Assembly: GCA_023480825.1 (NCBI GenBank)
Contig: JAMCWQ010000078.1
Coordinates: 1 to 36,437, forward strand
Length of the DNA stretch: 36,437 bases
Source: Chloroflexota bacterium
GTDB lineage: Bacteria > Chloroflexota > Chloroflexia > JAMCWQ01
Direction: 5' to 3'
Positions 1 to 36,437 of this stretch are shown here, piece after piece (position 1 is the stretch's first letter; the number at the start of each line of letters is the position of its first letter). A model generated the notes under the pieces. The model did not search any database, had not been told where the DNA came from, and saw only the letters and a list, made by a program, of their open reading frames with translations. The position numbers and the translations under genes are program-made.

Positions 1-841
1 GAACCGTCATTCCCGTGTACAGACTGATCATTCGGGACGAAGGCATGATCTGGGTGGTATCCACGCCAGTGGTTAGACCATAAATGTCAGCGCGGGTGCG
101 GAGGGCCATGACAACTTCCTCGAGAGAGGCATTTCCGGCTCTTTCACCTATCCCGTTTATTGCGCATTCCACCTGTCTGGCGCCGGCTTCCACCGCGGCC
201 AGGCTATTGGCCACCGACAGTCCCAAGTCATTGTGGCAGTGGACCGATATTATGGCATTCCCGATATTGGGAACCTTCTCAAAGAGAGTGGCAATCAGCT
301 TGCCAAATTCGGTCGGCGTGGTATAGCCCACGGTATCCGGGATGTTTACCGTGGTGGCTCCAGCAGCAATTGTCTCGGAGACCATCAGGCAGAGGAAATC
401 AACATCAGAACGAGTGGCATCCATCGGCGAGAACTCGACATTGTTTGTGTAGGACTTGGCGCGCTTCACCATGTCCCGCGCGACCTGAAGTGCCTCATCC
501 CTGCTTAGCCGGAACTGATGCTTGAGATGGATGTCCGAACTAGAGATGAACGTGTGTATCCTAGGGTCCTCCGCCCCCTTTATTGCTTCCCAGCAACGGT
601 CGATGTCACCCGGTTTCGCCCTCGCCAGCCCGGCGACAGTGACACCACTCACATCCTCGGCGATTCGCTTGACCGCGTCGAAATCACCAGCGGAAGACAT
701 CGGGAAACCAGCCTCTATGACATCCACTTTCAGCCTAGCAAGCTGCCGGGCGATGTCTATTTTCTCCTGGACGCTGAGTGCGACACCTGGCGACTGCTCT
801 CCGTCACGCAGCGTTGTATCAAAGATGACCACTTTGTCCAT
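1..841 (-). CDS. leuA: 2-isopropylmalate synthase, 3' end outside the window
   Basis: It condenses 2-oxoisovalerate with acetyl-CoA, the first committed step of leucine synthesis. Translation of the minus strand from ATG at 841 opens with [19 protein letters not shown]. This contains the DTTLRDGEQ signature of the HMGL-like TIM barrel with its metal-binding Asp and substrate-binding Arg. Further along are the metal-ligand motif HCHNDLG and the NGIGERAGN motif typical of LeuA. About 280 residues are visible, and the C-terminal LeuA regulatory domain lies beyond the window. It starts 4 nt after the ilvC stop, with an AGAGGT ribosome site inside the ilvC end, so it is the last visible gene of the ilv operon. 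Homocitrate synthase or citramalate synthase share the fold, but the operon with a leucine T-box favours LeuA. Confidence 0.93.
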
Positions 842-845
842 CGTG

Positions 846-1844
846 TTACCTCTTTTTTTGCAACCAGCCCATCATCGATCTGAGCTTCTTCCCCACTTCT
901 TCAATTTGAGCGTTGGCGGCGTTTCTGCGCATTGCATTGAAGCTCGGCCTACCAGCCTGGTTCTCCAGTATCCAGTCTTTGGCGAAGGTGCCATCCTGAA
1001 TTGCGTCAAGCAACTTCTTCATCTCGGCGCGCACATGATCGTCGATGACTTTCGGGCCGGCAACATAGTCGCCATATTCCGCGGTGTCGCTCACCGAGTA
1101 GCGCATCAACCCCATGCCACCCTTGTATATGAGGTCTACAATGAGCTTAAGCTCGTGAAGGCACTCGAAATACGCCAACTCCGGCTGGTATCCGGCATCG
1201 ACGAGTGTCTGGAAACCGGCCTGAATGAGATGGGTTACCCCACCGCACAGGACGGCTTGCTCTCCGAATAGATCGGTCTCAGTTTCCTCGGCGAATGTCG
1301 TCTCCAATACGCCTGCTCTGGCATTCCCGGCGGCTGATGCATAGGCAAGGGCTACCTCTTTTGCCTTACCACTGACGTCCTGGTACACTGCCAGAAGAGC
1401 GGGCACACCGATTCCCTCAACGTACAAGTCCCGCATCATGTGCCCGGGGCTCTTTGGCGCCACCATGCTCACGTCGACGTTCTTAGGCGGTGTAATCTGG
1501 TTGTAATGAATGTTGAAGCCGTGAGCGAACATGAGAGTGTCGCCATCACCGAGATGGGGCGCGATAGCGGTCTCGTAGAGCATCTTCTGCACATTATCGG
1601 GCGCCAGAATCATTATGATATCGGCTTCCGCGGCGGCCTCATCCACGGTTTTCACCGTTAGCCCGTCCTTTTCCGCCTGCTCCCAGGACTTGCTGCCTTT
1701 GTACAGCCCAACCCGGATATCGAAGCCACTATCTCTCAGATTCAGCGCGTGGGCATGCCCCTGGCTGCCGTAGCCGATGATGGCAATCTTCTTACCCTTA
1801 AGTAATGAAAGATCAGCATCCGAGTCGTAGTAAACCTTTGCCAT
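846..1844 (-). CDS. ilvC: Ketol-acid reductoisomerase
   Basis: It isomerises and reduces acetolactate or acetohydroxybutyrate to the dihydroxy acids, using NADPH and Mg2+. The 332-residue product begins [19 protein letters not shown], has the dinucleotide-binding [13 protein letters not shown] at about 24-36, and has the short-class C-terminal knotted domain with [22 protein letters not shown]. The length fits class I enzymes. The start at 1844 is chosen over an in-frame ATG 36 nt upstream because GGAGGAG lies 7-8 nt before it and the family always begins near this MAKVYY. It is 44 nt downstream of ilvN and 4 nt before leuA. Confidence in function is very high. Confidence 0.97.
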
Positions 1845-1888
1845 TTGATTTCTCCTCCCAAAATTTTTGTGAAAGGGCAAGCTTTATG

Positions 1889-2455
1889 TTAATAGCTATC
1901 GCTAGTTGTCTGCGTAGCGGCAGCGTTCTTCCAATCTGACTCTTGGAAGTAAGTCGAGGCTCTTGCCGTGGCCATACTGCCCCTAATCATAGCAACGTGA
2001 CCGGTCCTGGCAACCTCTTTGATACCGAACCCCCGCAGTAGCGATACTAGAGAATCGACTTTGGCCTGGGGTCCGGTCACTTCGATTACTACGGAGTCCC
2101 TTGTGACATCCACGATATTGGCGCGGTAGATGTCGACGATTTGCATGATTTCCGATCTGGTGGAAGCCGTGGCATTCACCTTGATGAGTGCCAGCTCTCT
2201 TACCACAGACTCTTCGACGTTCACCTCGCTTACCTTTAGTACCTCAATGAGCTTGTACAATTGCTTCACCAACTGCTCTACAATGGGATCGGTGCCATGT
2301 ATGACAATGGTCATCCTCGATATTTGTGGCACGTCGGTCCGTCCGACAGTAAGGCTTTCGATGTTGAAGCCCCGTCTCCGGAACAGGCTGACCACGCGGT
2401 TGAGAACTCCTTTTCTATCCTCAACGAGAGCGACGATTGTATGGCTTCTGGTCAT
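1889..2455 (-). CDS. ilvN: Acetolactate synthase small (regulatory) subunit
   Basis: It is the regulatory partner of IlvB, stimulating catalysis and carrying valine feedback inhibition. The 188-residue protein has an N-terminal ACT domain (about residues 4-78) with the pattern DRKGVLNRVVSLFRRRGFN followed by IESLTVG. A C-terminal ferredoxin-like regulatory domain (about 85-165) contains the stretch ALIKVNA. The ATG overlaps the ilvB stop as ATGA, so the two subunits are translationally coupled. It has the usual length for IlvN/IlvH, with a slightly extended tail after the second domain that ends in TTSDSY. Confidence 0.95.
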   Translation of the reverse strand: MTRSHTIVALVEDRKGVLNRVVSLFRRRGFNIESLTVGRTDVPQISRMTIVIHGTDPIVEQLVKQLYKLIEVLKVSEVNVEESVVRELALIKVNATASTRSEIMQIVDIYRANIVDVTRDSVVIEVTGPQAKVDSLVSLLRGFGIKEVARTGHVAMIRGSMATARASTYFQESDWKNAAATQTTSDSY

Positions 2456-4167
2456 TCGTCTTCCTCTTCAAACAGGCTGTCTTCTATAGTCGCTCCAGGC
2501 GGAATCATTGGGAAGACATTAGCCTCGGGCGGAATAACGAACTCGGCAATGACGGCTCCCGGCGTGCGGGCGACCTTCTCCAAGGTGCTTGCCACGTCTT
2601 CAGCCTTCTCCACCCGATAAGCTGGGATGCCATATGCTTCCGCCAGCTTGACGTAGTCCGGGCCGGTAATCTTCGTCTGCGAATAGCGGGAGTGATAGAA
2701 AAGCTCCTGCCATTGGCGCACCATCCCAAGGTAGCCATTGTTCAAGATAATTATCTTCAACTCCAGCTTTTCCTGAGCGATGGTTGAGAGTTCCTGCAAG
2801 TTCATTTGGAAACCGCCGTCCCCGCTTATCACCCATACGTCCTCGTCCGGGCAGCCAATTTTCACGCCGATGGCTGCAGGTAGACCGAAGCCCATCGTCC
2901 CCAGCCCACCAGAAGAGATGAAGCTGTTCGGCCTCGTGTAGCAATAGTTCTTGGCAGCCCACATTTGATTCTGGCCGACATCCGTGACGATCATGGCCTG
3001 TCCTTTGGTCACATCTCTGAGAGCTGTCATCACTCCCTCAGCAGTCGGCGACCCATTCAGAATCTGGCCGTTTCTTGGTATCGTCTTCCAGGTCTCAATC
3101 TCGGCCACCCAATCACTACGGTCCGCCGGTGATATTTCATTGATGAGCACCGAGAGTGTGTTCTTCACATCGCCAACTATCGGGATATTCACGCGCACGT
3201 TCTTGCCGATTTCGGCCGGATCAACATCCACGTGGATGATTTGGGCATTGGGAGCGAAAGCCGACACCTTTCCTGTTGCCCGGTCGTCATAGCGCATCCC
3301 CAGAGCCAGCAGCACATCGGCCTCGCTGATAGCCCGGTTGGCGCTGAGCTCACCATGCATACCGAGCATGCCGAGAGAGAGATCATGCGTCTCTGGAAAC
3401 GCTCCGATACCGAGTAGCGTAGTGGCAACCGGAATGTGGGCAGTCTCAGCCAGTTTCAGAAGCTGCTCGCTTGCTCCGCTAATTATGACACCTCTTCCCG
3501 CAACGATCACCGGCTTGCGAGCGCCGTTGATCATTTGGGCAGCCCGCCGGATCTGAGCCCGGTGGCCAAAGAGCGTAGGCCTGTACCCCAAAAGCTTCAA
3601 AGGCTCTACGGGGTCCCAGATGCTGTGATCCGTAAGCACATTCTTTGGCAAATCCACCAACACGGGACCTGGCCTTCCGGTGCCGGCGATGTGAAATGCC
3701 TCTTTCATCACCCTGCCCACCTCGTGAACACTCTCCACCAGGTAGTTGTGTTTTGTAATGGGCAGCGTTATGCCGGTTATGTCAATCTCTTGGAAGGCAT
3801 CCTTTCCGATGTAAGATGTGGGAACTTGAGCGGTAATAATCACCATCGGAGAGGAGTCCAGAAACGCGGTTGCGATCCCGGTGACGAGGTTAGTTGCCCC
3901 AGGCCCGGAAGTGGCAACACACACACCAGGTCTACCCGTAGCCCGGCCGAAGCCATCGGCGGCATGAGCAGCAGCCTGCTCGTGCCGCACCAGCACATGC
4001 CGGAATGGGTATTCAAGCAGCACGTCATAGAAGGGAATCGCCGCCCCGCCGGGGATGCCGAACAGCACATCGACGCCAGCTCTCAGTAGCGATTCGCACA
4101 CTATCTGGGATCCAGATAGCCTCGTCCCCGCCTTCTCGCCGCCGACTTCCGAAACTCTAGATGTCAC
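2452..4167 (-). CDS. ilvB: Acetolactate synthase large (catalytic) subunit
   Basis: It is a thiamine diphosphate enzyme that condenses two pyruvates, or pyruvate and 2-oxobutyrate, in the first shared step of valine, leucine and isoleucine synthesis. The 571-residue product has the catalytic Glu63 in [13 protein letters not shown], the FAD-binding central domain, and the TPP-Mg motif GDGGFQMN at about 449-456. [12 protein letters not shown] at about 476-487 is typical of acetolactate synthases rather than pyruvate oxidases. The start codon is GTG at 4167 and overlaps the ilvD stop as GTGA. The catalytic core begins about 19 residues in. It works as a complex with the ilvN product. Confidence 0.96.
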
Positions 4168-5831
4168 TTATACACCGCTCCTGTGCTAGCCGAAGTTACG
4201 GCCTCTGCGTACCGGCGAAGGTAGCCACTGGAAATCTTGGGTTGGAAAGCCTGCAGGCTCGACAGCCTGCGAGTTATTTCTGCTTCATCCAATTGCACAT
4301 CCAGCCGGCAGCCGGGAACATCGATCTTTACGGTATCACCCTCCTGAAGCGCAGCAATCGGCCCGCGGGCGGCCGCTTCTGGAGAGACATGGCCGATGGC
4401 GGCGCCACGAGATGCTCCGGAAAACCGGCCATCGGTGATAAGAGCCACCTTGTCGTCCAGTCTCATCCCAGTAAGCAGGGAGGTAGGGCTGAGCATCTCT
4501 CGCATTCCCGGCCCACCCTTGGGGCCTTCATAGCGAATGACTACTACATCGCCCGGGTGGATCTCGCCACCAACTATTGCAGCGGTGGCTGCCTCTTCTG
4601 AGTCAAACACTCGCGCTGGGCCGCTGTGCTGAAACATCTCCGGCGCCATTGCCCCGCTCTTAACAACGGCACCATCGGGCGCCAAGTTGCCAAACAGCAC
4701 GGTGAGCCCGCCATGTGGCGAATACGGTTGTGCAAAAGGCCGTATTACGGAATGATCAAGCACCACGGCATCGGCGGCGACCTCCGCTACCGTCCGTCCC
4801 TCCACGGTGATAGCTTCCTCATCGAGGAGAGACCGGACCTCCTTCATCACTGCGGGTATACCGCCGGCTCTGTCAAGGTCCTCGATGTGATGGCTACCGG
4901 ATGGGCTGATTTTGCAGAGATGCGGCGTGCGCTCCCCGATACCATTGATGGCCTTCAATGGAAATTCCACCCCAGCCTCGTGCGCCACGGCAAGAAGGTG
5001 AAGCACGGAGTTGGTCGACCCGCCAAGAGCCATGTCCACTGTGAAAGCGTTTTCGAGTGATGTGCTCGTGATGACGTCCAAGGGCTTAATGTCCTTGTTG
5101 AAAGCCCCCATCACCGCCATTCCCGCTTCCTTAGCGAGGCGGATTCTACGGGCATCGACAGCTGGGATGGTACCGTTGCCCGGCAATGCCATGCCAAGAG
5201 CCTCTGTCAGGCAGTTCATGGTATTGGCGGTGAACATCCCTGCGCAGGAACCGCAGCCAGGGCACGCTAGCTCCTCGATCTCGCGAAGCTCTGCCGCCGA
5301 GATTTCCCCCCGGATCACCTGCCCGACGCCAGAGAATACCGAGTTTAGGTCTAGAATTCTCTCGGAGTCGGGATTCGGCCGCCAACGCCCAACCAGCATC
5401 GGGCCGCCGCTCACAAACACGGATGGAATGTTCAGCCTAGCCGCGGCCATCAGCATGCCCGGGACGATCTTGTCACAGTTTGGGATGAACACGAGAGCAT
5501 CGAAGCAGTGCGCCTGCGCCACCAGTTCCACGGAATCGGCGATGACTTCACGGGAGGGCAGGACGTATTTCATTCCGTTGTGCGCCATGGCTATCCCATC
5601 ACAAATACCAATGGTGTTGCACTCGAATGGCGTGCCGCCGGCCATGTACACACCAGCCTTCACGGCGTCCGCGATCTCGCGTAGGTGCTTGTGCCCTGGT
5701 ATGATCTCTGTAAAGGAATTCACAACGCCAACGAAGGGACGCTCTATTTCCTTGTCCGTTCTCCCGAGAGCCCGTAGAAGGCTCCGGTGCGGTGCTCTTT
5801 CAACTCCGCTCTTCACTGTATCACTTCTCAC
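4164..5831 (-). CDS. ilvD: Dihydroxy-acid dehydratase
   Basis: It dehydrates the dihydroxy acids made by IlvC to the branched-chain 2-oxo acids. The 555-residue product has NCDKIVPGM (Cys109) and CPGCGSC (about 180-186), which hold Fe-S ligand cysteines, and the family stretch [18 protein letters not shown]. An in-frame ATG 45 nt upstream would add [18 protein letters not shown] at 5831 is preferred because AAGGAGAG lies 6 nt before it and the family starts as (M)[15 protein letters not shown]. It is the first gene of the ilv operon, directly behind the T-box leader, and it overlaps ilvB by 4 nt. Confidence 0.95.
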
Positions 5832-5888
5832 TGCTCTCTCCTTCAACCTCAGTTGTCTCCGTGGCCCAACTGCCATTTACCAAAAGGA

Positions 5889-5962
5889 TAAAAAGAAAGG
5901 GTGGACCTCGAGGGCGGACTCCAAGTCCGCGGTACCACCCCAATTGGCTCAGGCTGCGCCCA
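5889..5962 (-). promoter_or_regulatory. Second T-box antiterminator/terminator module
   Basis: About 35 nt after the first U-tract a second T-box sequence, GGGGTGGTACCGCG, occurs at 5941-5928. CCAA (before) and CTTGG (after) can pair around it as an antiterminator. In the alternative fold GGGTGG pairs with CCACCC (6 bp, then ACC/GGT), with a nested hairpin GCGGACT-TGG-AGTCCGC. It is followed by TTTCTTTTT, which makes a plausible terminator. No second Stem I fits in the 35 nt available, so this module must share the single upstream Stem I or act on its own. Confidence 0.75.
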
Positions 5963-5975
5963 ACAAAGCAGTAAC

Positions 5976-6003
5976 AAAAAGTCCCGCCCCGGAAGGGACG
6001 AGA
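5976..6003 (-). terminator. First T-box terminator
   Basis: Downstream of the first T-box the RNA reads CGTCCCTTCCGGGGCGGGAC followed by TTTTT. It forms a GTCCC/GGGAC-based stem and a U-tract. It competes with the antiterminator formed by AACAAGGGTGGTACC and GGGTTTGTT, where the ACAA/TTGT and ACC/GGT helices flank the TGGT bulge. Confidence 0.85.
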
Positions 6004-6239
6004 CAAACCCGCGGTACCACCCTTGTTAGTGCGCGAAACGCCACACCCACTTGAGACGATTAACGCTCGTCACTCGGACCGGCCCTACTTCCGTAAACGG
6101 GCAATATTCGGACCGCCAGCTCCTGGGCGAGTTCGAACGGCACATGCTGTCAAGTCACACCGGCCCTTGACTCTCTGAAAGCTGGCTGCCCTTCTACTGC
6201 TCCCAATCACAGCCTTTGCCTATCTCAACCGTGCCCCAG

Positions 6240-6268
6240 ATGTTACCACAACCACTAATGGATGTCAA
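6240..6268 (-). promoter_or_regulatory. Promoter of the ilv operon
   Basis: TTGACA (6268-6263), a 17-nt spacer and TAACAT (6245-6240) form a near-consensus sigma-70-type promoter. Transcription would start near 6233, just before the T-box Stem I. The -35 and most of the spacer lie inside the last codons and stop of the upstream oxidoreductase gamma gene. Confidence 0.8.
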
Positions 6269-6827
6269 CCTTATTAGATTGTCCTCTCGATCCAACGGTC
6301 ATCTCGTAGCCGCGCCGGAAAGCGCTGGCATTCACGTCCACAAGGCTGGCCTTACGGTCGCCGAGCATTTTGATTAGAGAGGAAAGCACCGCTTCTGAGG
6401 ACACAACCCCTGTGGCACCAACGTAGGCTCCCAAGGCCACCATATTGGACACTCGAACGTTCCCCAGATCCTGGGCGACTCCGCTGGCCGGCACAGCGTA
6501 AGCCCGGAGATCGTGGCGCTGAATATCTCTCTCGATGAGACTGCTATTTGCCACTAGAACGCCATCCGGCACCACTTTTGGCTCGAATTTGTCGAGCGAG
6601 GGCCAGTTCATGGCGATAAGGCTCTTGGGCCTGGGCACAATGGGGGACCAGATTTTGTCGGTAGAAATGATGGAGATACAGTTGGCAGTCCCACCGCGCA
6701 TCTCCGGGCCATAGGAAGGAAGCCAAAGGACTTCCAGTCCCTCCTTGAGTCCGGCGTAGGCAAGCAACTGCCCGATGAAGAGAACCCCCTGTCCGCCAAA
6801 GCCTGCTATCAAAACCTGTTCCAGCAC
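6255..6827 (-). CDS. 2-oxoacid:ferredoxin oxidoreductase, gamma subunit
   Basis: It is the gamma domain of a multi-subunit 2-oxoacid:ferredoxin oxidoreductase, which makes acyl-CoA, CO2 and reduced ferredoxin from a 2-oxo acid and CoA. The 190-residue product starts (M)LEQVLIAGFGGQGVLFIGQ. That glycine-rich opening, PSYGPEMRGGTANC at about 48-61 and NMVALGAYVG mark the POR/KOR gamma fold. The start is GTG at 6827: GGAGGAG sits 5 nt before it and it begins 2 nt after the beta stop. A longer in-frame ATG would overlap the beta gene by 106 nt. It is the last gene of a three-gene operon, and its end overlaps the ilv promoter. Confidence 0.9.
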   Translation of the reverse strand: MLEQVLIAGFGGQGVLFIGQLLAYAGLKEGLEVLWLPSYGPEMRGGTANCISIISTDKIWSPIVPRPKSLIAMNWPSLDKFEPKVVPDGVLVANSSLIERDIQRHDLRAYAVPASGVAQDLGNVRVSNMVALGAYVGATGVVSSEAVLSSLIKMLGDRKASLVDVNASAFRRGYEMTVGSRGQSNKVDIH

Positions 6828-6829
6828 GG

Positions 6830-7588
6830 TTACTCCTCCGGAGACTTGAACTGGCCGAGTGGGAAGTATTGCTGTAGCTCCTTTTGCACCCACTCGTTGG
6901 CCTTCACCGGGTCCATCTTGAGGTTGGTTGGGCAACTGGCAAGAAACTCCACCAGAGAGAAACCTTTGCCCTCCATCTGCACCTCAAACGCCCGCTGCAC
7001 AGCTCTGCGCGCCCGATTCACGTTCGCGGCATCGAAGACACCAACTCTTGCAATGTATCCAGGCGCGGGCAGAGTGGCTAGAAGTTCGGCTACTCTTATC
7101 GGGAAACCGGCTGCCACCGGATCACGCCCATATGGCGAACTACTGGTCTTCTGCCCCAATAGAGTGGTGGGCGCCATCTGTCCCCCCGTGGCGCCATAAA
7201 TGGCGTTGTTGACGAAGAATATAGTAATCCTCTCGCCGCGGGCCGCGGAGTGAAGAGCCTCAGCCGTGCCGATAGCCGCGAGGTCACCATCTCCCTGGTA
7301 GGTGAAGATGATCCGGTCTGGCATTACCCTCCTGAGACCGGTGGCTACCGCTGGAGCACGTCCATGGGCCGCCTGCACCATGTCGTAGGTGAAATGCTTC
7401 CAGCAGCGGACCGAGCACCCTATCGATGTGACGCCCACAACTCTTTCCGATATCCCCAGAGAATCCACCACTTCAGCGACCAAGCGATTGATGATTCCAT
7501 GCGAGCAACCCGGGCAATAGGGAAAAGGCAGCGCCACCAGCGACTGCGGCCTTTCGAACAACACTCGCTCAACATTAGTCGTGCTCAT
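6830..7588 (-). CDS. 2-oxoacid:ferredoxin oxidoreductase, beta (TPP-binding) subunit
   Basis: It is the thiamine diphosphate and [4Fe-4S] subunit of the complex. The 252-residue product contains YCPGCSHG (Cys25, Cys28), SIGCS (Cys58) and SCPTNLK (Cys219), which are the expected cluster cysteines. It also has the TPP-Mg motif QGDGDLAAIG at about 98-107 and NNAIYGATGGQMAPTT, where VNN and TGGQ are typical. The stretch GCSVRCWKHF has an extra Cys62 not seen in the common GCSV pattern. Its ATG overlaps the alpha stop as ATGA. The partner subunits lie on both sides. Substrate preference (2-oxoisovalerate, 2-oxoglutarate or pyruvate) cannot be read from the sequence with certainty. Confidence 0.92.
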   Translation of the reverse strand: MSTTNVERVLFERPQSLVALPFPYCPGCSHGIINRLVAEVVDSLGISERVVGVTSIGCSVRCWKHFTYDMVQAAHGRAPAVATGLRRVMPDRIIFTYQGDGDLAAIGTAEALHSAARGERITIFFVNNAIYGATGGQMAPTTLLGQKTSSSPYGRDPVAAGFPIRVAELLATLPAPGYIARVGVFDAANVNRARRAVQRAFEVQMEGKGFSLVEFLASCPTNLKMDPVKANEWVQKELQQYFPLGQFKSPEE

Positions 7589-8628
7589 GACTTGAGGATC
7601 TCCTCTTCGACCATCTCGGGGGTAGGTATCCAGCCACCCCCCAGCCCCATACCCCTGACCGGGATACGCCCGTTCACCGCGAGCCGCACATCGTCAACCA
7701 TTTGGCCGGAGCTCATCTCCACTACCAGACAAGAGCCAGCTGTCGTCTCGATTCCGGCAAACGCTTTCGCCGGGAACGGCCACAAGCTGATCGGGCGAAT
7801 TAGCCCTGCCCGATGCCCCTTCTTTCTGAGCGACTCTATTGCTTCCGCCGATATACGCGCCGCCGTGCCATAGGCCACAACGATGGTTTCCGCATCGTCC
7901 ACCAAGTAGGACTGCCACCGCTGCTCATCCTCGCGAGCGCGAGCGTACTTCTCCACCAAGTGACAGTTCAGTTCCAGCAAGCCCTCATCGCTGATCGGCG
8001 CCGCCAGTATCAGCCGCCTATCACGGGACTCAGTTCTCGATACTGACCATTCCTTAACGGGAGGGTCCTGTGGCTGATTGCCCCATTCCAAAGGCTCCAT
8101 CATCTGCCCGAGCATTCCGTCGGCCAGTATCATGGCCGGATTACGGTATTTGTCTGCCAAGTCAAACGCCAGGATAGTCAGGTCGGCCATTTCCTGCACT
8201 GAGAAGGGCGCGAGGACTATCAGATGGTAGTCGCCATGCCCGCCACCCCGCGTTGCCTGCCAGTAATCCGATTGGGCGGGAGGAATACGCCCTAGCCCCG
8301 GCGATGCCCGGGTAACATTCACGACAAGACACGGCAATTCAGCCGCTGCAGCATACGAGATACCCTCCTGCATCAGGCTGACACCGGGGCTCGATGAAGC
8401 GGTCATAACGCGCGCCCCTGCAGCAGCAGCACCGTAGACCATGTTAATGGCAGCCACCTCGCTCTCGCTCTGCAGAAAGGTGCCGCCGATTTGCGGTAAG
8501 CGGAAAGCCAAGTACTCCAGAATCTCCGAGGAGGGAGTGATCGGGTAGCCGAAGAAATGCCGGCACCCGGCGCGAATCGCCGCCTCCGACAGCGCTTCAT
8601 TGCCCTTCATGAGGACCTTTTCGGACAT
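7585..8628 (-). CDS. vorB: 2-oxoacid:ferredoxin oxidoreductase, alpha subunit (VorB-like)
   Basis: It is the alpha subunit, covering domains I and II of the pyruvate:ferredoxin oxidoreductase fold. The 347-residue product opens MSEKVLMKGNEALSEAAIRA followed by GCRHFFGYPITPSSEI. The YPITP motif and the later ESEVAAINMVYGAAAAGAR are diagnostic. The opening matches what is usually annotated as VorB, the 2-oxoisovalerate (branched-chain) enzyme. Lying next to the valine/leucine operon fits this, although 2-oxoglutarate is not excluded. It is the first gene of the operon, with GAGG about 7 nt before the ATG. No small ferredoxin-like delta subunit is found upstream or inside the operon. Confidence 0.9.
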   Translation of the reverse strand: MSEKVLMKGNEALSEAAIRAGCRHFFGYPITPSSEILEYLAFRLPQIGGTFLQSESEVAAINMVYGAAAAGARVMTASSSPGVSLMQEGISYAAAAELPCLVVNVTRASPGLGRIPPAQSDYWQATRGGGHGDYHLIVLAPFSVQEMADLTILAFDLADKYRNPAMILADGMLGQMMEPLEWGNQPQDPPVKEWSVSRTESRDRRLILAAPISDEGLLELNCHLVEKYARAREDEQRWQSYLVDDAETIVVAYGTAARISAEAIESLRKKGHRAGLIRPISLWPFPAKAFAGIETTAGSCLVVEMSSGQMVDDVRLAVNGRIPVRGMGLGGGWIPTPEMVEEEILKS

Positions 8629-8761
8629 TTCAAGCCTCTAAACAACGATCTGTGTGGAAAAGCCACTACGAACCGGCTCCAAGCTGACCGAACGACACAA
8701 CCTTGTCGCTGGTACGGTACAGGAATGGAGACAAATTGAGCGTAGGTACTCAGCGGCCTGG

Positions 8762-8790
8762 AGGATAGCACTATAGCACTAAACTGTCAA
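8762..8790 (-). promoter_or_regulatory. Promoter of the oxidoreductase operon
   Basis: TTGACA (8790-8785), 17 nt, then TATCCT (8767-8762) on the minus strand, about 130 nt before the alpha-subunit ATG. It is back to back with the plus-strand promoter at 8822-8851. The rest of 8629-8939, a 311-nt stretch without an assigned gene, shows no other clear element. The roughly 125-nt leader has no recognisable riboswitch. Confidence 0.6.
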
Positions 8791-8821
8791 ACAACCGGAG
8801 CCCCTGCCAACAAGCTTGACA

Positions 8822-8851
8822 TTGACATACCCTGCCGGGCTGAAGTATAGT
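8822..8851 (+). promoter_or_regulatory. Promoter of the small membrane protein and MgtC-like gene
   Basis: TTGACA (8822-8827), 18-nt spacer, TATAGT (8846-8851). A second TTGACA is directly abutted at 8816-8821, giving the repeat TTGACATTGACA, but its spacing to the -10 (24 nt) is too long for use as a -35. Predicted start is near 8858. Confidence 0.65.
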
Positions 8852-8939
8852 CCCTAGAACCGTCATTACGTTGATGGAATCGCCATCGTCACTTGTAGGC
8901 CGATTGCAGAGGGGAAAGGGATCAGGAGACGGTATTAGG

Positions 8940-9134
8940 ATGAGGCAGGACGATCCAAGGATATTGCGGGAATCTATGGGGCTTGGCTGCCTGGTGGCAA
9001 CAATAGTCCTCGTTTCCTCGTTGTGGGCCCTGAAGAGATTCTTTGGGAACTATATGGTGTGCACCGGCGCAACGGCGGTGTTGGTGTGGTTGGGAGTGAC
9101 CTGGCTGATATTCCAGTTGCGACGGGCTGAATGA
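8940..9134 (+). CDS. Small membrane protein of unknown function
   Basis: I do not recognise this family. From ATG at 8940 it gives 64 residues with two hydrophobic segments (about 14-31 and 41-58), separated by a short basic and aromatic loop (ALKRFFGNYM), and a basic tail QLRRAE. A two-helix hairpin in the membrane is likely. The start is uncertain: AGGAG at 8924-8928 is 11 nt upstream of this ATG. In-frame ATG 8874 or TTG 8871 would add about 22 residues but lie only about 15 nt from the predicted transcription start with no ribosome site. The stop is 4 nt before the MgtC-like gene, so the two are probably co-transcribed. Confidence 0.6.
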   Translation: MRQDDPRILRESMGLGCLVATIVLVSSLWALKRFFGNYMVCTGATAVLVWLGVTWLIFQLRRAE

Positions 9135-9138
9135 GCAT

Positions 9139-9630
9139 ATGGAAGCGCTTTCCCTCTCCCCGTTTGTGACAGGCCAGGACCTGGAACTGGCAATTCGCCT
9201 TCTGCTGGCGTTTCTCCTCGGTGCCGCGGTTGGCTATGAACGCGAGCGACAGCGCCGCCCCGCCGGTCTGCGGACCCATATGCTGGTCGCCGGTGGCGCG
9301 GCGGCCTTCACCTTGGCATCCGCCCATGGGTTTGGCACAGCGGGTGTAGACTCGAGCCGGATCGCCGCGCAAGTAGTCGCTGGCGTTGGCTTCCTAGGCG
9401 CGGGCACAATTCTCCGGACCCGCTCAAGCGTTAGCGGGCTCACAACAGCCTCAAGCATTTGGCTGGTCGCCGCCGTAGGCCTTCTGGTCGGAGCCGGATT
9501 GTACTTCCTGGCAGCGTTGGCGACTCTCTTCGGATGGGCAACACTCTTCCTGCTCAAGATGCCCGAGCGACGCCTCAGGCTGGGCGAGCCTTCGCTCGCT
9601 CCGGAAGAGGGCGAGGAACTAGAGGACTAG
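9139..9630 (+). CDS. MgtC/SapB family membrane protein
   Basis: The 163-residue protein has the MgtC N-terminal signature LLLAFLLGAAVGYERERQRR then PAGLRTHMLVAGGAAAFTL. Conserved glycine-rich helices VVAGVGFLGAGTIL and GLTTASSIWLVAAVGLLVGAG follow. About four to five membrane segments and a short acidic cytoplasmic tail (PEEGEELED) are seen. It lacks the C-terminal ACT-like domain of Salmonella MgtC, as many short family members do. In pathogens MgtC relatives affect survival in low Mg2+ and modulate ATP synthase. In free-living bacteria the role is not settled. It is probably the second gene of the plus-strand operon starting near 8858. Confidence 0.88.
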   Translation: MEALSLSPFVTGQDLELAIRLLLAFLLGAAVGYERERQRRPAGLRTHMLVAGGAAAFTLASAHGFGTAGVDSSRIAAQVVAGVGFLGAGTILRTRSSVSGLTTASSIWLVAAVGLLVGAGLYFLAALATLFGWATLFLLKMPERRLRLGEPSLAPEEGEELED

Positions 9631-9671
9631 CCGGCAACCGACGGTAAGACAACCAGTAACCGGCACTGCAG

Positions 9672-10352
9672 CTACAACTCGTACTCTTCTCCAGGCTTCA
9701 AGACGATACATTTCGCCGGTGTCCGGTCCTCCACTTGCTTCTTGAACTCCTCGGGGTCCACGTGAATCGGGTCCCACGTTCCGAAATGCATAGGGATCAC
9801 CAGCCGGGGATGTATCATTTCGACGGCGCGGACGGCGTCGTCCGGGCCCATAGTATAGTGGCCGCCAATCGGCAGGATAGCCAGTTCCACATTCTCGATG
9901 TCGCCGATCAACTTCATGTCTCCGAACAGGCACGTGTCCCCGGTGTCGTAGATGGTGTGGCCCCGGAAGCGAATCACAAAGCCACAGGGAACACCTACAA
10001 GCCTAAGGTCACCCCCGACGGAAGAACTGTGCCAGGCCGGTACAACCTTGACGCTCCCAAATTCGAAATGTACCACCCCGCCGTAGTGCGCCGGTATTCC
10101 CGCAGCGCCCTGTCGCATGCAATATTCAGCAAGTTCGTTTGTGGCAAGTACTGATCCTCCCGAGGCGTTGGCGATCTCAATCGCGTCTCCCAGGTGATCA
10201 CCATGCCCGTGGGTGACAAGCACCGGATCGGCGCGGAGTGCGCTCACCGGCACTGGAGCCTGCGGATTGTCCGTAATGAACGGATCGATGATCACGGAGT
10301 CCTTATCATCAGAGAAGAGAAAGCAGGCATGGCCGAGAAAACGTACTTTCAA
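9672..10352 (-). CDS. UPF0173 family metal-dependent hydrolase
   Basis: It is a metallo-beta-lactamase-fold protein of the UlaG-like UPF0173 group. The 226-residue product has THGHGDHLGD (His48, His50, Asp52, His53) for a two-metal site, plus later ligands in PAWHSS, YDTGDTCLFGDMKLIG and PMHFGTWDP. The length matches the family (about 225-230). The start is TTG at 10352, with GGAGGT 6 nt upstream. The physiological substrate is unknown for most members. It lies 77 nt downstream of a glycosyltransferase on the same strand and faces the MgtC-like gene tail to tail. It may be the last gene of the glycosyltransferase operon. Confidence 0.88.
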   Translation of the reverse strand: MKVRFLGHACFLFSDDKDSVIIDPFITDNPQAPVPVSALRADPVLVTHGHGDHLGDAIEIANASGGSVLATNELAEYCMRQGAAGIPAHYGGVVHFEFGSVKVVPAWHSSSVGGDLRLVGVPCGFVIRFRGHTIYDTGDTCLFGDMKLIGDIENVELAILPIGGHYTMGPDDAVRAVEMIHPRLVIPMHFGTWDPIHVDPEEFKKQVEDRTPAKCIVLKPGEEYEL

Positions 10353-10429
10353 CTGATTACCTCCACCAGCTAACGGGCCAAAGGCTTGACTTCCATGGAT
10401 TCACATATTTCGACGGCTGCATCGACAGA

Positions 10430-11551
10430 TCAGGTCTGTGCTTTGCCACTTACAACGCTTTTGTAGACCTCGTAGTGCTGGCGCGCCACGGCCGCCTGGG
10501 TGTACTGAGCGATAACCCTCCGGCGACCGGCCAGTCCCAGTTGCCGGCGCATTTGCTGATTTGTCGCAAGCTCGGCCAGCATCGAGGCCAAGGTTTCCAC
10601 GTCCGACTCGGGGAACACGAGCCCAGCGTCCCCGATCACGTTGGGTATCTCGCCAGATCTGGAGCCGACAACCGGCACTCCACAGCTCATGGCCTCTATC
10701 AGGATTCTTCCAAACTGCTCCTTCCACGTCTTCGTAGTGATCGAAGGAAGCACAAGCACATCCAGCGACTTTAGCACATCCGGGACCACGGCTGACGAAA
10801 CTTGTGGAACGAACTTGACTCTTCCAGCGATGCCCAGGCTTTGGGCCAGCACCTCCAGTTGTCCCCGGCTCACCCCATCCCCGATGATACTTACGTTGCA
10901 GTCCGCACCTGACACCGCCACAGCCTTCAACAACAGATCGACGCCTTTTTGTGGCACTAGACGGCCCAAGTATCCGACCGTCATGGGCCTCAGCTGCGGC
11001 GCTTCCTCAGGAGGTGGCGCAAAGATATCGGGGTCAACACCAAATTGGGGGACAATTGACACCGGCTTTGTGAATCCTTTAGAACGAAGAATGGCCTGCG
11101 CCTCGGCGTTTCCGGCAATCGCCGCGCTGGCGCCCCAATAGCTGAACTTTTCCAGAAGATTGAATGGTGGGGGGTAGCGACGATAGATATTGGCCCATGT
11201 GTAGAAGACGCACGAACTGCCAAAGCGACGGCCCAGCCAGGTGGCATGGGCAGTGGCAAGATTGAAGGGCTCCTCGTCAATATGAAAGACATCAGGCCGG
11301 AACCTAGCGACATGTTTTGCCAGTCCTGGATAAAAATGCGTGTGGTGGTGGCCGTTAAATACTGCTGGCTCCACCAGCAGCCGGTACCCGTTGGTATAGC
11401 GCTGTTCGAGGTTCAAACGTCCGGCATTCATTTCTGCCCAGTACGGTGGAACGACGACATATAGCTCGACTCCCGGTATCGCCGCCAGCTCCTCCAGCTT
11501 GCGTTGATAAGCTCCGACAACAAGAGCCTTGGAAAGCATCAGGATTCTCAC
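10430..11551 (-). CDS. Family 4 glycosyltransferase
   Basis: It is a 373-residue GT-B retaining glycosyltransferase. The N-terminal acceptor half begins (M)RILMLSKALVVGAYQRKL. The C-terminal donor half has VGYLGRLVPQKGVDLLLKA at about 188-206 and the nucleotide-sugar motif EQFGRILIEAMSCGVPVVG, with the E-x7-E pattern, at about 282-300. Sugar donor and acceptor cannot be read. The start codon is GTG, overlapping the preceding glycosyltransferase stop as GTGA, so the pair is co-translated and likely acts on the same glycan or glycolipid. Confidence 0.9.
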   Translation of the reverse strand: MRILMLSKALVVGAYQRKLEELAAIPGVELYVVVPPYWAEMNAGRLNLEQRYTNGYRLLVEPAVFNGHHHTHFYPGLAKHVARFRPDVFHIDEEPFNLATAHATWLGRRFGSSCVFYTWANIYRRYPPPFNLLEKFSYWGASAAIAGNAEAQAILRSKGFTKPVSIVPQFGVDPDIFAPPPEEAPQLRPMTVGYLGRLVPQKGVDLLLKAVAVSGADCNVSIIGDGVSRGQLEVLAQSLGIAGRVKFVPQVSSAVVPDVLKSLDVLVLPSITTKTWKEQFGRILIEAMSCGVPVVGSRSGEIPNVIGDAGLVFPESDVETLASMLAELATNQQMRRQLGLAGRRRVIAQYTQAAVARQHYEVYKSVVSGKAQT

Positions 11552-12720
11552 GCTCCTCGCCTCCCGCTCAAAATGCTGCGATAGATGTCGATGGTCTGCC
11601 TGGCCGTCCGCTCCCAGCTGAATTCTCTGGCCCTCTCGAGACCGCGCTGGCGTAGTTCCTCCCTGAGGCCATCGTCATAGACGATCTTAGCCATCGCGCT
11701 GGCCATGGCATCAGTGTCAGTAGGCTCCACAAGCATGCCTGCGTCCCCCACGACCTCGGGCAGGGAGCTGCTATTAGACGCGAGCACAGGCGTGCCTGAA
11801 GCCATGGCCTCCAATGGAGGCAAGCCAAACCCCTCGTATAGAGAAGGGAAGACAAAGAGATCCGCAGCCTGATAGAGAGCAGCCTTCTCTTCGTCGGTAA
11901 CTGGTCCAGTGAACACAACCGCATCTGACAGACGAAGCTCTCCAATGACCGCTGCCAGGTCTGGGAAGACACGAGTGTTGTCCGAATGAGGCTTGCCGAC
12001 AATCACTAACATGGGGAAGCCGGACCGGCCACGGCTGGCGCTAGCGTAGGCACGCAGCAGGCGCTTCACGTTCTTTCGAACGTCCAGCCCGCCCACGTAG
12101 AGGATGAATGGTCCGCTAATGGCAAAGCGGCTCATCAGCGCCGCTTTCTTCTCGGCACTCAATGGCAGTCTCAGCCAATCACTGACCCCTAGGGGCGTTA
12201 CCGCAATACGAGCGGGATCAATCCTCAGCTTCCGGCTTATGTCCACCTGCGAGGCTCTGGAATCGGTAATCACCATGTCGGCCCGGCGAGCGGCAGCCCG
12301 CACCAACGACCAGTAGAACATCGCCCACCACGGGCCCCGGTAAGCCGGCATCAGAAAGGGAATAATATCGTGGATCGTGACGACCATGCCGCAAGGCGAC
12401 AAAACAGGCCCGGCGAAGTACGGGCAGTGCAACAGATCAAGATGGAGTTGCCTCGATAGCCGGGACAGGGTAGCCTGTTCCCACCAGACCTTGGCCAGGT
12501 CGCCAGGCAAGCTGCCACCTATCCCCCGCGCTCCTACCTGCGTCCAAGACAGGGCTATCTCCGAAGGAGAGCCCTCCAAGGGAGCAAAATCACGCCCCAG
12601 AAGAAAATACTGCCTGTCTTTGTCCAACCGGGCGATTGCCAGAGCAAGGTTCTGGGTGTACTGACCACTGCCCGTAGCCGGTTGACGAAGGAACGTGGCG
12701 TCGAGTCCAATGCGATGCAC
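11548..12720 (-). CDS. Family 4 glycosyltransferase
   Basis: It is a second GT-B glycosyltransferase, 390 residues from GTG at 12720: (M)HRIGLDATFLRQPATGSGQY, the usual opening of mannosyltransferase-like GT4 proteins. The donor half contains FILYVGGLDVRKNVKRLLRA, GPVTDEEKAALYQAADLFVF and PSLYEGFGLPPLEAMASGTP, with the E-x7-E motif. GTG at 12720 is preferred over an upstream in-frame start at 12840. The extra 40 residues show no family similarity and would cross the promoter TATAAT at 12762. GGGGGACAGG lies about 7 nt before the GTG. It is the first gene of a two- or three-gene operon. Confidence 0.88.
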   Translation of the reverse strand: MHRIGLDATFLRQPATGSGQYTQNLALAIARLDKDRQYFLLGRDFAPLEGSPSEIALSWTQVGARGIGGSLPGDLAKVWWEQATLSRLSRQLHLDLLHCPYFAGPVLSPCGMVVTIHDIIPFLMPAYRGPWWAMFYWSLVRAAARRADMVITDSRASQVDISRKLRIDPARIAVTPLGVSDWLRLPLSAEKKAALMSRFAISGPFILYVGGLDVRKNVKRLLRAYASASRGRSGFPMLVIVGKPHSDNTRVFPDLAAVIGELRLSDAVVFTGPVTDEEKAALYQAADLFVFPSLYEGFGLPPLEAMASGTPVLASNSSSLPEVVGDAGMLVEPTDTDAMASAMAKIVYDDGLREELRQRGLERAREFSWERTARQTIDIYRSILSGRRGA

Positions 12721-12743
12721 CAAAATACCTGTCCCCCAAACCG

Positions 12744-12762
12744 AATTCGGGCCCGAATTATA
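12744..12762 (-). promoter_or_regulatory. Extended -10 promoter with an overlapping 16-bp palindrome
   Basis: On the minus strand TGCTATAAT gives a consensus extended -10 (TATAAT 12762-12757) about 37 nt before the glycosyltransferase GTG, with only a weak -35. A perfect palindrome AATTCGGGCCCGAATT (12744-12759) covers the end of the -10 and the predicted start site. That is a classic place for a repressor. The regulator is unknown. Confidence 0.6.
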
Positions 12763-12830
12763 GCACACCCGACGGGATTCTCCGCGTGAGCCAATTTGCA
12801 GGCCACTAGCAGATTTGCCTGTAAAACCTA

Positions 12831-12859
12831 TTGACGGCACAGACAGGTTGCCGTATAAT
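12831..12859 (+). promoter_or_regulatory. Promoter of the thioredoxin gene
   Basis: TTGACG (12831-12836), 17-nt spacer, TATAAT (12854-12859). It is one of the strongest promoters in the window. The predicted start near 12866 leaves a leader of about 170 nt before the trx GTG. Confidence 0.78.
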
Positions 12860-12868
12860 GCTCTCTAG

Positions 12869-12885
12869 ATACCCCTAGGGGGTAT
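12869..12885 (+). promoter_or_regulatory. CsoR-family-like operator
   Basis: ATACCCC-TAG-GGGGTAT is a perfect 7-bp inverted repeat placed 9 nt after the -10, over the predicted transcription start of trx. It has the TACCCC/GGGGTA form known for operators of CsoR/RcnR-family repressors, which sense copper, other metals or persulfides (CstR). A wider imperfect inverted repeat (GCTCTCTA 12860-12867 with TAGAGAGC 12907-12914) encloses it. No CsoR-like gene is in the window. Confidence 0.6.
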
Positions 12886-12924
12886 GGCGAAGCAAGAACC
12901 GTATTATAGAGAGCAGGGTTGGGA

Positions 12925-13023
12925 ATGACAGTCAGTCTAATCCTAACGAAAACCGCTGCAGCCCTCGAAGGCCTTCTTAGCTGGGCGGCTGCTGGTACAA
13001 ATCTTGCGGACCCACCTAAATAA
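12925..13023 (+). CDS. Possible 32-residue leader peptide upstream of trx
   Basis: ATG at 12925 follows AGGGTTGGGA and reads 32 codons to TAA at 13021-13023. The product starts MTVSLILTKTAAALEGLLSW and ends AAAGTNLADPPK. The stop is 15 nt before the trx GTG, directly abutting the trx ribosome site GGGAGGT, so translational coupling is possible. There is no recognised family and it is too short to judge by composition, so it may be chance. Confidence 0.3.
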   Translation: MTVSLILTKTAAALEGLLSWAAAGTNLADPPK

Positions 13024-13038
13024 ACGGGAGGTAGCAAA

Positions 13039-13365
13039 GTGGGAAAACCTGTGGAAGTGAGTGATCAGACATTCGACCAGGAAGTAGTGAAAGCCACTAC
13101 GCCAGTGCTTGTGGATTTCTGGGCAGCCTGGTGCGGTCCTTGCCGGATGGTCTCGCCGGTAGTCGACCAAATCGGCGAAGAGCAGGGAGACAAGCTCAAG
13201 ATCGCCAAGGTAGACGTGGACCAGAACCAGGATGTTGCCGGCAGACTAGGTATCGCCAGCATCCCTACTCTTATTCTCTACAAGGGTGGCCAGCCCGTCG
13301 AGCGTCTGGTTGGTTACATGCCAAAGGCCCGGCTGATGGAGAGAATCCAGCCGCACCTGAAATAA
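13039..13365 (+). CDS. trxA: Thioredoxin
   Basis: It is a small cytoplasmic disulfide reductase of 108 residues with the active site WCGPC at 31-35 in DFWAAWCGPCRMVSP. It also has the buried charge in KVDVDQN, the cis-proline in IASIPTLILYKGG, and a GYMP ending. This is a canonical thioredoxin without signal peptide or extra domains. The start is GTG at 13039 with GGGAGGT 6 nt before it. It stands alone on the plus strand under a strong promoter and a CsoR-family-like operator, suggesting induction by metal or reactive sulfur stress. No thioredoxin reductase gene is nearby. Confidence 0.95.
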   Translation: MGKPVEVSDQTFDQEVVKATTPVLVDFWAAWCGPCRMVSPVVDQIGEEQGDKLKIAKVDVDQNQDVAGRLGIASIPTLILYKGGQPVERLVGYMPKARLMERIQPHLK

Positions 13366-13385
13366 TATTCGTTAGGAAGCCTCGG

Positions 13386-13413
13386 GGTGGGAGGGCAAAC
13401 TGTCTCTCCCACC
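13386..13413. terminator. Hairpin between converging trx and radical SAM genes
   Basis: GGTGGGAG (13386-13393) and CTCCCACC (13406-13413) form an 8-bp perfect stem with a 12-nt loop between the two converging stops. Neither strand has a U-tract after it, so it is at best a factor-dependent or bidirectional barrier. Confidence 0.4.
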
Positions 13414-13422
13414 ATCTCCGGC

Positions 13423-15081
13423 TTATCCTCCGTATTTTGCCAGCGCTCTCTCATACAGGCTCCAGAGCACAGCATCGTTAACACCCGCGTCGATTATTTC
13501 CCAAGGGAATGCCTCGTCGGGCGTTCGCGCACGCAGATAGTCACTTGCGTCGAGGCCGTGAGAGCGAAGGGATTTGGCCCACTCGCCAAGCGTGGGAGCC
13601 TCCATGTCTGCCATGACGTCTGCCAAGCGCCGGTCGCCGCGGGCCAGCACTCCCTGAAGGTAGGCCCAGCGGCCGCTTTCAGCAGAGACTTCCACTCCCA
13701 GCCGCCCGAGCTGCCGTTTGACAATATTAAGACGAGCCACTAGCTCTCTTTCCCCCAGCATTTCGGCAAACTGGAAAGGTGTGTGGGGTTTGGGCACAAA
13801 CGCTGACACGCTAGCGCGGACTCTAGAGGCCCGGTACCCCAATCTCAGTCTCGTTTGAATTCGGGAAACGAGTGCAGTTATGTCTTCTACATCCGTAATC
13901 GTCTCGGCCGGCAGTCCAATCATGAAGTAAAGCTTCAGTTCCTGCACCGCATGCCCGGCGGCCAGGTCCACTCCCCGCATTATTTGCTCCTCAGACATCC
14001 TCTTGTTTATGAGATGCCTCATCCGCTCATTGCCGGCCTCCGGAGCAATCGTCAGGGTCCTGGTCCCGGAGGAGACAATCATATCGACCAAGTAGTCGGT
14101 GAGTGTCTGCACGCGCAAAGAGGACGCAGTGACTCTGGCGCCCATAGTTTGAAGCTCGCGGACAAGTCCTTCGAGGTTGTGATAATCCGAGACCGCCGAG
14201 CCGACCAGGCCTATGGATCTCGATATCTCCATCCCTTTCCGGGCTTCGGCCACGATCTGCTCCACTCCCCGCTCGCGCAAAGGGCGAAAGGAATAACCGG
14301 CAAGACAGAAGTGACAGGCGTGCCCACAACCGCGGGCTATCTCGATCAGATAGGTATCGGAGAACTCGGTGTCCCCGGCAACAATAATCGACGCAGTGTC
14401 AAATGCGGACAAATCTCTCGCTATTTGCCTCGGTATCCGCTTAAGAGCCCCATTTTGGGCCACCGGGAGCAATATGCCATCTTTTGAGGCCTCGGCTCTG
14501 TAGAGGGATGGTACGTATGCGCCAGGTACGCCCGCCAAAGAAGCGAACATAGCAGGGCGATCGGAGAAATCGGAGCCCAGCAAGACCTCAGTAAGTGACG
14601 GCAGAATGGCTTCGGCCTCACCAGCGAATAACACGTCGAAGAATGGAGCCACCGGCTCCGGATTGGCGCTTGGCGCTGCACCCCCGCCGATGATCAACGG
14701 ATGCCCGGGATTCCTATCTTCCGCCCGAACGGGTATCCTCGCGGCCCTTAGAATCGCGACGATATGAGGATAGTCGAGTTCAAATGGCACAGTGAAGATT
14801 ATCAGGTCGAACCGGCTGAGCGGCTGCCCGCTCTCCATCGAGAGTGGCTGCTCACCACGTCCCAGCCGCATCTCTTCAGGCATGAACACCCGTTCGCACA
14901 CGATGCCGCGCTGATCGTTCAGCCAGCCGTAAATGCTTTGCATACCGAGATTGGACATGCCTACATGGTAGGTGTTCGGGTAAACGATCGCCGCTCTAAG
15001 CCGGCCGCCCCATTCCTTGAACACCGTGCCATGCTCTCTCGACATCCTGGCCAATGCCTTCTCGCGATGACGGCGCTCCAT
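13423..15081 (-). CDS. B12-binding-domain radical SAM protein (TIGR03960-like)
   Basis: The 552-residue protein has an N-terminal cobalamin-binding-like Rossmann domain (IVYPNTYHVGMSNLGMQSIY at about 32-51, then LIIGGGAAPSANPEP near 130). The radical SAM core has the cluster motif CGHACHFC (Cys252, Cys256, Cys259) and later ELKLYFMIGLPAET. This layout matches the uncharacterised TIGR03960 group. In many genomes that group is fused or adjacent to a DUF2344-type partner, and none is seen here. Start 15081 has GGAGGT 5 nt upstream. An in-frame ATG 45 nt further would lie inside the terminator hairpin. The gene sits directly downstream of an intrinsic terminator. Confidence 0.85.
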   Translation of the reverse strand: MERRHREKALARMSREHGTVFKEWGGRLRAAIVYPNTYHVGMSNLGMQSIYGWLNDQRGIVCERVFMPEEMRLGRGEQPLSMESGQPLSRFDLIIFTVPFELDYPHIVAILRAARIPVRAEDRNPGHPLIIGGGAAPSANPEPVAPFFDVLFAGEAEAILPSLTEVLLGSDFSDRPAMFASLAGVPGAYVPSLYRAEASKDGILLPVAQNGALKRIPRQIARDLSAFDTASIIVAGDTEFSDTYLIEIARGCGHACHFCLAGYSFRPLRERGVEQIVAEARKGMEISRSIGLVGSAVSDYHNLEGLVRELQTMGARVTASSLRVQTLTDYLVDMIVSSGTRTLTIAPEAGNERMRHLINKRMSEEQIMRGVDLAAGHAVQELKLYFMIGLPAETITDVEDITALVSRIQTRLRLGYRASRVRASVSAFVPKPHTPFQFAEMLGERELVARLNIVKRQLGRLGVEVSAESGRWAYLQGVLARGDRRLADVMADMEAPTLGEWAKSLRSHGLDASDYLRARTPDEAFPWEIIDAGVNDAVLWSLYERALAKYGG

Positions 15082-15092
15082 GCTGGACCTCC

Positions 15093-15124
15093 AAAAAAAG
15101 AGCCCTTGGCGACAGCGCAAGGGC
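15093..15124 (-). terminator. Intrinsic terminator or attenuator between nrdR and the radical SAM gene
   Basis: The RNA reads GCCCTTG-cgctgtcgc-CAAGGGC then TCTTTTTTT: a GC-rich stem of at least 7 bp plus seven U residues. The U-tract directly abuts the GGAGGT of the radical SAM gene, only 12 nt before its start codon. Confidence 0.8.
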
Positions 15125-15154
15125 AAGGGCCTTTCTTACTCCGCTCGGTGCTCG

Positions 15155-15610
15155 CTACTCAGTCTTTCGCAACAACTCCATTTCCCGTCGCATGCTCTCC
15201 AGGTCTCCAAATGGACGGTAGACTGAGGCGAAGCGGATATAGGCAACTTGATCCAATTCTCGCAGGTGCCGCATGACGATCTCGCCGATCGCGTTGCTTG
15301 GCACTTCCGCCTCGCCGAGAGCAAACAATTCGCTTTCGATGTCCTCGATCATCTTGTTCAGCGCCTCAGTCGGTATCGCCCGTTTGGTGCATGCCTTCCT
15401 GATACCCTCTGATAATTTTCTGCGGTCGTATTCCTCCCGCCGTCCATCCTTCTTCACAACCGTCAAGCTGACCGGTTCCAGCCGCTCATAGGTCGTATAG
15501 CGCTGCCCGCAGCCGAGGCACTCACGGCGGCGGCGAATACTAAGACCCTCGCTCAGCTCCCGAGAGTCTATCACTTTTGAGTCATTGAAATGGCAATAGG
15601 GACATCTCAT
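15155..15610 (-). CDS. nrdR: Transcriptional repressor NrdR
   Basis: NrdR is an ATP/dATP-sensing repressor of ribonucleotide reductase genes. The 151-residue product begins MRCPYCHFNDSKVIDSRE and holds a zinc ribbon (Cys3, Cys6, Cys31, Cys34). The family sequence SIRRRRECLGCGQRYTTYER follows, then an ATP-cone domain (about 48-138). The length matches the family. ATG 15610 is used because NrdR proteins begin exactly at MRCPYC. The longer in-frame start would precede the promoter start point. No ribonucleotide reductase gene is in the window, so its targets are elsewhere. Confidence 0.95.
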   Translation of the reverse strand: MRCPYCHFNDSKVIDSRELSEGLSIRRRRECLGCGQRYTTYERLEPVSLTVVKKDGRREEYDRRKLSEGIRKACTKRAIPTEALNKMIEDIESELFALGEAEVPSNAIGEIVMRHLRELDQVAYIRFASVYRPFGDLESMRREMELLRKTE

Positions 15611-15616
15611 AAGAAG

Positions 15617-15645
15617 ACTATAGCACAACAAGGCTGCCGGCTCAA
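15617..15645 (-). promoter_or_regulatory. Promoter of nrdR, predicting a leaderless mRNA
   Basis: TTGAGC (15645-15640), 17-nt spacer and TATAGT (15622-15617), with a TGC extension, on the minus strand. The expected start (6-8 nt after the -10) falls on or next to the nrdR ATG at 15610, and no ribosome site precedes that ATG. Confidence 0.5.
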
Positions 15646-15727
15646 CCGGGAGCGACGGCGCCCATACCCACAGTACAGCAGATACGGGCGCGCTATTCAG
15701 CCGTCCAGCCGAGCCAACGAGCAGCAG

Positions 15728-16810
15728 CTAACGCTGGCTTCTGAACTTCAGGAAATCGGGGAAATCCTCATCCTCACGTGGTTTTGCCTCTGGTTCATAG
15801 ACTTCCCGGCGCGTGGCAGTCGCGTGTTTGATCGACTGGCGGCGAGCAGAGTCGAATCCAGTGGCAATCAGTGTCACCTTCACATCAGTCCCCAATCGCG
15901 GATCAAGAACGGCGCCAAAGATGATATTGGCTTCAGGGTCAGCAGCTTGCTGTATGATCTCGGCGGCCTCGTAGACCTCCAGCATGCCTATCTCTTCTCC
16001 GCCGGTAACATTGAAGAGCACTCCCTTTGCGCCGTCTATGGAGATCTCCAAGAGCGGGCTCTCGATCGCCGCCTTTGCCGCGTCGACACACCGGTTCTCG
16101 CCGCTTCCAAAGCCGATGGCCAGCAAAGCCGATCCGGCATCAGACATGATCGCACGCACGTCGGCGAAATCGAGGTTGATCTCCCCATGAAGGGTGATCA
16201 AGTCAGATATGCCTTGGATCCCCTGCCGCAGGACGTCATCAGCCAGACGAAACGCTTCTAAGAAAGAGGTGCTCTTATCGGAAACCTGCAAGAGCCGGTC
16301 GTTAGGGATAGTAATAAGTGTGTCCACACATTCTCGCAGCCGGCTTATGCCTTCTTCAGCCACAGCTCGCCGCTTGCTACCTTCGAACGAAAACGGCCTG
16401 GTCACGACGCCGACAGTAAGAGCCCCAACCTCGCGCGCTATCTGGGCAACGACCGGCGCCGCGCCGGTTCCCGTACCGCCACCCATTCCCGCGGTAATGA
16501 ACACCATGTCGGCGCCCTTTAGCACCTCAAATATCTCTTCACTACTCTCCTCGGCAGCCTTCCCCCCAATATTCGGGTTTCCACCTGCGCCGAGGCCTTT
16601 AGTGAGTTTGTCACCCATGCGGATCAGGTGGTGAGCTTGTGAGTGAAGCAACGCCTGCGCATCAGTGTTGGCGGCAATGAAATCGACCCCCCGCAGGTCC
16701 GCCTGGATCATGCGATTGACCGCGTTGCTGCCACCACCACCCAGCCCGATCACTTTGATCTGGGCAAAGCTCTCAACCTCAGGCATCTGCGGCATTCTAG
16801 AAACGGGCAT
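15728..16810 (-). CDS. ftsZ: Cell division protein FtsZ
   Basis: FtsZ is the tubulin-like GTPase that forms the division ring. The 360-residue product has [17 protein letters not shown] near the start, the tubulin signature GGGTGTG at about 110-116, NTDAQAL, and the T7-loop sequence [13 protein letters not shown] short linker and the C-terminal tail [12 protein letters not shown] fit the peptide that binds FtsA, SepF or other partners. The start at 16810 has GGAGGG 6 nt upstream. An upstream in-frame ATG at 16834 has no ribosome site at useful distance. It is the last gene of the division cluster and has its own promoter. Confidence 0.98.
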
Positions 16811-16898
16811 TTTAGTCCCTCCAAACGGCTTCATTCAGTCTCGCGGCTCAATGCTCCAGTCTGCCCATGTGCAAGTTCAAATGGAGGTCATAAGAGAA

Positions 16899-16915
16899 TC
16901 AGTGGATTCCACTGA
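16899..16915 (-). promoter_or_regulatory. Palindrome just downstream of the ftsZ start site
   Basis: TCAGTGG-ATT-CCACTGA is a perfect 7-bp inverted repeat beginning about 5 nt after the predicted transcription start of ftsZ. It could be a repressor operator or a 5'-end hairpin that stabilises the mRNA. Confidence 0.45.
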
Positions 16916-16926
16916 ACGTTGCGGTG

Positions 16927-16955
16927 ATTATAGCTTAGGTCAGCCTCTATCACAA
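16927..16955 (-). promoter_or_regulatory. ftsZ promoter
   Basis: TTGTGA (16955-16950), 17-nt spacer, TATAAT (16932-16927) on the minus strand, in the 181-nt gap between sbp and ftsZ. The predicted start near 16920 leaves a leader of about 110 nt, so ftsZ can be expressed independently of the upstream cluster. Confidence 0.65.
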
Positions 16956-16991
16956 CAGTAATTTGATGCAAATTTCGGGAATTTCCGAGAT

Positions 16992-17315
16992 CTACAGAAA
17001 GTGCCTTCTAATGATAGCCAGGTTGTTGAACAGTCTGACTCCAAACGCTACAACTGCCGCAATGAAGAGATCGACTCCGAGCCGGTCGCCAACGAAAACG
17101 AGGGCGACAGCCAGGAGAGAATTGAACCCTAGTCCCGTAAGGAACACCCTGTTCTCGTAGGAGCCGTTCAGTTCGGCTCTCATCGCTCCAAACACGGCAT
17201 CGAGCCCGGCAAGGATGCCAACGGCGGTATAGCGAGCGTACTCCGCAGGAATAGTGAATGAGAACTGCAACCCGACTAAGAAACCTATTAGTAAACCCAA
17301 GAGAGGCAACCACAT
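16992..17315 (-). CDS. sbp: Small basic protein, DUF1290 family
   Basis: The 107-residue membrane protein begins MWLPLLGLLIGFLVGLQFSF, with membrane helices at about 3-20, 30-45, 57-75 and 80-98. It ends in the family signature VDLFIAAVVAFGVRLFNNLA followed by IIRRHFL. DUF1290/Sbp proteins lie in dcw clusters of Gram-positive and related bacteria near ftsQ and ftsZ, often with DUF881 proteins. No DUF881 gene is present here. The function is not established and a divisome role is inferred from location. It starts 18 nt after the ftsQ stop. Confidence 0.9.
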   Translation of the reverse strand: MWLPLLGLLIGFLVGLQFSFTIPAEYARYTAVGILAGLDAVFGAMRAELNGSYENRVFLTGLGFNSLLAVALVFVGDRLGVDLFIAAVVAFGVRLFNNLAIIRRHFL

Positions 17316-17333
17316 CAGATCTTACCTGAACCT

Positions 17334-18143
17334 TCAAGATTGGCTGTTTCGCCGGTAGAAGGGCCGCTGGGTCGACGTGACATTCAGCTCCGACCAATCA
17401 CGCCTTGTCGACAGAAACGCCTGGACAATTGCCAGTTTTTGATCCATCTCCTCCGGCCCGCCAAAAGCGATACTTTGGCCGGTGGTAAGGAACACTCGAA
17501 TGCCCTTCAATTGGGAATACTCCACACTGGTGACGGTGACTCCGCATTTTTGGCCCAAATCATCGGTCAGACGTCCCAGGGCCAAAACCAGATCGGTGGG
17601 AATCTTGCTTCCAACGTCGGGAGAATCCCCACCCACAAGACTCACCTCAACGGTTCCTTCAGGAGACTGAGTCTTCTCTAATACGACCCCCTCCCTGTCT
17701 ACCAGTACATAATCCTTTCCGCAGTGAAAGCCAAGAAACGGAGTGCGTTCGTCGATGCGCACCGATATCGTCCCCGGCAGAGTCACCCATACTTCCGAAC
17801 TCCGGATGTAGGGAAGCGTCTGCAGACGGCTCTTAATGGCTGCGCCATCGACCAGTAGTGAATTCTGGCCTTTCGCGGCGACCAGCCGATCGATATCTGA
17901 AGCCGCCACTCGCTTGTTACCACTGGATTCTACACTAGTGATTGCAAGACCACCACTAGTGAGCAAAAACATCAGTGTGGCGGCAAAGACGATAGCGCCA
18001 CACAGGCTGGCTATCCTGCAACCGCGCAGGCCCACACTAATGGCAGAGGGCCGTTGCCGCAACTGAGCTTCTCCACCGAGGTCATACGTGCTGGCCATGC
18101 GCCGTGGCCGTTCCCGCCGGCGCACTCCCCGGCCGCTCGTCAT
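17334..18143 (-). CDS. ftsQ: Cell division protein FtsQ
   Basis: FtsQ/DivIB is the bitopic divisome protein that links early and late components. The 269-residue product has a basic cytoplasmic N-terminus (GRGVRRRERPRRM), one membrane helix at about 44-66 (ASLCGAIVFAATLMFLLTSG), and an external POTRA domain starting ITSVESSGNKRVAASDI. A beta domain with SEVWVTLPGTISVRIDERTP follows. The ATG overlaps the ddl stop as ATGA. The length is normal and the position in the dcw cluster is classic. Confidence 0.92.
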   Translation of the reverse strand: MTSGRGVRRRERPRRMASTYDLGGEAQLRQRPSAISVGLRGCRIASLCGAIVFAATLMFLLTSGGLAITSVESSGNKRVAASDIDRLVAAKGQNSLLVDGAAIKSRLQTLPYIRSSEVWVTLPGTISVRIDERTPFLGFHCGKDYVLVDREGVVLEKTQSPEGTVEVSLVGGDSPDVGSKIPTDLVLALGRLTDDLGQKCGVTVTSVEYSQLKGIRVFLTTGQSIAFGGPEEMDQKLAIVQAFLSTRRDWSELNVTSTQRPFYRRNSQS

Positions 18144-19279
18144 AGAACACCACCATCAGATGAAGTCTGGGACTGCGATTCCCGCCAACAGCGTTCCTTT
18201 TCAGCATGCCTTTCCAGCGCCAGTTCAATCAGGCGATCAATGAGATCAGTGTAGGAGAGGCCGCTCGCTTCCCACAGTTTGGGATACATACTGATGCTGG
18301 TAAAGCCCGGAATGGTATTGATCTCGCTGATAAGCACGTCTCCGGTAGCCCTTCTCACCAAAAAGTCCACGCGAGCCATTCCACTGCAGTCTATCGCCAG
18401 GAACGCCTTCACTGATAGCTCCCTGATGTTCTCGCTGATCTCGTTGGGCAGATCTGCAGGAATTACCAGCTTGGTGCCGGCGTCGATGTACTTGGCGCGA
18501 TAGTCGTAGAACTCGTTGCAGGGAATGATCTCTCCCACCACGGAGGCTACCGGGTCATCATTGCCAAGGACACTGCACTCGTATTCCCCGCCGTCGACGA
18601 ATTCTTCCACCAGCACCTTCCGGTCGAATCGCATCGCCTCGCGCAGGGCAGGCCACAACTCGGCACGGTTGTGGGCCTTGCTGATTCCGACGCTGGATCC
18701 CATATTGGCTGGCTTTACGAAGCACGGGAAACCGATGCTCTCCTCGACCACACACTCGACATGGTCATTCCGGTCAATGTCGCTCGCCCGAAACACCAGG
18801 TGATTTGGAACCGGCAGGTTGTGCTGCTGAAACACCGCCTTCATCAGCACCTTGTCCATTCCCACTGCAGATGCCAACACTCCGGCGCCTATGTACGGAA
18901 TGCTCGCCAACTCCAACAACCCCTGGATAGTGCCGTCCTCGCCATTAGGGCCATGCAATACGGGAAACATAACGTCGATGCTGCCAAACACGTCCGACAC
19001 AGGGGATGTCGGTTCGGGAACAAGTCCGGTCTCGGCAACCCGTCCGGGAGATGCGAGAAAGAGCGGTGACTTCCCCCCCTCAACTTGACCGGTCTTCAGT
19101 TGCTTCATGGGATCGCCGCTGACTAGCCACCTGCCATCTCTCGTGATGCCAACCGGAACGACATCATATCTCTCGGGATCGAGCACCGACATCACGGAGC
19201 GGGCCGAAGCCAGTGATACATCGTGTTCGCTCGAGCGTCCACCGAAGATGACGCCGACCCGTAGTCTCTTCTTCCTCAT
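18140..19279 (-). CDS. ddl: D-alanine--D-alanine ligase
   Basis: It joins two D-alanines with ATP to make the end of the peptidoglycan stem peptide. The 379-residue ATP-grasp protein begins [20 protein letters not shown] with the N-terminal GGRSSEH-VS motif. It also has [48 protein letters not shown], and the metal-binding end [20 protein letters not shown]. The SMYP segment followed by [12 protein letters not shown] is typical of D-Ala-D-Ala ligases. D-lactate specificity seems unlikely because the usual active-site SY region is kept, but I cannot test that. ATGA overlap with murB. Confidence 0.96.
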
Positions 19280-20235
19280 TGCTCCCCCAGGACCACAATC
19301 TCAAGACTCAGCTCAATGCCAAAAGACAAACTCACTTTCTCCTGGCAGAGTTCGATCAACGCCAGAACGTCGCTTGCACTGGCCTTGCCCGTGTTGACAA
19401 TGAAATTGGCATGCACAGGCGATATCTCGGCTCCGCCGATCCTGAAGCCTTTCAACCCACATTGCTCAATCAGAGCTCCCGCAGCAAACCCTGGAGGGTT
19501 GCGGAAGACTGAACCGGCGGACCAGCCGCCCGGCTGAATACTGCGCCTTCCCGCAAGGTATGTGCGTGCCGTCTCCCTCAAATGCTCGGCGCTGTCGCGG
19601 CGAAACTCAAATTCTGCTCCCACAATTGGCCGTCGCTCACCTTCCCGCCCGGATTTCCACGGGCTGCTCCTATAGGAGAAGAGCATGTCCTCTCTGGTAA
19701 TTTGCTTCCTGCCGCCGTCCTTTTCCAGTACCTCAACAAAGCGCAGGCAATGCGATACTTCGCCGCCGTGCGCCCCGGCATTGCCGGCAATAGCGCCACC
19801 CACGGTGCCCGGTATGCCGACTGCCCACTCGAGGCCTGCGAAGCCGCGATCGACAAGCTCTGTAGCAAGGTGGCTGAACGACATTCCTGAGCCTACCGAT
19901 ACAAAGGCAGAGACATCGCTACCTTCGAGGCTGTTCTGGTACCCACCAGACGCCGGGCCCGGTGCTATTTGGATGGCGCCTTTCGCGCCGGTGGCATTCT
20001 TGATAACCACACCAGGCATGCCTGCATCGGAGACGAGCAGGTTCGTGCCTGAACCAATGATGATGAACGGCAGAGACCTCTGGCTGGAGAAGGCGATGGC
20101 TTCCGCGATATCATCTGCAGAGTAGGCCACGCAGAAGAAATCAGCCGGGCCCCCAATGTGAAGAGAAGTGTGGCGGCTGAGCAACTCGCCCGCCATCATT
20201 TGTGGGCCAGATTGTTTGTCGCTGCCAATCGTCAA
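19276..20235 (-). CDS. murB: UDP-N-acetylenolpyruvoylglucosamine reductase
   Basis: It is a flavoenzyme reducing UDP-GlcNAc-enolpyruvate to UDP-MurNAc with NADPH. The 319-residue product has [13 protein letters not shown], the FAD-binding [13 protein letters not shown], and [20 protein letters not shown]. Catalytic elements are FSYRSSPWK (Arg), GSVFRNP (Ser) and the C-terminal LSLEIVVLG (Glu). The likely start is TTG at 20235, overlapping the murC stop as TTGA. An ATG at 20199 ([12 protein letters not shown]) is the alternative and lacks a ribosome site. Confidence 0.95.
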
Positions 20236-21617
20236 GAAACGGACGGCCTTTCGCTAGCGCTCAGGAATTCCTCGGCGACCTTCCAGACATCGCCGGCGCC
20301 TAGTGTCAAGAGCACATCGCCAGGCCGGAGTTCTCTGTCAAGGTAGCCGGTGGCCATCGCCAGTTCCGGAAAGAACATAGCCGCGCGGCCGGGCATGAGC
20401 TTGACAATATCCTCGCCACTCACTCCGAGAGTGTCGGACTCACGAGCGGCGTAGACCCCGGTCACAATAGTGACGTCGGCTTGCGCTAGAGCATCGGCGA
20501 ATTCGCTAAGCAGAGACTTTGTGCGGCTGTAGGTATGAGGCTGGAAAACGCACCACAAACGCCGCCTTGGGTAACTCTGTCTAACGGCCTGAATGGTAGC
20601 CATGATCTCTGAAGGATGGTGAGCATAATCGTCTACCACCAGCACGCCATCTCGCACACCCTTTATCTCAAAGCGTCGCCTGACCGCCGAAAAGGTGCCC
20701 AGCGCAGCGGCTATCTCGTTTGCTTCAACGCCGACTCCCGTGCAGATGGCTATACATGCCAAAGCATTGGACACATTATGCCACCCCGGGACACGAAGTT
20801 CAACGGTCGCTATCCCTAGCCCTTCATGCTCCACCTCGAAGGTAGAACCTCCGGTAGATGAAGCCCGAACGTTTCGACTTGTCCAGTCCGCCCCGCCCGA
20901 CATGGAATACTCTATCGGCGTCGGGCCATTCCTGGGGCGCAGTTGCCTCCCTAAAGCGGCACATCGCTCATCATCTCTATTGAGGACTACCAGACCGTTC
21001 GCGGGAATAGAAGACACGAATTGCTGGAAGGCCCGCTGTATTTGCTCTATGTCTCCATAGAAATCCAGATGGTCTGCCTCGATATTGGTGACGACCGCCA
21101 TCGTAGGCCGGAGCCGGAGGAAAGAGCCATCGAACTCATCCGCCTCGGCGACGAAGTACTCGCCAGCGCCATCATGGCCATGGGGCATGCCGGAAGAAAG
21201 GACCCCACCTACCGCGAAACTCGGGTCCAGGCCCCCCTCTTGTAGCACATGGGAAATCATCGCCGTAGTAGTCGTCTTGCCATGCGTCCCGGCGACAGCA
21301 ATGCCACATTTCTCGGACATCAGCGCCCCAAGGAGCTCCGCCCGTTTGACGACATGAAGGCCGCGCCTTCTCGCCTCCACTATTTCCACATTGTCATCGC
21401 GCGCCGCCGAGGTTACTACAACCAAGCTGGGATCGTCCACGTTGTCTGGGGAGTGGCCGGCGAAGACTGTTGCACCAGCTTCCGCCAGCTTTTCGACAAC
21501 TTTGCTGGAGCTTTGGTCACTCCCGGAGACTAGGCAGCCGCGCTCCAGCAGGATGTGCGCCAAAGCGCTCATCCCGATCCCTCCGATACCGACGAAATGG
21601 ACTTTTCCCAGGTCCAG
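20232..21617 (-). CDS. murC: UDP-N-acetylmuramate--L-alanine ligase, apparent CTG start
   Basis: It adds L-Ala to UDP-MurNAc. The protein has the Mur-ligase P-loop GTHGKTTTTAM (about 110-120), the central EADEFDGSF and VTNIEADHLDFYGD, and the C-terminal domain with DDYAHHPSEI and FQPHTYSRT. The first ATG (21572) would cut the N-terminal Rossmann motif, which reads VHFVGIGGIGMSALAH when extended upstream. Between the preceding gene's stop (21629-21627) and that motif the only initiation candidates are CTG at 21617 and 21611. AGGAGAG lies 5-6 nt before the first, giving (M)DLGKVHFVGIGGIGM. I annotate 461 residues from CTG 21617. A sequencing error is the alternative. Confidence 0.93.
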   Translation of the reverse strand: MDLGKVHFVGIGGIGMSALAHILLERGCLVSGSDQSSSKVVEKLAEAGATVFAGHSPDNVDDPSLVVVTSAARDDNVEIVEARRRGLHVVKRAELLGALMSEKCGIAVAGTHGKTTTTAMISHVLQEGGLDPSFAVGGVLSSGMPHGHDGAGEYFVAEADEFDGSFLRLRPTMAVVTNIEADHLDFYGDIEQIQRAFQQFVSSIPANGLVVLNRDDERCAALGRQLRPRNGPTPIEYSMSGGADWTSRNVRASSTGGSTFEVEHEGLGIATVELRVPGWHNVSNALACIAICTGVGVEANEIAAALGTFSAVRRRFEIKGVRDGVLVVDDYAHHPSEIMATIQAVRQSYPRRRLWCVFQPHTYSRTKSLLSEFADALAQADVTIVTGVYAARESDTLGVSGEDIVKLMPGRAAMFFPELAMATGYLDRELRPGDVLLTLGAGDVWKVAEEFLSASERPSVS

Positions 21618-21626
21618 TGCTCTCTC

Positions 21627-22253
21627 CTATCCTCGGACCTTCAGCAATCTAGAGACAAATAATGCGACAAAGGCCACCACGGCGATCACCACCACCATGC
21701 TCGCCCAGCCCCAAATCGCCTCGAGGCCGGGAGGCTGCGTGCGGTCGATGGTCTGCATTCCTAGAGCCCCTAACCGGTCGCCGGTTTCAAACATCCAAAG
21801 CCCGGCCACCCGGCCTGTGCTGTTGATTAGTACAGAGCCCAACAGAAAGACGTTCAGGCAACCAAGGACGGCGCCAAAGACTCTGGATGGTGCCGTCACC
21901 AGGCTACCGCTGGCCGCCCACAAGCCGATAGCATAAGCCACGACTGCCCAGAGTGCAAATATCCCCAGGCGGACCCCAACTTCCGGAGCGTATTCGAGGT
22001 CAAACGCCGGTGTGCTCAGGTCCTTCCAACCCGCGGCACGCAGGATACCAGTCCCCCAAGCCAGGACACCATTTGCCATGTCGATGAACTGGGGCCACCA
22101 GGAGGTGCCAACCACATTTAGCGACACCATCCCAACCGCCAACATGGTGCATGTGACGGCTTCTCCTTTCCAGCCCCGTTTAAACCCGATGATCGCTCCA
22201 AGTGCGAAGAACAGGAAGAAGGCGAGGTTTATGTGAGTGCGAAGCGTGTCCAT
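21627..22253 (-). CDS. CvpA-like membrane protein in the place of murG
   Basis: The 208-residue polytopic protein starts MDTLRTHINLAFFLFFALGA. It has about five hydrophobic segments (near 10-30, 35-52, 100-125, 128-150 and 180-202). The early IIGFKRGWKGEAVTCTMLA resembles the GxKRG start of CvpA/colicin V production family proteins, which suggests but does not prove membership. The start at 22253 has GGGAGG 7 nt upstream; an in-frame ATG 15 nt earlier overlaps that ribosome site. It sits 34 nt after ftsW and 9 nt before murC, the slot normally held by murG, but it has no glycosyltransferase features. Its role in the cluster is unknown. Confidence 0.75.
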   Translation of the reverse strand: MDTLRTHINLAFFLFFALGAIIGFKRGWKGEAVTCTMLAVGMVSLNVVGTSWWPQFIDMANGVLAWGTGILRAAGWKDLSTPAFDLEYAPEVGVRLGIFALWAVVAYAIGLWAASGSLVTAPSRVFGAVLGCLNVFLLGSVLINSTGRVAGLWMFETGDRLGALGMQTIDRTQPPGLEAIWGWASMVVVIAVVAFVALFVSRLLKVRG

Positions 22254-22287
22254 TAACCAACCTCCCATGCAGTCATGAAGGAATCCT

Positions 22288-23461
22288 CTACTGTTCCGGT
22301 ATCATTGCTGCGGTCTTCGGCGTCCGGCCAGTCATCACGGCCTCACGCGAGATCGACAACAGCACTCCTACGCCAAGCATGGTCACAGACAATGATGAGC
22401 CACCATAGCTGATGAAGGGTAATGGTATCCCGGTAAACGGGATGGTCGTTGTCACGACGCCGATATTCAATGTCGCCTGCAGCACCCACCCAGGTCGTGA
22501 TTCCCGTGGCTACCAGGACGCCGAACGAATCCGGCGCCCTCATGGCAATCGTAATCCCACGGATGGCGAAAGCCATGAACAGAAGGATCACAAACGTCGC
22601 CCCGATGAAGCCAAGCTCTTCCCCAATTACAGCAAAGATAGCATCCGTGTGAGCCGCAGGCAGCCAGCTAAACTTCTGGCGGCTGGCTCCCAACCCCACG
22701 CCGAACAACCCTCCGCTGCCCAGTGCGAGGAGTACCTGAATCGGATGGTATCCCATATTCAGCGGGTCCTTCCACGGATCAAGGAAGATCGTAATCCGGT
22801 TCATTCGATATGATGCAGTTGCAACCAACGCTACAAACGCCGCCGAAGCCATCGCGAAGCCACCGAATAGCTGGATCAGAGCTCCGCCGGCCACAAAGAA
22901 CATGGCTACCCCGATACCCGCTATTACTACCGATGTCCCCAGGTCCGGTTCCATCATGATCAAGCCGATTACCAACCCAAGAGTAAGGCCAAACGGGATC
23001 AGCCCGTAAGTGAACTTGCCCAGCTTATCCCTCTTTTGTTCCAGCCAATCGGCGACGTAGAAGATGAGCAAGAGCTTCGCCAATTCACTTGGCTGAATCG
23101 AAATGAATGATCCCAGTACAATCCACCGCCTCGCCCCATCGATCTCCGGGCTGATTGAGCGGACGGTGACCACGGCGATTAGCATAGCCAGGACAATGGC
23201 CATGAGAGGTAATGAGAACCGGCGCCAGAACCGGTATGGAATCCGCGCAGCGACTGCCATAAGTACAGTGCCGACCACAAGCCATTGGACCTGACGCAGA
23301 AGCCAGTAGGCACTGTTGCCGGTCTGCACGTACGCGGTCGCGAAACTGGCGCTGTAGACCATCACCACACCGACCATGAGCAAGGCCACAACTACTGCCA
23401 GTAGCCAATAGTCTACACGCCTGGGAACGCCGGTGGAAGTACCAGTGCGGTTAAGAAACAT
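22288..23461 (-). CDS. ftsW: Peptidoglycan glycosyltransferase FtsW, with a one-base frameshift
   Basis: FtsW is the SEDS-family polymerase of the divisome, partner of FtsI. Reading frame one from ATG 23461 gives ARRWIVLGSFISIQPSELAK, ADWLEQKRDK, MEPDLGTSVV and AHTDAIFAVIGEELGF. It then reaches ITTWVG and runs out of family similarity, stopping at 22343. The next frame picks up exactly there with LQATLNIGVVTTTIPFTG then IPLPFISYGGSS, and ends at 22288. An extra G (plus-strand c at 22483) in TGGGTGGGTG-CTGCAG explains it. Removing it gives a normal 390-residue FtsW. The break may be a real mutation or a sequencing error. Start ATG overlaps the murD stop as TGATG. Confidence 0.9.
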
Positions 23462-24867
23462 CAACCTCGCTCTGCGATCTCTCTGACGAAACGCCGAAAC
23501 AACTCACCCCGCTCGAATTCGTTGGCGAACATCCCGAAGCTGGCACATGCCGGAGACAAGAGAATAGCCCCACCTGGCTGCGCGGCTGTGTGTGCTAACT
23601 GCACTGCTTCCTCCATAGACAATGCTTCGGGGATCTCTCTGCGCCATCCCGCAGCGACGATTTCCGCCCTCAATCTCGGCGTTGCTGAGCCAGCGAGCAA
23701 GACAAGCGCTGATACGCGATTGACTATGGCCCTAGCCAGTTCTTGGAAGTCCAGATGTTTATCTGAGCCACCGGCAATGAGGACCACGGGGCAGCCCAGC
23801 GCCTCGAGCGCAGCCAAGGTCGAAGCCGGCGTGGTGCTAGTTGTGTCGTTGTAATAGGTAATTCCTGCTCGCTCGGCTACCGGTTCCAGGCGGTCCGGCA
23901 CGGGGCCGAAGACTTTGACAGCCCGGGCCATTGATTCCACACTCACCCCGGCCGCTCCCACTGTTGCCATCGCCGCCAAGACATTCAGCAAATTGCCTTT
24001 CCCTGGCAACCCAACCGCGGAAACAGGGCAGACCACTTCTTCGAGGCCGTTCCAGCGCAACAAGATGTCCGTACCGACCACCAGCGACGCCTCGGCGCAT
24101 TCGGGATCGGCGACGCCAAACCAGCGAACAGAGCCCTTAGCCTCCAGCGCAAACTCTCGCACCACATGGTCATCGCTGTTCAGTATGAGCACGTCAGCGG
24201 GCGATTGAGAGAGGAATATCGCCTTCTTCGCGGCAACATAGTCCTCCATATCCTTGTATCTATCCAAATGGTCGGGGTAGATGTTGGTCACGACCGCGAT
24301 GTGCGGACTCATCCCCGCCTCGGCGAGCCCCTCCAGTTGCCAACTGGAGAGCTCCAGGACAACCCACGAATCGGGGTCCAGGGAGGAAAGCGATTCGAGA
24401 GCCGACACGCGCAAGTTCCCTGCAACCACGGTCTTCCTACCGTCCTGTTTCAGCATTTCGCCAGTGAGCATCGTCGTGGTAGTCTTCCCTTTGGTGCCCG
24501 TGATTCCGATGATCGGTGCGGGGCAAAGGCGGAAGAACAGGGTCATCTCCATTTCCACGGCCGCCCCGGATTCCCGGGCGGCGCTCAGAAACATGGATTG
24601 CCGAGGCACAGCGGGGTTTCGGACCACGATGTCCGCATTTTGGAAATCCTGTAGACGGTGTTCCCCAAGGACATAGCGTATTGGATACCGGCTCAGCTCT
24701 TCGAGAGACGGCGCCAATCTGTCCGGCGTGCGCAGGTCCGTCACTGTCACTTGAGCGCCTTGCTCGCAGAGAAAGCGCGCCACACCGAGGCCACCGCGAT
24801 TGACGCCCAGCCCCATTACCAGGACTTTCTTACCTCGCAACGCCAGCATATCGTCACGTCTGGTCAT
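23461..24867 (-). CDS. murD: UDP-N-acetylmuramoylalanine--D-glutamate ligase
   Basis: It adds D-Glu to UDP-MurNAc-L-Ala. The 468-residue product has the N-terminal Rossmann stretch KKVLVMGLGVNRGGLGVARF, the P-loop GITGTKGKTTTTM (121-133), LELSSWQLEGL, VTNIYPDHLDRYKDMEDYV and the C-terminal end SPACASFGMFANEFERGE. The C-terminal domain has YNDTTSTTPASTLAAL where common MurD proteins read NDSKATN, so it belongs to a divergent branch. The LELSSWQLE and SPACASFDMF-like motifs are specific to MurD. GGAG is 9 nt before the ATG. Confidence 0.93.
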   Translation of the reverse strand: MTRRDDMLALRGKKVLVMGLGVNRGGLGVARFLCEQGAQVTVTDLRTPDRLAPSLEELSRYPIRYVLGEHRLQDFQNADIVVRNPAVPRQSMFLSAARESGAAVEMEMTLFFRLCPAPIIGITGTKGKTTTTMLTGEMLKQDGRKTVVAGNLRVSALESLSSLDPDSWVVLELSSWQLEGLAEAGMSPHIAVVTNIYPDHLDRYKDMEDYVAAKKAIFLSQSPADVLILNSDDHVVREFALEAKGSVRWFGVADPECAEASLVVGTDILLRWNGLEEVVCPVSAVGLPGKGNLLNVLAAMATVGAAGVSVESMARAVKVFGPVPDRLEPVAERAGITYYNDTTSTTPASTLAALEALGCPVVLIAGGSDKHLDFQELARAIVNRVSALVLLAGSATPRLRAEIVAAGWRREIPEALSMEEAVQLAHTAAQPGGAILLSPACASFGMFANEFERGELFRRFVREIAERG

Positions 24868-24921
24868 TTCTTAACGCTCCAGCAAGCACGGCTGCGCTAT
24901 CCAGATGAGTCTTTCGGGTAA

Positions 24922-25878
24922 TCATGATAGTGCCAGCGCAATGCCCGCCATGGCACAAACGATGCCCACCAAATAGAATCTCATCGTCACCTGGGTTTCC
25001 GACCATCCCAACAACTCAAAGTGGTGGTGCAGCGGTGCCATCTTCAGCAAGCGCTTCCCCCTTGTGAGCTTGAAAAACAACACCTGTAACATCACAGACA
25101 AGGTCTCAACGACGAAAACGCCCCCTACAACCGGCAGGAGCAACCATTGGCCGGTGAGGAAAGCAGTGACGGCCAGAAGAGCACCCAGCATCAGGGACCC
25201 GGTATCGCCCATGAACAGCCTGGCGGGATGGGCATTGAACCACAGGAAAGCGAGAATGGCTCCAACTACAGTAAACGACAGGGCGACGACATAGTCTTGC
25301 CCCTGAAGAAAGGCGATGATGCCATAGGCGGCAAACGCCACCACTGAGGAGCCACCAGCTAGCGTATCCAGCCCGTCACTTAGGTTCACGGCGTTGGCCA
25401 TGGCCACGATGGCAAAGGCGGCTATCGGCAGATACCAGTTCCCGATATTGACCTTGCCAATGAACGGGACGTAGATGCTAGTCAGATCCAAAACGAAATG
25501 CAGCGAGAAAGCGGCAACTACGGCGATCACCACCAGCCAGCCAAACTTGAAGCTGGCCGCCATCCCCTTCGCCGACGGCCGGCTAACGTTCAGGTAATCG
25601 TCGACGGCGCCAAGGGTGCCACAGCTGGCGATGACGGCCAGAGGCAGAAGCATCGACCAGTGCCCCAAAAGGTTGAACGACGCCGTCACGACAAAGACAG
25701 CAAAGGCAATCATAATTCCGCCCATAGTCGGTGTGCCGGCCTTCGCCTGGTGTGAGGACGGCCCATCGGACCTGATTCGCTTTCCTATCTGTAATTTCTG
25801 CAGTAGCCGGATAAGCGGCCCACCGATCAACAAGCCGATGACAAAAGCGAGGGCGGAAAGCATCAGAGAATAGGTCAT
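24922..25878 (-). CDS. mraY: Phospho-N-acetylmuramoyl-pentapeptide transferase
   Basis: It moves phospho-MurNAc-pentapeptide to undecaprenyl phosphate to make lipid I, in the membrane. About ten helices are visible. Family motifs are KAGTPTMGGIMI, GAVDDYLNVSRPSAKGM (the DD pair), NLSDGLDTLAGG (catalytic Asp), FMGDTGSLMLGALLA and PLHHHFELLGWSETQV. ATG 25878 (MTYSLMLSALAF) matches the family start and gives 318 residues, but its ribosome site AGGAG touches the ATG. A TTG at 25956 overlapping the murF stop as TTGA would add 26 polar residues and cannot be excluded. Confidence 0.94.
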   Translation of the reverse strand: MTYSLMLSALAFVIGLLIGGPLIRLLQKLQIGKRIRSDGPSSHQAKAGTPTMGGIMIAFAVFVVTASFNLLGHWSMLLPLAVIASCGTLGAVDDYLNVSRPSAKGMAASFKFGWLVVIAVVAAFSLHFVLDLTSIYVPFIGKVNIGNWYLPIAAFAIVAMANAVNLSDGLDTLAGGSSVVAFAAYGIIAFLQGQDYVVALSFTVVGAILAFLWFNAHPARLFMGDTGSLMLGALLAVTAFLTGQWLLLPVVGGVFVVETLSVMLQVLFFKLTRGKRLLKMAPLHHHFELLGWSETQVTMRFYLVGIVCAMAGIALALS

Positions 25879-25952
25879 CTCCTGGATGGAGGAGGGATGG
25901 ATCTGACTTCGGGTCACGAGTGTATCAAATGGCAGGGACACATTGGTCAAGA

Positions 25953-27347
25953 TCAATTGGTATCCAGTACCTCCTTAACCACCTCTTCCATGGCCATTCC
26001 GCGCGACCCCTTGAACAGAATATAGTCCCCTCGTTGGATGACGGACTTGAGATACGCGATCACTTCGGACTTGTCTTCGCAGTGCATTACCCGGTCCTCG
26101 GGCATACCCGAGTCGACGGCAGCCTGGCGCACGGTCCGGCAGAGCGGCCCACAAAGGATGAGCCGGTCCACTCCTCGGGCCGCCCGGCATCCAACTCGCC
26201 GGTGCCCTTCCACCTCATAGTCGCCAAGCTCAAGCATGTCACTCAGAACGGCGATGTGGCGTCCCGGGGTCTCCGAAAGAAGATCGAGGGCGGCCACCAT
26301 GGAGTCAGGGCTGGCATTGTACGTGTCATCGATGAGTGTCGTACCCAATATCCCCTTCCGAATTGCCAGGCGGCCCTTCACCTCGAAGCTGGCCATACCT
26401 TCTTCAATATCCGGTGCACTGAGGCCCTCGACTAGACCAACGGCGGCCGCCATTAGGGCGGTATAAACGTTGTGACGGCCCAGAAGACGAACCCGGAAGG
26501 GATGGCTTCCGCCGCCCCATTGCAGGCGGAAGCCGATTCCCTCCAGTCCGAAACTTTCGATTTCGTCTGCCCAAATATCGCAGTCTGAGCTTGTTCCATA
26601 CATGATCACGCTGCAACGAGCCTTGGAGCGCATGGAACGTACGTACGGATTGTCGTTGTTCAGAATGGCAACACCATCGCCCGGCAACGACGATATCAGC
26701 TCGGATTTGTTCTCTGCAATGGCCTCGATCGTCCCCATGCGTTCGAGATGAACCGGAGCCACGGTAGTAATGACGCCGATGCGAGGTTCGGCAATGGCCG
26801 CTAATTCCGCGATCTCGCCCATCCTGTACGCCCCACCCATCTCCATCACGGCCATTTGGTGGTGGGGCTCCAGTCTCAGGAGAGTGAGCGGCAGCCCATA
26901 TTCCGTGTTCAGGTTCCCTTCGTTCTTCAGCACGCTGAAGCGCCGGCCGAGCACGGTTGCTATTAGTTCCTTGGCGGTAGTCTTGCCGAGGCTACCGGTG
27001 ATGCCGATGACATCCACGTTGTGGCTCCGCCGCCAGAAATGGGCTAGGTTCTGAAGGGCCACCAGCGCATCCGGTACTGAGATTACAACAGGAGCGTTGG
27101 CATCGAGGGCTTTGGAGACCTTTTCGGAATCGGCCAGGACTGCCGTCGCACCATTTCTCACGGCACAGTCGACGAAGTCATGGCCATCATACCGCTCGCC
27201 GGGCAGGGCAACAAAGAGGGAACCGGGCTCGCACTGGCGCGAGTCGATACATACCGACGTAACCACGGAAGTATCCATTGGAAGACTGCTATCCTTCAGG
27301 ATCAACTGTCCTTCAGTCCCGGCAATTATGTCACGTAGAGTCAGCAT
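25953..27347 (-). CDS. murF: UDP-N-acetylmuramoyl-tripeptide--D-alanyl-D-alanine ligase
   Basis: It adds D-Ala-D-Ala to the UDP-MurNAc-tripeptide. The 464-residue product has the N-terminal MurF domain (DSRQCEPGSLFVALPGERYD then GHDF), the P-loop GITGSLGKTTAKE (115-127) and MEMGGAYRMGEIAELA. LLGRHNVYTALMAAAVG and the C-terminal DDTYNASPDSMVAAL and FKGSRGMAMEEVV follow, all typical of MurF rather than MurE. murE itself is not in this cluster. A possible own promoter lies 32 nt upstream. The translation start has only a weak GAAGA ribosome site. Confidence 0.96.
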   Translation of the reverse strand: MLTLRDIIAGTEGQLILKDSSLPMDTSVVTSVCIDSRQCEPGSLFVALPGERYDGHDFVDCAVRNGATAVLADSEKVSKALDANAPVVISVPDALVALQNLAHFWRRSHNVDVIGITGSLGKTTAKELIATVLGRRFSVLKNEGNLNTEYGLPLTLLRLEPHHQMAVMEMGGAYRMGEIAELAAIAEPRIGVITTVAPVHLERMGTIEAIAENKSELISSLPGDGVAILNNDNPYVRSMRSKARCSVIMYGTSSDCDIWADEIESFGLEGIGFRLQWGGGSHPFRVRLLGRHNVYTALMAAAVGLVEGLSAPDIEEGMASFEVKGRLAIRKGILGTTLIDDTYNASPDSMVAALDLLSETPGRHIAVLSDMLELGDYEVEGHRRVGCRAARGVDRLILCGPLCRTVRQAAVDSGMPEDRVMHCEDKSEVIAYLKSVIQRGDYILFKGSRGMAMEEVVKEVLDTN

Positions 27348-27378
27348 TCTTCATACCAAGAGCAAATTTCGCCAGATA

Positions 27379-27407
27379 ATTCTAACAGACGTGTAACCGG
27401 GCGTAAA
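27379..27407 (-). promoter_or_regulatory. Possible internal promoter before murF
   Basis: TTTACG (27407-27402), 17-nt spacer, TAGAAT (27384-27379) in the 95-nt gap between ftsI and murF. It resembles the mraZ promoter (TTTACA, TAGAAT), but the -35 is weak. Confidence 0.4.
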
Positions 27408-27442
27408 ACCCAGCGATGACCTGTTGGGGCTACATATAGTCG

Positions 27443-29164
27443 CTACTGGCCACTCGCATCGGTCTTCTCAGTGGGCGGAATCCGGTAGTACATCAGAAGG
27501 TCACGGGTGATTTCGCCCACAACTGGCCCAGCCGTCCGCGATCCCCAGGGGTTATCGGCTGGCTTGTCCAGCTTAACAAACACCACGAACTTGGGATCGT
27601 TGGCGGGGGCGTAAGCAATGGTCGATCCGATTGTTGCCGTGCTATCGTAGCCGCCATCTTGTGGGACTTGAGCCGTGCCCGTCTTTCCGGCTATCAGATA
27701 TCCCGGCACTCCGGCCTCTTTGGCCTCACCCCTGTTCACGGACTCTACTAGCATGTTTGTGAGTTCGTGCGCCACCTCGGGTTTGACAACTTGCCGCACT
27801 ACCGTGGGCTGGGTATCGGTCACCACCTTGCCGTCCTGGATCACCTTCTGGACTATATAGGGCCGCATCAATTTACCGCCGTTGGCAACAGCAGCAACGG
27901 CGGAGACAACCTGAAGAGGGGTGGCCGATATGCCCTGGCCAAAGGAGTTTGTATATAGATCGATAGGTGTCCACCCCGAGGTATCATCCCCCGGTTGTTT
28001 CACAATGCCCGCCTCTTCACCCTGGAGATCAATGCCTGTAGGCTGCCCAAAACCAAACGCCTGAACGTAGCGGTAGAAGGCATCGGAACCCAACTGGGTG
28101 CTTACGAAGCTGGAGCCTATGTTGCAGGACCGGACCAGGACATCGGTCATCGATTCCTGCCCGTGGGCGGTGTGGTCCCAGTTGTAGATGGTGTAGCCAT
28201 AAACAGTCACCTGGCCCTTGCAGTCGAAGGTCGTGGTGGGCTGTACTACTCCGGTGTCGAGGCCCGCGGCCATAGTGACGACCTTGAACGTCGAGCCTGG
28301 CTCGTACAAATCGGAAATCGCCGGATTCTTGAACAGCTCTTCATCCGTCGTCGCAAAGCGATTGGGATCGAACGTCGGGCGGCTGGCCATGCCCAGTATG
28401 GCCCCGGTCTTGGGGTCCATCACTATAATGGTGCCGCTTAGCGCCTTGTTGTCGGTGATAGCCTCATCTAGCCGGGTTTCTACAATATGCTGGACAGCAG
28501 AATCTATCGTAAGAACCAAGTCGCTTCCTTCTGTCGGGGGCTTCCATTCCCAAGTGCCAACCCCAATGCGGTTGCCGTTGGAGTCTCTTTCGGCTAGCAT
28601 CACACCCGGCACACCACCCACGATACTATCATAGGCCCCTTCCACGCCATAGGCTCCCTTGTTTTCGTAATTGGCGAAGCCGAGCACCTGGGCGGCAAAT
28701 TCTCCATCCGGATAGGTCCGCTTTACCCCATGCTCAATGTAGATCCCCGGTATGTTCATCTCCTCGAGCTTGGTGCTTAGCTCGACGTCCAGCCGCTGCT
28801 TCAGCAACACCCATCCGGAGTTTTGCTCCGAGAGCAGGGGAATTAGCTTCTCGGTTGGCTCGCCGATGACGCCGCTCAACACCCCGGCTACACTCGCCGG
28901 GTCTGTGATGAGCTGGGGAACGGCGTACACGTTGTCTGCGCTTATGTTCGAAGCAAGAACGTGGCCATTTCTATCGGAAATCGTGCCGCGGCGAGGTATT
29001 ATCTGCTCTTCTGACCAATGCTCCGCATCGGCTTTCGAGGCTAGGACCGTGTGCTGGCCGATCTGAAAGTAGGCGAGGCGGCCGCTCAGCACAACGCCAT
29101 AGAGCAAGAAGAAAGCCAGAAGGGCAATGAGCCTGCGGCGGAAAGTAAATTTTCGACGAGACAA
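27443..29164 (-). CDS. ftsI: Class B penicillin-binding protein (FtsI/PBP2)
   Basis: It is the transpeptidase that crosslinks septal peptidoglycan with FtsW. The 573-residue product has a short basic cytoplasmic start, one membrane helix (about 12-32), and the pedestal dimerisation domain opening IIPRRGTISDRNGHVLA. The transpeptidase domain has active-site STFK (Ser291, Lys294), SCN (346-348) and KTGTAQ (494-499). No C-terminal PASTA domain is present, unlike many Gram-positive homologues. The start is TTG at 29164 with GAGGAG 8 nt before it and lies 12 nt after the ftsL stop. Confidence 0.95.
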   Translation of the reverse strand: MSRRKFTFRRRLIALLAFFLLYGVVLSGRLAYFQIGQHTVLASKADAEHWSEEQIIPRRGTISDRNGHVLASNISADNVYAVPQLITDPASVAGVLSGVIGEPTEKLIPLLSEQNSGWVLLKQRLDVELSTKLEEMNIPGIYIEHGVKRTYPDGEFAAQVLGFANYENKGAYGVEGAYDSIVGGVPGVMLAERDSNGNRIGVGTWEWKPPTEGSDLVLTIDSAVQHIVETRLDEAITDNKALSGTIIVMDPKTGAILGMASRPTFDPNRFATTDEELFKNPAISDLYEPGSTFKVVTMAAGLDTGVVQPTTTFDCKGQVTVYGYTIYNWDHTAHGQESMTDVLVRSCNIGSSFVSTQLGSDAFYRYVQAFGFGQPTGIDLQGEEAGIVKQPGDDTSGWTPIDLYTNSFGQGISATPLQVVSAVAAVANGGKLMRPYIVQKVIQDGKVVTDTQPTVVRQVVKPEVAHELTNMLVESVNRGEAKEAGVPGYLIAGKTGTAQVPQDGGYDSTATIGSTIAYAPANDPKFVVFVKLDKPADNPWGSRTAGPVVGEITRDLLMYYRIPPTEKTDASGQ

Positions 29165-29176
29165 AACGTGTTCTCC

Positions 29177-29575
29177 TCAATGCTGAACGCCAACAGGCAC
29201 GTAAAGAAACTCGAAGTCCTTGACCGGCTGCATGCCTAGTTTGTCGCGCGCAGTGTCTTCGATCGAAGACAGCGACTCGTAACCCGCGATCTTGAGCTGG
29301 AGGGCCTCATTGGTGCGAACCAATGCCTCGTTCTCCGCTTTCAACTGCTCGATGCGATAGGCGTTGCTGGCGACGGAGCTTGTCTGCACAAGGTAAAGGA
29401 GGCTGATCGCGCCGCAGGCCAGGACCACCAGCATGCACATCACCGCGTGCTGCGGTACTGCCAATTGGCGCACCTGCAGCCGCGGCGCGGTGGCGCGCCT
29501 GCCCCTGGTTGCCGGCGTTGGCCAAGTTGCCGCTTCAGCCGTACTCTGTCGCATTTTACCCACACCTATTGCCAT
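29177..29575 (-). CDS. ftsL: FtsL-like septum protein
   Basis: The 132-residue bitopic protein has a basic cytoplasmic part (RGRRATAPRLQVRQ), one membrane helix at about 43-63 (HAVMCMLVVLACGAISLLYL) and an external coiled coil (ASNAYRIEQLKAENEALVRT then NEALQLKI). A conserved tail IEDTARDKLGMQPVKDFEFL follows. This is the FtsL/DivIC pattern, and the place between rsmH and ftsI is where ftsL always lies. Sequence conservation in this family is low, so the name rests on architecture and location. It overlaps the rsmH end by 10 nt. Confidence 0.85.
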   Translation of the reverse strand: MAIGVGKMRQSTAEAATWPTPATRGRRATAPRLQVRQLAVPQHAVMCMLVVLACGAISLLYLVQTSSVASNAYRIEQLKAENEALVRTNEALQLKIAGYESLSSIEDTARDKLGMQPVKDFEFLYVPVGVQH

Positions 29576-30510
29576 AGCTCGATCCTCTCTGCCACGCGTA
29601 ATCTGGCGCTTCGCGCCCTTGGATTTGCGGCGACCTCATCCGGACCCGGTTTCAAGACACCCTTGGAAACACGCCTGAGGCGTGGCTTGTGCGAGCACGT
29701 ACAGACCGGGGACTCAGGGGGGCAGATGCAGCCCTTGGCTTCCACTTCCATGAACCTCTTCACAATACGATCTTCGAGCGAATGAAAAGCAATGACGACA
29801 AGTCTGCCGCCTGTCGCCAGCAGATCCAGGGCCTGCTCCAACGCCAAAGACAACCTTTCGAGCTCATGATTCACGGCAATCCTAAGCGCTTGAAACGTGC
29901 GGGTGGCCGGGTGGATCTTCTCCCCGTGGCGGCCCCCAACCGCTCGCTCCACCAATGCCGCCAATTGTCTCGTGGAAGCCAGTGGCCGTTTGGCTCGCTC
30001 TTGCACAATCAACCTGGCGATCCGGCGAGAGCCCGGCTCCTCCCCAAATCGCCACAGCAAGCCGGCCAGCTCCGCTTCAGATAGGCTGTTGAGGAGATCG
30101 GCGGCGGTCTCCGGTTCACGAGGGTCCAAACGCATGTCCAGCGGGCCATCGACCATGAAGCTCAATCCCCGGTCGGCATCAGAAAGCTGCACCGACGAGA
30201 ACCCTAAATCGAAGAGCACGCCGTCCACGCCCACGTAGCCTAGTCTCTCCGCCACCTCGCGCAAGCGAAAGAAGTTCTCGTTCACCAAGATCGCTCTCTG
30301 GCCAAACCTTGCCAGCCTTGCCGCCGCTATCTCAATAGCCTTGGGGTCAGCATCGAGCCCAAGCAAGAGCCCGTCTGGAGCGGATCGCTCGAGAATCCCT
30401 TCGGCGTGCCCTCCGGCCCCCAAGGTACAGTCGATGTATCTGCCTCCCGGATGCACCGTCATGGCCGACATCGATTCCTCGAATAGGACGGAGACATGGG
30501 AAGCTTCCAT
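29566..30510 (-). CDS. rsmH: 16S rRNA (cytosine(1402)-N(4))-methyltransferase
   Basis: RsmH (MraW) methylates N4 of C1402 in the 16S rRNA P site using SAM. The 314-residue product has HVSVLFEESMSAM at the start, the SAM motif DCTLGAGGHAEGIL (about 27-40), LLGLDADPKA, DGVLFDLGFSS, and the C-terminal end VVIAFHSLEDRIVKRFM, CICPPESPVCTC and NPRARSARLRVAE. The length is normal. It is the second gene of the cluster, 20 nt after mraZ, with GGAGGT about 10 nt before ATG. Confidence 0.97.
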   Translation of the reverse strand: MEASHVSVLFEESMSAMTVHPGGRYIDCTLGAGGHAEGILERSAPDGLLLGLDADPKAIEIAAARLARFGQRAILVNENFFRLREVAERLGYVGVDGVLFDLGFSSVQLSDADRGLSFMVDGPLDMRLDPREPETAADLLNSLSEAELAGLLWRFGEEPGSRRIARLIVQERAKRPLASTRQLAALVERAVGGRHGEKIHPATRTFQALRIAVNHELERLSLALEQALDLLATGGRLVVIAFHSLEDRIVKRFMEVEAKGCICPPESPVCTCSHKPRLRRVSKGVLKPGPDEVAANPRARSARLRVAERIELWQ

Positions 30511-30530
30511 TGATCAGCAGACCTCCAAGA

Positions 30531-30959
30531 TCATATAAGGTCCGTGAGCCGTTCGGCGATAGAAGCGCCCTGATTATCCACAAACGTCTCCACCTCAGCC
30601 CATTTGCCATTGCTCCAAATCTCGATATAGGTGTTCATTCCCACCACTATCACGTCGGATTCGAGTTGGGCAAAAGATCGTAGATGAGGAGGAAGAATGA
30701 GCCGCCCCTGCGCGTCCAGTTCAGAGTCCACTGCGGAGGCGAAGAACATCCGGCGCAGGTTGCGTGCATCGGGGTCGGTAATGGAAAGCGAATTGACCTT
30801 CTCGGCCAGAGGCTGCCACTCGGCAAGCGGGTAAATCGTCAAGCAGGTGTCAATTCCCCTGGTCACCACGAGCCCACCGCGGAGTCCCTCTCGGAACTTC
30901 GCCGGTACGGCAATCCTTCCTTTGGCATCGATGCTGTGCTCGTAGCGTCCCAGAAACAC
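30531..30959 (-). CDS. mraZ: Transcriptional regulator MraZ
   Basis: MraZ is an AbrB-like DNA-binding protein that regulates the dcw cluster in several bacteria by binding repeats in its own promoter. From GTG at 30959 the 142-residue product begins (M)FLGRYEHSIDAKGRIAVPAK. It repeats the motif in the second half (SELDAQGRLILPPHLR), the two half-domains of MraZ. An in-frame ATG at 31055 would add 32 residues and lies at the predicted transcription start, so GTG with GGAG 8 nt upstream is preferred. It is the first gene of the cluster. Confidence 0.94.
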   Translation of the reverse strand: MFLGRYEHSIDAKGRIAVPAKFREGLRGGLVVTRGIDTCLTIYPLAEWQPLAEKVNSLSITDPDARNLRRMFFASAVDSELDAQGRLILPPHLRSFAQLESDVIVVGMNTYIEIWSNGKWAEVETFVDNQGASIAERLTDLI

Positions 30960-31005
30960 GTTGCTGGCTCCGTTGCGGAAGGTGTTTTGGTGAGTAAGCG
31001 GCGAG

Positions 31006-31097
31006 ATATCCACATGTCCCACCACTTTTCCCCACATTTCACCATAGTTATCCACATTCTATCCAAATCACGCCCCATGTAAAGACTTTTATCCACG
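31006..31097 (-). promoter_or_regulatory. Phased TGG repeats (MraZ-type boxes) overlapping DnaA-box-like sites
   Basis: On the minus strand four-base units ending in TGG occur with their low ends at 31063 (TTGG), 31052 (GTGG), 31042 (ATGG), 31032 (GTGG), 31022 (GTGG) and 31010 (GTGG). The steps are 11, 10, 10, 10 and 12 nt. Direct repeats of this kind about one helical turn apart are the known binding pattern of MraZ. The same region holds TTATCCACA, a perfect DnaA box, at 31048-31056 (plus strand), ATATCCACA at 31006-31014 and TTATCCACG at 31089-31097. Confidence 0.65.
31056..31083 (-). promoter_or_regulatory. mraZ (dcw cluster) promoter
   Basis: TTTACA (31083-31078), 16-nt spacer, TAGAAT (31061-31056) on the minus strand. 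Predicted start is near 31049, leaving a leader of about 90 nt before the mraZ GTG. The promoter lies inside the array of TGG repeats. Confidence 0.6.
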
Positions 31098-31205
31098 ACT
31101 TTGCAGCGGAGTTGGGAAATGAGAATGATGGAAGCACGTTTTTGGAAAATGTCGAACATTGTTCCCTGAACTGCATGGCTGAACAAGCCGGAGGAGTGGC
31201 AGAAA

Positions 31206-31382
31206 TGTCATTCCGAAGGAGCGGCCGGATTATGACGATATTCTGGGCCGGGACGTAATAGCGGCTGAGGAATCCGTACCTCTTGGTGGGGAGCCCCGGC
31301 AGACAGACAACGGATTCCTCAGCCGCTCCCGATTGAGGGCCAACTGTCTCCTAGCGAAAGAGGCGGGGCTTTCGGAATGACA
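31206..31382. repeat. Nested palindromic repeat (TGTCATTCCGA type)
   Basis: The outer arms TGTCATTCCGAA (31206-31217) and TTCGGAATGACA (31371-31382) are perfect 12-bp inverted repeats. Inside them GCGGCTGAGGAATCCGT (31261-31277) pairs with its exact 17-nt complement at 31310-31326. No coding sequence lies within. The pattern TGTCATTCCGA...GAGGAATCC resembles dispersed palindromic repeats I know from Chloroflexota and other environmental genomes, and copy number elsewhere cannot be seen here. Confidence 0.75.
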
Positions 31383-31391
31383 GGAGCCGTT

Positions 31392-31512
31392 CCCCTTCTC
31401 TCAGTTCTTCCGCCGAAGGATGGGAGAAGGGGCCAGGGGATGAGGGCCTAACCACCGAAAGAGGCGGCAGGGCACGAGACCCTGCCCTACGCTTGCCGGC
31501 CTGGCGGCCGGC
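31392..31512. repeat. Cluster of three short palindromes
   Basis: Three hairpins follow each other: CCCCTTCTC (31392-31400) with GAGAAGGGG (31424-31432), GGCAGGG (31466-31472) with CCCTGCC (31480-31486), and GCCGGC (31495-31500) with GCCGGC (31507-31512). With the preceding element they fill most of the 624-nt space between mraZ and the RNase H gene. A 78-codon open frame across them is not considered a gene. Confidence 0.6.
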
Positions 31513-31583
31513 AGTCAGAATAAATTCCGGCCAGCGGGACATCCCCTCATCCTGCCCATTTGACCCTTTGACCCGTTGCCCCT

Positions 31584-32033
31584 TCACACCGGCTTGCGCC
31601 GGACTCTCTTCTGCGCGGTGATGGCTTGGGTTGCCAGGCGGTCGGACTTGGCATTTCGCTCCCGCGGCACGTGGGTGAAGGAGACTTCCTCGACCTGTTT
31701 GATCAACTCTATGACCTGCTGGTACAAACGCTGCAACGTGGCATCGCGCACTTTGTACTCCCCTTTGAGTTGCTTCACCACAAGCTCGCTATCGAGGAAG
31801 CAGTCGAGCCGCTCCGGCCTGTATTTGAGCGCGGCCTTCAGGGCAAAGAGGAGAGCGTTGTATTCGGCCTGATTGCAGGTCATCACCCCAAGAGGCTCGG
31901 AGATAGTCTCGAGCACTGTGCCGCCGGCTTGCACGACACCGCCCGCTCCGGCCAGGCCGGGGTTTCCTTGAGAGGCGCCGTCACTGTGGATGGCTATAAC
32001 CCGGAGATCGGGTCCTTGGTTAGTGCGGGGCAT
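31584..32033 (-). CDS. Ribonuclease HI family protein
   Basis: The 149-residue protein has the RNase H fold with acidic active-site residues Asp18 (HSDGASQGNPG), Glu57 (NQAEYNALL), Asp81 (DSELVVKQL) and Asp131 (NAKSDRLA). This is the short type lacking the basic handle region, often annotated as reverse-transcriptase-like or RNase HI family. It would cut the RNA strand of RNA-DNA hybrids. The ATG lies within the end of the zinc-ribbon gene (14-nt overlap), a pairing seen in many genomes. Symbol rnhA is plausible but this clade differs from E. coli RnhA. Confidence 0.9.
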   Translation of the reverse strand: MPRTNQGPDLRVIAIHSDGASQGNPGLAGAGGVVQAGGTVLETISEPLGVMTCNQAEYNALLFALKAALKYRPERLDCFLDSELVVKQLKGEYKVRDATLQRLYQQVIELIKQVEEVSFTHVPRERNAKSDRLATQAITAQKRVRRKPV

Positions 32034-32730
32034 ATAATATCCGCCCGCAACTGCAGTAAACTACTCGCTGCCCGGAGCGGCACTCCTGCAGCGTCGCCTT
32101 TGGCAGTGATTCCCGGCAGCCCGAACACATGCCGTTTTCCACCACCGCCACCGCCAAGCCCCTCCTGGTCTTTCGCAACCTTTCGTACTTCGCAAGTAAT
32201 TCGGTATCGAGCCCGGCAGCAGACTCCAGATGGGCGGTGCGCTGCCTGTGGAGCTCGGCGATCTCCGCTTCCAGCACGATCCGCTCCTGAGAGAGATTGG
32301 CCGACTCCTCCGCCCATGCTTGTTCGGCCCTAACCAGTTCTGCGCGGGCTTCGGCGAGTCCGGTTCCGGCGGCCTCATCAGCCAGCATGGCTTCCAACTC
32401 TCTCTCCTCCAGTAGGGATTTCTCCTCCAGAAGGCGGGACCTTTCCTCTTCCATGTGGGATAGCTGGCTCTGGTTCTTGATTCCGCCAACACGCAGCCCT
32501 TTGTCAATGCTCGCTAGGCGCCGGTTCAGGTCGGACTCCTCCGCCTCTATTTCGGGCAAGGCGCTCTGAGCCGCCCTCACCTCCGACTCCCGTGATTCGA
32601 CCACGGCACGCGCCAGCGGGATGCTGTCATCTGTTCGAAGCCGCTCGTCTATTCTTTCGATGGCCGCAACCCGGGCATCGATTTCCAGGTCTATGTGCTG
32701 TAGCTCGTGAAGGTAGCGCACGCTATTCAT
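32020..32730 (-). CDS. Coiled-coil C4-type zinc ribbon protein (COG1579)
   Basis: The 236-residue protein has a long helical coiled-coil hairpin (about 5-180, rich in Glu, Arg, Leu and Ala) with KGLRVGGIKNQSQLSHMEEE near the turn. A C-terminal zinc ribbon carries Cys202, Cys205, Cys226 and Cys228 (CSGC...CSCGRILY). This is the DUF164/CT398-like architecture. Its function is not well defined, and a nucleic-acid role is suggested by the ribbon and by coupling to RNase HI. GGGGAG is 7 nt before the ATG. Confidence 0.88.
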   Translation of the reverse strand: MNSVRYLHELQHIDLEIDARVAAIERIDERLRTDDSIPLARAVVESRESEVRAAQSALPEIEAEESDLNRRLASIDKGLRVGGIKNQSQLSHMEEERSRLLEEKSLLEERELEAMLADEAAGTGLAEARAELVRAEQAWAEESANLSQERIVLEAEIAELHRQRTAHLESAAGLDTELLAKYERLRKTRRGLAVAVVENGMCSGCRESLPKATLQECRSGQRVVYCSCGRILYAPH

Positions 32731-32802
32731 CTAAGTCTCCCCGGTGGCACACTGCCGCCTCGATTCAGCTTATCAGATTTGCCTAAATGCAGCAAGGTAC
32801 CA

Positions 32803-32831
32803 TTGACATAGAACGCCTGTTCTGCTACCAT
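32803..32831 (+). promoter_or_regulatory. Promoter of the small unknown gene at 32902
   Basis: TTGACA (32803-32808), 17-nt spacer, TACCAT (32826-32831) with a TGC extension before the -10. Predicted start is near 32838, inside the second palindromic box. Confidence 0.65.
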
Positions 32832-32846
32832 TAGAACGTACGTTCT
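32810..32846 (+). promoter_or_regulatory. Two LexA-like boxes
   Basis: AGAACGCCTGTTCT (32810-32823) lies between -35 and -10, and AGAACGTACGTTCT (32833-32846, extending to TAGAACGTACGTTCTA) covers the start site. Both fit AGAAC-N4-GTTCT, the inverted repeat of the Gram-positive LexA (SOS) box GAAC-N4-GTTC. The second also fits the B. subtilis core GAACRNRYGTTC. Centres are 23 bp apart, about two helical turns. Confidence 0.6.
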
Positions 32847-32901
32847 ATTATTATTGGCGGCGCATACGGCTAACCGGACGTAAAGATTGAAGGTGAAAGA
32901 A

Positions 32902-33138
32902 ATGACTTACCTCGCCTGGTATGACGATGACCGGAAGAAGCCGGCCCGGGAGAAGATCGATGAAGCCGTGAACAGATTCGTCGAGAAATACGGCTACTCG
33001 CCCAATCTGTGCTTGGTCAATGAGAGCGAATCCGTGAAACATGATGACCTGGTTGTAAAGCCGGTGCACCGCGTTGCTCGTCACACCTACTGGATCGGCT
33101 ATGACCAAACACTGGCCGGCGGAGCGGCTTGCGACTAA
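32902..33138 (+). CDS. Small conserved-looking protein of unknown function, possibly SOS-controlled
   Basis: I do not recognise a named family. From ATG 32902 (AAGGTGA 6-7 nt upstream) it encodes 78 residues beginning MTYLAWYDDDRKKPAREKID and ending IGYDQTLAGGAACD. It is a soluble, charged alpha/beta-like protein with a likely amphipathic helix (REKIDEAVNRFVEKY) and then a beta-rich part (PNLCLVNESE, LVVKPVHRVARHTYWIGYD). A TTG at 32887 would add five residues. It is a single-gene unit on the plus strand behind a promoter with two LexA-like boxes. Its stop codon overlaps the stop of the convergent carboxylase gene. Confidence 0.7.
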   Translation: MTYLAWYDDDRKKPAREKIDEAVNRFVEKYGYSPNLCLVNESESVKHDDLVVKPVHRVARHTYWIGYDQTLAGGAACD

Positions 33139-34895
33139 GCGGATATCAACGCGATCAATGCTCCATTCTCCACGGTCTGGCCCGCCTTCACCACAAGCTG
33201 GCTGACGACGCCTGACCGGTGCGCCAATATTTCGTTTTCCATTTTCATGGCTTCCAGCACGCAGACAACATCGCCGCTTACCACGGCCTGGCCGGCCTCC
33301 ACCAGCACACTGATCACCGTCCCCTGCATGGGACTTACTACCGCTTCGGAGTCCGCCGGGTATTTCCCTCGCACCATCCTCTTTTGGACCGGTTTCCGCC
33401 GGCCATCTGGTCCTTCCGCCAGCTCTGGCGCGGTCACTCGCACTGTGTAAAGCTTGTCGTTTATTTCGACCTGGATATCCCTTACCCGGGTGTCGCCCGC
33501 GGCCGGGGCGACAGGAAATCTGCCAATCGGAGACCTCGTCTCGGGGAACAGGGAGGAATCGAGATCATTCTCTACGAACTGGGTAGTGGCATTGCCGGCG
33601 GCAAACACCGGGTGAGCAATGACTTGCCGGCAGAACGGAATAGTGGTCTTCACACCTTCGATCTGGAACTCGTCCAGAGCCCTCAGGGTGCGCTGGCGGC
33701 ACTCGGCCCGGTCTGTTCCCCAGACGACGAGCTTGGCGATCAGAGAATCATAATGCTCGGGAATCGTGTAGCCGGGGTAGGCTCCACTATCGACCCGCAC
33801 CCCAAATCCGCCAGGCTCAGAATAATAGGCAATCGTCCCAGGGGTAGGGCGGAACCCGTTCGACGGGTCCTCGGCGTTGATGCGGCATTCTATGGCATGC
33901 CCTTGCGGCATGATATCCTCCTGCCGCAAGCTGAGCTGCGCCCCGCCGGCAAGCCTGAGCTGCTCCTTGACAAGGTCCACACCGGTCACCATCTCTGTCA
34001 CCGTATGCTCCACCTGGATACGCGTATTCATTTCCAGAAAGTAGAATTCGCCATCGGCGCTCAGTAGGAACTCCAGTGTGCCCGCACTCGAGTAGCCGGA
34101 GGCGTTGGCGGCGCGCACCGCTGCTTCTCCCATACGTCTCCTGACCTCGGGACTAATGGCCGGCGAGGGGCTTTCCTCGATGAGTTTCTGGTGTCTGCGC
34201 TGTATTGAGCAATCCCTCTCTCCTAGATAGACCGCATTGCCGGCCCCATCCGCCAATATCTGCATCTCGATATGCCTCGGGTTGGAGAGGTACTTCTCGA
34301 TGTATAGGCTGGCGTTGCCGAAATAGCCGCTAGCCTCGCGTGCGGCTCCTTCGAAAGCCGGTTCCACCTCGCTCCCTTCCCTGGCTATCCTCAGCCCCTT
34401 GCCACCACCGCCCGCTACCGCCTTAATGGCGACCGGATAGCCAAGATTGTCTGCAACAGACCTGGCTTCCATCACGCTTTGGACCGGCTCGAGTGTTCCA
34501 GGAACCACAGGCAGCCCGGCAGCGGACATGGTCTGGCGAGAGACAATCTTGTCGCCCATGGCCTCGATGGCCGAAGCCGGAGGCCCGACGAACTTCAATC
34601 CGGCTGCTTCGCACTGCCGGGCGAACCCGGCGTTTTCTGCCAGAAAGCCATACCCCGGATGAATGCCATCGGCCCCGCAGTCCAGGGCCGTCTGGATGAT
34701 CCGGTCGATGTTAAGGTAGCTCAGAGTGGGGGCAGCCGGCCCTATGAGATAGGCCTCATCGGCATAGAAGAGGTGGGCCGCTTGCCGGTCGGCTTCCGAA
34801 TAGACGGCGACCGTCCCGATGCCCAACTCGCGGCACGCCCGCATTACCCGAATGGCAATTTCCGAACGGTTGGCAACAAGCACCTTCCGCAGCAT
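33135..34895 (-). CDS. pccA: Acyl-CoA carboxylase alpha chain (biotin carboxylase fused to BCCP)
   Basis: The 586-residue protein carboxylates its own biotin with ATP and bicarbonate. The biotin carboxylase part begins MLRKVLVANRSEIAIRVMRA and has the ATP-grasp loop AVAGGGGKGLRIA and FLEMNTRIQVEHTVTEMVTG (about residues 1-450). A linker of roughly 50 residues leads to the biotinyl domain with EAMKMEN (biotin Lys551) and SPMQGTVISVLVEAGQ. The short linker is like acetyl/propionyl-CoA carboxylase alpha chains of Actinobacteria. Partner subunits lie directly upstream. GGAGGA is 10 nt before the ATG. Substrate (acetyl-, propionyl- or another acyl-CoA) is set by the beta chain, so the symbol is tentative. 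Confidence 0.9.
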   Translation of the reverse strand: MLRKVLVANRSEIAIRVMRACRELGIGTVAVYSEADRQAAHLFYADEAYLIGPAAPTLSYLNIDRIIQTALDCGADGIHPGYGFLAENAGFARQCEAAGLKFVGPPASAIEAMGDKIVSRQTMSAAGLPVVPGTLEPVQSVMEARSVADNLGYPVAIKAVAGGGGKGLRIAREGSEVEPAFEGAAREASGYFGNASLYIEKYLSNPRHIEMQILADGAGNAVYLGERDCSIQRRHQKLIEESPSPAISPEVRRRMGEAAVRAANASGYSSAGTLEFLLSADGEFYFLEMNTRIQVEHTVTEMVTGVDLVKEQLRLAGGAQLSLRQEDIMPQGHAIECRINAEDPSNGFRPTPGTIAYYSEPGGFGVRVDSGAYPGYTIPEHYDSLIAKLVVWGTDRAECRQRTLRALDEFQIEGVKTTIPFCRQVIAHPVFAAGNATTQFVENDLDSSLFPETRSPIGRFPVAPAAGDTRVRDIQVEINDKLYTVRVTAPELAEGPDGRRKPVQKRMVRGKYPADSEAVVSPMQGTVISVLVEAGQAVVSGDVVCVLEAMKMENEILAHRSGVVSQLVVKAGQTVENGALIALISA

Positions 34896-34910
34896 CGTTG
34901 CTAGGTCCTC

Positions 34911-35141
34911 CTAAGTGGTCCTGAGACGGGCGGCATTGCCCCAAGAATAGGCGATTGGCAACGGCTTTGCCGGTGGAGGAAGGCCCGGGCGCGCCGCTTC
35001 CCGCCACCGGTCGCGGGACAGCGGGGTTGAATCAGGCGCCGCGTTCGCCTGGCGAAGCCACTGCTCGATAGCAGCCGATATCGCCTTCAGCTCCTCCGCA
35101 GGCGGCTGAGGGTAGACCTCAAACTCCAGCCCGTTATCCAT
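34911..35141 (-). CDS. Acyl-CoA carboxylase epsilon-like subunit
   Basis: The 76-residue protein starts MDNGLEFEVYPQPPAEELKA. It has a helix EELKAISAAIEQWLRQ, a proline-rich linker, and SRDRWREAARPGLPP. Actinobacterial carboxylase epsilon subunits (AccE/PccE) share this plan of a PTxEELAAL helix plus a Trp/Arg-rich end, and they lie beside the beta gene. Here it sits between beta (11 nt after its stop, AGGAG site) and alpha (15 nt before it). Similarity is at motif level only. Such subunits stabilise the alpha-beta complex. Confidence 0.65.
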   Translation of the reverse strand: MDNGLEFEVYPQPPAEELKAISAAIEQWLRQANAAPDSTPLSRDRWREAARPGLPPPAKPLPIAYSWGNAARLRTT

Positions 35142-35152
35142 GTAGTCTCCTG

Positions 35153-36437
35153 CTACAGCGGAATGTTCCCATGTTTCCGCGGCGGCAAAGTCTCGCGCTT
35201 CGAAAGAGACGTCTCGAGGGCGCGAATCAACACCGGCCGCGTGTCCTGGGGCTCGATTACGTCGTCGACGTAGCCCCGCTCGGCCGCCACGTACGGATTG
35301 GCGAAACGCAACTTGTAGTCTTCGATCAGCTCCCGGGCACGGCTTGCCGCGTCGCCCGACTGGCTCAGTTCCTGCCGGAAGATGATGTTGACGGCCGCCT
35401 CCGGCCCCATGACGGCTATCTCGGCTGTCGGCCAGGCGAAATTGAAATCAGCGCCGATGTGCTTCGAGCACATTACGTCGTACGCGCCTCCATAGGCCTT
35501 CCTTGTGATCACTGTGAGCTTGGGAACCGTCGCCTCGCAATAGGCGTAGAGAAGCTTCGCCCCCTGCCTGATGATTCCCCCATACTCCTGGTTCGTGCCT
35601 GGCAGGAATCCCGGTACGTCCACAAAAGTAATGAGCGGGATGTTGAAGGCATCGCAAGTGCGGACAAAGCGAGCGCCCTTGGTGGACGAAGCTATGTCCA
35701 GGGTGCCGGCCAGCACCCTTGGCTGGTTTCCTACTATGCCCACCGGATGGCCGTTGAGCCGGGCAAAACCGACCACGATGTTGTCCGCGTAGCCCTCGTG
35801 GACCTCCAAGAATTCCCCGTCGTCCACAACTGCCGTGATGACTTCCTTCATATCGTAGGGCTTGGTAGGGCTGTCCGGCACGATGTCAATCAGTCTCTGG
35901 TCCCTGCGCTCCGGATCGTCCTCCGGCTTGAAGTAAGGAGGGTCTTCCAGATTGTTCGACGGCAAATAGCTCAGCAAGGCCCGCACGCCATCGTAAGCGT
36001 CCTGTTCATTTTCAGCGGCGAAATGGGCTACTCCGCTCTTGGTGCTGTGAGTGACCGCTCCGCCAAGCTCCTCGAAAGTCACCTCTTCGCCGGTGACGGT
36101 CTTTATGACTTCCGGCCCGGTTATGAACATCTGGCTGATGCCCTTCACCATGAAGGTGAAATCGGTGAGCGCGGGGGAGTACACTGCACCGCCGGCACAC
36201 GGTCCGGCGATTACGGATATCTGGGGGATCACGCCGGAAGCCAGCACGTTCCGGTAGAAAATGTAGGCATACCCCGCCAGGCTAACCACGCCTTCCTGTA
36301 TGCGCGCTCCGCCAGAATCATTGATGCCGATGATGGGAGCACCCATCTTGAGGGCCAGGTCCATCACCTTGACTATCTTCTCGGCGAAGACCTCGCCAAG
36401 GGAGCCGCCGAAAACCGTGAAGTCCTGGGGGAAGACA
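35153..36437 (-). CDS. pccB: Acyl-CoA (propionyl-CoA type) carboxylase beta chain, 5' end outside the window
   Basis: It is the carboxyltransferase that moves carboxyl from biotin to the acyl-CoA. About 428 residues of the roughly 515 expected are visible, entering mid-gene with [17 protein letters not shown]. Two crotonase-like halves are seen: [29 protein letters not shown] and [20 protein letters not shown] in the first, then [20 protein letters not shown] and [20 protein letters not shown] in the second. It ends KHGNIPL, which is typical of propionyl-CoA carboxylase and methylmalonyl-CoA decarboxylase. The adjacent biotin carboxylase argues for a carboxylase. First gene of the operon with the epsilon-like and alpha genes. 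Confidence 0.92.

Follow-up and report, generated by a model that had tools for sequence, protein, structure and literature searches.

A half-duplicated leucine T-box leader before a Chloroflexota ilv operon, probably one tRNA sensor with two consecutive checkpoints

T-box leaders with duplicated terminator-antiterminator elements are reportedly named as a class by Vitreschak et al. 2008 (RNA 14:717), and the leader described here probably belongs to it. Such 'partially tandem' T-boxes are already recognised, and a 2020 review stated that their mode of action is unknown (PMC7583486). According to the same review, the discriminator of a T-box consists of an RRRxG-Stem III-AA element together with the antiterminator, and tRNA binding depends on Stem III (PMC7583486). 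A different arrangement occurs in the fully tandem T-boxes found, for example, in trp, ilv and thrS leaders of Bacillota, in which the entire sensor is present twice, Stem I as well (PMC12452182).

The leader analysed here lies in a window (the whole stretch of DNA under analysis) of 36,437 nucleotides from a Chloroflexota bacterium, and it resembles three kinds of known leader. It shares with partially tandem T-boxes one specifier stem, repeated T-box/antiterminator/terminator modules and an amino-acid gene downstream; with fully tandem T-boxes, two serial terminators in front of one operon; and with the canonical single-module Leu T-boxes of ilvB leaders from the same class (L004-L007), the CUC specifier, Stem I, Stem III, antiterminator 1 and terminator 1. 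However, it also differs from each of them: (i) with respect to partially tandem T-boxes, it precedes a Chloroflexota ilv operon, and a terminator that uses the T-box as its 5' arm (hereafter a T-box-arm terminator) occurs in module 2 and not in module 1, an order seen in 1 of the 83 leaders compared. (ii) Unlike fully tandem T-boxes, it has a single Stem I followed by two T-box modules 82 nt apart; a second Stem I with its own specifier, which defines the fully tandem form, is absent from the window, where the T-box family model RF00230 has one match. (iii) The canonical Leu T-boxes have no second module, whereas this leader does.

On the minus strand the leader extends from 6268 to about 5830 (Table 1). 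The RF00230 covariance model matches 6219-5991 (-) over its full length (219/219; 124.5 bits, E 2e-27, cut-off 93), once in the whole window. A reading of the sequence alone had proposed a leucine T-box leader with a single Stem I and had asked for this Rfam search; the score, above the curated cut-off, and the one CUC specifier bear the proposal out, and both T-boxes lie where that reading had placed them (6023-6010 and 5941-5928), as do all its other features. Antiterminator 1 extends to 5994, and its A1/A2 core makes 7/7 pairs with CGUCCCU. The leucine specifier fits the pathway encoded downstream by ilvDBNC, and the same genome encodes a tRNA-Leu(GAG) whose 3' end, ACCA, complements the UGGU in the T-box bulges of both modules. 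This genome is a Chloroflexota draft in 111 contigs, 51% complete, and the sole member of its family among the genomes compared.

Table 1. Features of the leader and of the operon behind it (window coordinates)
Feature	Position	Strand	Basis or details
Candidate sigma-70-type promoter, TTGACA-17-(TG)TAACAT	6240..6268	-	Consensus scan, 10/12 matches; consensus match alone
Stem I, Leu T-box	6119..6213	-	Rfam RF00230 alignment
Specifier CUC (Leu)	6129..6131	-	Rfam alignment; specifier loop GAA-CUC-G-CCC
Stem III with purine string AAGUG (6052-6048)	6029..6052	-	Rfam alignment; motif definition: PMC7583486
Stem III 5' arm, GGUGUGG	6047-6041	-	Rfam alignment
T-box 1, AGGGTGGTACCGCG (= AGGGUGGUACCGCG)	6010..6023	-	RF00230 match
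Terminator 1 (predicted)	5976..6004	-	10-bp hairpin 6004-5981, then UUUUU 5980-5976
Linker	5942..5975	-	34 nt; 3' end CUGAGCC-AAUU 5952-5942, positioned as a second Stem III 3' arm would be
T-box 2, GGGGTGGTACCGCG (= GGGGUGGUACCGCG)	5928..5941	-	Sequence; two-T-box pattern
Antiterminator 2 (predicted)	5910..5941	-	A1 GGGG/CCUC, bulge UGGUACC, A2 GCGGACU/AGUCCGC
Terminator 2 (predicted)	5890..5941	-	5' arm T-box 2; 3' arm CCACCCU 5904-5898; 9-nt U-tract 5898-5890
ilvD, dihydroxy-acid dehydratase, first regulated gene	4164..5876	-	NCBIfam PRK00911, TIGR00110, above cut-offs
ilvB, acetolactate synthase large subunit	2452..4167	-	TIGR00118
ilvN, acetolactate synthase small subunit	1889..2455	-	PRK11895, TIGR00119
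ilvC, ketol-acid reductoisomerase	846..1880	-	PRK05479, TIGR00465

Some observations concern the surroundings of the leader. The mechanically assigned ATG start of ilvD at 5876 is probably too early; a GTG at 5831-5829 is likelier, preceded by the ribosome-binding-like AAGGAGAG and opening a protein, VRSDTVKSG, that matches the beginning of the family models. Just upstream of the leader, at 6255-8628, are 2-oxoacid:ferredoxin oxidoreductase genes for VorB-like alpha, beta and gamma subunits; a connection with branched-chain 2-oxoacid metabolism is possible. Elsewhere in the same genome a further T-box (L002 1501-1809; G000:C42:8656-8964) precedes a tryptophan-synthase-beta-like ORF; its Stem III is enlarged and is preceded by a long insert, and no tRNA was found at this locus.

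With a linker of 34 nt a second Stem I does not fit, and together with the single RF00230 match this agrees with the earlier observation that there is no space for a second specifier stem. The window has a single match to the two-T-box pattern, compared with 0/100 dinucleotide shuffles, and in both modules we predict a mutually exclusive antiterminator and terminator followed by a U-tract, with 7/7 core antiterminator pairs in each, so that the proposed pair of T-box/terminator modules is upheld. The constrained fold of antiterminator 2 has an energy of -13.9 kcal/mol, and its A2 is a perfect 7-bp helix. In the predicted terminator 2, GGGGUGG.ACC (5941-5931) pairs with GGU/CCACCCU (5907-5898), enclosing the retained A2, and UUUCUUUUU follows. 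This fold, at -25.5 kcal/mol against -16.0 when the T-box bulge is kept open, and a complementarity between T-box 2 and the 12 nt before U-tract 2 that is equalled in 30/2000 shuffles, support the suggestion of the sequence-only reading that T-box 2 itself forms the 5' arm; module 2 alone has an unremarkable fold z-score (-0.88). Since terminator 2 is much the more stable, tRNA would need to act before it forms. The same difference of 9.5 kcal/mol speaks for a rival account, which we judge rather unlikely, in which module 1 alone is regulated and module 2 would be a relic: with T-box 2 locked in the 5' arm, its terminator would act as a fixed attenuator, trimming expression whatever the state of tRNA charging.

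Comparison with relatives bears on that account in both directions. Seven double leaders were identified in Chloroflexota, before ilvD (the window and L156) or ilvB (L153, L154, L155, L157 and L158), the genes being assigned by clustering and NCBIfam; all seven have GAA-CUC-R-CC, but they were found with a pattern that requires T-box 2 and therefore do not alone show its conservation. A less circular survey of ilvB loci counted 17 that have one T-box, 4 that have two and 21 that lack any; in one of the four double loci (L212), which may be of another type, the cores are 126 nt apart and no CUC specifier is called. As regards ilvD, none of 29 other orthologous loci of the same class has a T-box up to 1500 nt upstream, bar one likely chance motif. 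Leader DNA similarity across the phylum consists of short stretches around single modules, plus a few double leaders. Conservation of T-box 2 among relatives, which had been named as decisive for the second module, is mixed: double leaders recur in the phylum, in three genera of family f52 (G251, G342, G293) and in other Chloroflexota families, whereas every T-box-bearing ilvB leader examined in the window's own class is single (L004-L007, L194). The first of these facts argues against a relic and the second in its favour; in sum, half-duplication recurs among the ilv T-boxes of Chloroflexota as a minority form. As for the modules themselves, their T-boxes are identical at 13/14 positions and their flanks at 26/56. 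Because these identities differ, and since antiterminator core pairing is complete in both, a recently decaying duplicate, offered earlier as one possible origin of module 2, is disfavoured, and a relic would likewise have to have kept T-box 2 and a perfect A2 while its flanks diverged.

Half-duplicated T-box leaders are common and widespread, not rare. By pattern scan, two T-boxes with a T-run between them occur in at least 118 stretches of the named genome collection, the matches listed including Clostridium, Paenibacillus, Alicyclobacillus, Sporomusa, Veillonella, Megasphaera, Dialister, Chloroflexi and Sumerlaeota. In the class around Pelosinus fermentans JBW45, the Negativicutes, 54 of 151 genomes carry the half-duplicated pattern, as do 7 of 400 Chloroflexota genomes and 2 of the 158 genomes of the window's class. 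The patchy spread represented by these last two counts is what recommends a neutral origin, in which unequal recombination between T-box modules would yield double and triple forms with no selected effect, and triple forms with near-identical repeats in Paenibacillus, Lysinibacillus and Priestia point the same way. Against it stand the retention of such a leader in over a third of the genomes of the Pelosinus class and the fact that modules often share little beyond the T-box and yet show, at positions 2-6 of the shared arm described below, all standard pair types, as selection predicts; we regard neutral tinkering as very improbable.

Triple forms, with three T-boxes behind one Stem I at spacings of about 65-90 nt, were seen in L043, L089, L101 and L106 and in G509:C132, G539:C1 and G548:C1. 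The linkers shown of the Paenibacillus, Lysinibacillus and Priestia triples end in UCUUCAY-AACU or a near variant and complement the single Stem III 5' arm, GUGAAGA. Two half-duplicated T-boxes (L046, L074) come from a Candidatus Sumerlaeota MAG, before ORFs resembling extracellular peptide-binding lipoproteins; these occurrences, outside the usual phyla, could reflect transfer or binning error.

T-box-arm terminators, searched for by the same procedure in 83 half-duplicated leaders, were predicted in 37 first modules and in one second module, that of the window, and never in both modules of a leader; among 46 single T-boxes there was none (0/46), in keeping with the earlier remark that this arm departs from the usual overlap. 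Such a terminator is uncommon but not unique: it usually belongs to module 1 of half-duplicated leaders, and the order is reversed in the window. First modules must be passable, and the presence of a terminator of this kind in 37 of 83 of them counts against module 2 being a relic with a fixed attenuator. In those 37 the whole T-box serves as 5' arm of terminator 1, GGGUGGNACC / GGNNCCACCC-UUUU (for instance L040, L042, L066, L073, L083 and L099). The 3' arm of such a terminator 1 could pair with T-box 2 too, so that both T-boxes may be in competition for a single anti-T-box strand.

In many half-duplicated leaders the linker measures 15-20 nt, too little for a second Stem III. These linkers end, however, in a sequence complementary to the sole Stem III 5' arm, the arm that directly follows the purine string, and then come AA and T-box 2. 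Examples are GAUGCAG/CUGCAUC-AAGC in L158, GAUGCCUUGG/CCGAGGCAUC-AACG in L076, UGAUGGCAUAA/UUAUGCCAUCA in L044, AUCCGA/UCGGAU in L083 and AUCUGA/UCAGAU in L071. Across the 83 leaders the mean score of this helix is 16.0, compared with 10.6±0.32 after exchange of linkers between gene clusters, and it begins at the end of the purine string in 48/83 leaders, against 7.4±2.4 after swapping (maximum 15 in 200 swaps). Within the same leaders the Stem III zone scores 15.9 and other upstream zones 11.1 (Wilcoxon P 6e-12), although such P values overstate independence because the leaders are mutually related. The pairs found at positions 2-6 include G-C, C-G, A-U and U-A. The effect is present in most, not all, gene clusters, and shuffles of individual leaders are weak singly (18/83 at P<=0.05), owing to the shortness of the arms. 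In 42/48 leaders arm 2 is the more stable of the two, but this count is biased, the best second helix having been chosen, and it is not counted as evidence. A test anchored on an exact RRRxG was rejected as too narrow for Negativicutes-type leaders (GAGUUG), and the unanchored swap test was used in its place. Taken together, the swap and zone comparisons strongly indicate that half-duplicated leaders as a class have two 3' arms for Stem III, the second of them likewise complementary to the single 5' arm, an arrangement of which no description was found in the literature searched, a coverage outside which Vitreschak et al. 2008 lies. In the window this pairing is weak: the Stem III 5' arm forms 6/7 pairs with CUGAGCC-AAUU (P about 0.13, -2.4 kcal/mol), in competition with a local linker hairpin of -7.2 kcal/mol, a weakness that adds to the case for a relic.

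The shared arm also bears on whether the two modules read one tRNA or two. Module 2 has no Stem I of its own, which would suit a reading by two tRNAs in turn, with a second, free uncharged tRNA ending in ACCA bound by module 2 as a general sensor that makes no specifier contact. But an antiterminator without Stem III binds tRNA poorly, and it is Stem I that decodes identity (PMC7583486); moreover, a class-wide second Stem III 3' arm ties module 2 to the existing 5' half and would be needless for a free tRNA. We therefore find a second tRNA improbable.

Stem III is also the site of another peculiarity in this genome. Upstream of leuS (the gene identified downstream of L003) is a Leu(CUC) T-box (L003 1501-1812; G000:C42:2010-2321) with a whole tRNA-Ala(GGC) gene inside its Stem III. 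The nested layout, for instance GAUGGAUAU-[tRNA]-..GUAUCCAUC-AAGC-T-box, was also seen in L271, L278/L296, L022/L293, L290, L292, L294, L295 and others; a pattern search of the class detected it in 30/158 genomes (21/78 genera), the reversed pattern giving 0. In G028 (2 contigs, 99% complete) no tRNA-Ala with a GGC anticodon was found besides the nested one, other Ala matches being UGC and CGC. The leuS leader possibly doubles as precursor of an essential tRNA; a limited literature search for a tRNA-Ala nested in a leuS T-box found nothing.

The leader in the window is in all likelihood real and functional. Because of its anatomy, we consider it probable that it is a tRNA-Leu-sensing T-box leader of ilvD-ilvB-ilvN-ilvC in which one sensor serves two consecutive transcription checkpoints. 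Uncharged tRNA-Leu(GAG) on Stem I would let the polymerase past terminator 1 and then past terminator 2; readthrough would need two consecutive 'uncharged' readings, so that leakage should be lower and the response sharper, and we infer a two-step response to uncharged tRNA-Leu. As to how one tRNA could be read twice, comparison of the leaders points to the following route for the class. The RRRxG string and the Stem III 5' strand would be common to both modules, with module 1 read first. Once U-tract 1 has been passed, terminator hairpin 1 may fold harmlessly; 3' arm 2 would then displace 3' arm 1, and T-box 2 would take the former place of T-box 1 relative to Stem I and its tRNA. In this manner strand exchange on Stem III would pass a single tRNA, bound to Stem I, from T-box 1 on to T-box 2. 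With its arm weak and the local hairpin stronger, the hand-over route is uncertain for the window itself, where the linker hairpin may stand in for shared-arm pairing. We see an even chance that half-duplicated T-boxes in general are one sensor with a movable discriminator performing kinetic double-checking, that triple forms would repeat the exchange, and that the arm in the window would be a degenerate version.

If a single Stem III 5' strand can choose between two 3' partners, the question of how partially tandem T-boxes act becomes directly testable. The half-duplicated layout may represent a simple RNA route to a low-leak amino-acid switch that takes two readings.

Follow-up and report, generated by a model that had tools for sequence, protein, structure and literature searches.

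What is the role of a lone gene of 78 codons in a member of the Chloroflexota, and what do the two palindromes ahead of it control? The window, that is the whole stretch of 36,437 nucleotides analysed here, corresponds to contig C59 in an assembly of 1.57 Mb that is 51% complete. The original prediction had pointed to two AGAAC-N4-GTTCT palindromes 23 bp apart, in the spacer and at the start site of a good promoter, ahead of a lone gene for 78 residues, and all three parts of this description hold. Both palindromes are perfect, and their starts are 23 bp apart (Table 1). The promoter, TTGACA-17-TACCAT, agrees with the consensus at 10 of 12 positions and is the only one found by a consensus scan of the region; box 2 starts 2 nt past its -10 element. 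A repressor bound to these boxes could therefore obstruct the promoter at two sites. Since the upstream neighbour is divergent and the downstream neighbour is convergent, the small gene is monocistronic. The open reading frame is a real gene, because relatives in many genomes, with about 30-47% identity, keep the reading frame and an N-terminal W[YF]D motif.

Table 1. Features of the small-gene locus in the window and of the related loci discussed in the text
Feature	Position	Strand	Basis or remark
-35 element TTGACA	32803-32808	+	consensus scan
Putative SOS (LexA) box 1, AGAACGCCTGTTCT	32810-32823	+	exact match; wholly inside promoter spacer
-10 element TACCAT	32826-32831	+	consensus scan
Putative SOS (LexA) box 2, AGAACGTACGTTCT	32833-32846	+	exact match; over expected transcription start
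Probable ribosome-binding site AAGGTG	32890-32895	+	6 nt 5' of ATG, read from sequence
78-aa small-protein ORF	ATG 32902 to stop 33138	+	78 codons
5' neighbour	32020-32730	-	divergent from small gene
3' neighbour, biotin carboxylase-type protein by sequence	33135-34895	-	convergent; overlaps small gene by a few bases
Third perfect site of the assembly	C19:10112-10125		between TTGACA and TATAAT, ahead of imuA
Predicted imuA-imuB-dnaE2 cassette	L102:4555-10125		on contig C19
Weak recA site, AGAACAAACAATCT	L103:9805-9818		2 mismatches
FtsK-like operons ending in the small gene	L155-L159, L162, L164, L167, L168, L069, L081, L082
DUF6504-small gene pairs	L077:4209-4677; L084:5900-6364; L079
DnaB-like helicase gene and small gene, viral contigs	L219 (137-1935); L221 (3535-5213)
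Second FtsK-like gene of genome G004 (f5)	L262:2030-4926		downstream of lexA, same strand, nearby

In Gram-positive bacteria, LexA recognises the motif GAAC-N4-GTTC (PMC3323433). Perfect AGAACNNNNGTTCT sites occur three times in the assembly, and two of them are the boxes of the window, which contains no other. From base composition, about one perfect site is expected per assembly, and the chance of two within one 171-bp intergenic region is of the order of 1e-8. The third site lies exactly between the -35 and -10 elements ahead of a RecA-like gene (imuA), the same promoter position as that of box 1 in the window. Behind this gene come one for a Y-family polymerase (domains IMS and IMS_C) and one for a polymerase of the DnaE type that has a PHP domain; together they identify the predicted cassette as imuA-imuB-dnaE2, the classic SOS mutagenesis operon.

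Using the profile PF01726, which replaced NF007621 (as a LexA/UmuD probe the latter had no match in this genome), we did not find lexA in the 51%-complete assembly, and found it in all 60 relatives searched (60/61 genomes). Because LexA is absent from a half-complete assembly, we infer the regulator from the relatives. Many of their lexA promoters carry CGAAC-N4-GTTCG, AGAAC-N4-GTTCT or mixed forms, i.e. [AC]GAAC-N4-GTTC[TG], and in other classes of the phylum a perfect box is present in 12 of the 14 readable lexA promoters. Most genomes that have the box at the small gene have it at the lexA promoter too, and in family f6 the perfect box is mostly absent from both. The original prediction had expected the box at recA, lexA and dnaE2 or imuB if it is the SOS box. 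A perfect box is found at imuA-imuB-dnaE2 and the box recurs at lexA of the relatives; the site at recA of this genome is weak, with two mismatches, and neither supports nor refutes the identification as a LexA box.

The small gene is not confined to this genome. Homologues were detected in 35 of 61 genomes in a class-level search and, across the phylum, in 85 of 400, with bins of Chloroflexia, Thermobaculum, Thermomicrobiales and Roseiflexus among the named relatives. Contigs were searched with a pattern from the closer alignment (A2), the wide alignment (A1) being too diverse. An alignment of 21 members shows four invariant residues, W6, D8, P34 and G66. A perfect GAAC-N4-GTTC lies at most 450 bp upstream of 24 of the 41 homologues checked, as against 0.25 expected from shuffled sequences. 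In families f1, f3, f9, f10, f12 and f13, where the gene stands mostly alone, every homologue has a perfect upstream box (16/16), a count that spans six families of related genomes and thus does not represent 16 independent events. The rest of the promoter sequence has diverged among the homologues that keep the box, and the box is kept far beyond this genome.

The view of the original prediction that this is a LexA-controlled SOS gene is thus supported by the box at imuA, at lexA of the relatives and at distant homologues, and the small gene should almost certainly be under LexA control. The regulon resembles that of Gram-positive bacteria in the sequence of the box, in its placement over the promoter and start site, and in its presence at lexA and imuA within the same group. 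It differs in the host phylum, here the Chloroflexota, and in being predicted from sequence. The open-access literature yielded no account of a LexA regulon in Chloroflexota, subscription papers being outside the scope of the search. The type of regulon is known, and the protein family appears to be unnamed.

The small protein has no match above cut-off or of significance in Pfam, NCBIfam, PHROGs and PADLOC, and none among PDB sequences or plasmid and phage records, in line with the earlier statement that it belongs to no recognised family. Residues 17-46 have a weak local similarity to the YyzF / CxxH_BA5709 family (PF14116, TIGR04129). Membership in this family was rejected, with scores of 13.5 bits (cut-off 27) and 14.5 (cut-off 35), and the small protein contains neither CxxH nor CxxC. 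Structure prediction, which had been proposed as a check, was done with AlphaFold and a 14-sequence alignment. The best model is a compact, soluble beta-alpha-beta-beta-beta domain (mean pLDDT 84.8, pTM 0.71); the four remaining ones score poorly (53-61). A fold search with this model returned nothing significant, with best E values of 0.3 (PDB) and 0.078 (viral predictions), and its matches to HK97 capsid domains are at noise level. The protein is hydrophilic (GRAVY -0.66) and has no long hydrophobic stretch. The family thus appears to be undescribed and unnamed.

Clues to function come from the gene neighbourhoods. In families f18, f50, f63, f73, f2 and f5, the small gene lies behind a gene for an FtsK-like ATPase, and in most of these loci the operon promoter bears one or more boxes, which are sometimes near-matches. 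Tandem boxes recur before such operons, e.g. in L157, L168 and L081; in L157 and L168, AGAACAAAAATTCT and AGAACATAAGTTCG lie 22 bp apart, which resembles the layout in the window. The ATPase of L162 has FtsK_SpoIIIE and FtsK_alpha domains; that of f18 is more divergent, and its FtsK match is below the cut-off. A protein with two hydrophobic segments (2-TM) is encoded between the ATPase and the small gene in f2, f5 and f73, and in f63 lexA, the ATPase gene and the small gene follow each other directly. An SOS-controlled FtsK-like operon ending in the small gene is a predicted arrangement that has apparently not been described. In genome G004 (f5), a second FtsK-like gene is located near lexA (Table 1). 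The FtsK-like partner is not obligatory, because this genome and the close relatives with a lone small gene yielded no orthologue of it.

Other neighbours differ between lineages. In families f8 and f11, a DUF6504 gene directly precedes the small gene, with a box ahead of both. We found no literature on DUF6504, and it was dropped as a lead, its single plasmid match being surrounded by unrelated genes. Homologues of the small protein are also encoded on three viral contigs. On two of them the small gene is placed directly behind a DnaB-like helicase gene; one (L221) also encodes a Phage_rep_O protein, and the other (L219) a weak HerA-type ATPase.

In five long members of family f48 (L150-L154), the small protein has an Ala/Pro/Lys-rich low-complexity tail that contains Q-x-[ST]-LW or QPLSLW; for each, shuffled tails are expected to show the motif in no more than 1% of cases. 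One FtsK-like protein of f2 contains QVDLWDE. For comparison, the clamp-binding motif of mycobacterial ImuB is QLPLWG (PMC10421592). The Q-x-x-LW motif is missing from the protein of the window and from five further f48 members; it was therefore rejected as a family feature and regarded as a lineage trait. In that one lineage, the tail suggests a possible tethering to the clamp.

The best overall explanation, to which we assign a probability of about 0.5, is that the small gene belongs to the LexA regulon and encodes an accessory of DNA-bound machinery, either a motor or the fork. An accessory of a DNA translocase or of the replisome fits the gene context best, and it is the most economical reading of the contexts in which the family occurs, namely the translocase operon, the phage helicase and, in some members, the clamp-like motif. 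Neighbouring genes do not prove contact between the small protein and these partners, and the accessory role taken by itself is tentative, at somewhat less than even odds. For the mechanism, we infer LexA binding and induction: LexA on one or both boxes would cover the spacer and start site and block RNA polymerase. After damage, RecA-stimulated cleavage of LexA would free the promoter, and the small protein would be made. Its soluble alpha/beta domain might then bind, position or restrain an FtsK-like translocase induced in the SOS response, in genomes that have one, and might act on the replication fork where the small gene is encoded alone. A wider scheme is speculative and on balance doubtful. 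It proposes an SOS module common to the phylum, consisting of an FtsK-like translocase without a membrane part of its own, the 2-TM protein in some lineages, and the small protein as an adaptor tethering to the fork or clamp. Such a module might clear, pump or protect damaged chromosomes, and lineages like the present one would have the adaptor alone, on a normal fork.

The small protein could instead be an SOS-induced inhibitor of cell division that delays septation after damage, the role of SulA, YneA, SidA or DivS. It shares with these proteins the encoding by a small, lone and strongly controlled SOS gene that is sometimes found beside lexA: the f63 operon adjoins lexA, and yneA adjoins lexA in Bacillus. 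In the window and in several families (f3, f6, f12, f13), the small gene is within a few kb of mraZ and rsmH, with which the division cluster begins, and the septum could be a site of action for the FtsK-like and 2-TM partners. However, YneA, SidA and DivS are proteins with a single membrane-spanning segment, whereas the small protein is hydrophilic and has none, and searches of Pfam and NCBIfam gave no match to SulA or another family. In other classes the gene is found away from the division cluster, and the phage copies beside dnaB, the DNA motors of the other contexts and the clamp-like motifs suggest DNA, not the septum, as the place of action. An inhibitor of division is thus unlikely.

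A role as an accessory of the mutagenic polymerase complex ImuA-ImuB-DnaE2 would account for the perfect box that the small gene and imuA have in common in this genome, and for the ImuB-type Q-x-x-LW motif of some family members. Yet the presence of the small gene does not track that of ImuB, which was matched in 7 of the 35 genomes that have the small gene as against 18 of the 26 that lack it, in a comparison of related genomes with a query that may also catch DinB. In the 20 neighbourhoods that were searched, the small gene is moreover unlinked to imuA, imuB or dnaE2, and we regard such a role as improbable. The list of functions in the original prediction is thus shortened only in part: an obligate role in mutagenesis is disfavoured, and a membrane inhibitor of the YneA type does not suit the sequence.

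It is similarly hard to attribute to the small protein an anti-phage or prophage-linked function, induced in the SOS response and guarding against or countering phage replication. The copies on viral contigs, beside genes for the DnaB helicase and the Phage_rep_O protein, would agree with this idea, as would the scores that the defence models SspH and mad8 give to the FtsK-like partner. The latter scores are probably due to the shared FtsK/HerA motor, however, and the small protein itself has no PADLOC match. In several families the gene keeps its chromosomal position by housekeeping genes, which is atypical of defence islands, and this function has little probability. Finally, it is very improbable that the boxes arose by chance in front of an ordinary housekeeping gene: short palindromes do occur at random, with about one perfect site expected in the assembly, but these are in tandem in one promoter, are conserved across families and classes, and have their like at lexA and imuA.

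SOS regulons vary chiefly in their lineage-specific genes. The Chloroflexota are a large environmental phylum, the SOS regulon of which is apparently unmapped in the open literature. The data now provide for it a box, a conserved uncharacterized member and a linked operon with an FtsK-like motor. The phage copies beside a replicative helicase offer a second route to the function of the family, and it becomes a testable question how the damaged chromosome and the fork are handled by genes outside the classic SOS models. The small protein is probably an unrecognized part of the way in which these bacteria survive damage to their DNA.
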